Shown here: positions 1 through 64,000 of the stretch, in pieces
Layout of the letters: every line of letters starts with the position of its first letter
Numbering within the stretch: the first letter of the stretch is position 1
Assembly: GCA_009739215.1 (NCBI GenBank)
Contig: VSJF01000011.1
Coordinates: forward strand, 992,001-1,056,000
Length of the DNA: 64,000 bases
DNA from: Floccularia luteovirens
Taxonomy: Eukaryota; Basidiomycota; Agaricomycetes; Agaricales; Squamanitaceae
Direction: 5' to 3'
The notes under the pieces: generated by a model
Told to the model about the DNA's origin: nothing
Databases searched by the model: none
Seen by the model: only the letters and a program-made list of their open reading frames with translations
Position numbers and translations under genes: made by a program

Positions 1-513
1 CGTTGTCAAAAAGGCTGGAGACGTAGTCAGCAGCAGAGGTAGATGATGGAGAAGGGCGGGTGAAACGGCCGCGGTGAATACCAGCATTGTTGAAGAGGAC
101 GGTGACGTAAGGGGTGTGTTTACCGATTTCTTCTGCGAGACGGGTAGCTTCGCTCTGTTGGAGTGGGAGTAAGAAGTGGGAATGTGGGAAAGGGAGGAAG
201 GGGATACCTTGTAGCGGACGTCACCCTGGACGGGGTACATACGACCATAGCAAGGGTTTGAATGAGCAGATTTGTTGTATGCATTGGTGATTCTGTTGAA
301 TTAGAGAGAGAATGAAGGGATGAGATTGAAATTATTTTACCTTTCTAGATCAGCTTGAATGGGACCGATGATGTAAACGGATGCACCGTTTGCAACGAGA
401 GTCGAGCTTATCATGAGACCAATACCAGAATTACCACCAGTAACGACAGCTACGACACCAGAGAGGTCAAAGAGAGTAGAAGCTTGGAGGCCATTGAGGA
501 TAGCATCTGCCAT
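1..513 (-). CDS. short-chain dehydrogenase/reductase, 3' part cut by window edge
   Basis: The start ATG is at 513-511 and the gene runs off the left end of the window. Exons read 513-341, 292-208 and 154-1, with GT-AG introns and matching phases. The N-terminus has the Rossmann nucleotide-binding motif VVTGGNSGIG near residue 30, and the third exon has the NNAG motif, both hallmarks of classical SDR enzymes. The Ser/Tyr-Lys catalytic part lies outside the window, so the substrate cannot be judged. It would use NAD(P)H to reduce or oxidise a carbonyl or alcohol. The start lies only 91 bp from the divergent RRM gene, so the two probably share a promoter. Confidence 0.85.
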
Positions 514-604
514 GGTGGTAGATGGTAAATGACGTCAAAAGACAACAATAACAAACAGAGAGAGGTAGTAGTTCAAGTTAAAAGACTAATTGAGAGAAAC
601 GACG
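514..604. promoter_or_regulatory. short divergent promoter between SDR and RRM genes
   Basis: Only 91 bp separate the start codons of the leftward SDR gene and the rightward RRM gene. The stretch is A-rich on the plus strand and must hold the 5' leaders and core promoters of both. No clear TATA box is visible. Confidence 0.5.
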
Positions 605-3600
605 ATGAACCGGGCAGCAGTAGCAGTACCGACTGACGATGATATCGAGGCTATCATCCACATGGCAACCTCTGCTGACCACAAGCAGCAGTTACCCCCC
701 TTCAAGGATACTCGCACTCAGCTCTTTGTTGGCAATGTACGTCCACCTCCTTCTCTTCCTCTTATCTATTCATTTATTCTTCTTTTTAGCTTCCCTACAG
801 AGTTCGTTGGCAGGACCTCAAGGATCTCTTTCGTCGTGCTGGCACTGTTCTTCGCGCAGATGTTTCTCTTGGTCCCGACAACAGATCTCGTGGCTACGGC
901 ACCGTTCTCCTCGCTTCCGCAGAGGATGCTGGTCGTGCTGTCGACATGTTTAACGGTTATTCATGGCAGTCGCGCATTTTAGAAGTCCGTCCCGACCGAC
1001 TTCCCCAAGATTTTGAGTCCAATCCTCTGTCTGCTTTTCCTACTCCTCTCCCCCCCTCCCTTCCAAGCAACCCTCGTTCTATCCTTCCCACATCAGACGA
1101 TCAAGACCACGTTACCCTTTATGGCCACGACGCATCTGCCGCCCCATGCCGCATCCTATTCGTCGGCAACGTAAGCCGTACTCCACTTTTCTGCTTTTCT
1201 CCGTTCAGATGACAACCATCTTTTCATTTTCCCAGCTCCCTTTCCATTGCCAATGGCAGGACCTCAAAGATCTCTTCCGTCAAGCCGGTACTATCATCCG
1301 TGCTGATGTCGCACTCGGCCCCGATGGCAGATCGCGAGGTTTTGGTACCGTTGTCTTTGCAATTGAGTCCGATGCTGAGCGTGCTGTTAAAATGTTCAAT
1401 GGGTAATTCCAGTAACCCTGACTCGCCTATCTGCTTTGTTTGTTTACGTATCTTCTTCATAGCTACGAATACAACGGTCGTGTTCTCAAAGTCCATTTCG
1501 ACAAATTCTCGCTTGCACACCAACAAGCTTCTTCTGCCCCTGCAACATCAGCACCCACGACCACTTCCACACCGAGTATACCTCATATTGCTGCACATCC
1601 AACTCATATAACACTTCCCGTTGGCTATATAACTGACTATGGTCCACCTTCAGGCCCAACAACTCCCTATGACATGTACCATTCTTCAATTCCCTTCCTC
1701 GCAATGGGCATTGGATCGGGTCAACACCTCACTTTGAATCAACGCCAACAACAGTTACAGCAACAGCAACAGCAGCAGCAGCAATCACGCTTATTTGGTA
1801 CAAAATCAATGCTGGATCTTGATATTGACCCGATTCATCACTCACTAACTTCAGGACGGCGTCTTAGTCCTTCTATAACCTCGGACTCTGTGCAACCGCT
1901 CTCTTATGCACAGCAAAAACTGCAATTTAGTGCGCGACCTTCATCCAGCATTCCATCCACCACTCCTAGCCTCCCAGAAAATTTTGTGCAAAAGTCTCCA
2001 TTCTTGTCGAGCAACAATTCAACAACTGCTCCAGCTCCTGTTGGATCAAAGCAAACACCCTCACCTACAAAGGCTGCGACAGCCTATACCTCACTTGTCT
2101 CGTCTGCATCTGCGTCCAATTCTACTTCATTGCAACACTACACATCTGCCTCTGCACCTGCTTCCACATCTACATCTGCCCCCACATCGGCGTCTGTGTC
2201 TACGTCTACTAGCACGTCCACGTCTACCTCAACATCGGCATCTACATCGACATCTACATCACCGCCTGCCTCACAACAGTCTCACCCGCACCTGCACCCA
2301 CATCACCCTGGACCTATCGCTCTCCCGTTACCTCAACTGTCATTCTCGCTACCGCCTCTTCAGCTCTCTCATCCGCATGCCACTTTGCAGCATCATAACC
2401 AATACAATAGTCTACCGCAATTACAAACACAGGTTAATACTGCGACTTCGGAAAAGACGACAGAAAAAACTGAGACCATCTCAACTTCTACCAACCCTCC
2501 CGGCACGAACACCAATAGCGGTATGAGCAATAACGCGACTTCAGCACTTCTCATGACTCCACATGGTTTACCACCTATAACACCATCCATGCCCCCATTC
2601 ACTTTTCTCGCGCGCCCTGGTATGCAAAGCAGTGGTATGTTGCCATTTGGAGGATTCCCATCTCCTGGTGGGGGTGTTCCAGCCGGATATCATTTCCCGC
2701 CAGGTGGTAGCGGTGTCTCTGATACTAATTCTGATTCTGGAGTGGAAAATCCGAATTCGCAATCGCATCCTAGTATGGGTATGTATGTAAATACTGGGGG
2801 AATCTCAGCCACTGCACTCGGAGGGGGTGGCGGAGGTGGCTGGAGACCTGCATTGTCACCCGGCGAAATATATGCGCTCTCTCCAGGCGAAATTGTTTAT
2901 CCTCATCAACATCCTCATGCACTTTCGGCCTCACATCCACATCCCCATTCTCCGATACACCCCCATCCAAGTATGCGATATGCGATTCCGGTTGGGTTTG
3001 GTACGGCTCCAGGGAATAATCAGACGGGTGTCAATGTTAGCAATGAGCATCCAAATAATACTGGTAATGGTGGTGGGATAGGGGGTTACACTTACATCAC
3101 GCTTTCCCCTGGTGCTCCAATGTCTCCTGGTGCATTCTGGGGACACCCTGGTGAAAGAACTGGGAATTCTTTTATCAATCCTGCAGTCGGAGCTCCTGTT
3201 CGTGGCAACGTTGGTACGCAAAGCCAGAACCAAGGTCAGGGTCAGACAACGCAGAACCAAGGTCAGGGTCAGACAACGGGAGGACGAGATGATCAAAGTC
3301 AGACAGAAAACAACGAACCTCCTACCCAACAACAACTTCAATATTCCAACGAGCCTAAAGGATATTTCGATCCTGGTTACTTCCCCAGCTCGAGTGCGTT
3401 TGGATATTTGGGATACGGATTCGGCGTTGGATCTGGACCCGAACTCGGTAATGAAACTGGGGGCGGTGGGGATGGTGGGGGTTATGCGGAACCTAGAGGG
3501 GAAGATGAAGGTGTGCAAAAAACAGGTGTTGATGATGATAACACAAACCATGAGTCTGCAGGAGCTGATATGAGGGAGGAAGGGAAGGATGACGGGTTGT

Positions 3601-3977
3601 CCACAAAAGAGGACACACCAACAAAGAAGAAAGAGAGGGACTCAGTACGTGAAGCGGAAATTTGGGGAAGTGTAATGAGGGATAACAAATCTGGTTCTGT
3701 CAATGGTGGTGAAGGTGTGTTAGGGAATGGCGGCCGAAAATGGGGTGACAGCGGAAATGGGAACGTGCTGAGAACGGCAGATACTGAGACTTTGAATACG
3801 AATACAGCTGATGATGAGGACGAGAGTAGTCAGGAAGGACCAGATGATAGTAATGACGATGAAGATGACGACGAACAAGAAGAGGGAGGGGAAGGAACAC
3901 AAGAAGAAACCGACGATGGAAAACCAGTTCACCATACACACTCTTCACGCGTTCTTGCCCCTGTGTCGTTATCCTGA
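605..3977 (+). CDS. tandem-RRM RNA-binding protein, Gbp2/Hrb1-like, with long low-complexity tail
   Basis: Exons 605-736, 790-1170, 1236-1402 and 1463-3977 are all phase-consistent and give about 1,064 residues. Two RRMs fill roughly residues 38-125 and 165-250. Each has RNP2 (LFVGNLP), then WQDLKDLFR and RADV, then RNP1 (RSRGYGTV or RSRGFGTV). This pattern matches the yeast shuttling mRNA-export factors Gbp2 and Hrb1 and the hnRNP M group. The remaining 800 residues are low complexity: a polyQ run, Ser/Thr-Ala repeats, Gly- and His/Pro-rich stretches, a Gln-Gly repeat, and a strongly acidic end near residues 1010-1045. The tail is far longer than in the yeast proteins and looks intrinsically disordered. 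An introns-within-RRM structure at the same site in both RRMs (right after the GN of RNP2) suggests internal duplication. A role in mRNP assembly or export is inferred from the family. Confidence 0.85.
3225..3278. repeat. two perfect 27-bp tandem copies inside the RRM gene
   Basis: The 27-bp unit beginning cagaaccaaggtcagggtca occurs twice head to tail without a mismatch. It encodes a nine-residue Gln/Gly/Thr repeat in the disordered tail, and its length keeps the frame. Such coding minisatellites often vary in copy number between strains. Confidence 0.9.
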
Positions 3978-5161
3978 TTCTTCGTCTGCCGGTCCGGATA
4001 CTTGGATTGGATTGCATTCAGTGCCGCTTCTCCCGCTCTGCATGATATGCGAATAAGCCTCTCCTGTTACGCTCAGTTGCCCAACCTACCTACCTCCCGT
4101 GTTGGTGGTTTACAAGCCAGACCACTGGATTCCAAAACTGATACCAGCACACACCCGCGCAAGCGCAAAACGTACAAGTGTTGTCTGTATGAGCGCTTTG
4201 ACGCCTAGGTTAATATCTCCACAAGCACGACTCCGGAGCGATTATATTGGCTTGCGGCTTGCGGTGGATCAGGTTTCTTTCTCTTTTTATTTTTGCTTCA
4301 GGACGGCAGCAGGGGGGGTGCTGTGGAAGGAGAATAGGAGGGGGGTGAGTTTCTGTAAATGTAGATTGGACTTTGTGGGGCTTGAGCTTGATGTGGTTTA
4401 ATATTCGCTGAATGAAGGAGAGGTAGTTGGAAAAAAAAACGAGCTGGGAGGAATTTTAGGCGTTTTTATGCTCTGATTTCCTCATTCCTTATGCGGGACT
4501 CTTCTTTTCTCTTGTTATTTTACATCTCATCTTTCTTTCTAGCTTGATGCCCCTTTTTTTGGTCTTGGTCTCCTTTTTTTTCTTTTCTTCTGGTTTTCCA
4601 TTGTGTTATTTCCACGCGTTCTATAGTCTTAGGTGAAACAGCTTTCGTTTTGTTAGAAATGCATGTCCCTCCTCCCCCAAAAGAAAACTTCGGTCAAAAT
4701 GGCAATTGCCATCACCGAGTCCTTTCTGTATCCTAACCGTCATACCGTATTGTATATCAATTATTCCGTGTTGGCAACTTAGCTTTGATATCCTACCCAA
4801 AAAAAAAAGTTCTCGGTTTATTCTTCCGTATGCCATATTTTCCTTCCCAACCCACACCTCCCCAAAAAGGTTGGCATCTCTGTATTTTCTGTTACATGTT
4901 GTCGTTTGTAGCGTCTTTGTTTTTTTGTTTAGATTAAATGCTTTCGTGTACAAAACCGAAAAAAAAATGGAATGCAGTGAGGTAATACTTATGTGTTGAT
5001 CTACTTGGTTTTCTCAACTGATGCGAGACCAGTAATGAATACAAACTATGAAGGATAGCACAGTCATAACTCTGCATTGACATTCAACATTTCGATGTAC
5101 CACACAAGCAAAAAAAGAGGTACCAGAAGAATAACAAAATATAACCATCAATATTCGTTAT
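3978..5161. other. intergenic, no gene seen
   Basis: This stretch holds the 3' end of the RRM gene and T-rich or A-rich runs (for example around 4555-4620 and 4798-4808). Open frames here are short, lack family resemblance and have no convincing splice pattern. Confidence 0.6.
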
Positions 5162-5851
5162 CTATACACCACCTAAACAACAGGGACAGTGTACAAGTCT
5201 ACCGATGCGCATCCAGAAGGGACTTTCAGTTGCATTGACTTTATAGTAAATCTACAAGACATTAGAAAAATTAGACCAAGATAAAAAATCTTTATAAAAA
5301 ATACAAACCTGGTTATTAGGTCCGCAAGCATAGAACCCTCCAACTAAATTGAACGACAACCTCGCACCAAGCTGTGAATTCTCCGTGTTTGACTGCAGTT
5401 GGAACCCGGTGTTCCTTGCACATTTATTCGAACCAGAATTTTGGACGAATCCGACAGGGGCCACCAGGGAGGCAATCGGTACCTGTGTCTTCGGAGTTGA
5501 TGTAGAGATGGTATGTCCAGGTTGTGTTGTCTGCGTTGGCGAGTGCGAGGTTTCCTTGTATGAAGAAGAGTTTCGCGATTGGCAGAGGAGCCGTTGAGCG
5601 TTGCGTAGCCGCTGTTAAGGGTTCCTGTGCGCATGGGCTAGAGAGGTATTAATTATTTTATCTCTGGTTCAGTTGACTTGGGGTGAGTAATGACTTACGA
5701 GGAGGTTGACAGAACTGGTCTGAGAGGACGAGACGAGGTAGAATAACGGGGTATCAGCACCTGGTGGTGCACACCCAAGTACCATCGGAGGAGCGATAGC
5801 CAGAAAACTAGCAATGGACACAAAGAAGTTCATCATCTTCATCATTGTCAT
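5162..5851 (-). pseudogene. small secreted protein family member 1, decayed by frameshifts
   Basis: Compared with intact paralogues at 10431 and 11769, this copy keeps the start (5851), a good signal peptide, both introns and a TATA-like box, but the frame is broken. Single extra bases appear on the coding strand near the AKF/F segment (about 5578), near the GGP-GF segment (about 5459) and in the last exon near PSG (about 5219). In the actual frame the second exon runs into unrelated residues and a stop. Without these insertions the order of conserved elements (PPGA-TPLF, SNTENSQLGAR, GGFYACG, VDLYTVPVV) would match the family. The function of the family is unknown, and I regard this copy as inactive unless the indels are assembly errors. 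Confidence 0.75.
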
Positions 5852-5914
5852 CGTATGTCTGTAGAGAATTCTGGGGATCGTTTGAGTATGGGGTAATGAG
5901 GGAATGAGCTACCG

Positions 5915-5922
5915 TTTAAATA
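5915..5922 (-). promoter_or_regulatory. TATA-like box of secreted-protein copy 1
   Basis: TATTTAAA on the minus strand lies 64 bp upstream of the start codon. The same box is preserved at 8474-8481, 80 bp upstream of copy 2. Confidence 0.5.
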
Positions 5923-7129
5923 GTTGTTAACAAGATCTTTGTTCGGATGAGTACAATCCTTTCGAGGGTCGTTGGAATGGGTTGCAGCCATAACATTCTA
6001 TTCGGCGTTCTTTGGCATATGAGCACAGAGATGTCATAATGACATTAGTAGACAACAATTGTTGTATGTATCCCTTGATTTCCTATGAAGACTAGGTATA
6101 CATTATAGAGGTCTGAAAAGGAATGGTGTCGAACAAATTCAGCAGGGTAAAAGTATAATCAACCCGTTTTGAAGGGCAACGAGCATTCCTCCTGCCACAT
6201 AATCACCTTGTGTAACGAAAGTCGTGGGTCAAGTTCCGGGTTCTCGGTTGGAGGAGAAAAGGATTGGCCTGAAGTGAATAGCTAGGCCATGAGGTATAGC
6301 TCAATAAAATTATTTGAATTGACAAGTGAATCCTGTCATTCGCGTATGTTGATAAAGGGGTCTTCGTATTTCGTTCTATACTTAGGTGAGAAAACCATTC
6401 CACTTCTGTACTTCGGGTCTTCGACATGAATCAACCTGCAGCTGTCAAAACAATGAGAATGTGAGCTTGCCATTCAAATATTCACCCCGCATATTGATTC
6501 AACTCTTACCTCTCCAGGACTTCTCACCCGATCACTACGCGTAAGAATGAGACAGGAACAAACAGCTTGTCGAATTGCAGTGTATGAGAACTTGCTGGAA
6601 TTATCGATCTTTCTTTTGTAGGTGGCTAACATCTTGCCCCGGCCATGTAGAGTACTTATCTCTGTCTTCACAGTGACTGGTTAATGCTGTCTTGCTTGTT
6701 TGATGATGCCTAAATTTTATGGCATGACATGAAGAAGTTATTCTTTCTAAGGTCTCCTGGCAGCAACACGCCGCAATGTCATGTCATGTGATCGTGGTAT
6801 GACCAAAATCCAAACCCAGTCCTGTCTCTAATTTCTTAATGTCCTCGCAACGAAGGACAAAATGAAAAATCCGTCCTGGGAGCAACATGGGAATTTACTA
6901 TATTAAAATTCCCGCGCAGGTCCAATTTTTTTATTCCTATCCATTCTTTATAGCTACTGCCATTAAACATTTCGTAGAAACAAGTATAAATGACATTTGC
7001 GATCACGTGATGTTGTCGCGTTGTGCAGCCTACGTTATTTTTATCAGCGCGAGTTACTGGATATCTCTGATCGAACTACAAGCATGTACTTGAAAAGGGG
7101 CCAGCAGCACAGCCAACAATACAATAGCA

Positions 7130-7540
7130 ATGTTTAGTTACTCTTCCTTCAAGCCCTCGAACCATTCGACAAGGAAAACCTGACCTACTTCTGCAACAAT
7201 GCTGTCAACGCGCCAATCTAACACCTTTTTTCCCTGTTCCATCCGCAACACTTGGATCTAGATATGATATATCAACTTGGAATGGAGTCGTTGATGATTT
7301 GCGTAGTTGAAGAGCGTGATCATCCAGGTGTATTCATTGAGATGGCTGAATTGCAAACTAAGCTAGCGCATTTGTAACCAAGAAGCTTCATTTGTAGATG
7401 AGGTTACTGCTCGCCATTCCAGGGCAAATGGTATGGCACAGAGTTGACAAAGTTATTTCTGGAGTATAGGTTTGCAAAGTTAGATCTCCGTAAAGTATGG
7501 CTTAGTTTTTATGAAGGAAATGATTGGGCAACCAACTAGT
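7130..7540 (+). pseudogene. GNAT N-acetyltransferase remnant, copy A
   Basis: This stretch aligns with the better-preserved remnant at 9674-10102: the segment encoding LRALEPSDKENLT, then the Asn/Ala segment, then a valine-glutamate-rich segment and the end EGND-G. It has a small deletion near the start plus several stops and frameshifts, so it cannot encode an enzyme. It is part of the 2.5-kb duplication. Confidence 0.6.
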
Positions 7541-7549
7541 ACAAATCAA

Positions 7550-10096
7550 CCACTATGAAGGATAGTACAATCATAACTCTGCGTTGACATTCAACACCAC
7601 TGAGCACTTCAGTATAATCGACGTCCACTCCACTATACAAGTAACAAAAAGAGCTACTGCCAAGTCCATGAGAATAACAGAACACCACCACCAACATTCG
7701 TTACCATCACTATCTACATCATCTAAACAACAGGGACAGTGTACAAGTCTACCGGTGTGCATCCGGAGGGACTTTCACTTGCGCTCACTTTATAGAAAAT
7801 CTAGTAGATATTGGAGATTAGACCAAGACGGAATCATCATAAAAAAAACAGTGCAGACCTTGGTTATTAGATCCGCAAGCATAAAACCCTCCAACGAAAT
7901 TGAATGACAACCTCGCACCCAGCTGTGAATTCTCCGTGTTCGATTGGAGTTGGAACCCGGTGTTCCTTGCACATTTATTCGTACCCGAACTTTGGACAAA
8001 TCCGACGGGGCCACCGGAGAGGCAACTTGTACCAGTGTCATGCGGAGTTGATGTAGAGATGGTATGTCCAGGATGTGCCATCTGCATTGGCGAGTGCGAG
8101 ATTTCCTTGTATGAAGAAGAATTTTGCGATGGGAGAGGAGCCACTGAGTGTTGCGTAACCGCTGTTCAGGGTTCCTGTGCGTACGGGCTGGGGGGTTTTG
8201 TTGATTTGTTTAGATCGGATTCAGTTGCTTGAGGTGAGTAGTGACTTACGAGGAGGTTGACTAGAACTGGTCTGTGAGGCCGAGACGAGGTAGAATAACG
8301 GGGTACTAGCACCTGGCGGCGTAGACCCAAGAACCATCAAAGGAGCAATAACCAGAAAACTAGCAATGGACACAAAAAGGTTCATCATCTTCATCGTTGT
8401 CTTCGTATGTATGTGGGGAACTCTGGGGATTATTTGAGTGTGGGGGTTAATGGTGTGAAGGAATGAGCTACCGTTTAAATAGTAATTAGAAAATGTTTGT
8501 TCGAATGAGTAAAGTCGTTTTGAGGGTCGCCTGGTTGACAGAAATTAAGATCTCTTTTGATAGGCACAGCTTCCTTCATGTACGAAACTCCATCCCTAGA
8601 TTCTTGTCACCATGAGTATTCAGGCTTTCCCGATGAACTTACATCAGAAAAATTACATACTCGTATGGTCTACCAGCACAACCTGGATAAGTATCTGGTC
8701 ATAAGATGCATTTTAGAATGGATTGCGGGCGTCACATCCTAGACGGCGTTCTTTGGCCGATGAGCACAGAGTTGTTATAATGACGTAGCAAGCAACAGAT
8801 ATTATATGCATCACTTGATTTTTTTTACGAAAGCTGGGTGTTTTAAAAGGTTTGAAAAGGAATGGTGTCAAGCAAATTCAGCGGGTAAAGTGGCACGATG
8901 AATGGAAACTGACAGAATACAACTGACCAACTTATTTTTGGGGACAACGAGTATTCATCCCGCCACATAATCACCTAGAAGCTCCTGTGGAATGGAAGTA
9001 TGTGGTCAAGTTTCTGTTCTTGGTTGGAGGAGAAAAGGGTCTGCCGGAATTGAATAGCTCGGCCATGACATATAGCTCAGTAAAAGTGCTATTGGAGTTG
9101 ACAATGATTAATCTTATCATTCACGTATGTTGATGGAGGAGTTTTTGTATTTCATTCATGGTGAACGGAATGAAGAGGTCAGGAAACCGCGAGGCTTTTG
9201 TGAATCAGATCTTTGATGAATCAACCTGCAACTGCCAAATAAATTGTGACTGTGCTTGCCATTCACCCTGTTATGCTTTACTCAAACCTGTAATGATTCA
9301 ACACCTCCATACTCCTTTCATGATCACAACGCATAAGAACTCCTTTATCTTGCGGTGAGGACAAAGCAGCTTGTCGAATTGCAGTTTACGTAATTGCCAA
9401 ATCATCGAACCTCTTTTTGTGTTTGCTATCACTTTGCCTTAGTGGCCATCTGGAAAAAAAGCACTGTCATATGTAAGTATCTCTGTCTTCCCAGTGAACA
9501 GTTGATGCTGTCTCGTTTGTTCGGTGGTGGAAATTACCACCTATGTTATATACGACATGATTAGGATATCCTCTCTATTTTTATCAGTGCAAGTTACGGG
9601 ATATCTCTGCAAGCTATGCACCAGTTCAAGATTGAGAAAAAGGGCCATTAACATAACCAACAATACTATAGCAATGTATGTTTCTGAACGACTCTTCCTT
9701 CGAGCCCTCGAACCATCTGACAAGGAGAACCTGACCACCTTCTACAACAATGCCGTCGACGCGCCAAACCTAACATCTTTTTTCCCTGTCCCATCCGCAA
9801 CACTCAAACCCATGATATTTTTCAACTTGGCATGGAGTCATTGATGATTGCGTGGTTGAAGAACGTGATCATCCAGACGTCTTCATTGGAATGACCGGAT
9901 TGCAGACCAAAGCTAGCGCACGCAACCAGGAAGCTTCATTGGCACTGAGGTTGTTGCTACCATTCCAGGGCAAAGGGAATGGCACAGAGTTGACAAAGTT
10001 CTTCCTGGAGTATGGTTTGTAAAACTGGGCTTCCACAAAATATGGCTGAACGTTTATGAAGGAAATGATGGGGCAATCAGCCTGTATGAGGGAACG
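7550..10096. repeat. segmental duplication, copy B
   Basis: Second copy of the unit described for 5042-7530, in direct tandem orientation. It contains a secreted-protein pseudogene on the minus strand and a GNAT remnant on the plus strand in the same order and spacing; corresponding points are offset by about 2.5 kb. Confidence 0.8.
7723..8394 (-). pseudogene. small secreted protein family member 2, decayed by frameshifts
   Basis: The start is at 8394, with the signal peptide, introns and terminal exon (VDLYTVPVV then stop at 7723) in place. One extra base near 8262 breaks the frame at the SSVNLL segment ending exon 1, and another near 8040 breaks it before the GTSC segment of exon 2. The lesions are at different sites from those in copy 1, so the two copies decayed independently after duplication. 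The conserved blocks PIAKFFFIQGN and SNTENSQLGAR are present but in different frames. Either this is a pseudogene or the assembly has indel errors here. Confidence 0.75.
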
Positions 10097-10102
10097 TGAG
10101 TG
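9674..10102 (+). pseudogene. GNAT N-acetyltransferase remnant, copy B
   Basis: An ATG at 9674 opens a frame reading SERLFLRALEPSDKENL, typical of the RimJ/Rim-like N-terminus of GNAT acetyltransferases, but it stops at 9842-9844. Downstream, in other frames, are a segment with GMTGLQ and LRLLLPFQGKGNGTE and then a GFHKIWLNVYEGNDGAISLY end, which resembles the acetyl-CoA-proximal C-terminal motif of the family. At least two frame changes and one stop separate these parts. It is a remnant, more complete than its copy at 7130. Confidence 0.7.
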
Positions 10103-10430
10103 GTTCACAGATGAGTTGTAAATGTTATTATCTCGTCTGATATCCTGGTCATTCTAAGGAGGGTTTGTTGAAGACGGAAGGAAACGAAAGGCGTTATGGG
10201 GTAAAAATGGATGGAGGGATGTTATACAGATGTCCGTATTGCAACGCGAGTGGACAGAGGAACAAGAGATATAATTTAACAAATACCAAATACTTGAATT
10301 GAACACAACCAGTATGAAAACTTGAAGCTTATTCCCGGATTATTAAGGCTCACAAATAATTCGCAATGTAGTCCATTCAAAAACAGATCCTGGCATAATA
10401 CTATACAGTGGGTGCTACGGAGTGACAAAG
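10103..10430. other. intergenic, no gene seen
   Basis: Sequence between the GNAT remnant and the 3' end of the next secreted-protein gene. No coding pattern was recognised. Confidence 0.5.
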
Positions 10431-11083
10431 TCAAACCACTGGAACAGTATACAAGTCCACGGGGAAACATCCAGAAGGAGGTTCGTTCGCGTTTACTTTG
10501 TAATATATCTAAAAGCCCATTAATCAACAGCCAAATCTTCAAGGGTTGGATTTCATACAGACCTCTTTGCTCGCGCCACAAGAATAAAATCCACCAACAT
10601 AATTGTATACGAGGCGCGCACCCAGTTGCGAGTTCTCGGTGTTTGACTGGAGCTTGAGTCCACTCGACTTCACACACAGATTTGAACCAGAGCCAGTAGC
10701 AAACCAAAGAGGCCCGCCAGGTGTGCAACCCGCGTCTGTCATTTGAGGGATGATGATTGGTTGATATGTGTAGGTGCCGGGTGGGGTGTCGATAACGAGG
10801 ACTCCTTGAGTAAAGTAGAATTTTGCCACCGGGTTTGTGCCGCTAAGTGTTGCAGCACCGCCAAGCGCGTTTTTCATACGGACTGGCTGTTCCAGTTTGG
10901 TAAGTCAATGTACTAGTGCTGCAGCGCATGTAAACTGATTACCAGGAGGTTAACCGAACTTGTTTTAGAAACAGCTACCAGATTGAAGAGAGGTGTGCTG
11001 GCGCCTGGTGGGACGATCGATAATGCCATAAGAGGCGCGAGGGCAAGCAGTCCCAGCATGGACGTAATGAAGTTCAAGTTCAT
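10431..11083 (-). CDS. small secreted protein, tandem family member 3
   Basis: Exons 11083-10943, 10886-10563 and 10508-10431 give 180 residues with both introns in phase 0. Residues 1-22 form a signal peptide (hydrophobic core ending near MALS). The mature protein has four conserved cysteines (in AGCTPGG, NLCVKSS, FYSCGAS and SGCFPVD), probably two disulfides, the family block SNTENSQLGARL and the closing VDLYTVPVV. The upstream in-frame extension beyond 11083 lacks a signal sequence, so I chose the ATG at 11083. I do not recognise the family; it appears to be a lineage-specific secreted protein. It is intact, unlike members 1 and 2. Confidence 0.8.
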
Positions 11084-11768
11084 ATTGGTAAGAGTTTTTG
11101 TCGAAGCTAGATTATCTGTGTAGGGGGAACTGGACCCGTACGCTTCTCTTAAATAACAACGCACATATGTTGAACGTAATACGGACCATTATTTCTAAGG
11201 GCTAAGAGATCAAAGGAGGCGTTTCAGAATTGTGCTCCTGAAAGAGATTAATTCGCCACCAGGCACAGCTCAGGAGTCCTCGTCCCTTTGCATGGAAAAA
11301 CATGCATCGAGAGTCACAAACCTCGTTGTACAATTTAGCAGCCACACTATTATGGTCAGCGGAAGTCCAAGACCGGTTGTCACTGACGGTTGGAACCTGC
11401 CATTGATGACCTGTTATTTCTTGACAAGAGAAACCAGCCAGGGAAAATTTGTTGCCTTGATTGGTAGTATGTAATGCGTCGCTACAATTATTGCAAAGTT
11501 CTAAACAAATAACAAAGTTTATGTCATAGACATTGCATGATGGGAGACTCTAGAACCATCTTGTTGAACCAGAATCGATTTTGAGGGATTCATTTAAACC
11601 TTCTGACATGTTATGACCATCATTACAGCGCCTCATTACTTCAACTACATCTTCTAGACCCAGATACAAACAAAAAATAGAACAGAAAGGGTTGTAATTC
11701 GACAGTACAAGTCCAAGTCCAAGACAAAAAATGAAAAAAGCCCCAAAATAGATTCAAGGGACAAGTCC
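11084..11768. other. intergenic between secreted-protein genes 3 and 4
   Basis: Holds the promoter of gene 3 (at its right end relative to the gene) and the 3' flank of gene 4. No further coding sequence was recognised; there is no GNAT remnant here, unlike the duplicated unit to the left. Confidence 0.5.
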
Positions 11769-12413
11769 TTAAACGACAGGAACTGTATACAAGTCCACGG
11801 GCGAACACCCAGAAGGACCTTCGCTTGCACTGACTTTATAATAAATCTAAATAACATGATTTATTAGGCCGTTTAGTCAAGAGAAACAAAATGAATGATA
11901 ACTAACATCTTTGTTTGTTCCACATGCGTAGAAACCACCGACATAATTAAACACTAGCCGTGCTCCCAACTGCGAGTTTTCCGTGTTCGACTGAATATGG
12001 AACGTCTGGGAACGTGCACATTTGTTTGATCCGAAGCCTTGAGTGATCACGAGAGCACCTCCCGGGCTGCAGCCATTTGCAGTTTGCACGGAGTTGATGT
12101 AAGACCAATAGGTCGAGGAAGAACCGTCTGGGTTGGCAATGACAAGCTGTCCTTGGGTAAAATAGAATTTGGCAGGTGGAGTGGAGCCACTAAGTGTCGC
12201 CCCCATGCGGACAGGCTGTTATAACGCGTTTATTGGGATATTTGACGTATGTATATGGTTGTGACTTACCAGAAGATTGACTGAACTAGTCTGAGAGGTT
12301 GACACCAAGTAAAATAGGGGGGTACTAGCACCAGGCGGGACAATAGAAAGGGCCATAAGAGGAGCGAGTACCAAAAGGTAGAGTATAGACATTAACAGAT
12401 TCTTTGGCAACAT
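11769..12413 (-). CDS. small secreted protein, tandem family member 4
   Basis: Exons 12413-12270, 12215-11907 and 11846-11769 give 176 residues; the intron positions and phases are the same as in member 3. The signal peptide spans about residues 1-23, followed by IVPPGASTPLFYLV. The mature part has the same four cysteines (NGCSPGG, NKCARS, FYACGT, SGCSPVD), SNTENSQLGARL and the terminal VDLYTVPVV. The predicted mature protein is about 150 residues, neutral and Ser/Thr/Asn-rich, and would be secreted or wall-bound. Its function is unknown. It is the best reference for reading the two pseudogenes. Confidence 0.82.
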
Positions 12414-13718
12414 GGTAGAGACTAGTGAAGAGTTTGGAATCCATAGTGGGCGTATTGCCTTTATTATAAGTGTTATCCGTTGGGTTATTGATGTTTCGGT
12501 GACCCTGGTTTATTTGAACATCCTCAAGAAGAGGGGGGCGGGAAACAGGTAGAATCCCTTGGGACTGCATGAATTATTGGCTTGTCAGGCACAGCCGGAC
12601 ATGAAAGCCCACCATCCATCCCTATCCTTATCCCTTGATTCCTGTCATAAAAATCAGAGGATGCAAACCGACCCCCACTTGTTGTTGGAAGGATCTCAGA
12701 GCATGAGGTCATTGATCTGGTATTGGGTAGGTTGCGGTATATGTACGAACGGCGTTCTGAAGCCTACGAGTGAATCTCGTGTTATGATCCCTTGTATCCC
12801 CCAATTCATGTCATCGGGTGCGTGTGCCAGACAAGAAGAGGTATGATGCCGACTTAGAGTTATGGATTGTTGTGGTAGTACATGTTGACTATAGCCATCG
12901 TCTAAGTAGTTCATCGTCTAGATCAAAATCAAACAACGCAACAACTTCACTCAACCATGAGGTCAACCTTTGGTGTCAAAACGTTAAAAACATTAAGACA
13001 ATGACCTGACTGAGGGCGATAATCATCAAAATGGGGAGAATGTGATTCTGAAGTAAGTTACAGGTATGATCTTCGAGGGAATTTTTTTCTGGTGAGTCTT
13101 CTAAACTCTCAAAGGGATGGAACATAACTGAACCTCCATCAGGTCCACCATCAACATAGCGAAGCGTCACAAGGATAAACCATTCGACTCTGTGGATGAG
13201 AGCCATTGCAGATGATTGGCTGCCTCCAAAAGTCCAGGCCATACGTACCCGATACCCCCCACGCCCAGCGTTAACATTCTTCCCAATCCACCGTGCACCC
13301 CGATACCACTCCATACGTACCACAATCTTCACATACCACTGCATCATCGTATGTGTCATTGTATGTGGACTTCTATTCCTGAATGAGTACTTGAGTACCA
13401 GATACATTCTAGTTTAGTCGGGGACTGCCGAGATGTCTGGTCTCGCCCTTACTTCCGTGCGTCTAAGGACAGTCTGGAACCACATTCCAGTAACATTCGA
13501 GCTTGATCTCGCTGCTACCTCACTTCGATTCCTATTCATGAGTTCTTTCTGGTAAAGCTCTTCAAGATGTTTGAACGCTATAAAATACCACATCTATCGA
13601 GGAACACTTGTCCTCGAGCCATAGAACCAACTATCTGTTCATCCACCAAACGATATACTCATCACTACCTTCCTTGTGACCCATCAACCAACCACAGAGT
13701 ACTCCTTGTCACTCTACC
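12414..13718. other. intergenic with promoter of the alcohol dehydrogenase
   Basis: The right part carries the ADH promoter. An open frame of 143 codons on the minus strand (13407-12979) ends in a hydrophobic stretch (PILMIIALSQVIVLMFL); it has no recognised relative, so I do not call it a gene. Confidence 0.5.
13579..13587 (+). promoter_or_regulatory. TATA box of the alcohol dehydrogenase gene
   Basis: TATAAAATA lies 132 bp upstream of the ATG at 13719. The stretch between is rich in C, A and T, as expected for a leader of about 100 nt. Confidence 0.6.
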
Positions 13719-15294
13719 ATGTCTCACCCACATTACGACATTCCCTTGACCCAAAAAGCCGCTATCATAGAAACTAAAGGTGGGACTGTGCACATAAAGA
13801 ACGATTATCCAGTCAGGCAGCAGAATACCCTTGCACCCGATGAGTGTCTGGTCAAAATACTTTGCACGGGTGTATGCCATACGGATCTTCATGCAGCCAA
13901 AGGTGATTGGCCTGTCGAGACAGTGACACCTCTCATCGGTGGTCACGAGGGTGTTGGTGTGGTTGTTGCTATTGGTAATAATACGGTGCATAGTCCAGTG
14001 ACGATCGGCCAACGCGTTGGCGTTAAATGGATTGCCTATTCGTATGATATTTCCCTGCACTTTTATTCTATAATAATTGGATTGCTGGTTTACTTGCTTA
14101 GTTGTCGTGATTGCGAACAGTGCCGGAAGGGACGTGAGCAGAGTATGAATCTATCATTATTTTATTCAACAGATGTTGTAATTGACGATTCTCACAGATT
14201 GTATCGATGTGAAGCTAAGTGGATACACCGTAGATGGCACCTTCTGCCAATATCTGGTACGCCAAATCCAATTTCCCGCACTTTCCTGTTGACAATGTTT
14301 AATGACAGGTCTCTTGGGTCCATTCTGTCACGCCCATTCCAGATAGTATTGAGAGTGCTGCTGCTGCATCGATTTTGTGTGCTGTGCATATGTCTTTATT
14401 TATTAAATCGCCCGCATATATACTTATCAAAACACTAGGGCTTGACTGTATACCGCGCACTTAAATATAGCGATACAAATCCCAGTGATTGGATTGTAGT
14501 CCCCGGCGCGGGAGGAGGCCTGGGTCATTTAGGTAGGTTATTTTCTTCATATTATTTGCTATGCTACAACTAAGATTTCTAGCTATACAATATGCCAGGT
14601 ACATGGGCCGTCGAGTCATTGCCATTGGTAAGCAAGTTAGTCTACCTACAGCAGTATGGTCTTTAATTTCCACACTAGATGGGGGCGAAGAGAAACGCAA
14701 ACTCTGTCAAAGCCTGGGTGCTGATCACTGGATTGATTTCAAGAAGTGTGAAGACATCACGGCGGAAATCAAGCGTGTAACTGGGGGTTTGGGTGCCCAT
14801 GCAGCTATTGTTACCACTGCATCTGTATGTTTGCTCCTCAGAATATATCATAAATCCTTCTCATTCTCGTTGTGACAGAGCTCAGGTTACTCCGAAGCTG
14901 TAAATTACCTTCGTGAAAACGGACGCTTGATGGCCGTTGGCCTACCAGCAAATGCGAATTTGAATACATCTATCTTTTGGGTTGTTTATAAGGTGATTAT
15001 ATCTCCACTATTAAAATTTGATAGATATTTGAGGCTGATTTTCTAGAGCATCACTATTCATGGTTCTTACGTCGGGAATCGTCAAGATGCTATTGAAGCT
15101 GTAGAGATAGCTGCTACTGGTGCTGTGAAATGCCACTATACGCTCAAAACATTGAATGATATAATTCAGTGAGTGTTGGAATATATACATCTATGTGTGT
15201 CAATAACCCGACCCCCCATGCCCTGCTCAGAACATATGATGATCTCACACAAGGCAAGATTGCTGGTCGGATCGTCCTCAATGTGGATGAGTAA
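13719..15294 (+). CDS. zinc-dependent alcohol dehydrogenase, yeast Adh type
   Basis: Ten exons (13719-14041, 14102-14142, 14198-14256, 14309-14383, 14439-14532, 14583-14627, 14679-14824, 14879-14992, 15047-15168, 15231-15294) join without a frame break into 360 residues, close to the usual 350 of yeast-type ADH. Catalytic zinc ligands are visible as CTGVCHTD, GGHEG and the Cys in ILCAG. The structural zinc cysteines are in YSCRDCEQCRKGREQNC. The NAD-binding glycine motif is GAGGGLG. It interconverts ethanol or another primary alcohol and the aldehyde, probably in the cytosol. Nine introns in about 1 kb of coding sequence is dense even for a mushroom. A TATA box at 13579 suggests inducible expression. 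Confidence 0.93.
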
Positions 15295-15584
15295 GATACA
15301 GAAGACTATATGTATTGTATAATTGTAACTTTTGTCATGCTATAAGATGTAAATTCAAAAATGGTTCATATCCTGGATATCTTGAGAATTCTATAAGTCA
15401 CCAGTGATCATCTTACAAATAATTGAACTCGTTTATAATACTGTCCTAGATATACTGATAGCAACAGAAACAGAAATGAAACAGTACGAACTGTAACCTT
15501 ATTTAATGAAAGAAACAACGGTAATACACGAATAGCTAAAAAAAAGGGTACTGTTATCTATATGTACTGTAATTAGTGTGCCTC

Positions 15585-17742
15585 TCAACTAAGTGGCAAC
15601 ATAGACCCATTATTCACTGGCCCCGTTTCTCCATCTAAACCAGTTGTCATCGGTACTTCAACAGCTCCAACCCCTTGTCCTGTCGTCCCAAGAGGTGCTC
15701 CGGGGTTCGCAATTCCAGGGTTAACACCCGCCACTCCATTCCTTGCAATCTCCGCACGGACACCATCCAGCATCTTCTTCAAGCCCAATCGCTCATTTAC
15801 CAACGCCATCCGTGCACTTTCCAGACCACGGCGCTCCTCCTCCAGGAGGTCTTCGAGTTCCTCAAACTGCGACATCTTCAACTCCAGTTTTGTGAGTGTC
15901 AGCTTGATCAAGGTTGCTAGTGTACTCTTGATTTGCACCTCTTCGGCTGTGGCAAGTGCGGAAGCTGCTTTTGCAGAGGACTTCAGTGCAAGTGAGGCGG
16001 CGCGTACGACTTTTGAATGTGGAACTGTTGTCTTTTTGGTAGAGGCTGGATCTGTTGAGCTATCTAGTGACATATCACCTGCACCAGCCGTTGGGGTACC
16101 AGCTTTACTTGTAACACCAGCGTCTTTGGCAGTGGCGACACCATCCTCATCCATACGATCTCCTGTTTGTTCGCCTTTTGCGTTTTCTTCGGTACCCTCC
16201 GCACTTACAGGTTCGTTGTCTGTCAATTCGTGTAAAGCTGTTTTTGCTGCTTCTGCCGCAACTCCTGGACCAACAACGCCTGCCAAGAACGCAACCACAC
16301 TCATGACTGGGTTGTCAGCTTGCTCGAATGGTATGCGTCCGAATCGCATAGGGCCTGCTCCAGCCTCCGTTTCCAGGTAGGGATCCTCAATTGGTAGTTC
16401 TAGGAATTTGCGTATACATTGTTGGGCAGATCTTGTCCCGACATGCTCTTCAACTTTGCTCCAATCATCATCGTACATTTCTATACCTTCAAGCAAGAGT
16501 AACACCTCCTGGTCTGACCAGTCATCACTTTGTGCTTGAGAGGCACTCGTCAACTTCACAAAGTCACCACTGAACATGTTTGATGGAAAGCGTCCATCGA
16601 GATAGCAAGGTGCGCAAATTTCCAGGGTTTTATCTTTTAGGGAATGATATCGTACGAGTGAGCAATCTGCACCGCAGGTGTCGCATGTATGCGTATTTGG
16701 GACTGTAGGAGCATTGGTTGAAGCAGCACCGTTGGCAGCGAGGGCGTTAGCTTCGGTGGAGTTGATGGGGCGGGAAGCCTTTGAAGTTGTCTGGTAAATT
16801 GAAGAGCGAAGTTCGAGGGAGGCGGGCAGTGCAGTAGGAGGCTGGGTTGATGGGGGTTGTGTACCATTAGGGGCAGGGTTTGTGTTGGGCGGGCGGACAC
16901 CAGGATGCAGTGATTGCATACCGCGGGGTGTATCAAGTATCACGCGGAAGTGTCCAGTGAATGGGGGAGCAAGTGTTGCTGGACGTTGTTCGGGGTCAAT
17001 CTACATAAAATCATGTTGAAAGCTGAACGATCTTGAAGAACTTGTTATGACCAACCTGATAGTTGATGAGTCCCCATTGCTCTAGAAACGCATGTACGCG
17101 CATAATAGCACAAACATCTCCAGCTAGATTCCTTCGACACGCAGTCACAGTCAGATATTCCACCGGCCTCAGTCTGTATGTATTGATCATAAAGTCGCGG
17201 TAGTCTTTGTAGATAGCAGGTGTTTTACTTCGGTTTCTCGAGTTGAAGAACTCTGGCAGAGAACGTCTTTCCACTGGGTGAATTTTCGACATATCAAACC
17301 AAGCAGCATATGATGGAATGATAACTTCGTGTGTCTGGGCAGCAAGATACTTGCGAGCTTGTTCTTCAAGGCGTTGACGCGTAGCCTCGAGCTGTGCCGG
17401 GTCCTCTGTATCGTCACCCTCTTCCCCTGACTCTGCGTCTTCGTCTCCACCATCTGCCATCGACACATCTCCACCCCCTTCTTCATCACCCTCTTCCTTC
17501 AACTGCCGAACAGTAGCGCTTCCACGGTCTGTACTGCCGCTGGCTTCTCCACCACCGCCCCCTTCCGGTGGTAAGTTTCCGATATCAGCATTAGGTATTG
17601 GGTCGAGCTCGCTACGTTTCCCAGGGGCGTTTTCTGGATCGACGGGTGTGGCACCCTGACTTTGTTGTGGAACTGTAAGTTTTATACGTTTTGCTTCGGA
17701 TGAATTGGGTGTTGCCGAGCCTGCGCGTTTTGGAGAATCCAT
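15585..17742 (-). CDS. RSC8: SWI/SNF-RSC remodelling complex subunit, Swi3/Rsc8 (SMARCC) family
   Basis: Two exons (17742-17056 and 17000-15585) give 700 residues. The domains appear in the family order. An acidic, Ser/Gly-rich N-terminus comes first. It is followed by a SWIRM domain (about residues 130-225, with [11 protein letters not shown] and [30 protein letters not shown] helices). A ZZ-type zinc finger has CDTCGADC and [11 protein letters not shown], and a SANT domain starts at [14 protein letters not shown] and ends near the [15 protein letters not shown] segment. The C-terminal helical region ([15 protein letters not shown]) would form the dimer coiled coil. The protein scaffolds a nuclear ATP-dependent chromatin remodeller. 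The tail after the coiled coil is Gly/Pro-rich. It is convergent with the ADH gene, 290 bp apart. Confidence 0.93.
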
Positions 17743-18988
17743 TGTGTAAAAAAAAAGGCGGTAGTGGTAAAGTTTACCACGCTTAGGTTATTAAGGCACT
17801 TGTTGTGATTGTCGCACAAAAATTTGACAGACTTTTTTTTTTCTGTTTGCGCGTTGGTTCAATTTTGCCTTGACTGTAACACTTGTGATGTGACTGGCTT
17901 TGTCAGACCCGTTCGTTGCAAACAATGATACACCGACACAAATTTGCTTGATAGTTGTGATCAAAACATATCAATTGGATATCCTGTTGTGATACTCGAA
18001 CAACCGACATCGGTTACGCCTAGTCTAACTTTTTATGATTGCAAGTCTCTTGCTTAAAACATCTATTACCCTGTTACTACTCAGAGTAGACTTTGGTTGA
18101 AAGAAATTGGCGTCAAAATGATGCCGTATGTCAGCCATCAGTTTCTGATCCTCTATATCGACCATGTCTGGGCTAGAAGCTCCGATACTCCCCAGAGGTG
18201 TAAACGGAGGAGAGTAATACGCGTAGCATTACATTTTGAATGATTCAGAATTTGAAATTGGTCCTTGTATTATGACTTTTGGTTTGTTTAGGAATCATTC
18301 AGAGTGAGGTGGATAAACGCCGCACTTGTGTTAGCAAAACCCTCTGGTTCAGGTTTAGTGAGGCTGTGTTTCCCGCTTATATAGGAACCGTTGGAGTGGC
18401 AACCAGAATTTTCTATTATTGGATGACAGACCGAGACGACGGAGGGTAATTCATGACTATACTTAACTAAACGCGTTATCAAATGACCACGTTTTGTGGT
18501 GTTACGCTTTACAGCTCAGGCTATGGAGAGAGGACATATGTATATGGTGGAGAACAATCTACGTATAAGGAGTGAAGAAGCGGTCATTTCCGTGATTGAA
18601 ATAGAGTGGTGCAATCTAAATATGTCACGCCACGGATGACATATCATATATCATTTGTGACATAGTGTGTGGGAGGTGAGGTGAATGGAAAACTAGTGGT
18701 ACTACCTAGTACCTACTACTAATACCAATATAAATACGAATGTTAATACCAGAAAGGAGAGAGGATAGTAGTTAAAACGTTAAAGAACGGAAATAAATGT
18801 GACGATGAGTGATGTCACGGAATTTTGTGTTACCGGAGACAGGATGCCGTTTAGATAAGCTCCTTAGAGAAAAGACTCCAACCATCACCTTCATCGCCTT
18901 CTAGTCTTCCTTTTCGCTTCTACCTTTTATTCCTCTTTTTATTTTTCTTTGTTTCTTTCCTCCACTCCACCACGGCACAACAGAAAAT
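17743..18988. other. intergenic between two divergent genes
   Basis: About 1.25 kb separating the RSC8-like gene from the membrane-protein gene. The right end has a pyrimidine-rich stretch (18898-18962) just before the ATG at 18989, typical of a fungal promoter/leader. No coding sequence was recognised. Confidence 0.6.
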
Positions 18989-20880
18989 ATGTTAAGGGCC
19001 TTCAAGGCGTCCAGGCGATCCTTATGTGCTCTGCTACTCCTCGCTCTACCCTATTCTGTTTCTGCATACTCGTGGCATTTTGATGCTGATCCACAGCAAT
19101 GCACCAATTTTTCAATTTCCATCACTGGCAACGACGGCGTGCCCCCCTATAGGTTACTTGTACTCCCTGTTGGACCCACTCCTCTCGCAAATAACATCGA
19201 ATCACGACGTATACAAACAGTTCCATTCCAAGGCGATGACACCTCTGTTAGCTTCAAGCTAAACTATCCAGCCAACTCCCAGTTGGTAGTAGTGGTGAGT
19301 AATCCTCTTTCTCTACCTTTTCCGCGTGTATTCTCGTGCCTACCCATCCAAATAACGGCCGCAAAAAGCGTGTTGGTCGATTTATGCCGACTCTTCATTT
19401 TGCCCCTGTGTTACATCAGCATATGTATTGCTTGACCCTTCATGCTCCTTGCCAAGAAAAATCTCGGTTGTGGTTTGGTTCTACGCTTTAATGTTGTTGA
19501 GATGCTAGATCCTGATGTCGTGTTGGCTTGTTCAACCACATTACTGGGGTAGCATCACGTTGCGATCCTAAAATCAAGTTTCAGAGCCTTATTCTGGTAT
19601 TAATTCGATTCTTTATTTACAGGTTAGTGATAGCACAGCATATGGGTCCGGTGGCACTAGTGTAGCAGCAACCGTACAACCATCAAATGATGCGACATGT
19701 TTTGATTCGACGAAAAGCGTTTCCCCAGATTTCTTCTTTAACATTGACCCACCAAATCAAATCGTACAATGTCAATCAACAAGAATCTGGTGGGATGCAA
19801 CCCAAGTTCAAGGGTATGTTTTGCTCCCTCAATTGAAGACGTAATTAAAGACATTCTGTAAATAGGGATACAACATTTCTTGGTATCATCCCAGGAGGCC
19901 AATCGTTTGTCATCCCCCAGAGTAAATTAACCAACGTATCTTCGCAAGGGACTGGGTTCAGCTGGACACCAAATTTGCGGGGTGGTACAACTTTGATCCT
20001 GGTTGGTGGAGACGCACGTGGTAATGGGACTGCTGGGAGCTCCTTCAACATCGTTAGTTCGGGAATAAACAACGATGGAAGCTGTCTTAGCCAAAATAGC
20101 CCTAGCTCCACGCCAGGAGCACCAGCAGGAGGAAGTTATCCAACGAGCGCCGTAGGTTCAAGCGGAGGTAGCAGCAGGTGTGTTTCCTGACCTCATTTTT
20201 ATGGTATATATCCTGAATATATCTTCAGCAGTGGAAAAAAGACAAATGTGGGTGCTATTGTTGGAGGGGTAGTGGGTGGAGTTGCATTACTACTCATGCT
20301 ATTGCTTCTCCTTCTCTGGTTCAGACGCAAGTCTCATGTCCATAAACACCAGAAAGAAGGCCCAGTGGATCTTCTCACTGCAGAGGAGGAAGGCGACGAC
20401 ACCTTCCCAAGAAACCAGCTGCCGCATTACTACCAACCTGAACCTTTCGTAGTCCCTGATCCCACATCGACATCAGAATTCAGTCACAGTGAAGGTCGGC
20501 CATTAAGCGGAACTAGCACAAGCTTCAGTGGGGTTCCTGCTGGAGATATGTTAAGCGGCACCTCAAATTCGAGGAAAAATGCCCCAAGGGTCTTCCGACC
20601 AGTTAACATTGTACAGCATGACGACGCTGGAGCTGCAGGTGAAGACGAAGCTCAGGGAGTGGAGACCGTGGAGCTTCCTCCTGCTTACACCATGGTTGGA
20701 AAGAATGGTGCGCGAATAAAGGGAGCAGGTGCAGGAGCAGAAGGTCCTTTAGCAGCGGACCCTTCGACAGGGACTGCAGGAAGCTCGTCAGCGCCAGAAA
20801 CGATAGCTAGGGTAACTGAAATGTCGGAAAGGCCTGATCAACCAACTGTATCAGGTGCAACACAGCCTACAAGCTCATAA
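18989..20880 (+). CDS. single-pass plasma-membrane or wall-associated protein with Ser/Gly-rich ectodomain
   Basis: Exons 18989-19294, 19623-19813, 19866-20177 and 20229-20880 give 486 residues with consistent phases. Residues 1-25 are a signal peptide. An ectodomain of about 250 residues has paired cysteines and ends in a Ser/Gly/Pro-rich stalk. One transmembrane helix (VGAIVGGVVGGVALLLML) is followed by a basic stop-transfer FRRKSH. The cytosolic tail of about 190 residues is rich in Ser, Pro, Glu and Ala and contains ELPPAYT, a PPAY-type motif that could bind WW-domain ubiquitin ligases. This layout is common in agaric genomes and recalls wall sensors, but the function is not established. 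The first intron (328 nt) is long for this window. Confidence 0.82.
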
Positions 20881-21928
20881 TCTGAGTTCGAGAGACGGCT
20901 GGAATACTGGTATAACTCTGGCAGTTGCTGATTGATCTTGACGACGAGATACAGATTTTATGGCTATATTAATCCTCCACACGATCAATGACCGACCCAC
21001 TCCTATTATCCCCATCCATTTTCATCCTTCCAAATTCTGTGCTACACGTATATCATGACATGGTGCCGAGAGTGTTGTCTCCACCTCATCCTCATTTTAT
21101 TCCATTGTTCACGCAAAGTTACCAACGGACATTTTCGACGTCATTTCCCTTTCTTCCATATTTTATCATGAAAATCCTCTCCTTCGCCTTCCTACAATAT
21201 TTCCTATCTTTCCGAACATCACTTTCACCATTCAATGACGTTTTGTTGTTTTACCCTCACCGCCCTTTCTTTGTTTGGGGTAGGCGTTTTTTGTACGAGT
21301 AAGTTTCTGACTGTTACCTGTTTATCACACTATATTTATACGTTGGTAGGCATGGACAATTGATCGATATGCTCTGGCACGATGTATATTATTCTACATA
21401 CTTCCTTAATATATTGTCGGTCACTGATTGGCATCAGTCTGGAAGTTCGGGTCTCATCTCTTCGGATGCGTTGTGGGAAGTTGGTGGCGTATAATAAGGT
21501 TATGACTCGGTTAAGTGGTGTGTACATCTTGTGTGACTCGAAGAATGTTCTATATATACTCTGTGCCGCGTGCATGGAGGAGATAGATAGAAGATGATGA
21601 CTCGAACTGGGCCTTTTGCATGCCTTGGATGTAGATGAACTTGCAAACTTTCGGGTGTTAGCGATCTCTACGGGAAAGGGCCTCGAGAATTTGGTAGTGA
21701 ATGAAGTGTGCGGCAGGGTCAGTAAGCTTCAAATGGGAATAATTTAAATTTGTAAGCCAAGGAATATTTCGTGTTGCATGTGGTGATATATTGAAGGCAC
21801 AACCTTAAGATAATTTAATGACTCTTACCTTCCTTCTTGTCTCGTCCTAAGTTATTATAGATAGCTCTCTAGAGCATTTAACTTTTTGGTTTATCGCGAC
21901 CCGGTCTGTTCAGATACTCTCAAAGCCC
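20881..21928. other. intergenic, no gene seen
   Basis: Sequence between the membrane-protein stop and the ABC transporter start. Open frames (20988-21302 and 21382-21597) have no family resemblance or splicing pattern. Confidence 0.55.
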
Positions 21929-24900
21929 ATGCCTCGGTTTCAGTTGGAGATTGCTATTGGACTTGTCATCAGTGCTCTGGCAAGTTTGGTGGTATCATTT
22001 CTCACTAGGGAAAAGGAAGGGAAGATCCAGTTACCAACTTATGTTGATGATGCCGACGACAATCCCAACTATGATGTCGACCCCTTTGATGTTGTGAAGC
22101 CAAAGGACTTAATAGATGGATATCCCATTGATGCAGAAGCATTTTGGAGCAAGGTATGCATATATTTTTTGGATTTTCAAAGATCCAATGTGCATTTAAA
22201 TTGGGCAGATGCGATTGAGGAAAATTTTGATGTCTATCGCACTTTCCGTTGCCCTGGTTATCAATGCCGTCTCTCTCGGTTGGTCGATTATGGGCAATGT
22301 TCAAAATGATATTTACACTTTTGCGCTTCATATTGGGTTCTCCATATACTTGTTGGCAATTACCGTTCGCTCCGTCAACCAAGTCTCAAGTGATGCACAT
22401 TCGGACTCCATTATTCATTTGACAGCGCTCTTGACAATTGCGACACTGTCCTTGGTCTCCACCATTATTCTTCCCAACACGCCACCGCCAGTCGCCTCCT
22501 CTTTCGAAAACAAAAATACACTCCAGTACTTCTGGTATTCAATTATCAGTCTCTACACTGTGGTTTGCATCCTTGCATATACTACACCTCAAGGCCCTCC
22601 ACTCTATTATCCTCCAGGGGATATCTATTCCGAGAAAACAGTAGAAGCTATCACAAACACGGATAAGGAAAATGTTTGCGGAATAACTAGTAAGTTGGCA
22701 GTCTCGAACTTGTTTAGTCTCTTGACTCACTTCTCCTGGGGAATATAAGATGCTTCGCCTTGGGGTATTTTTTTATTCTCATATACCACAAAAGTAGTTT
22801 GGTTGGGCAACCTCGCATCCAGTTTGGAAATCGGTGACTTGCCTATTGTACCAGGAAACATGCGCGCAACATCAAATTACATCAGAATGAAGAAAGCAAT
22901 GCGGGAAATACACTTCAAATTGGGATCATGGACTCCACGTCCCGGTTCAGGAGTGCTACTCACATATCGTCTGGTTCGGTTGAACGCCCTCCCACTGTTG
23001 GCTGAACTATCACTAGCTGCTACATCTGCTGTGTTGTTCTATGCTCCTGCTCTTTTCTTGCGAAGCTTGATATCATACCTCGAGATCGATCCAAAAAGAG
23101 AAGATATGGGTTGGGGCTGGGTTTATGTGGTTGGCCTCTTTCTGATGAACGCTATCTGTTACCTTCAGTAAGTTCCAAAAAATTTACATTGCCTAAAAAT
23201 AGGCTATTAAAGTTTTTTTCGCAGTTACTGGACAATTATGGTCCCTTGCCACTACTACAATCCAAGTCAGACTTAAGATTCAGTTGAACACTGTTTTATT
23301 TGCGAAGACTCTTGTTCGCAAGGACGTAGCATCTTCAGCGCCTCAGGTTGCAGCTACAACGCCAGATGCGACGATTGCACCAGCAACCCCTTCAGATGGA
23401 ACCCCAGATGCTAAAAAGGATGAAGACGAGTTTTCGAGCAAAGCGCAGATTATGACATTAATGACCACTGATGTTGACCGCGTTAGCGAATTTGCGTGGC
23501 ATCTATTTACTCTTGTCGGTGAGTGATGTCTGTGTGTTTTCTTCTTACCCTTCTTCTCAAATGCGTAATTTTAGACTCACCGATTGAGATCATCATTGGG
23601 ACTTTATTCTTGTATGACTTATTAGGTTGGCATATTTCTTATTTCTTCGCTCAGGTGAAAATTTCTGAGGTTATCTAGGTGTATCTTGTTTCTTTGGTCT
23701 CGCTGTGACTGTTTTGTTCCTTCCTTTGAACCACTTTGCTGGAAAGATTGTTGTTGGTTAGTGCGAGAACATTATCTCTGAATACGGTTTTAACTTTAAC
23801 GCCTCGTTTCAGGTGCTCAGGAGAACCTGATGAAAGCTCGTGATGAGAGGGTTGCTTTGATGAATGAGGTGATATTATATTTGATTTGTACTGGATTATC
23901 TGGCCTGACCATCTTTGTATTTAATATAACTAGGTTCTTGGTGCTATTCGTATGCTGAAGGTCTGTTCTTTTATCTGTCATTTCCTGCATGATTCTCAGT
24001 CCATACCATCCCTGTAGTTTATGGCATGGGAACGAAGCTTTGAAGCAAAAGTTCTGAAAGTCCGTGAAAAAGAGTTGAAGTATCAAAAACTCAATTACAA
24101 TATCGAGGTCTTGTCATTCTTTGAGTCCAATATATGAAGTGCTAACATCATTACATAGATTCTGTTCAATGCAATCTGGTAAGCAGCTCTTTTCTCCTAG
24201 TTTTTACAATCACTTCAATCGATTTCATGAAGGATGGGTTCACCTATCATTGTTACTCTCGTTTCTTTCTGGCACTTTGCAGTAGTCCGCCAGCAAGCTT
24301 TAACACCATCGATTGCGTTTACTTCAGTAAGCTTTGATCATTTTCACCCTTGTATATTTGCGAACTGACGCCTTCTTCTCCTTAGATCATTGGTAAGCTT
24401 TTGTTTACATTGTGTCCATATTTGATATATAATATGAATACCCCATCTCAGTATTCTCTGAAATGAGATTCGCTCTCAACGCTTTGCCAGAGACATTCAT
24501 CAATATGTTACAGGTTTGTCATAGTACTTATTGAATCTCACATTTCATTGAACCTTTCACCTTAGAGTCTGGTTTCCCTTCGCCGTATTGAGAAATATCT
24601 CAATGCAGCAGAAGTTGCCAAAGTTCCCCCGCTCAGCGAACAATCCAACAAAATTGCATTCCAATCATGCACAGTTACATGGCCCCAGGATCGTGGTGTA
24701 TCTAGCAGAGCGACAAGTCTAGCACCTTCTGCTGCTGCTACCCCTAAGAACAAATTTGTTCTTGTTGATCTGACGCTAAACTTTCCTCCGGGCGAGTTTT
24801 CGTTGATTTGCGGAAAACTGGGTTCCGGAAAAACGTTGTTATTGCTTGGTGGGTGACAACTGAGATATTGAAGGATAACATTGCTTATCATAGAGTAGCA

Positions 24901-27900
24901 CTTTTGGGTGAGGCCGATATCCTCAGTGGACAGTTAATTTGTCCGAGGTCTCCTCCGGATTCTCTTTCTTCTGTGTCAACAGGAGTAAGCATTGCAAAAG
25001 AAGACTGGACTGTTAATGGAATTTGTGCCTACGTTCCGCAGGTAAATGTGGCTGTATGCTTTTATGATAGCGGATTGACCACTCTTCCTATCTTTACTTG
25101 TAGAGTGCCTGGCTACGCAATGCTTCAATTAAAGGTAAATTATCGAGCAGTTCTTCTCCACAAGATCATACACTAAAATCTGATTAGACAATATCTTATT
25201 CAATCTACCATACGACGAAGAACGGTATCGGAAAACTCTAGAGGTACGTTTGCACCAGTTATTTTGAATTGGAGATATCCAACTTGTCGCAGGTATGTGC
25301 ATTGGACAGTGATCTTGAAATATTAGAAGATGGAGACGAATCAGAGATCGGTGAACGTGGTGTATGTCTCTTGTCCATCGAATCATCTTTTAGCACTGAA
25401 ACAAAACCAAAATTGTTAGGTGAACTTATCTGGTGGACAAAAGGCGCGAGGTAAGGAGATGATTGTTCAGATATAAGGAATTAACCCAAAACTCGTCAAA
25501 TAGTATCCCTTGCTCGCGCAGTTTATTCTCGTGCATCCGTCCTATTCCTGGATGATGTCCTGTCTGCAGGTTAGCAGCGTCCCTAACATCTTAAAAATCA
25601 AATTATTAACTTTTAGTCATGATTTTGCCTTCAGTCGATGCCCACACTGCGCACCACTTATATACTGAATGCTTGAGAGGAGATCTCATGCGTGGAAGGA
25701 CTGTTATCATGGTATCCCACCACGTCCAGCTATGCGCTCCAGGTGCAAGCTATATCGTTGCACTTGACAATGGAAGAATCGAGTTTGAGGGCAACAAAGA
25801 CCTATTCTATAGCTCTGGCGCTATCAAGAAGTTAGCCAATGTTACTTCTGGCATAGAGGACAAAGATGACGGAGAAGAGAAGGAATTGTTAGAAAAAGCA
25901 GAAGTGAAGGTCCTATCTGAAGATCCAGATGCCCCATCTGAATCCAGTTCCACCGCTGCGTCGACACCAGTTGAAACAAAGAAAGAACGAAAGGCCCCTA
26001 GAAAGCTTGTAGAAGAAGAAAAACGCGCTGTGGGTCGTATTAGTCGCGATATCTGGGAGACATATATCTGGGCATGTGGAAGTGGTTGGTATTGGGCATT
26101 GTTCATGTTCATCCTGATCATAGCCTCGCTGAGCCCGGTCATGGAGAACGGGTGGTTAAGGTAAGGCTGGATATGCTCGACCCACGTTCCAAACGCTGAA
26201 AAGTGTCTCAGGTACTGGTCGGGTGTCGCGTTGAGCGGTGCCAATGATAATGCAGGGTTCTACATAGCTGTGTATGCGGCTATCACCGCGGGTGGTCTCA
26301 TTATTATGACTGTGCGATGGGTGGTGCTGTACAGAGGATCCATCCATGCGTCGACCGTGTTGTACAAGCGACTCCTTGAGGCTGTGCTTTTTGCAAATAT
26401 CCGCTTCCACGATACAGTTTCTAGAGGAAGGCTCCTGAATAGGTTCGGAAAAGATTTTGAAGGTTCGCGTACTTAATTCATGCGTATCTCACTTGGTGGA
26501 TCGTTAACATATGCTATGTTAACAGGCATTGATAGCAGCCTTTCGGATAATTTCGGACGTAGTATTATGTACACCTTGTCAGCTGTCACGACTTTGGTTA
26601 CTGTCAGTGTTGTTGGTGGTATACCTTTTATAATTGCTGCCATTCTTCTCGGCTACATGTATTACAGCGGTTCGTCACATAGCTTCTTTCAACATAGTCA
26701 TGCTTTAACAGATGTTTACCATCCTTCCAGTCGGCAAAGCGAGTATTCCATAAGTCAAATTTTGGTGCGGCTGATACTAATTACCTTGCGTAGATCTATG
26801 GTCAAACATCTCGAGATATGAGACGATTGGGTGCGATTTCTTACTTGTTTTACTCAAATTGAAGTTGTTGATCATTGACTTAACTAGATTCTGTTACTCG
26901 CTCGCCTCTCTATTCGATATATGGTGAAACAATTTCGGGTGTCACAATTCTCCGGGCATTTGGTGCCTCTTCAAAGTTTATGAGAGACATGCTCAGATGT
27001 GTTGACACTGTAAGACCGCATAATCTCAATAGGGATAATGCTAAATTATTCCTGATTAGAACGCAAACCCTTACTACTGGATGTGGGGAGGTAAAGCGAA
27101 CGTTTCAATTTCGGAACATTGCTCGTTTTAACTTTATGTTCTTAGTCAACAGGTGGCTCTCTGCCAGGTTCAATTTGGTTTCCGCAGCCATTGTAGGAGC
27201 CACTGGACTGGTGTGCCTAGTAACTCCCAGAATTAGTGCATCACTTGCTGGATTTGCCCTTGCCTTTGCGTCTACAATCACAGGTGATCTATTGTTCATG
27301 GTGAGAAATATCAATACATTTTTTTTCGGCCTATCCCTAAACGTCGTCTTATAGGTGCGCCGTTTTGTTGGTCTCGAACAATCAATGGTGAGAAGCCCTA
27401 TATTTCGTCCATACGGACCGATTCTGACATTCAATCAGGTTGCGTTGGAACGAGTTAAGGAGTACTCTGACCTTAAGAGGGAACCTCCAGAGTTCATAGA
27501 GCCAAGACCTGAAGCTTCGTGGCCTGCTCACGGAGCTATCAAATGTGAAGATTTAGTCATCCGATATGCGGTATGTTCACATCCTAGCTTTCGTTCACGA
27601 CATCGGGTAACCGTTCCTAACAGCCGGAGTTGCCAAATGTGCTCCATCATCTCAACTTCGAAATCCAGCCCGGAGAGAAGGTGATTTGTATTGAATGAGG
27701 TATTTGGTGATCACTTAATTTTAGACATTTGTATAGATCGGAATCCTTGGGAGAACTGGTTCCGGAAAGAGCACACTCGCACTCTCATTTTTCCGATTTG
27801 TAGAACCCACTGAAGGTCGCATATTAGTCGATGGAATTGACACAGCTAAAATCGGACTTACTGACCTGCGTAGTAGGCTTACGATAATACCTCGTGAGCA

Positions 27901-28883
27901 AAATTCCAGATTATGATCCCGCCGAAGCGTACCTAATTTTCCCATACGCAGAGGACCCAACAATTTTGAGTGGAACCTTGCGATCTACTCTTGATGTATT
28001 CGATGAATACCAAGATGCTGAAATTGTACTCTCGTTTTATTTCCTTTGTCATATAATACTCATAACATATTCACACATTTAGTACGAGGCCCTACGTCGT
28101 GTGCATCTCATTCCATCGGAGGACACACCCGAGGAAGCAGCGGATACTGTGAATGCGAACGTTTTCCGCAATCTCGAATCGGCTGTTTCAGAAGGAGGGG
28201 ACAACTTCTCAACAGGGTATGAGATATATGTTCCTATGATGGCTAAATGTTTTCTCACTAATTATCTTCTAGTGAAAAGCAGCTGCTGTGTATGGCTAGG
28301 GCAATTTTAAAACGTTCGAAGATTCTTGTTATGGATGAGGTACGCCGCCGATCTTGATTGACACACCATCACCTATTCACTTTGCTTCCAGGCAACAGCG
28401 AGGTAGGCTCATTTCAAAAAAAAAATTAATATTGTATTGCTAAGAATTTCGTTAGTGTGGACTATGCAACTGATGAGTTGATTGGAAAAACCATCCGACA
28501 GTGAGAACTTTGTAGCTTTATTCTTATTTCACGCAATCAACTAAATGGTTTCATTTTGCTCTAGTGAATTTGCGGAAAGTACGATTTTGACCATTGCACA
28601 TAGGTTGAGAACTGTCATTGATTATGATCGAGTACGTACATTTTATATATTGGTGAATGTCTGTTTAACAGGTTGTAGGTTATGTTATTGGAGCAAGGAC
28701 GAATTGTTGAGATGGATAAGTGAGTGCTACTGCTATAGTTATCACGGAATCCAGAAAATGATTTATATCATTTTTCCTAGACCGGCAACACTGTTAAGCA
28801 ATCCGTCATCCAAATTCTATTCCTTGTGTAAAGCTACAGGCAAAGAGGAATTTTCCATGCTTAAGAAGATGTCTGGGTTATGA
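21929..28883 (+). CDS. ABC transporter, subfamily C (MRP type, Ybt1/Vmr1-like)
   Basis: About 40 exons can be read, giving roughly 1,590 residues. The order is an N-terminal hydrophobic segment set, TMD1 (to about 24560), NBD1, TMD2 and NBD2. NBD1 has Walker A GKLGSGKT, signature NLSGGQKAR and Walker [19 protein letters not shown]2 has Walker [10 protein letters not shown], a signature-like FSTGEKQLL and Walker B ILVMDEATAS, then the switch His in IAHRL. ABCC proteins export conjugates, bile acids or drugs, often into the vacuole. Several exons are tiny: 7 nt (24386-24392), 8 nt (26731-26738, followed by a GC-AG intron) and 11 nt (28392-28402). One junction (exon ending 23167, next at 23225) is out of frame by one base unless a poor donor at 23158 is used, so a one-base insertion there is possible. 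The C-terminus ends in KKMSGL. Confidence 0.88.
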
Positions 28884-31800
28884 TATATAGAGTCGTACTT
28901 TACTGCCGATTGAGTTCCTTTTTGCGATAAAAAAAATTGTGTTTCACAAACATAAATGACAACCAAACAAAATTGAGTTTTACAAGACCACTTTGCTCTT
29001 TGCTTGGTAGTTCAGTCATTGTCATGGACATTCACTCATAATTTCTGACAGCTGCTGTTTTCAGAAACGGTGTTAGCCGTTGTTTCACACTTAGTGTTTC
29101 TACTAGCACATCTAGACAAATGGAGTTTATAATGCTGCCGCTTGCGTTGCACGCTTGTTCAGTCCAAACCCTTGAGGGTGACCAGTGATGCTATTGAATG
29201 CCAAATTTGAAAGGTCATTCAGTCGCAATACTTTATCCTGAACTGTCAAACCTTTTTTTTTTTTGATCTGTCTCCGCCACTTATGATAACTTGAATTTAA
29301 AAGATAAACATCCTAAGCCATACAAAGCGGGGGCACATGTGGGCCCTGCTCAATAGATTATCAATCGGTTGTTAGGTACCTAAGTTTCGGATACTAGAGC
29401 GGTTGATCATGTCAGACAACCAAAAAGTAAAAAACATTGTCGCAGTTTGTGCGGCTGGATAAGCACCGAAGGAGGTTAGTGGTTTTTCTGAATCTGCGAA
29501 TAAGGCACTAACATGTATTTGTACCTATTGATAGGGAAAGGTGTCGGCAAATAAAAGTTTACCGTTATCCCACGGTTGTTTACATCACTGGCAAGAAGTC
29601 CATTCAAGTTAACGGTACTTATGGGTGCACTAAGGCTCTCTAACAGGGCTCTATCTGATCGTCTTTCTCTTGGAATGATGGTTGGTGCTAGTGCGACGAT
29701 GCCTTCAGCGCCCTGAAGGTTAATCCTCGAAGTCTCTCGTAAAAAGCCGTCAACTCCACCAAAGGAAGCTTCTTGAAAAAAAGATAGAGTGTCATTTGAT
29801 AAGTTTTTTTATGATGCCACACCAATATAATTGAACAAACTTTTGTTTGGTTAGGAAGTTGCACATGTACTATACAGTGGCATCTACGGGTTACTTGAAA
29901 GTCTTCTCCATATACTAACCTTCTAATTCCTGCTGACATGTGTCGCTGTGTCTTCCAACTGCCTAGCAGAGACCGCCACGAATCACATGTAGACCCTTAA
30001 ATCCATTTAATATTGCGGAATGGAGTCAGTAGAACACATACTACTTCCTCTGTCTCCACCGTGAGTAGTATGTAATGAGCAACACTACCAAGTCCTTCTT
30101 TGGGAACACCACACAATTTACCGTGAATGCAGATAACAAACCGCCCCCACTGTACACATCCTCGGATCATGCCGTACGAGCTCTGTTGTAAACGTAAGGG
30201 TCTAACGATCCCAGAGGGCTTGTCCCAAATCGAGGAAAGCAGTTTCACAGTGTCGTGGCGAAGCACGAATGTGAGTACAGTCGACGAGACCTCAGAAGCG
30301 CTTCTCATGCTGTATCATCTGCACAAGATCGAGGATAGTGTCACAAGGCTTCCGCGCTCAAAGTCCCGTGGTCCTATCTAAAAGTAAAAGGAACGCAGGG
30401 GGTCCCCAAGGACACGGTGAGGGTTCACCCTGTTTATTCTAACCACTACGGGTTCCCCGTTGCTGTGTCTCGGATGAAATCAGGTGCAGGTGAACTGTTG
30501 GGTTGCCTTTATTGTTATGGGGTTCTTTCGCGTCTTCTCGCCGATGTATAATGCATTTGTGCACGTTCTCACCGTGTTGAAGCGACTTGTACCGTATCAT
30601 TCCGACCAGATATCCTGCTGATAAGTTCCCGCTTCGTCTCCCACTGTAGCTCGAAAAAAGTTCAGACGCATACATGAGGATCGAAGCTCAACTGTCGCGT
30701 AAACGGATCATGCCTGCCCTGTTCATCTTTCTTCGTCTGACATTGTTTCTGATTTTGATATAGTATATATTCTTGCCCACTTTGGTTATAGGAGCATGAA
30801 GGGGGTCTTTCGTTCTTTCGGACCGCGTGCGTACGATCCATCTGCTTTTGCCTGGTCAGCATCACCTATCCACACGCTCCCGGCTGTAATCAGCTTTTAA
30901 ACCTAAAACAGTTGCCGCTGCACTGGGTAGGGTGGGGTGTGCTGTTCTCTCTCTTTTGAATTGAATTATGAATCGTGAATCGTGAATCGGGCACGATCTA
31001 CCTCCCTGGGTAACTTTCCAACGGCAGGATGCCTCAAAAGTACTCGGTGGTTCGCTGCGGCAGCCGCTGGACCATGTCGCAATCAATCCCTTCTATTGCT
31101 TTTCTCACCTTAGTTTCTCTCTCCCGCCCTCCTTTCGCCCTCTTTGCTTCTCTTTGCTCCATAAATTACTTATTGAGACTCTTCCCCTTCTTTTGGCCAT
31201 TGATAAAGGACTTCATCAGACAGACAGGCGCTCCGGGATATTTCGCCCTATCACCCTTTTACACTCTAACACCAAAATGTGGGATCACGAATGAATAGGA
31301 TTGGAACAGGTATCATTTGTTGTCCTGGGATATATTTCGCGGAGGCAGCTCGGAGGCGGGAGGAGCGGACCGTTCTCTCCGGGTCATCATTTTACGATTT
31401 CTTTATCCAATCCTCGAACTCGAAACAATTCAGGTTAAGACCCTGGATGAAGACCCTGTCTTGACTATAAGCTTTTCTTCTCTTTCCTTTGTCTTCGCCG
31501 CCTTCTTCTTTGTTTGCTGTCCTGCTGTTTTGTTTCTTGACAGACGGGGCAGGGTGATTGTCAGGTTCTTTGGGTGCATGGGTAAGCGGAGAGGGATGAA
31601 GATAGACTATGCCTACGTAGGATGGAGCGACCCTGTTGACATCCGCCGGCTTTGGTATGGTGGTTTCACGAAAGAGGGAGGAGGAACGGAAATAGAATGT
31701 CTGTCTAGAATTGATTTTTACGTTGCCCGCCATGGGCATGGATGTGTTGAGGCGCTATGTATCGTGCTGACCTGGCTACTTGTACGATTCGAGAAAGAGT

Positions 31801-31943
31801 AGACATTGTTCTTAGAAAGCAGTGTGTGTATCCTTTTCGAAACATTTCGTTGTTCTCAGAGTAGCGATATATTCCAAGTCTCCAATGGCACTCGTGGTTA
31901 TCAGGTTGAACACTCTCCATTCCACAACCATGCACTAAACATA
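28884..31943. other. gene-poor tract, no gene seen
   Basis: About 3 kb downstream of the ABC transporter. Overlapping open frames on both strands (for example 30127-30381 plus and 29997-30308 minus) look like chance. The part from 31080 to 31160 is pyrimidine-rich and may be promoter or leader for the candidate gene that follows. Confidence 0.45.
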
Positions 31944-32636
31944 ATGCAAGCGTCGGCTCGAACGTTCCTCACCACGACCGCGGATGTCCATCCACACGTC
32001 CCCACGGAATACTTCGAGGGATTCGGACCGTGCGCCCGAGGTATTCCTGGATCAGTGTGCTTACCCGGTCCCTACATGGATGCTTAGTACCCAAGAGCCA
32101 CTCGGGTATAGCTGGGTACTTCGAATGTCAACGTCTTCTTCTTCTTAGATGATCGCATTGATTGGATTGCTAATGTCTTTTCATGAACTGAATAGTAAAC
32201 TTAATCGGAAGCACTAATAATTACTTGTTTGTGGGTTTGGCCGTGGTGTTGGCCATCGGTGTTGATGCTATTTTGAGGGTGAGTGAGAAAGAGGGAATAC
32301 ACCGGTTGCTCCATCATGCAGATGTCCGAGTTTGGAGCCTCACGTTCTTACTTGGGTGGAAAGGTTCTTCTGTGCTAACTTCAAATTGACTTCCGAAGCC
32401 AATGCTGTTGAGCGTGTGCATGTTGGCTCCAATTGCCCCAGCGAATGCGTCATGCGCCCATGAGGGTCATGCACCACCCCACATTTACCACATCGGAATG
32501 TTCCTCGTGAGTGGTCCTTAGGACAATTGAAACTATCTCAGATCATATGTACATGTACATCCTACAACTAAATTTGACTAATTCTTTGTAGGTAAGTTTT
32601 CTGTTATCGGGTCCCGTGTCTCCGCATGTGCAATAA
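31944..32636 (+). CDS. candidate small multi-exon membrane protein, unknown function
   Basis: No single exon is long, so this gene is easily missed. Exons 31944-32040, 32196-32278, 32322-32363, 32399-32506 and 32592-32636 each end in GT and start after AG, and all phases agree to a TAA. The product would be about 124 residues: a hydrophilic N-terminus (HPHVPTEYFEGFGPC), one clear hydrophobic helix (NYLFVGLAVVLAIGVDAIL), a short loop with SEFGASRSYLGGK, a second hydrophobic stretch (MLLSVCMLAPIAPAN), a His-rich loop (CAHEGHAPPHIYH) and a last hydrophobic segment. I do not recognise the family. Donors after exons 2 and 4 (gtgagt) are strong; the one after exon 3 (gttctt) is weak. The exact 5' exon is the least certain part. 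Confidence 0.5.
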
Positions 32637-34167
32637 TCTGGTCAGTTCTGCGATTTGATCCCTACAAATCGTGTTGGTGAAGTAAGAAAATAAAACTATA
32701 GCGGGCATTTTCGCCGCCAAGCAGGTTTCATAAGAATTGCCTACCGACAAGTGACGACCCTTACGCGAGCCGCGGCGATCTCAGTCATATAATCAGGTTG
32801 ATATCTACTGTATACTTACATCATGCCCTGTTATATCGTAATCGATATTTACTTCTCGATTCAATAGATATATTGATTATCATCGTCTCAAGGTGTACGT
32901 TATGCATACATGAGTAGTGCAAGGACACAAATATCGTAAGGGTGCTTGCAAAGTGGGGACTTACTCTCAACGTGTTACAGGGGAACGACTCGTATTGGCA
33001 CATGATTCGGACGAGCGGCAAGTTGGAGTCGTAAGAACTGGTATAAAATTTGGTATGAAACGAGTGCTCCGAGAAACGAGGGACGTTGATATATTGTATG
33101 GTGTTAAAGAGAAAAGAAATTATTTTACGTTGCATGGTCAAAGGCAGAAAGAATGATCCAACCGCAGTACAACTCAACAGGTTACATTCCCTATGACTGC
33201 GAGTAGATATATTTTTTTTCTGAAAGTAATTATACTTGGAAGGTACTTACTGTCACTGAGCGCTTAATCGCCTCACTGCCGCGTGCTTACATAACTGTGC
33301 CAAACAACACGTTCTTCAACGTTGTCGTTCCAACTCCCGCAACAGGTACCTAAGTCCTTGTTCCAATCATATCATGTTTCCCTGACCTTATCCCTAAACA
33401 TCCTTCCAATTGCAATTGGGTTTGTCCTTGTCGACAGGGTTTACTCTTGTTCTTGTTATGGATGCTGTTACCGAACCCGTATCCGGACCCATACTTATCC
33501 ACGCTTGCGTCTCGGACACCCAACACAAGTCAACTCGCGTACAGAGCCACAACTGTTGGTCCAACGGCTAGGCCTTGCACTGAAGATTGACCCTGGTCCT
33601 GGTGTTTCTAATCCCTGCCTGCACGTCCGGTACTTTTTTGCCTTTATTATGTCCGTAACTCCCTTCTTGCTTATTTCTTTTTGCAAAAAGCATATGCATA
33701 TATGTACATTTCCATATCCACTCAACTCTATTGTAGTGATTGACTGTGAATCACCCCATGCATTGGAGTACAATTGATGCAGATGTGCCGTCATTATTAG
33801 TTTTTACTCCATACAAAAGCAAAACTCTATTGACCACAACGCGAAAAGCACAAAATGCAAAGCAAAAACGCCAAAACCATGCGGTCGAAAGCAGTTTTTT
33901 CACTCCACACATTGGCACTTTGTGTTGTAATGGATGTAAGGTTTATAATAGCACAACGCAGGTGATCAAGCGAAAACCTGGATCAAGACCGGATCACATA
34001 TCTTCTTCCGCTAGTATATTCAGTATGGGCAATTGCATTCATCCCATGAAGTGATATGATACACTCCATATTTACATTCACTTTACCTATGCTAAAAGTA
34101 CATTTCCCGCAGGGACAGCCATACAAACACGCTGGTCGTCAGTGCAAGTTCCTCCGAAGCGTGTCAA
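32637..34167. other. intergenic, no gene seen
   Basis: About 1.5 kb, AT-rich, between the candidate membrane-protein gene and the 3' end of the SDR gene. No coding sequence was recognised. Confidence 0.5.
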
Positions 34168-35703
34168 TCACCGGCCCATCCATCCCTATCAATGTGGAAA
34201 TCGTCGTAAGGAGAAAGTATTACACGGCAAATGCGGGCAGAAAATGGAGAGTAACTCCAAAAGGATAGAAATGTAGGACTCACCCCGTCAACCACGAGCA
34301 GTTCACCACATACGTATTGGCTTGCATCACTAGCGAGAAAAACGACTGGTCCTGCAAGATCGCGCGGTTCACCCCATCTACCAGCGGGTATACGTTCCGA
34401 AATCTGACGCAGTCGCACGGGGTCTGCGAGCAATTTTTCGTTCCTGTAAAGGAAGAGAGTGAGTAAATGTTAAAAAGTATGAAGTGAAGCGAGGATTGCG
34501 GAAATGACAAGGCGGAGGGTAGAGGGTAGAGGGCAGAGGGCAAAGGGATGGGTGAGGGGATGAAGCAAGGAATGTGGAATGGAGTTGGACGATGGAGAGA
34601 GGGAGAGGCGAGGCAAAGGTGAAGAGGTGAAGTAGAAAATAAGAATGGTACACGTGTAGATGTCGTGCATAAGGAAAAGAGAGCTGAAATGAGTGATAGA
34701 GGGCTTAGGTGGCACTGCACCTCACGAAGAAAGGTAACTCGGACATAATATCTCGAGTACCCTCCTCGCACACCTCTCACGCGTCCAAATACAGACGGTT
34801 TAATTAGACCCGGGGGGGAAAAGTCTAATAGTAATTACATTTCCGTCGCGATATATCCAGGGCAGATGCCATTTACTTGGACGTTTGCCTGACTCCATTC
34901 GTTGCTAAGTGCCTTTGTGAGCTGTCCAAGTGCGCCCTTTGCTGCCGCATAGGCAGGGACAGTTAAGCCGCCTTGAAACGTTAGAAGGGAGCAGAAATTG
35001 ATGATTTTCCCGCGGCGCAGCGGAACCATGTGTCTACCGGCTGCTTGCGAGAGGAGCCAGACCGATTTGAGGTTTACATTGAGGACCTATAGAAATTCGG
35101 GTAGGAGGGGGCGGGGTGAATGAAGTGAAAAGTCAGCACATATTAGTATTCCGCAAAGTATTGATAGAAATCGGAAAGGATAGTGAAAGGGATGAAATAG
35201 GTGGAATGAAAAGAAAATTAGCAGGAGAGAGGGTCGCGGGGACAAGGACTAAACAGGTGGAAGCCTCACGTCGTCCCAGTCGTTCTCGGTAAAATCCACA
35301 CTCGGCGATCTCCGTTGAATCCCAGCACAGTTCACCAGGACGTGTATCTCGCCGCCCATCGCATCTAAAGCTTTGGCGAACAGGGCGCGCACTGCGACTA
35401 AATCATCAAGATCGCAATACACGATCTTCACGTTGGTACCAATGGCACAAAGATCATTGTAAGTGGAGAGATTTGGCGGGGCAGAAGCGTCGGGGGCGGG
35501 GGTGCGCAGAACAAGACAGATACCAGCGCCAGCCTGAGCGAGGGCAATTGCACACGCGGCACCGATTCCTGAAAGGAAAGTGAAAAATGAAGAAGAATAG
35601 TGATATCGAAACAAGACATACCACGGGAAGCCCCGGTGATGAGGACGTTCTTTCCGGTGAGGGAAAAGAGGGCGGGTGCTGGAGTAGATGGGGAGGGATT
35701 CAT
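34168..35703 (-). CDS. SDR oxidoreductase, 2-deoxy-D-gluconate 3-dehydrogenase (KduD)-like
   Basis: Exons 35703-35622, 35568-35270, 35086-34839, 34443-34284 and 34185-34168 give 268 residues, the classical SDR length. Visible motifs are the cofactor site TGASRGIGAA, NCAG, the catalytic Ser in [10 protein letters not shown], the YAAAK catalytic pair, the PGYIATEM segment and the C-terminal [20 protein letters not shown] ending in WMGR. This motif set is typical of KduD-like sugar-acid or polyol dehydrogenases, but the substrate is inferred. The last exon is only 18 nt. Intron 3 (34444-34838, 395 nt) is unusually long and purine-rich, with GAGGGTA-like simple repeats near 34512-34550. The gene is divergent from the MDR dehydrogenase at 36092. 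Confidence 0.88.
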
Positions 35704-36091
35704 CTTGTGGATAAAGATTGAGCAGGCCAACGGGATATGAGGTATACTCACTCACTTACTTACTATGAGGAGAGTCACTGTCTCGGATGGCGGGGCAAAC
35801 ACGGGGTCCGTACCGTAGATCCGGCTTTCAGATGGATTGGCAGGTCAGATCGGGGATCTGGGATCTGGGACGAGATCGCCATCTCATCGTATTCCTCCCT
35901 GTGTGTGACACGTAACCTGTCACAGGACTGTTTCCGGAAAGTCATGCGCGCTAATTAGCTACGCGGTAAGTCGGACCGTTCGATGAGCAGAGCAGAGACG
36001 ATGGAATCTGCTTTGCCTATACAATATCACAACTATTTATAAGCCTCCTCTTCCTCCACTTTCGCTATTCCAATTCCCCATCCACTTCTTA
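35704..36091. promoter_or_regulatory. shared divergent promoter of SDR and MDR dehydrogenases
   Basis: A 388-bp intergenic region between two oppositely oriented dehydrogenase genes. A TATA-like tatttataag lies near 36033, about 58 bp before the MDR start, followed by a pyrimidine-rich leader. Co-regulation is inferred from layout only. Confidence 0.55.
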
Positions 36092-37473
36092 ATGTCTCCC
36101 ATTGCAATTCCTTCCCTCAAAGCTGCTGTTCTCTACGGTCAGGAAGACCTCAGAATAGAAGAGCGCACAATATGGCCCCCTGCTGCTGGCCAAGTTCAAA
36201 TTGCTATCGCCACCACAGGTCTATGTGGAAGTGATCGTATGTTATCTTCTTCTCCATAGCATCTCCTTCCTCATCACATCTCTCAGTCCACTATTACAAC
36301 CATGGTCGTAATGGTGACTTTATGGTCAGAGACAGTCTCGTTCTCGGCCATGAAGCCTCTGGTGTTATTACAGCTATCGGTCCTGGTGTAACGAACTTCA
36401 AGATTGGTCAACGCGTCGCTATCGAGGCTGGTATCATGTGCCGTAGATGTGACCTTTGTCTAAAAGGTCGCTACAACCTATGTCGACAAATGAAGTTCTG
36501 CAGCAGTGCCTCGGCCTACCCCCACGTCGACGGAACTTTGAGGACTAGCATGAATCACCCCGCGCACGTTGTTCACCCGTAAGCATCCCTTCACAGCTTC
36601 TTGTCATAGCACTAACCTTTCCTCGTCACACAGCCTTCCCGATGGTTGTTCTTTTGAACAAGCCGCCCTTGCGGAACCCCTCTCCGTCCTCATCCACGCA
36701 ACGCGTCGCGCCAACCTCCAACCAGGTCAATCTGTGCTCGTCTTGGGTGTAGGTGCCATTGGTATCCTTGCCTGTGCACTTGCAAAATCCATGGGTGCAT
36801 CCCGCATCGCTGCCGTTGACATTAATCAAGATCGACTCGACTTCGTAACAAAGAATGGATTTGCAGAGGCAACCTACTGTGTTCCCGCTGCTGATCCCGC
36901 CAAAACTTCTGAGGAGCAGCTGCGCCGGGCTAAAGATACTGCGCAGGACGCACTTGCTGCCCTCGACACGCCTTATGGGTTCGACGTCGTATTCGAATGT
37001 ACCGGTTCCGAGATATGTATACAGACTTCTGTGCATGTAAGTGTCCCGACACTCTTCTCCCTGTCTCGTTCCCACCCCATCATTACCCACCGGGACGTTA
37101 GGGCCCTGACGGAATGATGGGTTATTCCTTCAGGTTTTCTGTTACTGTATTCAATGTGCTGACGTTGTCGTTATATCTCCAGGCCGCAATCACCGGCGGT
37201 AAAGTAATGCTCATTGGGATGGGCACACGTAACGCTATGTTTCCCCTCTCTACTGCCGCCCTGCGCGAGGTCGACATCCAGGGCTCCTTCCGATATGCAA
37301 ATACATATACCCCTGCCTTAGCCCTCCTGTCTTCTGGCAAACTTGAAAATATTGAAAAGCTCATCACTCATCGCTTCCCACTTCAAGATACAAAGAGCGC
37401 TTTTGAGCTACTCGGTCGCGGAAAGGACAATGAAGGGAACTTGGTCCTTAAGGTGATGATTGAAGGCTCATAA
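36092..37473 (+). CDS. zinc-containing medium-chain dehydrogenase, sorbitol/xylitol dehydrogenase type
   Basis: Exons 36092-36236, 36287-36578, 36634-37036 and 37183-37473 give 376 residues. Catalytic zinc motifs are GLCGSDLHYY and GHEASG. The structural zinc cysteines are in CRRCDLCLKGRYNLC. The Glu in ALAEPLSV fits the polyol dehydrogenase branch. The Rossmann motif is LGVGAIG, and the Asp in AAVDINQ favours NAD over NADP. Enzymes of this branch oxidise sorbitol, xylitol, L-arabinitol or related polyols to ketoses. Together with the divergent SDR gene it suggests a small sugar/polyol oxidation module. The third intron (37037-37182, 146 nt) is longer than usual. Confidence 0.9.
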
Positions 37474-40400
37474 AGTTTGCTGGCGCCTCGCGCGCCACCA
37501 TCCGAACGGACTTTTCTTTCTATCATACGTACGACACGAGCGAACTTAACTCATCTTATAATACTGCTGGTCAATCATCTTTTAGCTTAATTTATTTAGC
37601 CCAGCACTTCCCCACCCCCGCCTTCTGTTGTCTCCCCCTCGCATTAGTCAGTCGCTCTTGCCACCCCTTAGATAATGTTGGACCTTTCAACTTGTTGTGC
37701 GCAGTGCTGTACTTCTATTCTAAGTTTATGGCTACAATGTATTTTTACTGCAATCAATGCTGTCCCCGACTATCAATCCGTACTTCAAGTATCTTCTGTG
37801 AACACATCAATGATGATTCAACTTATACTTGTGATCCAAGATCTTTGCTAATTTTTTACTAGTTATACAGTCCAACAGGGTCCTGCTAATCGGTGACATG
37901 AAGCCATTTTGAAAGCATATATGGAGACTGTCTCAAGTTATTTATATTCGCTCGCGAACAGACCGTTATTACCCGTGTTGACGATATTAATGGCAATAAT
38001 TTCTAGACTCCGCATTCTGCATACACACACCGCACGCACGCCCATAAAAATGCGCATACAACCTGCCAATGGGATATTTGACAGCCTAAACCAACGTTCA
38101 TTACGTCCCAAAAAAAAGAGCAACCCAGGCCACAGAACTTGGCACATTCCTCGTCTCCATAAGGGCAAGGAGACGGTCTCGACTTGAAAAACGCAAAAGG
38201 CGAGAGCAGCAATAGCCGGAGAAATTACCAAACCAGGATAATAGCATGGATACCAGAAAGAAAAAAAGGTAAACAGCGACGAGACATGCTTCCAAATAAC
38301 TTCCGATCAGGAAGTCAAGGCTCTAATATGCGTTGGAGACGTATAGCACAATCTTTTATAAGACCCTCAACAACCTGGACACGTTGCAACTGATAAGCAG
38401 TTGATCGTTTCGCACCTCCAAACAAGAACCCCTTTGACAGGATACTTATCTATAGCCAAGGGAACATACAGTACATATGAGAGACTCGCAATCATATGTA
38501 CATAACTGGACGTTTGTTGGGATGCCGGAGCAGTACATCTGACCGTCCTTAATCGTCATAGATATCATCATTGTGTCAGAGTCAGACCCTTGATTTGCGG
38601 CACCGTAAACCCGTACTGAGGTACTCCATACAGTATGCATTACCATTAGATGCAGCCTGCGGTACAAGGATCACCCAAGAGGAAATACGAATGCCACATC
38701 CATTGTGACAAAGATCTTTTAATTGTCTCCCCAGGATTCAAGTTTTACACAAAGACGGAAGATTCAACACCGTCACGGCTCATTGTATGAACAAACTTTA
38801 CCTTGGCTCGCAGTTACTCTCTCGGGAAAAACAGCGAATATTTTCAGGTGAGTTGTATATTACCCGGATGCCGTCATTCTTTGGGAAACTGCTTCTATGG
38901 CCAGAGCCTCGAAGAATAATGCTATTAGAGGAAAACTAGTCGTGCTTCGACGTGTGACCCAGTTTCCTTCTATTTTATTTCGACAAACCCAATTCTCTCA
39001 CCTTATAGCGTTACACTGGTTTGGTATATACCTACTTAAAGTTTATGGATGCTGGACGTTTACGGCAGATCCGTCATCTATGCCGTCACCCTGCAAATGT
39101 TTGGTTAATCCAAAACTTGACCGACAAACATGTCTGTCGAACTTGGGATTCTCTTTGACTTTAGGACAATTCATTCAATCGATCATTGTTTTTGACGCCT
39201 ACCATTGAAGAGGATATCAACGGGATTCCATGCTTGTGCAAGTATTTGACGCCCACTATGCCGAAATCTCACTAGTGTGCCACGCGAATAATAACGTGGA
39301 TGTGCTTTCCGTTCATTTCACTCACTCAAGGTATGTGCATTACACACGGATCTTGTAACCTCACAATTCACCTGATCTTCGTACTTTTTAAGCTTGACAC
39401 CGGCATATTTTCTCAGATTCCGTGAAGTGTCTCATTTATGGGAAAGGCTGTAAACGAAATTAACGGTTCAATTGTGAAGTAGCACCCGCGCTTGCATGGT
39501 GCCTACTCCGAGCTAGACGGCCTGACGTATTGTTATTGATCAGTAAAAACTCAATACTTAACTCAATAGGATAGTCTATAGCCGGCCCATATTGGCCGTA
39601 GGTGCGTGATTTACCAAAGTTGGGAGTGTTTGTATGTTCTTGTTCTTTCATGGTTGGTGGCGCTCGAATGTGGTATTGGACAAGATATTTAATGCTGAAG
39701 AAATTTCATTGCTCAGGTAACCCTGTCGGCCGCCTATTCAGCCATTTGTTTGAACAGCCTACTATGTTCCACAGCGTTGCGTAAATGAGCATTACTAAAC
39801 CATGAATAGCCACGGTTCCTAACCGAAGATCCTTGCGGTTCCCGCTCTCATGTAAAGACTTATTACTAAGTGCTGTGGACCCAAGAATGTACAATTTCGC
39901 TTTGGAAAACAATTGGTGTGTATGTTGTGTTGAAGTCGAGCCCCTCAACTCTTTATGGAAAATCGTTACAAACACCTCACTGACTTTCTAGAAGTGCATA
40001 TAAACCACCCTAAGTAACACAAGCCATAAATAACTTCAAACTGACCCTTGACTCCGTCTTTATAGGATGTGGTATGCTTGGCTATCTGATGAACATTTGT
40101 ATACCCAAGCTATATGGTGCGGTTCGAGGCGCGCTCTATTACAAAAATGTCGTTATAATTCAAAAGTGATGCCCATAAATTAATCGATTGACGAGAATTT
40201 ATTAAAAATAGCAGTACATATGGCATGTTTTTTTTCAATAAAACACAGCCACGTATATTTTCTACGACAAATTTCACTGTTGATTTTTTTAAAATAGCTT
40301 GCTGACATTTTTGAGCTGTCTTGTATACTGTTCGACTATCCCGTCTAACCACGTACGCCAAGGATGCGGTCCGTACCTTTTTCTATGGGGATAAACATTC

Positions 40401-41853
40401 TAAGTAGAACTACATGCGTTTGGGCGCACCGGTGGACGGTAACTTACTTGAGGGACTAAGAGGGAGGTGTGAAATCAGTTGTCCTTGTTACTAAATTTAT
40501 TACTGAACTTGTGTGCGTCATTGAGCAGCGCGTACACAGCCACCAGATGTGTGACCATATGGAACATATCCACCCCCGATCTTTGGCAAAAACCGTACGC
40601 GTCTGCCCCGCGGGGGTGTGGGGATGGAATACAGTCGTATCATCTTACATCTGATGGAGGTAATCTCGGCGGGGAGCGGATTGCTATGTCGATACAATCT
40701 GTTGTATTCTCGAAGCAACTGAAAATGATTTATGTTTTTTTTGTCATAGTTCACAGCTTGACAACTCTTTCCCGCGTGCACAAACAACGTGTGTATTGTT
40801 GGCTCTTCAACATAACATATATAGCCCAGGTCTACATCCCCCAGCATCTCCAACAGGCATAAGAAAATTGTTTTAAAGAAAAGAAAACTTACTCGAACCA
40901 TTTTCATCTCTCTCCCTCTGGAATTAGATAAGACTTATCCAGCCGGATACAGGCATGATCGAAACGATGGTGTGTTCCTGAACAATCAACAAGCCCGCGA
41001 AAAGCCTTGAATAATGAATCTGGGACTCAGGTGGGAAGATATTTATCGGTAACGAGATAGAAAAATCTTTTTTACGATGCCATCAACGAAGTGGTAGGCG
41101 ATGCGGTAGCCGCCGCGTGTGATTGTGCCATAACAATAACTATCTCTGGTCCGAATTAGAAAGAACTCAGAGCGGAGGGATTTGTAGAATGGATGTCAGT
41201 AAGAAAATGTATGTAAAAAAAATTGTTATTAAAAAAATTTCTCATGACTTTATGAACTCACAGCCTATCTCCGTTTAGACCAAAAATGGAAATAAAAAGG
41301 ACGAGGCGATGCCGCTTAATTTGTGCAGAGAGTTTGTTTCCGTTTACACTGGTCTTCTAAGCATGTTATTCTGTTATTCACAAATCGAAAAAAAGAGGTT
41401 CGAAAATGAAAAGAAAGGTAATAAGTTTCGTTCCCCCAATCTGTGCCTGATGGCTTTTACCGAACCTGGCAAAGAAAAAGAAAAGATGGGAGACTTGTAG
41501 AAACTTGCAACTGCTTCGCATTGTGCATAACCGCGGGTTACTCGAGGTTATGCAGGTTGGAATTATTTCGCCCCATTCTCGCAAAGGGACGGTGCCACAA
41601 TATGTTACATCTACTTTTTCCGATTTTCAGCGGTACTCGCAGAGAACCCAAACCTTGATAAACGAAGCAAGAAGTACCCCTACGGCTTTCAATCTTGACA
41701 GAGCCGAAAATGGTTTATGAGGGTCAGTTTATTCTGTATAGAAAAGCAACATGGTTCCAAAATGTAATAAACTGCGCCTCGCTGGGAAACAACAATTCGG
41801 CCGCGCACGTTCAACCCGTTATGCATCACTTTCCGCGGTTCGTCAGCAGAACA
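37474..41853. other. 4.4-kb tract without a recognisable gene
   Basis: No open frame here has family resemblance or a convincing exon chain. The longest ATG-initiated frame (38897-39208 plus, 103 codons) lacks support. The tract is AT-rich. It may hold long UTRs, a noncoding RNA or very old repeat remnants, but none could be shown. Confidence 0.5.
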
Positions 41854-44800
41854 TCAAGCGAGTAACCTCGTCGTTACTTCTTTCCAGATGGCAGTGGGAT
41901 TATTGACACTGTCAAACACATGGCAGAACGCGTCATTAATAACGTCATGATGTGGGAAAATGAACTTACAGTTCAGGAGTAAGGGGTAGGTTTAAGTCTG
42001 CTGGGTGATCCTGCCATTCTGTTTACAGTCAAATTTGGTTCGTTAGCCAAATGGGCACTACATTGTTCACGACACGCCTGCTTCTGCACGCATCTCGGCA
42101 GTTGAAGACTTGTCAATACACGATGCTTACCTTCTGGATGTGCAGGGTCATTGACGCCAAATCCAAGTCTCCAAGTGATCCCCTGCACCCCATTGACTAA
42201 CCTGTAAAGAATCGTTGAGATCAATCAGGATAGGAAGGAGATGTTATAGATCGCTCTTTTCCGGATTTGATTGAAAGACCAGAATTGAACGGAAACACCT
42301 TGACAGATGGGAGTTGAAACTGGAGCCATACTCACAGATCTGGGGGTGCTAAGGGATTGTTCTTGAGTCGAGTTGTCTAAGAACACTTATGGGTATTGAC
42401 TTCTTCTAGATCTCATCAGACGTATAAAACCGGACCTTGATTTCTGTATCAATCGTCGAGAAGTCAGTCGATTGCCCTCCAACAGTCCCGCAATATTCCT
42501 GCTTTACGTCCTTCCTACCGCCGAGGACTACTGTCTTCGACCCTTCCTCTTTGGCCATTGTTATCTATAAACGCAGTTTTAGGGTTGTCAACTCGAGGTG
42601 ACACTGTCGTAAATAAAATTTGCGTACACTGAAGAGGGAGCAGGAACTCGCACATCTGATAATACGTCAAGATGCTGGTGATTTGCTGAGAAAAAACTTT
42701 GCCTCACCTGCCATTTGAAACAATCACTACTTTCTTCGGATCGAATAACGCGGTATCTGGCGGAGTTGTTGGGAAAGTGTCTTCCGGACACTCAGATCCA
42801 AGCCTTCATAATTTATTCAGTAAGAGGTCGGGACAAGTGCAATCTCATGTTCACCTTTGGCTGAAATCATCCTGTCGACCATTTATGGTAACCGCGACTG
42901 GTGGTTGTAACCAATTAGTTCCAGGGGGGAATGGAACATTGTTGGCGTCGGACCATTGGACCGGGTTGTATAATAGTTCGACAAACGGATCAAGGTCACT
43001 TCCAATTATTTGTTTAACGATCTGCTGTGCAAGGGGTCCATCACGAGCTGTGGTTTGAAGCCCTGCTTGAGGGACTGTCGTATTTTTGGGGCCCGCAATC
43101 TGGGATAATCAGTACAAAAACATGATTTCCTAAGGGATAAAGTCTCTTACAATCCTGTGTAACCACTACATTTCTAAAAGTAAGTAAACAATTACAGGTG
43201 ATTGTCGAATATACCTACATGAGCTGCACAGATGAACCCGCCGCCATTGTTGGACTGAATTATAATATATTAGGAACGGTTTTTGCATCAGAAGATTTGA
43301 AATGGCTTACAACATCGACGATGAGCTGGGTTGCTCCCACAGATTTGAGCGTTGTCAATCCTTGGAGTAGACTATTCAAGAAGGAATTGAAAACAGAATC
43401 AGAAAAGCTTCCAAGGGCCAAAACACCAGTTATTCCATCATCCAATAAGAAAAACTGCGCTGAGTTGCGACTCCCAGCCAAAGGAGAAGCGGGTTGTAAG
43501 GGTGGGGGTAGTACCACATCAGACAGGGGTGAGGTATCGAGCATAACATTTAACAAAGGTTGACGGGGACCTGTTACGGATATGGGTGGTTGTTGTTGGA
43601 ACTTTGCTATAGGTTTGCTAGATGGAACGATTTTAGTGGCGGTCGGGGCATTCAAATCTATTCCATTGGTTCCAGGTACTGCTACACAATTATTAGCACG
43701 GAAAGAGGCCGTGCTATTGAATGCCCGAGATGCAGTCCCAAATCGGGATCGGTAGGGTAGCTGATGGGAGGACATCAGATGAGGTCATGAATTCACGATC
43801 TTGAACTTTGCTTACGACAACGGTTTCACGAGCTGTCTGACCCACGCGTTGTATGGTGAGTTTGACGCTATCACTTAATGGGAGTGACTGTTGAGCGAAA
43901 TTACCCATGATATATGTCCATCCAACGTCAGCGCGTTGGTAGCTGGAGAAGAACCTTGGAATCACGTAACATACTTCAGGTTCGGGTGATAGTGGATTTT
44001 TGTAACTCTTTTTATAACTCACGAGTTCTGGCGAGTTCCAAGTGGCTGAAAGCTTCCAGTAATTAACGCATTTGCATCAACTGCGGCAAAAGGATCTTGG
44101 TCGTTGATTGCAAGAACTTTGGCTCCAGAGAGCTATCATAAGCTTCAATAATCGGCGATAGGGAGGCAGGTGAAGGAAACCCTTACCGATGCAAGGTTCC
44201 CTTTTAGGTTGCCGGGCAGGGCATTCTGCCAAACTGAGATTTCGTCTGCAAATTCAGCTGACGCGACGGTAAACGCTTCAGGTGCAATGTGAACATTTTG
44301 AGAGCCATCAGATTCTGTCAATAGGACCAGTGGTGTGGGAAGGAAATTAAGGAAAAGTGCTAAATGGGCAATCAATAGCAGCCTTCAAGTAGTGGGCCTG
44401 TTATACATACAGTCCTGTTAAGATAATTTTCAGGAATGAAACAACAGGAACGGAAACAACAGATGCCTTACATAGCAATCATTTATCCAAACACAATGTC
44501 CATCGTTCAAACGCTTCAAAGTCCGTGAAAAGTCGATGTGGAGATCAAAATCTGATTGATAAGCTTGTGAACTGATCCTGGCTAAGTCCGCGAGAAGGTC
44601 CTCATGAACTGCGGAAGTGAAAGGCTCTGGAGCTTTGATTTCAAAGTTTACCGAAGTGTGAAAAGCAAGAGTTTTATTGATGACATCAATTATCTGTAAG
44701 AGACTTGCTTATGAGCGTGTTCATTCGTAAGGTTCGAGCATCACGGAAACCCACGTTTGTTTTGATTTTTGGGTCTACGGGTATTGATGTAAAGCACGCT

Positions 44801-44940
44801 CTCACGTCAGCGGGAGCTACCCATTTCTGCCCCCCGATAGCGGCACAAGGATCTGCCTTAGCAGCATCAGGAGCTGCGATTGCTGTAGTAATCGAGCTCA
44901 GTAGGATACTGAGGCCCGCATAGTTTGCGAAGGAAATCAT
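41854..44940 (-). CDS. secreted S41-family peptidase (CPAF/tail-specific protease-like fungal type)
   Basis: The start is at 44940 and the stop at 41854, with about 16 exons that I could chain in phase. The N-terminus is a signal peptide (ISFANYAGLSILLSSITTAIA), then DPCAAIGGQKWV and LNDGHCVWINDC. The middle has FFLLDDG-type strands and SNNGGGFICAAH. The C-terminal catalytic part has VVIVSNGRCASSCSLF, which contains the serine nucleophile region of S41 enzymes, then EYCGTVGGQSTDF and an end reading VTTRLLA. The protein is probably extracellular or wall-bound and degrades peptides. One exon is only 15 nt (43151-43165, WLHRI). All junctions examined keep the frame, so the gene looks intact. Confidence 0.85.
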
Positions 44941-46067
44941 CGTCCACACAAGACCCACAAAGTAAGACAGGTGCTGGAAGCTGGTTCTGCAAGCCCTTTA
45001 AATGTCCTAGATAATGTTCAGAGAGCTGCGGCTTGGAAGCTTCTTCACTTTAAATAGCGTTCTAGAGCACATGCGACAAATTTTGCGGAAACGTTATCAA
45101 GGACGCAGTGCGGAGGGAAGCAGTAAATTTTATGCAGGAAGAGAATCTATATCATGTGGTTAACACCCTTAGTCGTAGCTACTCTTGCCAGAAGGCATCC
45201 TGGCTGACTGTTATTGCGCATATTCTCTGTCGAAAGACGCGTTTATTCAAATAGGAATTCATGGGGAAAGAACGGATGTCCATATGATCATGAGCGTCGC
45301 GTCGTAGGAACGAACGAATATCGTTGAACATGGTCTGTACTCGACAGTTTGAGGAAGTTGTTTACAAAGCATGGCTGTGGGAGAAACTAGTCAACCAAAA
45401 CGCTTAACTTGGAAAACCAACTATTGGGTACCCAATAGCATCGTTATTATTCACCTGTCAATAACAAATACCTTCGTAGCATGATGGACCATCCGATGGA
45501 CCATGAGGGGGAGGGAGGCATGACCAGTCGCCAAAAAAGATAACCGGTTCATGTCTGTGGAAAATGTTTTGGAGAGAACACCCAGAGCTGTTGATCAAGG
45601 TAGAGCCTGGGAGACTTCGTAATCCTTGGGTTGTTCGAGGTTTCATTGAGAAGTGCAAGCTTCCAGTTGCACAAGGGTTGCTTGATAAAATAACCACACA
45701 CTCTCAACCTGCAATACAGTTCCAATTCCAACAGACATTATAATCATTGCCCGCAAACAGACGAACAGAAAGATTGCCAAGATCTCGCAAATTGGCGGAA
45801 TGAATGACAGATTGAAAATTCGGGATATGTATGTGACTCTGAGTTGGCGGTGTGCACCTGAAATCCGGTCTACAAAAAGACGAATCCAGTAACTTGAATG
45901 TCGCGTTACCGTAAGTACAAAGCGACATATACGGCATCGTTGTATATAAACTCTACACGGCCGGAATGACTTGGACGTGAAATTTGCATTTTCAGGAGAC
46001 CGTGACCGATCAATACAAAAATGATTTGCCTGCTGTCCATGTCAGTGCTTGTGTGGCGCCATTCACA
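44941..46067. other. intergenic between divergent peptidase and dihydrouridine synthase genes
   Basis: About 1.1 kb with promoters for both flanking genes. Open frames on the minus strand around 45458-45937 show no family resemblance. Confidence 0.55.
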
Positions 46068-47373
46068 ATGGATGTCTCAAAGCTGCGATTCATCAGTGCA
46101 CCCATGGTCAACCAGTCCGATGCTCCCTTTCGTATCCTTACGCAGAGATACGGCGCAACGCTGGCGTACTCTCAGATGCTCATTCCAGATCGAATTCTCA
46201 ATGACTGTGATTACTTCGAGTATCATATGCGCGATCTATGCGTACAACCAGATACAGACATTGTGAATTACTCAACTGTCGTTCAGCTATGTGGAAACGA
46301 CCCTGAAACCATCGTACAGGCGGGTCGTAAGCTACAAGGGTACTGTGATGGTATAGGTGTGTGGTTCTGTTAATTAATTTGCAGGTCGTTCATGGATCAA
46401 ACAAGGACACCAGACCTGAATTTAGGTTGTCCACAGGAAACTGCACGAGATAACCATTTCGGAGCTTATTTACTTGGGCGCAAGGACTGGCCTCTGATAG
46501 AACAAATTGGTGAGTACGCCACTATCCTTTTGTGTTAATCGCCAATGAATCATTCGGGAACACATGTTAGTGTCTTCAATGACGCAGTCCCTCAGTGTTC
46601 CCGTGTCCGCAAAGATGCGCCTTTGCCAGCCCTTTGAAGCCACAACTGAACTAGGGCAAATGCTAGAGGCTAACGGAGCTTCATGGATCACATTACATGC
46701 ACGGACTGTCTCCTCTCGTCGCAGACGGCAAGGAGCTGCCGAACTAAGCGAGGTAAAGCGCTTGAAGGAAGCTTTGAATATTCCTGCTATCTCCAATGGT
46801 AATGTGAGAGTGTTTAGTGATGTAGAAGAAAACCTCGCATTTACTGGTGCAGACGGGGTTATGGTTGGAGAGACCTTACTTGGAAACCCGTGGTGAGTCA
46901 GAAGCGTTTAGCAATCATGAACACGAACTAAACTTGTCTTGATCAATGCATCAAGCCTGTTTACAGGGAAAATTCCAGATCCTGTTGATATCTCTCTAGA
47001 ATATCTAGAACTGTGCAGGCGTTACAGGGATATCACTACTCTCTCGGTCATTCAATACTCATATAAGACATTTCATTCAATTTCAATGGTGAGATCATCC
47101 AAAGAACTGGCTTGATTTGACCTAAAGTGATTTTTTCAAAGCAACCGTCGACCGTGGTTTCCGAAATTCCGAACCGCATTAGCAGCGACCAAGTCATTGG
47201 ATGAGATCGAAAAACTGCTGACATACAAAGTCGAAAGGTGGCGTGGAAGACTTCCGCGACCTACTCATCGTGCGATGGCCGGCAGGGAAGATAATTTCAC
47301 CGATACCGATACGTCGTCTGACAAAGAAAAGGAAACGGTCGGAGATCTCATTGACCTGACTTTGATCAGATAG
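46068..47373 (+). CDS. DUS1: tRNA-dihydrouridine synthase, Dus1-like, with an apparent frameshift
   Basis: Exons 46068-46356, 46414-46509, 46571-46892, 46956-47088 and 47142-47373. The FMN-binding barrel is clear: APMVNQSD, VQLCGNDPE, DLNLGCPQ with the catalytic Cys, SAKMRLC, TLHARTVS, SNGNVR and GADGVMVGE. It reduces uridine to dihydrouridine in tRNA D-loops using FMN and NADPH. In exon 4 the frame needed for the conserved end (a RRPWFPKFRTAL segment) differs by one base from the frame of the barrel; the break lies near 47056-47062. Read literally, the protein loses its C-terminal helical domain and stops at 47202-47204. The rest is well conserved, so a sequencing error or a very recent lesion are both possible. 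The next ATG upstream is not in frame, so 46068 is the start. Confidence 0.85.
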
Positions 47374-47830
47374 AGGACTGAATTCAGCAAAAGACAAAAA
47401 TTTTCCGACCTGCGTGTCAGCTGCTCATCATGTTTTATGTGGGTTGTACTAATTCCCATTCCAATACATTGAATACCATGCATGTGTACAATAGAATTGA
47501 ATAACTATGGAGTTGCCCTTGCCATAGGATGCCAGGGATAAACGTACGACAACATACAAGTCGGATCGTACTATTCAAACAAAGAATCAAGCATGACAAC
47601 TTTTTATTGATGTTTTGTCGCGTCGTTGTATGTGTGTATAGACCCTTCCGACCTTCCAGGGCTTACAGATCTACCTGCATGCACTGTATGTATTCTTTAA
47701 CAACCTCAGATTATCTTAACGCGTGGTTGATGCGGGTTCACAAGCTACTATAATATATATTTCAAGGTTTTGACTGGCACATACATACATATTCAATAAA
47801 TGTAGGCATCCCTGACAAAGGGTTCCTTAT
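47374..47830. other. short convergent intergenic region
   Basis: 457 bp between the 3' ends of the DUS gene and the F-box gene. Contains AT-rich runs suitable for polyadenylation; nothing coding was recognised. Confidence 0.5.
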
Positions 47831-50264
47831 CTACATCATTAAGACATCCACACGTTTTAGTTTTCCTGCCTGACCACGCTGTTGGGAACGCATAATACAG
47901 TCAGAATCTTAAATCAACCAGAAAGAGAGTAAGGAACCTTGAGTAGAAGCAGTCTGCTGTCATCCATCATGACATCCGTTACCTCAAAAGTTTCTTCACT
48001 GATCACTTCTGTGTATGGCAACCAGCTGATGATGTCGTCTTTGAATACCCCTTTTACAGGTGTCGTCGAGGGGCCTGTCACGAGCCGCGGCGCCCGCCAT
48101 CGGGCCTTGTGTTTCCCCTTTTCATTGGCAATCCCTGCAGAATCAGCTCCAGCGACGTGTATCAGGGAATAAGGGTTGAAATCCCTTATTCGCAAAAAGC
48201 GCCGGTCATCATGAGAAACCTCATGCCCTTGTGTCTGTGATTGGTTTTCGTCTAAGGTTGGGTCAGGCTTATCCCCAAGGGAGTCGATTTCATTTCCTAA
48301 GGAGGCGGAAGGGCTCGACATCGACACCCCCATTTCTGCTGACATAGATCCTGGCGCAGTTTGATAGTTTGGATCATTGTAATGAGGTGTACATTTTACA
48401 CCTTCAACAGTGCGTAGCCCATAGATAGCATGTTGCCAATCAGTGTATAAGCATTCTTCAAACCAGCGCGTGCTTTGAGGACCCCACACTTCCCACGGTA
48501 CATGAACACACTGTAAAGTGTATGGTGTTCGGGCAGGTATAGAATTTCGCAGATTCGCAGATGAAAAGAACATGGGATCTGATGCAGAAGTGTTATTGTT
48601 TGGTGGTGGGGAAATATTGTGGAGTTGGGAAGGTGATGGGGTATAAAGACCTGGCGTAGAATCACCAACAACAGGGGGTATAGAGTTTAAGTATGATGGA
48701 AAAGATCCACTACCTGAAGTCGCAGACATGTCTGTGGTTGGGACTAGTGATATTCGGAATGACGAGTCCAGCGGTACATCCATCGCAGATAATGAACTTG
48801 ATGAAGTTGATGACCTACTGTCTTCGAATGACGAGTGAGAACGAGGTGTTAGTGACATCATCTGAGCTGGTCTTGCCCTTGGATATTTAGGCTTGGGCAG
48901 CTCTAGCCACTCTTTTGGGGGGTTTAGAAGTGTCTGAATATTGATGAAAAAAACAAAAGAGTGGACATTATGGTTTTCGTCAGTTGCTGGATTGAATATA
49001 TAAAGACAACAAGCATGTATGCGTTCGTCCGGCAGTGGATAGTATATTTGTTTACAACCTGCGTTGTCCCCTGCTTCAGATCGGGATTGGTTGGATTTTT
49101 GTGGCACGTATCCAGGAGCGGGGTTGCTGCTCATTGAAATATACCAGTACATGTATCCATCCGCGAGGGGTGGAAATAAATAGCAAGCAATGATGGTTGG
49201 ATACACCAGTCCATTCTTGGGATCTGCGAAAGTGTAAACTTCAAATCTTCCCGTCGGTCGGACTAGGAGAAATTTGTCGTGCGCAAGGAAAGTGAAGTCA
49301 TCGATGCCTGATATGCGTGTCATGGCACACTAAAGTTTTGGTGAGAACGAGTGATGAATGCAATGCAAATTATACATACAGAGTATTGTGGACCGTGCTC
49401 CCAATTCCAAATTTCTAGATGTGCGCCAGCGCTATCAAGAACTTCCTTGATAAGAAGTGCAACTAAATCGCCGGCTACTTGAACTCTCACAGCGGGGATA
49501 GCTTCAGGAGGTGGAGGTTGAGGGTTCGGTCGGTTGAGGCACGAAAGAACGGATAGCGGTGCTTTGGGATGTGGATAATTTGTTGATATAGATCGAAGGT
49601 GCAATTCGTAGATATGTTTCGATCTGTTCAGAGTTACATAGATGCATATAAACAAAAGTTTAAGAACCTACTGTGGAGGAGCCAGGGCAACAAGTACCAA
49701 AAGGTCCTGCGATGGATCCATAGTAAAATCGATTATCGTAACATCTCCCATAGTATGGGTCCACATCTTGGGTTGTGATTCGTCCCCTGTAGGTTGATCA
49801 TTGGAGGAAGGAAGCTCTAAAAAAGAGATGGATGCTGTAACCCGGTTGTCGTCTTCTCTCCCATTTCCATACAGTCCGCCGATAAATTCATAAACTGAGC
49901 CTGTGGGCGGAAGCCTCAATGTATGCCGTCCTTTCCAAGTCAGCTCTCTCCACGCCTTTTCTCGCTCACGTAAAAGGTCCAAACGATTGGCATACGAAGT
50001 TGGAGAAGATGAAGAAAGCAAGGAGACCATCCGGTACTTCGACAGCTCTATTGTGTACTGCAGACGCGAGGAATCGAGCATTACATTTCTAAAATGTTTC
50101 GAGACCTCGAGATGCCATTAGGCGCAAAGGCGAATCAATATAACAAACCTACTCACGATTATGCATGACAATAGATCCGATGTTTCCAAATGGCTGAGTA
50201 TATGACATAACAGTTCTACAGGGAGGGTCTGGATATTTATTTTTCTCGTGAAAGAATTTGGCAT
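47831..50264 (-). CDS. F-box protein of the agaricomycete type
   Basis: Exons 50264-50157, 50105-49672, 49623-49380, 49329-47938 and 47878-47831 join in phase into about 741 residues. The F-box occupies about residues 13-50 (LPVELLCHILSHLETSDLLS, then VSKHFRNVMLDSS). The rest is a beta-rich region of short hydrophobic strands, likely a propeller-like substrate module, with a Ser/Pro-rich low-complexity insert near residues 360-500. It would recruit substrates to an SCF ubiquitin ligase via Skp1. The last intron is a choice: splicing 47937-47879 gives a basic end RGQAGKLKRVDVLMM, whereas reading through stops at 47914 after ten extra codons. I favour splicing because the phase and acceptor fit, although the donor (gttcct) is weak. 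Confidence 0.8.
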
Positions 50265-50649
50265 GGGGGGTGTGGGGAGTGGGGAGACGGATCCTGCAAG
50301 CTGGTGAATATCGCATTTTGAAAGTACAGAAGGAGTAAGTAACAGTATTGTGATAGAAAGGGTATGCTATGTGGGCATTTCGAGTACGAAATAACCAGAG
50401 CGTTGCGCAACGGTTCTCGTTGGAAGGAAACAACCTTGACAATCGCCGAAATCTCACCTTCCGAGCACGTGCAAAATCGACGGAGGGTGCACGTGTTCCG
50501 CTGCTAATAACTAGAGAATTAACTTGTGTTAGTCTCTCAATATTTCAATATCCAGCTGGGTTACTCAATGTCTGCTACACCCCCCGCTCAAGCAACTAGA
50601 CGATCTAGCGATCATAGATCATCTCTTGATAGGCACAAACGGGGCAGAC
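50265..50649. promoter_or_regulatory. divergent promoter of F-box and golgin genes
   Basis: 385 bp between divergent start codons. A frame starting with an ATG at 50569 encodes a Ser/Arg-rich segment that joins the golgin only with a one-base shift, so the true 5' end of the golgin may lie here. Confidence 0.45.
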
Positions 50650-52329
50650 ATGGCACAACCAATCCAGCAAAATGGTCAACCTTCTACCAATGGAAAGTCT
50701 GACGACTCAGAGTCGGATGATCCTGTATACAAATTACAGCGGGAGCTAGAACGGACGAGAGAAGAAAAAGATAACCTTGCAGCCCAATATCGTACCCTTT
50801 TGGCAAAATTGACACAAATGCGGACAACTCTAGGAAACAAACTCAAGGAAGATGCTGTATGTATATGTGATCATTGTGCTGCTGTTAAAATAATTTTTGG
50901 ACTAGGAAGAGCTTGACCGTCGGGAGCAGCTGGTCCAACAATTGAACGCCCAAAATGAAGATCTCACTTCAACGGTGGAAACCCTCAAAAATGAATTAAT
51001 TGCCTCCCATAAGGAGGTAGAACGTGCGTCACACGAACTCGATGGAATTCGCACTCGTGTGTTGCAAGACAATGCGCAGGAAACGCTAATTCGCGAGAGG
51101 GAGCTACGGGAAACTCAAATGGAATTGGAAAGATGTAAAATGGAGTGCGATGAATGGGAGCGAACTGCGCTGCAGGAGAAGGCCATTGGAGAAGAAAACA
51201 AATCTAATCTGGAACTCATGAGAAGAGAGCTGGAGCTTGCAAGTGAGGAACGTGAAAGAGCCGTGGGCGAACTAGAATCAGAGAGGGTCAAATCTAGCAA
51301 CCTACAGTCTGTGCTGCAGGACTTCCAAGCTGGTAAAACTAATGATCTCTATGCAGTAATAGCTACTAATCACAAAATTTTATTATAGCCAAAGCTCATG
51401 AACTTCGGCAAGCCGTAAAAGATCACGAATCACAGCTCGTGCAACTTACTCAATCGCTAGCTGAGTATAAACACAGGGCGCTAACAGCTGAGGTAACCTG
51501 AATCATCAAGGCTTCCTTTCATTCGGAATGTATAGCTGACTGAGTATAGATGCAACTTGAGGAGTCACGGACAAATATAACACGTACGCAAGATCTAGAA
51601 AAGGAAGTTAAGGAAAAGAACCTTCTCATTGGTAAACTGCGGCATGAAGGTATTTTTATGTCTCTATGTTATCGGACCACCCTGACCATCTTGTGTGTTT
51701 TATCCAGCTATTATAATGAACGAACACCTAATGGAAGCCCTTCGACGTCTTAGACGTAACTCGTCAGATACCAATGTCGATCGCCGGCTTGTCACAAACA
51801 TTATCCTTCAGTTCATAACTACACCGCGTGCAGATGCAAAACGCTTCGAAATGCTATCGCTTCTTGCTTCAATCCTTTCCTGGACTGATCAAGAACGCGA
51901 AAAAGCTGGTTTGCAGCGTGCCACGTCTAATTATACATCATTTTGGGGCCGACCGTCCAACGTATCTTCATCCAAAGGAGTTGAGCTTGAAAAATCAGAT
52001 GAAACAGAGGTATGTTCTCTGCTTGCGCCATGTTGTAACACTTATCTAACATCCTGACATAGTCATTTTCTCGCCTCTGGGTTGAGTTTCTTCTTACGGA
52101 GGCAGCTGCTGGAGAAAATCCTGCACAAATACCTACAACGCCTCGGGGTAAGTCTTCGTTGCCAGGTAGCCCTACTCTTGGTTCGTTTCCCAAAAGTCCC
52201 TCTCTTGGGACTCGAAGGTTGACTTCCCTTGGCAACCATGGAATGGCGAGCTCACCCAACCTGACTTTACCTCCTGTGCCATCTCTAAAGAAAGATAGAC
52301 AAAAAGAAAAGCCAGTAGAATTATCATGA
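50650..52329 (+). CDS. IMH1: GRIP-domain golgin, Imh1-like
   Basis: Exons 50650-50856, 50906-51332, 51389-51492, 51550-51649, 51708-52009 and 52063-52329 give 468 residues. Residues about 25-270 are a heptad-rich coiled coil (Glu, Lys, Leu, Gln-dense). A GRIP domain follows (NEHLMEALRRL, VDRRLVTNIILQF, KRFEMLSLLASILSW). The C-terminal 90 residues are Ser/Pro/Gly-rich. GRIP golgins bind the small GTPase Arl1 at the trans-Golgi and tether endosome-derived vesicles, as yeast Imh1 does. I chose the ATG at 50650 because it is the first in frame. A more upstream ATG (50569) would add a typical Ser/Arg-rich start but is out of frame by one base, so the N-terminus may be truncated in this reading. 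Confidence 0.85.
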
Positions 52330-52563
52330 TACTGGTCAATAAAAATAAAACCCTTATATCCCTAGGTAGCTATTATCTGGTATTTCCGTCTCGCAGTTGT
52401 TTGCAAGGACAGTTAATGTATATTACACACATTCCTTTTCCATGGTTTGCTGTTGCACAATCTCATTATCACATGCGATATAAATTATTGGCCTTTGAAT
52501 AGTTCTTTGGGATTTCGTTCTTACTCCTTGCTGGTATGAGTTAGTTCCAGTTCTGATGAACAG

Positions 52564-53496
52564 TTAATCGTAATCTCCACCTAAAGGAAGTTAGTTAGTG
52601 ACAACGAATGGATTATTAAAACGTACCACCAGCACCTCCATCATCACCTCCACCTCCACCAAGGTCATCCATATCATCGCCCTCACCATTATCGAAATAA
52701 TTTTCAGCATAGTCGTTGTCATATTCTTCATCGACATCGTAATCTGAGTCGGGAGCCTGAGAACCCGCTGCGTCTGAACGTTCATCGGATGACTTTTCCT
52801 AAGTAAAATAAAGTGAAATGCTTCCCAGGCACAGATAATCACTATAAACTTACTTGATCTTCCCCATCCTCATTCAATTCGTCTAGGTTTAGACGAGTTT
52901 TTTTTGATCCTGCACTAGTGCCGACTAGGAAAATATACATAACCTTGCTCTTTCAGAAATTATTAACATCCATACCGTTCTTTCTTCTCTTTGGATTGAA
53001 GTAATCCTCAAACATCTCTGTCGGGAAGAACGGCTGGTGTAGATCTTTTCTCCTTAGGCTGGGTTGAGACGAATTTGAAGGCTTGTATTTATCAGAGTAT
53101 CGGGGGAGCTCTTGACAATTCACAGTTCATATTACTTTTCAGTGAAATATACAATCACTTACCGGTCGACTTCGTCTTTTCGACGACGTAATAAGCAGAC
53201 GACCGTAATCGTACCGCAAATCCTAACTGTAATTCAGCGATGCGTTTCTCATCGTCTGATGGCTCTGCAAGAACTGGCATGTGCATTGGCTACACCATGA
53301 TACCTCTTTCGGTTAATTGTGTTTTATCAAAAAATATATTCATCAGGCGCACAGGATAGAGAGCTGTTGACTCTCGCGACAGGCTCTGGATATCAGCAAA
53401 TGTAAGACCCATGGGAAGTTGGCTACCACCCCCACCACCAAATCCACCTCTGCCACCTCTGCCTCCGCCACGCCCTCCACGTCCTCCACGGGACAT
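52564..53496 (-). CDS. RPC31: RNA polymerase III subunit Rpc31/RPC7 (POLR3G family)
   Basis: The start is at 53496 with an RGG-rich N-terminus (GGRGGRGGGRGGRGGFGGGG), followed by LTFADIQSLSRE. Exons continue at 53289-53163 and into an ELPRYSDKY segment, an NPKRRKN segment, TRLNLDELNEDGEDQ and a very acidic tail (DYDVDEEYDNDYAENYFDN). The last coding exon is 17 nt (52580-52564) and gives the ending GGDYD, a feature of this subunit. The protein is part of the Rpc82-Rpc34-Rpc31 initiation subcomplex of nuclear Pol III, which makes tRNAs and 5S rRNA. Its RGG N-terminus is longer than in yeast. The gene is divergent from the Yra1-like gene, 256 bp apart. Confidence 0.88.
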
Positions 53497-53752
53497 AGCT
53501 CAGCCTCTGGTGTAATAAAGGCCCTTTTTTTCTTCTTTCGTGAAACGAACGGTAGTGATGACTAAATTATAACAAAGGGAGTGAGGCGGAGTCACAGACA
53601 TTTCTATCTCCGACAACCTCATAAAGGAATGATTTGTCTGCACAGCACAAACAAACCCGACCTTTACTTTCCACCACCACCAGTCTTCACCTCAGCACTC
53701 TCTGAGCCCCCGCCTACTCGTTAGACTATCTCATCACATCCAAGCAGGTATT
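53497..53752. promoter_or_regulatory. divergent promoter of RPC31 and YRA1 homologues
   Basis: 256 bp between start codons of two expression-machinery genes on opposite strands, with C/T-rich leader sequence (53665-53740) before the YRA1 start. No TATA box was recognised. Confidence 0.5.
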
Positions 53753-55284
53753 ATGGATATGTCACTTGATCAGGTGTGTCCACTCTCCTTCAGCTGTTGG
53801 ATGCCGTCTCATCTGGAAAATTTTTTAGATCATTTCCTCCAAGCCCAAAACACACAGGCGAGGAGCTGGTCGTCGGACCAGTGCGCGTGCACAAGTTCTC
53901 GGTAAACCCGCTGTAACACCTGTTCAACGTGTTCGTGCCACAGTGCCGGCTACAAATGAGCCCAAAGCCGGGGTTGCACCAACCTCGTCGGAGAAGATAA
54001 TCGTGTCGAACCTTCCCACAGACGTTAATGAAGCACAAATTAAGGTAATGATACGCGTTTAATACAAATGTCTAGTTTTCCAATACCAATATGTCTCGTA
54101 TGTTTCTAGGAGTTGTTCACATCAACAGTTGGACCACTCAAAGAAGTTACCCTTCATTACAATTCGGCTGGAAGGTCTAAAGGCGTGGCCGCTGTTCTTT
54201 TCCAAAAGAAAGGAGACGGCGCCAAAGCGTATCAACAGTACAACAACCGGCTCATCGATGGCAGTTAGTATCGCCTCTCCTTTGCATCCCGTCCTATTCT
54301 CCTGCGTCGAGGTACACATTGTGCCTAATCTTCTGAGTTTCAACGGAAATGCTAGCTCCCTGTCTCTGTCAGATTTGGAAATACCGAAGCATTCCAATTG
54401 TCGAACAAATGCGATGTCGCAATCTCTTCGAGTTGAGAGGATGCTTCATATACGCATCACTGGACTCTGCTGTATAACCTCTATTTCTCAGGTCTGATCA
54501 GCCTGTAGAATGTGGTTTACTTGTTCAAGTTCCATTGGGGTACCGCAGCAAGTCGTAATCTGGAGTGGGATTGAAAGATAATGTATTCATGGTCATGAGG
54601 GTCGGTTTGTGTTAGCGTTTCGCTGGCAGGCAGTTGGGGGAGATATTGCCTTGTCTTTCCATAACCACTTTCAGGCCATGTTTGTATTTTCGATTCCCTC
54701 CGGATTGATTGCTTTTCAAACGGGATCAAGTCGAAGATTGATATTCGACAGAGACAAAGTTAAGCTTCCATGGTAACAGGTTGGATCCTTGGATATTTTG
54801 AAACATCCTTTTCTGCAAGCTATTTAATTTTCCTTGGTCTCTTGCTCGCTTCGATGAACAGCCGACTAATCATTCCTCCACTCCTTTCTCCGCCTCTGCT
54901 ATCGCCTTGATATAGAAAGTCCGATGAAGATCGAAATCGTTGTCAGTCCTGACCGACAACTCCCATTGTCATCACGTGTTGCGCCTGCTCCTGCAGCTAA
55001 CGGTACTGTTGCTCAGCCAACCAGGTTGGTCTATTTCGCTCCATAGCTCAATATTCTGGTTTCAACTCTGAATCCCTGAAGGACCGCTGCACCACCGTCG
55101 GGCCGAGGACGACGTGGAAGAGGTAGAGGAGGTCCTCGTAAGGGTGATAGGCCTGCTAAGTCGGCCGCCGATCTTGATGCTGAGATGGAGGTGTGTTATG
55201 ACTTTTTTTTCCTCCACTGTCCATTTTTATAATGTTCTACTGCAGGATTATACGGCCAGCAATGCACCAGCTGCGGCTGCTTAA
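53753..55284 (+). CDS. YRA1: mRNA export adaptor, Yra1/ALYREF family
   Basis: Exons 53753-53773, 53829-54044, 54110-54263, 54916-55024, 55082-55190 and 55246-55284 give 215 residues, near the 226 of yeast Yra1. The first exon holds just seven codons with the N-box-like MDMSLDQIISS start. A basic RG-containing N-terminus precedes one RRM (IIVSNLPTDV to the PMKIEIV strand). The C-terminus is RGG-rich (SGRGRRGRGRGG), then acidic and ends in a short Ala/Pro tail. The protein binds mRNA with the THO/TREX complex and hands it to the Mex67 exporter. The third intron is 652 nt against 50-65 nt for the others and falls near the end of the RRM, recalling the long regulatory YRA1 intron of yeast. Confidence 0.9.
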
Positions 55285-55630
55285 AGGGTGATTTTTTGAA
55301 TCTTTAATGATTCAGATTTTTCTCTGGTTTAATAATTATCATACCCTTATCATTGCGTGCCTTCTGTGTGGCTTTAAAATTTTCTGTTCTCGTACTGTCA
55401 GATTTTACATGTACTACTCCGTGACCTCGAATATTGTCATGATAAATTTGCGTTTGTCTCTTGCGTGGTGTTGGCAATAAGAAAATGGTGTGATCACAAG
55501 TCTGATTCTTTGCTTTGGCCCTCTTTTATGTAATTAGATAACGTACCAGTGCACGCCGTCTGTTTTTATTGTTTAAGTGCACCTGCTCTTGCACATCACG
55601 CCGATACTTTCACAGCTCCACAATCCTGTT
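55285..55630 (+). promoter_or_regulatory. intergenic and promoter of the farnesyltransferase gene
   Basis: 346 bp between same-strand genes, with the T-rich 3' flank of YRA1 and then the promoter of the next gene. No other feature is visible. Confidence 0.4.
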
Positions 55631-56978
55631 ATGATGTCCAATGCAGGTGAAAACGAGGATTCCGTACTTCTCTATTCTGAACAGCCAGAATGGGCCGATG
55701 TAGTGCCACTAGAACAATACGAAGGGGTTACTCCACTTGCACCAATATTCTACACTGAACAATGTACTCTTCCTCTTTTGTAGATTTTTTGCTCTTTTCT
55801 GATATTCTTTTTCATAGATAAGGACGCTACTAATTACTTTCGAGGGATTGTGAAATCAGGAGAGAAAAGTGAACGTGTCCTTGAACTGACAGAGACAATT
55901 ATTCGACTGAATCCGGCACATTACACTGCATGGTGCGTTAACAGTTCTTTTGTAACCCCCTCTTCCAAAAGAGATGACTAGACTTTGTGTTACATGATAG
56001 GCAATATAGATATGAGACACTGATAGCAATCAACACGTCGCTCGAGGATGAGTTGAAGCTCATGGATGAAATAGCAGTGAAATATCTCAAGACGTACCAG
56101 GTGTGGCACCACCGCCGACTTTTGCTTATGAAAACGCGCAAACCAATCCCAGAACTCAAATTCATTTCCGATTCTCTGTCAATTGATTCGAAGAACTATC
56201 ATACATGGTCATACCGCCAATGGTTACTTGCGTATTTCAATGACGAGGATGATTTATGGAGTGGTGAATTGGATTTTGTGAATATGATGTTGGCTGAAGA
56301 TGTTCGGAATAATTCTGCATGGCATCATCGCTTCTTTGTCGTTTGGGGATGTGGTATTCGTGATGGTGAAGAAGACCGTGCAAGAGTGTTACAAAGGGAG
56401 TTAACGTATGTTTTTCCTCTCTTATACATCGCGCATCCCTAACACTGACCCCCGGTTCTCGTTATCCAGGTTTGTCAAGCAGAGCATCTCACTGGCGCCG
56501 AACAACCTCTCTGCTTGGAACTACCTCCGCGGAATACTCGAGCTGACTTCAACCCCGTTTTCCTCCGTCTCTGTTTTCGTCAAGCCATACACAGAACCTT
56601 TCGGTCCCCATATTGTGGACATCGTCGATCTCGAGAACCCACCCCCAGATAAAACTGCCGATCTTCCTTGTGCGGCGGCCGTAGAATTCTTAGCCGATAC
56701 GTATGAGCAAGAAGCGTCCAGGGAAAGTTTACGAAAGGCGATTGAGGTAGAATGATCTTTGCCTCGTCCGGATCCCATCTGATGTTTTTTTTTTTGATAA
56801 GCTATGGAAGTCACTTGCTAGTAAATATGATACAATTCGGAAGCAGTACGTGGAGCAAGATACCCTTCGTGTATTGATGTAATAGCTTCTGACATAATAC
56901 CTAACTAGGTACTGGGAGTATCGGATTAGGGACGCGCTCCAGTCAACGAAGGCAAAAGCGAGGCCGGAGAAGACTTAG
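55631..56978 (+). CDS. RAM2: protein farnesyltransferase/geranylgeranyltransferase type I alpha subunit
   Basis: Exons 55631-55763, 55818-55932, 56001-56405, 56470-56746, 56802-56845 and 56909-56978 give 347 residues with all phases correct. The helical PPTA repeats are evident from their Trp-containing motifs: NPAHYTAWQYR, YQVWHHRRLLL, NYHTWSYRQWLL, NSAWHHRFFV and NNLSAWNYLRG. This subunit pairs with distinct beta subunits to attach farnesyl or geranylgeranyl groups to CaaX proteins such as Ras, Rho and, in basidiomycetes, lipopeptide mating pheromones. Start choice: the ATG at 55631 precedes a second at 55634; both give an acidic N-terminus. Confidence 0.93.
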
Positions 56979-57613
56979 ACATTATTTTTAGTTTTGGGTA
57001 GTGAGTGAGATAGGTCCTTGTAACTTCAAGTTTTTACGGCTGTTTGTATTATGAATTGGAACTCCATGAAATATTGACCCTATAAAAAGGACGGAAAACT
57101 GACAACGAAGATGGCGGTGGATGGATGTGGCGCTAATCGGCGGTCATGATTTCTACCAGTAAGGAATTATTTGCAGTCCCGTACCAACGGTACATGAAAT
57201 ATTAGCTAAAATATTGGGCATTCCCGTTAGAGAACGGAGAAGATGACACCAACCCGTTGATGAACGGACGCATTCATTCATGGTTTTGCCCATTAAGAAA
57301 GAGTTTCTGGCGACTGTTTAGCGTCGGAATAAATGCATATTTCCGACACTGTACTTGAAAGCCTTCAGATTCAATGCCATGAGCCTATACGGGTCTGATC
57401 TAATCAGTTGTAATTATAAAACGGAGATTAAACATGGAAAATCTGATGTGCTTCGCTCCGATATTCAGCCTCAGTGGTGGCGGTGGTAGGTTTTAGGTTA
57501 TTGAAATTTTAATCGGGAGTAAAGAATGATTATGTAGTACTTTGAGCCACTAGTGACTAAATGCTGACTGTGAGAGCAACATCTGCCTCTTGCTGTCTCT
57601 TACCTTTCTTACT
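56979..57613. other. intergenic, left flank of the transposon
   Basis: No gene recognised. The end of the tract (from 57561) is an open frame cut by the transposon insertion; see findings. Confidence 0.5.
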
Positions 57614-57619
57614 ACCAGC
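57614..57619. repeat. target-site duplication, left copy (ACCAGC)
   Basis: ACCAGC directly abuts the left inverted repeat and is repeated directly after the right one at 62386-62391. This is the direct footprint of staggered-cut integration. Confidence 0.9.
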
Positions 57620-57734
57620 TACGGCTGGCGAGAAGTCTCAGCTTCGTTTTGATGTTGTTACTCACACTTTCCCTTTTCGGGTCACCGTGACACTACCGTG
57701 TGACAACAACTCTGCGCTATCATCGTGGCATCTA
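57620..57734 (+). repeat. left terminal inverted repeat, 115 bp
   Basis: Begins TACGGCTGGCGAGAAGTC and ends CATCGTGGCATCTA. It is identical over all 115 positions to the reverse complement of 62271-62385. It ends nine bases before the transposase ATG, so it probably holds the transposase promoter. Confidence 0.95.
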
Positions 57735-57743
57735 TTCAACACA

Positions 57744-59346
57744 ATGCCCAAATCTTCAGGCAGTAACCAGTGGGGCGAGAAAAACTGTACGTGAAAAGTT
57801 TCCTTATACATGCTATTGTACTTATTATGCAATGTAGACCCTTCCGATGAGGAGCTTCAAGTGGCCTTCAATCAATATGCAAAGGAAAACAATGGCTCCG
57901 GTCTCACTGCAGAACAACAACTTGCAAGATTGGAGCGTGAATTCGGCCTATACATTAAGTTTGTATTCCTGTGCATGGTGTTGCTATTGATGTAAACTTC
58001 TCCCTCAGACGAGCAGGGCTATATCGGTTGCGCAAAAGACTAGGGATAAAAAGCATTCGAAAAAATCAAGAAACATCTTTGCAAGATACCATCCAGTTAG
58101 TTGTTGACATCAAGGCTGATGATACAGCTGGGAAATGGGGTGTTGCACAGGTTCGACAACGCCTTGCGAATACGGGCATCCTGTTGAAGCGGTATGTTAG
58201 TTTGCTACGATGTTTTCATTAAACTTTCTTATATTGTGTTAGCGATGATTTGCGACAGATTCTCCATGACAATTTTGAACCTGAATTCAATCTACGCCTT
58301 TGTTTTTCTAACCGTAACATGATCAAGCGTGTCCCACTCGATTGCCTGGGACCCTGGCATCAGTTGCACTCTGATGGGCATGAGAAGCTTGCAGAACAAG
58401 CACTCCGAATGGGTTATGGTCTCTCACTTCCACTCTATGCATTTAAAGATGAATTCTCATCTTTTGTACCCTATTTGCGCGTTCTTCCTAATGTCCGCAC
58501 ATCAAGAGCTATTGGACATGCTTTTCTAGACTTCGTTGAACTATATAAATGTAAGTACTTTATCTCCAGCTTCTATGATACTTGTTAATATAGTGCAAAT
58601 CAGGTATTCCAATTCAACTTACAACAGATAAAGGTTCTGAAATTTCAGACATGATCCGCTGTCATGAAACACTCCGGTAAGCCAACTTAAATCATTATTT
58701 GTATTTTCACTTTATTAATCGAGAATTTAGGCTTCATGCTGCCCCCGATTTCATGGTTGAAAAATGGCCAACTGCTATTCAAGTTCAAAGCAAACATAAC
58801 ACCCCAATTGAGTCATTTTGGAGGTGGAAACGTCAAGGTGAAGGTCATAGCATCAAGGAAGTGCTCTTCACTGGAAAAGAGGCGGGTATACTCAATCCAA
58901 ATAACTGGTTGCATGTGTATGTTACTATATTCTAGTTTCTTCCGGTTCTTTACTGAGATCTTTTTAGTCAGGTTTTTAAGTGGCTGTGGCCACCTCTCGT
59001 ACAGCAGCGTTTGGATGAATTCCGTGAATATTGGAATAATCATTCTCTGAAGCGGCAAAAAGAGAAATTGTTGCCAAGTGGAATGCCACCTCGCCATGTC
59101 TGGATGGTTCCAGAAAATGCACGCGCTAATGCACGAGACTGTTCAATAACAGTCAGTCTTGATCTTGTTAAACAACTTCGTGAAGAACTAGGTGGTATGG
59201 AAGGTCGTGCTGAAGTACTTAATTTTGTTGATGATGAATTTCGGGCACAAGCAGATAATGCCTTAGCACAGTTGGGATTTCCGATTATCACACTTTTAAA
59301 TGCATGGGATATTTTCGAAGCTATAGTAGAGATTCTATCACTATAA
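57744..59346 (+). CDS. transposase with rve-like DDE integrase core
   Basis: Exons 57744-57786, 57838-57958, 58009-58191, 58243-58550, 58604-58676, 58731-58914 and 58972-59346 join in phase to 428 residues. The N-terminal part (GLYRLRKRLGIKS, then KWGVAQVRQRLAN) looks like helix-turn-helix DNA binding. The core carries the candidate catalytic triad Asp160 (HSDGHEKL), Asp227 (LTTDKGSE) and Glu270 (NTPIESFWRW), with Trp residues after the Glu as in the agaric integrase-core family. The enzyme would cut the inverted repeats and insert the element. It reads rightward from the left repeat. All three acidic residues are present, so activity is plausible. Confidence 0.85.
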
Positions 59347-59479
59347 TAACGTAGTCAGTAGTACATTGAAATATGAAGTTTTTTTGGTGCTTGCATAATC
59401 TATCAAACTCAAACACACATAAAATCTGAATTTTCCATCGGCTGAGACCTTCAGCAGAACTCTTGCCACCTCAACAATC

Positions 59480-61998
59480 ATGTCGCAGTCTCAGAGAAAC
59501 ATTCAACCTTGTGGTGGACCCGATAATGATGCAAATGGATGTGGAACAGTCTTTCCACGTATGCAAATGGATGCAATCCTCTGTCAGCTTTGTAAAAAGC
59601 TGAATAAGAATAGCATTACTGATGCTGAGATTGCTTTTATCAAGGTTCGCACTCTGTCACCTGTCCATTTACTATGTTGAGCTCACAAATGGAATCTAAA
59701 GGAAAAATTCAAACAATGTTTCGAATGTGGGCTTAGTGGAACCAATGTTAGCAACCCTTGTGGAACCTGTAAAAGACTTGGTACGTACTATTCAATTATG
59801 ATATTTGCATCAGGCTCAGATGTAATCAACTATTTATAATATTAGCACATCAAGAGAATGGCGTAATAGACGAACCTACTTTAGCAGGGCAAACTCGCCG
59901 AAAAGAACTTTTGGACTGCCGTTTGAACCGGCAAGTTGGCCCAGCAACACCAGCCACAGAGCTTGAGAGCCTGCGAGGGCGAAATATATCAGCACCTACA
60001 TTTGCAGTTGGCTATGAATGTCGAAGAAGTAATGCACCAAATTCAGTTGATCGGATTCTAGGAAAATGCTGCCAGCCATTTGCTGAGTCTATGACACTCT
60101 TAGGCAAGTTCAAGTTCTACAATTTAGTATATAAATGATCAACTTACTTCTTATCTGCAGAACTGAAAGAATATATTGTGCGAAGCATTAATCCACGATG
60201 GACTGAAACTCATGCTGCAGACTTGAAACCGTATGTCAAAACCATCCAATTTTATAATTTCAAATCTCACTTTTCACATAAAATAGAAGTGAGACTGAAC
60301 TGCGCATGTGCAAAAATCTAGCCTTGCCACTTGGGGATGAAACTCTAACATTGCGTCAGTTTTACAATAAGTATAATCAACATGGATTACGGGACATGTA
60401 CCTTGTTCCTCCCTCAGGAATGTCAAAGGGAAACCGAGGATCATCATTTTCAGTTGAGCTATTTATCCATGTGGACCGGGTAAGCATATTTCACTTCTAA
60501 GTTTCAGGAATATAAGTTTAATATTATTGAACCGAAGTTTATGCAAAGAACTGGCGAAGGGGAAGATGATGAGTCATCCATGCTAGAATCAACTATGAGT
60601 ATCAGTAATAGTAACGGAAAACGCAAGCGTCAAGTAACCTCTTCTAAACGTGGGACCCGAACATCAATGTCAGGTAAAGGTGGCCGAAGCAGTAACAAAC
60701 GATTTTGCAGCAGTAAGTTTATGAGTTGTGACTGCATTGCCTATATACTCATTCCGACATTAATCTCTAAATAGATAGAGAGAACTTCACACCACTTACA
60801 AGTACTTTTGAGCGAGATAGAGGATTGGAATCTATAGCTGTGACGCAACCACAGCCTCAAGATCTGAAATTGGTGAAATTCACACGTCTCTCATGTGAAA
60901 TCAACCATACCAATGGCACACCTATCTTTTCGGATGCATCTACAGTAGAATATGGGTATATTGACCAGATACCCATAGTTCTGTCATCTTCGGATCGCGG
61001 AAAGACAAAAGATGTGTTTGCAGTCAGTGTTACTGTTATATAATCACAACGTTACTCACCCAGAGACATAGTTTGTAATGGATGACAAATCCTATGTTGC
61101 GAAGAAACTAGTCAACATTGGAAAGGGACAAGGCATTGGGATTACACTTAAAGCCTCCTTTGAATGCCTCAAGAATGACCTAATCCGTCTGAAGCGAATG
61201 GAATACTTCTCTACTTTATTTACTAAAAAAGCAGAGGTTAAAGGTGTAGAGATAGCAGGTAAGCTTTACATTATGTTTCCTGTATCGTTATCATTAACTC
61301 CATAATTTTCTTCTAGACTTCCAAATCTCTGATGGATTCATCATAAAAGTTCTTGATGAACCCGAGGCTGCTGCTGTTAATGATGAAGAAGTGAGGGATG
61401 CCAATCCTTGCAATTCTGAAGATGAATTGGAGGCACCAGTCAGCATAGCAACACGACGCAAACACGATGAATTACATAACGTTACTGCAGTTTATCTTGT
61501 TGAACCTCGTCGTCTCTCATCTGCTGTCAACAAATACTCTGGAACTTTTGGAATGCGAAATTGTTCAGATAAACTGGGCGCAACTATAATGGCATTTAGC
61601 CATTTTGTCATTGAAAGTTCAGCTTGTGAATACATGTTTGCAGATATTCAAGGTAATTTCGGTACTAGTAGTGCAATTTAGGTCATACTAAAAAGATTTA
61701 TTAGGCTCATTGGACCGTAATCCTAATGGTAGTCATGAGACTATCATGACACTTTTTGATCCAATGACACATACACCACTTGGGTAAGCGATTGATACTT
61801 TCTACTGAGTTAACTTGCTAATCAAACTTGTTATGACCTAGTAAATCTGGTCTTGGTGACCATGGACTAGCAGGATTCAGAGATTTCATTGAACAACACA
61901 AATGTTCAGCAGTCTGCAGTAAACTCCGCCATTACTCATTAAATGAAATCAATAAACAACTCGAAAAACTTGACAACGACATAAACAACACTGCCTAG
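59480..61998 (+). CDS. cysteine-rich protein with C-terminal alpha-kinase (MHCK/EF2K) domain
   Basis: About 11 exons, starting at 59480 and ending with TAG at 61996-61998, give about 650 residues. The N-terminus (residues 1-85) has CxxC pairs (LCQLCKK, QCFECGLS, PCGTCKRL) that suggest one or two zinc ribbons. A basic Ser/Lys/Arg-rich stretch follows (GKRKRQVTSSKRGTRTS), a likely nuclear signal. The last third matches the alpha-kinase fold: SYVAKKL with the candidate ATP lysine, FSHFVIESS, the catalytic ADIQG, FDPMTHT, then GLGDHGLAGFRDF and the zinc-binding HKCSAVC. These atypical Ser/Thr kinases include myosin heavy chain kinase and eEF2 kinase. The gene lies wholly between the inverted repeats, so it moves with the transposase. 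Its targets are unknown. Confidence 0.85.
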
Positions 61999-62270
61999 AT
62001 GTCACATTTTCCACACACATATCCTCAGCACTTTCGCACTGCTATGTCAGTGTGTTTTCTATTGCTATACGCTCATTTTCTGCTCATAGTTTAGTTTTTT
62101 CGTACAGTATTCCGTACAGTATTCTACTTTTTACATCATTTAGTTCCTTGATTTGACAAAAAATTCTGAATTCTCTATACTACCCATTTGATATGTCCCC
62201 TACTATTACTTTATCCTAACATATCATGAAATCTAATGTTTTCATCGCTACCGCGCAAAGAATTGGGCAT
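61999..62270. other. subterminal region of the transposon
   Basis: AT-rich 3' flank of the kinase gene inside the element, with T-rich runs suited to polyadenylation. Just inside the right repeat the minus strand reads AATGCCCAATTCTT, resembling the region around the transposase start codon at the left end. Confidence 0.6.
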
Positions 62271-62385
62271 TAGATGCCACGATGATAGCGCAGAGTTGTT
62301 GTCACACGGTAGTGTCACGGTGACCCGAAAAGGGAAAGTGTGAGTAACAACATCAAAACGAAGCTGAGACTTCTCGCCAGCCGTA
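62271..62385 (-). repeat. right terminal inverted repeat, 115 bp
   Basis: Reverse complement of 57620-57734 without mismatch. It ends in GCCAGCCGTA, directly before the right copy of the target-site duplication. Confidence 0.95.
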
Positions 62386-62391
62386 ACCAGC
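62386..62391. repeat. target-site duplication, right copy (ACCAGC)
   Basis: ACCAGC immediately follows the right inverted repeat, matching 57614-57619. Confidence 0.9.
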
Positions 62392-63040
62392 ACAACACCG
62401 AATTCCCTTCGTTTCCAGTCCTGGCAGTACTCATACAAAGCTTCGGATTATCAACCGTTCCCCACAACAATGCAGCAACTCTGCCAGTAGCATCTACTAC
62501 TCAAGGGATGGAAAATAGATAACCTAGATATCTATGCACATTTAGCGGATAAGCCTGGCTCACACAACACACGGACTAGTAAAATTTTTTATATTTTCCT
62601 GGGATATACGTTTTTGTGGAGAATACAACCCCACCGCTGGTAATGGTGAGTGTTTCCACTCTGATATCAGATATATATATCACAATATAGACGACAATTG
62701 GTTAATGTCATGTGCTGACTACTATAGTAGTCATGAGAAATTGCCCATTGTTGATTCCAGAAGCAAAAATCGCTGGATTGGTGGGGGAGTGAGTGGACCC
62801 ACAAGCCAAAATAATTACCTAAAACGGCAAGTTGTGGGGTATGATTTATTGAAAAGATACCAAATAAGGTAACTTTTAGAGAGTGAGTACCAATCAGCTA
62901 CAAATCAATCCATTTTATGAAAAGTTATTCCGATGCTTCCAATCCCATTGTAGCCGACGCTATATAAACCGCTTCCTATGACCCATTCCCGCTCCTCCTC
63001 AGAGTACTTTCAAGTCTTCTTCGCCATCATCTCTAGCAAT
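62392..63040. other. intergenic and promoter of the Clp1-like gene
   Basis: Sequence between the transposon and the last gene. The right end holds a TATA box and leader. Nothing else was recognised. Confidence 0.5.
62961..62968 (+). promoter_or_regulatory. TATA box of the Clp1-like gene
   Basis: TATATAAA lies 80 bp before the ATG at 63041. It is only 17 bp before the in-frame ATG at 62978, too close for that codon to lie in the mRNA, so the box decides in favour of 63041 as the start. Confidence 0.65.
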
Positions 63041-63977
63041 ATGTGCCCTACTCGCATCAACAACTCCAAAGTCACCTCTACCAGGTGCACACCAGCCATT
63101 GCCCGCCGTCACTGCCGCGCTCGCCTCAATGGAGTTCCTGCACTCCAATACCTCCTTAGCAAACACAACAGGGTAGCGCCCTCCGTTCGCCGGATTCCGC
63201 TCGCTACAAAGTCAGCCGTCATAAATGGCGCCCACATGACTGCTCCATCACAATGCACTGTTCATCTCCCTCGCGGTTTAACTCGCCCTGCTTCCAAGGA
63301 AATCTCCATGTCCTCTATCTCTACAGCTTACCCAGAGCTAAACGGTGTTCAACCGGAATACATTCGCGAGAAATTGGCTTTACTTGCACCAAGGTGTGTA
63401 ATTCTCTTTGTTCTCTTGATTAGGAGAAAATCTCATAACGCATTGTAGTATGATTGCAGGATTGTCAAACATCAAAGCAAACCCATCTACATCCACTCTT
63501 CCCAAAGAGCTTGAAGTCACATTCAAGGACTCGCTCTCTTCCATCACTCCCACTCACATGGTTGCCGTCCACTCACCATCATCCTCGTCCTCACCTCGCA
63601 AGGTTACGATGTTTCCCGTTCATCACATTGTTCTCGCTTCGCATTGTTACAATCTTCCCGCATTCCCAGCCGGATACACGTCTACATCAAGCACGTCCTC
63701 AGCGGCTCTCCCCGTCGTCCCCCTCTGCCTACCCTCCGCCCAATCTTTCCCAATCCTGTTGTCTTACCTCTATAAAAAAGATACTCAAACACTATCCTAC
63801 AATCTCCTACCTCAGTCAACGCCAATGAATGCATCCATCCTCATGCACCGCGCAGTATTTGTGTCTGGATTCTGGCGAAACGCATGCGCTCTCGGTGTTT
63901 TAGATGAGGAGCTGTATGAGGCTGTTCAGAACGTTTGGAATACAATTATGAGATGCCTTGAGCGTACACGATCATGA
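63041..63977 (+). CDS. clp1: Clp1-like protein
   Basis: Exons 63041-63393 and 63449-63977 give 293 residues. The N-terminal part is basic with paired cysteines (MCPTRINN, RRHCRARLNG). The C-terminal part has features I associate with the Clp1-like family of basidiomycetes: a KELEVTFKDSL segment, THMVAVHSPS, VTMFPVHHIVLASHC, PVVPLCLPSAQSFPILLSYL and GFWRNACALGV. In Coprinopsis, Clp1 is needed for clamp-cell development downstream of the mating-type genes, and the Ustilago homologue controls proliferation of the dikaryon. The product has no signal peptide and is probably nuclear. Similarity was judged from memory of motif order, so paralogy rather than orthology to Clp1 is possible. The transposon sits about 650 bp upstream. 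Confidence 0.75.
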
Positions 63978-64000
63978 GTTCACCTTACCGCCACCGATGC

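Follow-up and report, generated by a model that had tools for sequence, protein, structure and literature searches.

The closest described relatives of the element reported here are IS3EU transposons of rust fungi. The accessible part of Kojima 2025 (PMC12730594) describes TET-carrying families of this type with TAYGG..CCRTA ends, terminal inverted repeats (TIRs) of >30 bp and a 6-bp target-site duplication, in which an alpha-kinase gene is oriented opposite to the transposase and a TET/JBP gene, for which an anti-silencing role has been proposed, lies between the two. IS3EU elements in general, as summarised in the available portion of PMC10045372, have TA..TA termini, carry no HHCC zinc module ahead of the integrase core and form one lineage with GingerRoot. 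GingerRoot, IS481EU and Ginger resemble the present element in their retroviral-integrase-like DDE transposase; they differ from it in that the word 'kinase' is absent from the main text of PMC10045372, as far as that text is accessible, and IS481EU additionally differs in its duplication lengths. KDZ, Plavaka and other fungal transposons with TET/JBP genes likewise carry an enzyme gene thought to aid their persistence, but both the accessory enzyme and the transposon lineages are different ones (PMC12730594, in the same accessible part).

Cut-and-paste transposases are not usually accompanied by a protein kinase. An earlier reading of this DNA (the sequence-only reading) had held that kinases are not normal components of such transposons; their unusualness stands, but the transposase-kinase pairing itself is already in print, since alpha-kinases in IS3EU elements are reported in the part of PMC12730594 available. 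A literature search on the pairing and its parts, which covered most papers in less than full text, found no other published alpha-kinase in a transposon. What is new here is a TET-free, co-oriented two-gene form, with its nearest relatives in Agaricomycetes, together with evidence for the kinase as a conserved, selected partner.

In the 64,000-nucleotide stretch of DNA that was analysed (the window), positions 57620-62385 are a complete DNA transposon of 4766 bases with two genes, laid out as follows.

57614..57619, no strand: left target-site duplication, ACCAGC (from the sequence)
57620..57734, + strand: left TIR, 115 bp, first bases TACGG (repeat comparison; 12 full-length matches in the genome)
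57744..59346, + strand: transposase gene, 428 aa, 7 exons (gene model and Pfam) at 57744-57786, 57838-57958, 58009-58191, 58243-58550, 58604-58676, 58731-58914 and 58972-59346
59347..59479, no strand: spacer of 133 bp separating the transposase and kinase genes (gene models)
59480..61998, + strand: alpha-kinase gene, 648 aa, 11 exons (gene model and Pfam) at 59480-59644, 59702-59780, 59846-60103, 60161-60230, 60287-60479, 60538-60712, 60775-61022, 61072-61258, 61317-61652, 61705-61783 and 61842-61998
59480..59780, + strand: kinase exons 1-2, N-terminal eight-Cys module (conserved Cys)
61072..61998, + strand: kinase exons 8-11, most of the alpha-kinase domain, from K407 to the putative zinc ligands H616, C618 and C622 (Pfam and residues)
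62271..62385, - strand: right TIR, 115 bp, last bases CCGTA (repeat comparison)
62386..62391, no strand: right target-site duplication, ACCAGC (from the sequence)

The two TIRs are complementary at 115/115 positions and ACCAGC flanks the element on both sides, as the sequence-only reading had described. Its account of two intact, spliced, same-strand genes inside the repeats also holds: with the transposase first, both gene models, which were built from reading frames and splice sites rather than from RNA, splice without stops through introns of 49-65 bp, one of which has a GC donor. The 133-bp spacer is too short to hold a further gene such as TET/JBP, and a genome search with PF12851 (Tet_JBP), run without a positive control, gave 0 matches, as did an Rfam family scan of the window. 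The element resembles the TET-carrying families described in the accessible part of Kojima 2025 (PMC12730594) in its 6-bp duplication, its TIRs and its combination of transposase and alpha-kinase, and differs from them in that no TET/JBP gene lies between its genes or elsewhere within it, in that the two genes are co-oriented (as they also are in the C19 element and the C22 relic described below), and in its fungal group, as judged by nearest protein relatives.

Searching the genome with the 115-bp repeat, a check proposed alongside the original description, returned full-length matches that delimit six copies of the element. The copies lie at six sites, and every one holds both genes and is flanked by its own perfect 6-bp duplication (ACCAGC, ATAACA, AGTTTC, ATCGTC, TATGTT and CAGGAC). 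Such recurrence of the same repeats, with a new perfect duplication at every site, means that the element is not a chance arrangement. The near-identity of the copies could in principle reflect segmental duplication or assembly repeats rather than transposition, but the sequence ends exactly at the repeats and the six flanks differ, and given the six distinct target-site duplications we rejected this explanation as extremely improbable. The transposon moves as a unit, both genes included, and has been recently active; the five young copies differ pairwise by 2-7 substitutions per 4766 bases. Both genes are open in 4/6 copies and one or both are broken in the other two, the kinase gene being broken in 2/6, and the element is probably autonomous. 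A diverged seventh element with these repeats, C19 (74% DNA identity), has kept both genes open on the same strand with their splice sites, and is flanked by TCTGGA on both sides, one end having 5 additional bases, so that both genes are found in 7/7 coding elements carrying these repeats. C22 is a decayed and far older pair (23% integrase identity) with the same gene order and orientation; repeats around it were sought and not found. A gene-less relative at C14 has GACGTC on both sides.

The first gene encodes the DDE integrase core claimed for it, with D160, D227 and E270 in place; the matching residues are invariant across 45 aligned relatives, and the protein matches the Pfam rva_4 integrase core (E 1.7e-10). 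A structure model of a relative (P0006) matches retroviral integrase and IstA cores in a fold comparison. An HHCC zinc module is absent ahead of the core, the first Cys being residue 136 and the sole His before residue 150 being residue 124. A sequence search of PDB chains with the integrase profile gave 0 hits, no relative turned up when viral contigs were scanned with the integrase alignment, and an exon-by-exon genome search with PF24764 (rva_4), run without a positive control, gave 0 matches despite the presence of the transposase. With its rve-type DDE core lacking an HHCC module, its TACGG..CCGTA ends (TIRs of 115 bp here and about 60 bp in C19) and a 6-bp duplication in 6/6 copies, the element fits the IS3EU superfamily and would be an IS3EU-type cut-and-paste transposon. 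The ends, the duplication and the shared kinase further suggest that Pfam rva_4 corresponds to IS3EU.

The second gene proved, as expected, to combine Cys pairs with an alpha-kinase domain. Its N-terminal module has eight conserved Cys (residues 11, 21, 35, 38, 61, 64, 75 and 78), a basic linker and an acidic insert (477-510) are also present, and Pfam Alpha_kinase PF02816 is matched at E 4.7e-22 (79.4 bits, cut-off 21.3). The protein has the predicted catalytic Lys (K407), two Asp (D568 and D589) and zinc ligands (H554, H616, C618 and C622), whose roles are assigned from TRPM7 and MHCK-A, and these residues are conserved in 6/6 paired kinases wherever the region is present. The core, with DIQG, FDPMTHT, GLGDHG and H-x-C-x3-C, is like that of myosin heavy chain kinase A, ALPK1, eEF2K and TRPM7; unlike these, the kinase described here is transposon-encoded and has the eight-Cys module, the linker and the insert. 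A structure model of a kinase relative (P0002), built on five sequences, had a mean pLDDT of 41, too low for any conclusion.

Selection has preserved the kinase at the protein level, and its divergence parallels that of the transposase: measured against C19, dN/dS is 0.175 for the kinase (bootstrap 0.13-0.23) and 0.076 for the transposase, at dS values of 0.91 and 0.97, respectively, and the acidic insert is weakly constrained (0.63). Among the database kinases matched (at least five), 4/5 are neighboured by an integrase, as judged from locus tags or contigs, in four other mushrooms; a second kinase search, from the alignment, recovered the 5 proteins of the first and no others, its reach being close relatives. 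Whether the two proteins co-diverge had been posed as a check, and trees of six transposase-kinase pairs do share one common topology, with all three internal branches at 100%. Three of the six kinases in this sample are represented by truncated models, and one transposase model (P0022) appears to be mispredicted in part; the match may in part reflect host phylogeny. Retention of the pair by selection across several mushroom lineages suggests a kinase that aids the movement or survival of the element. With both genes in 7/7 elements, purifying selection, four other mushrooms with pairs and matching trees, we consider the kinase to be an integral, selected partner of the transposon, as the sequence-only reading proposed, with a probability of roughly 0.85.

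A passenger gene, captured once and carried along, possibly to the benefit of the host but with no part in transposition, would accord with an evolutionary rate of the kinase roughly double that of the transposase, and with an integrase tree (n=111) in which 105 have no kinase among the matches listed, a number that may reflect the limited reach of the kinase search, although the kinase could also be dispensable in other elements. Such a passenger is improbable, given that purifying selection, equal dS, four further paired species, the old C22 pair and the rust families point to a long-kept function, and one-off capture was rejected on the pairs in other species, C19, the C22 pair, purifying selection and the matching trees. 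Integrase-only copies, discordant trees or a one-off with a host-type kinase had been named in advance as refuting outcomes for an integral partner; none appeared, although there are two decayed fragments without a partner, an integrase at C2:16465 and a kinase at C2:820034.

From family knowledge, the DDE transposase would bind the TACGG..CCGTA ends, cut the element out and insert it with a 6-bp staggered cut. The kinase could be an active nuclear alpha-kinase, held to DNA or chromatin by its eight-Cys module and aiding transposition by phosphorylation of the transposase, or of host chromatin, repair or cell-cycle proteins, a proposal to which we give slightly less than even odds. Next in our ranking, and a weaker candidate, comes an anti-silencing factor that would phosphorylate host silencing or methylation proteins and keep the element expressed, in a role like that proposed for TET/JBP in other fungal transposons. 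It draws on the rust IS3EU elements, where the TET/JBP gene proposed to counter silencing adjoins the alpha-kinase (PMC12730594, accessible part), and on the oldest copy, L027, whose 17 changes are all G:C to A:T, with 13/17 at CpG, as expected of a methylated element. These changes, however, show at most methylation, and the rust families described in the same source have both TET and kinase, so the task of the kinase may differ. A selected, co-inherited kinase and six copies, four of them with both genes open, make its role directly testable.

Separate IS3EU branches might also have acquired the kinase repeatedly, with the co-oriented pair here and the opposite rust pair being independent. 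Orientation does differ from that of Kojima's families, as far as the available part of PMC12730594 describes them, and the six paired integrases fall within one clade of 14; yet the C22 integrase, on a long branch in another major group of the tree, has the same co-oriented layout, and we regard repeated capture as rather doubtful. A broader proposal is speculative and on balance unlikely: in a whole fungal branch of IS3EU, the alpha-kinase would have belonged to the transposition machinery from early on, as a functional, ATP-using partner of an integrase-type transposase, and alpha-kinase expansions in rusts and mushrooms would stem mainly from such transposons. Those expansions are a noted puzzle: according to the accessible parts of the respective papers, the family is greatly enlarged in rust fungi and missing from Microbotryomycetes (PMC4469406), is among the enriched families in wheat rusts (PMC5295586) and has one rust member among candidate effectors (PMC4150398). 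A transposon origin offers an explanation, and if many rust alpha-kinases were transposon genes, family counts would need re-reading. For the present genome, the suggested link between alpha-kinase multiplication and the transposon is borne out, and a host-type origin of the kinase was rejected, as 8/9 alpha-kinase places found sit within such transposase-kinase pairs.

Both genes of this transposon have moved jointly and recently, and the kinase has been conserved. The element occupies 4766 bp (57620-62385) and is bounded by 115-bp inverted repeats complementary at every position, with ACCAGC directly bordering it on left and right, just as the sequence-only reading had claimed. Its claim of two intact same-strand genes, an integrase with D160, D227 and E270 and an alpha-kinase, was likewise borne out by models predicted from sequence alone and by their Pfam matches: on the + strand, gene 1 (7 exons, 428 aa) encodes a product matching rva_4 (integrase core, E 1.7e-10), and gene 2 (11 exons, 648 aa), separated from it by 133 bp, one matching Alpha_kinase (E 4.7e-22). 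Equivalents of the three transposase residues are the same in all 45 aligned relatives, and such a DDE transposase would act by cut-and-paste. The kinase-gene intron at 60104-60160 has a GC donor (GCAAGT), with GT at the same donor in the diverged copy on contig C19. Each repeat also contains a palindrome, GTCAC-C-GTGAC (57681-57691 and 62314-62324), a possible binding site.

IS3EU elements have TA..TA ends and usually 6-bp duplications (PMC10045372); IS3EU families described from rusts have 6-bp duplications and TAYGG..CCRTA ends (Kojima 2025, PMC12730594). By its ends and duplication, the window element fits these signs. Since PMC12730594 reports alpha-kinase in IS3EU families, the pairing itself is already known. 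In all TET-carrying families described there, however, a TET/JBP gene lies between a transposase and an alpha-kinase that are oppositely oriented, whereas the window element lacks TET and has both genes on the same strand. Among open-licence papers, we found no report of the two-gene co-oriented form, of selection on the kinase or of co-divergence.

The repeat, which the sequence-only reading had proposed as a probe for further copies, has at least 14 matches in the 27.0-Mb genome. Twelve (99-100% identity) delimit six complete elements, namely the window copy (C3), three on C16 and two on C1, all six with both genes and their own distinct perfect 6-bp duplication. Five are young, differing pairwise by 2-7 substitutions per 4766 bases; the sixth and oldest, L027 (C1:21614-26760), differs from them by 18-22. 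Four copies (window, L023, L025 and L026) have an open reading frame for each gene; in L024 the transposase contains a stop and the kinase a frameshift, and L027 has an open transposase and a kinase interrupted by 381 extra bases, accounted for by a solo LTR and its duplication. The two remaining repeat matches are a gene-less relative on C14 (L029) and one end of the C19 element.

L027, exon 5 of the kinase gene, around window-equivalent 60368: solo LTR of 376 bp (TGTTG..CAACA), 5-bp duplication AGTAT
L029 5786-5947 (C14:1679785-1679946): gene-less, MITE-like relative of about 162 bp with the element's ends, 6-bp GACGTC on both sides

A 150-base probe from this LTR has at least 41 genome matches, itself included.

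Against the majority of the young copies, L027 carries 17 changes, all G:C to A:T and 13 at CpG (13 of 266 CpG positions versus 4 of 1644 other C/G positions; Fisher P 8e-9). Because of this bias, the pattern suggests CpG methylation followed by deamination, with the transposon as a methylation target, and so keeps alive a reading that we consider rather unlikely, in which the kinase would relieve silencing.

The C19 element (L028) has 74% DNA identity to the window copy, and both its genes are open under the transferred window exon borders, with splice sites kept. Nei-Gojobori comparison of the two copies (200 bootstraps) gave dN 0.074, dS 0.973 and a ratio of 0.076 (0.052-0.102) for the transposase, and dN 0.160, dS 0.913 and a ratio of 0.175 (0.130-0.226) for the kinase; the similar dS values fit joint inheritance. 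By part, the kinase ratios were 0.121 (cysteine module), 0.114 (residues 84-256), 0.232 (linker), 0.089 (catalytic, 511-625) and 0.63 (acidic insert, 477-510), and the low dN/dS indicates that the kinase is selected as a protein. We favour, at about 45%, a kinase that would serve as a nuclear helper acting on the transposase or on host factors; that it is a passenger appears quite improbable, and the remaining probability is assigned to no particular role. At the left end of C19, five extra bases separate the TCTGGA duplication from the repeat (L028 about 2254-2290); they read TACGA, as if the terminal bases were doubled.

Kinase and profile searches of the database returned the same five proteins, and the integrase search 170 matches, of which 120 were listed. 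Four of the five kinases have an integrase partner, as judged from locus tags and contig sizes rather than from DNA:

Hohenbuehelia grisea: HGRIS_006717/006718, locus tags, equally long contigs
Jaapia argillacea: 193673/193672, locus tags, equally long contigs
Amanita muscaria: JOM56_004467/004470, locus tags, equally long contigs
Hygrophoropsis aurantiaca: contig size of 8052 for both

For the fifth (P0005, Mycena sp. CBHHK59/15), the listed integrases include no matching neighbour; this kinase retains the eight-Cys module, but its active site is degenerate, with D568 replaced by Q and D589 by N, and it is likely a pseudokinase. The co-divergence that the earlier reading had suggested checking was recovered: the transposase and kinase trees of six pairs share a single topology with 100% on all three internal branches, and their distances correlate (r 0.71, matched by 7 of 720 permutations). 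A midpoint-rooted tree of 111 integrases places the six paired ones within a clade of 14 (support 0.989); no kinase was matched for its eight other members or for any of the 97 outside, a result of a kinase search that is short-sighted and limited in its number of matches, and that neither shows nor excludes kinase-less elements.

A much older pair lies on C22 of the host genome: the integrase (23% identity), placed on a long branch within a different major group of the family, is followed on its own strand by a kinase fragment; a search for element ends found none. Genome-wide, a kinase adjoins eight of nine integrase places and an integrase eight of nine alpha-kinase places, the exceptions being a decayed integrase fragment with stops (C2:16465-16818; no kinase in the 18 kb of sequence examined) and a decayed kinase fragment (C2:820034-820333; no integrase in the 19.8 kb examined). 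By eye, the latter resembles the C22 kinase.
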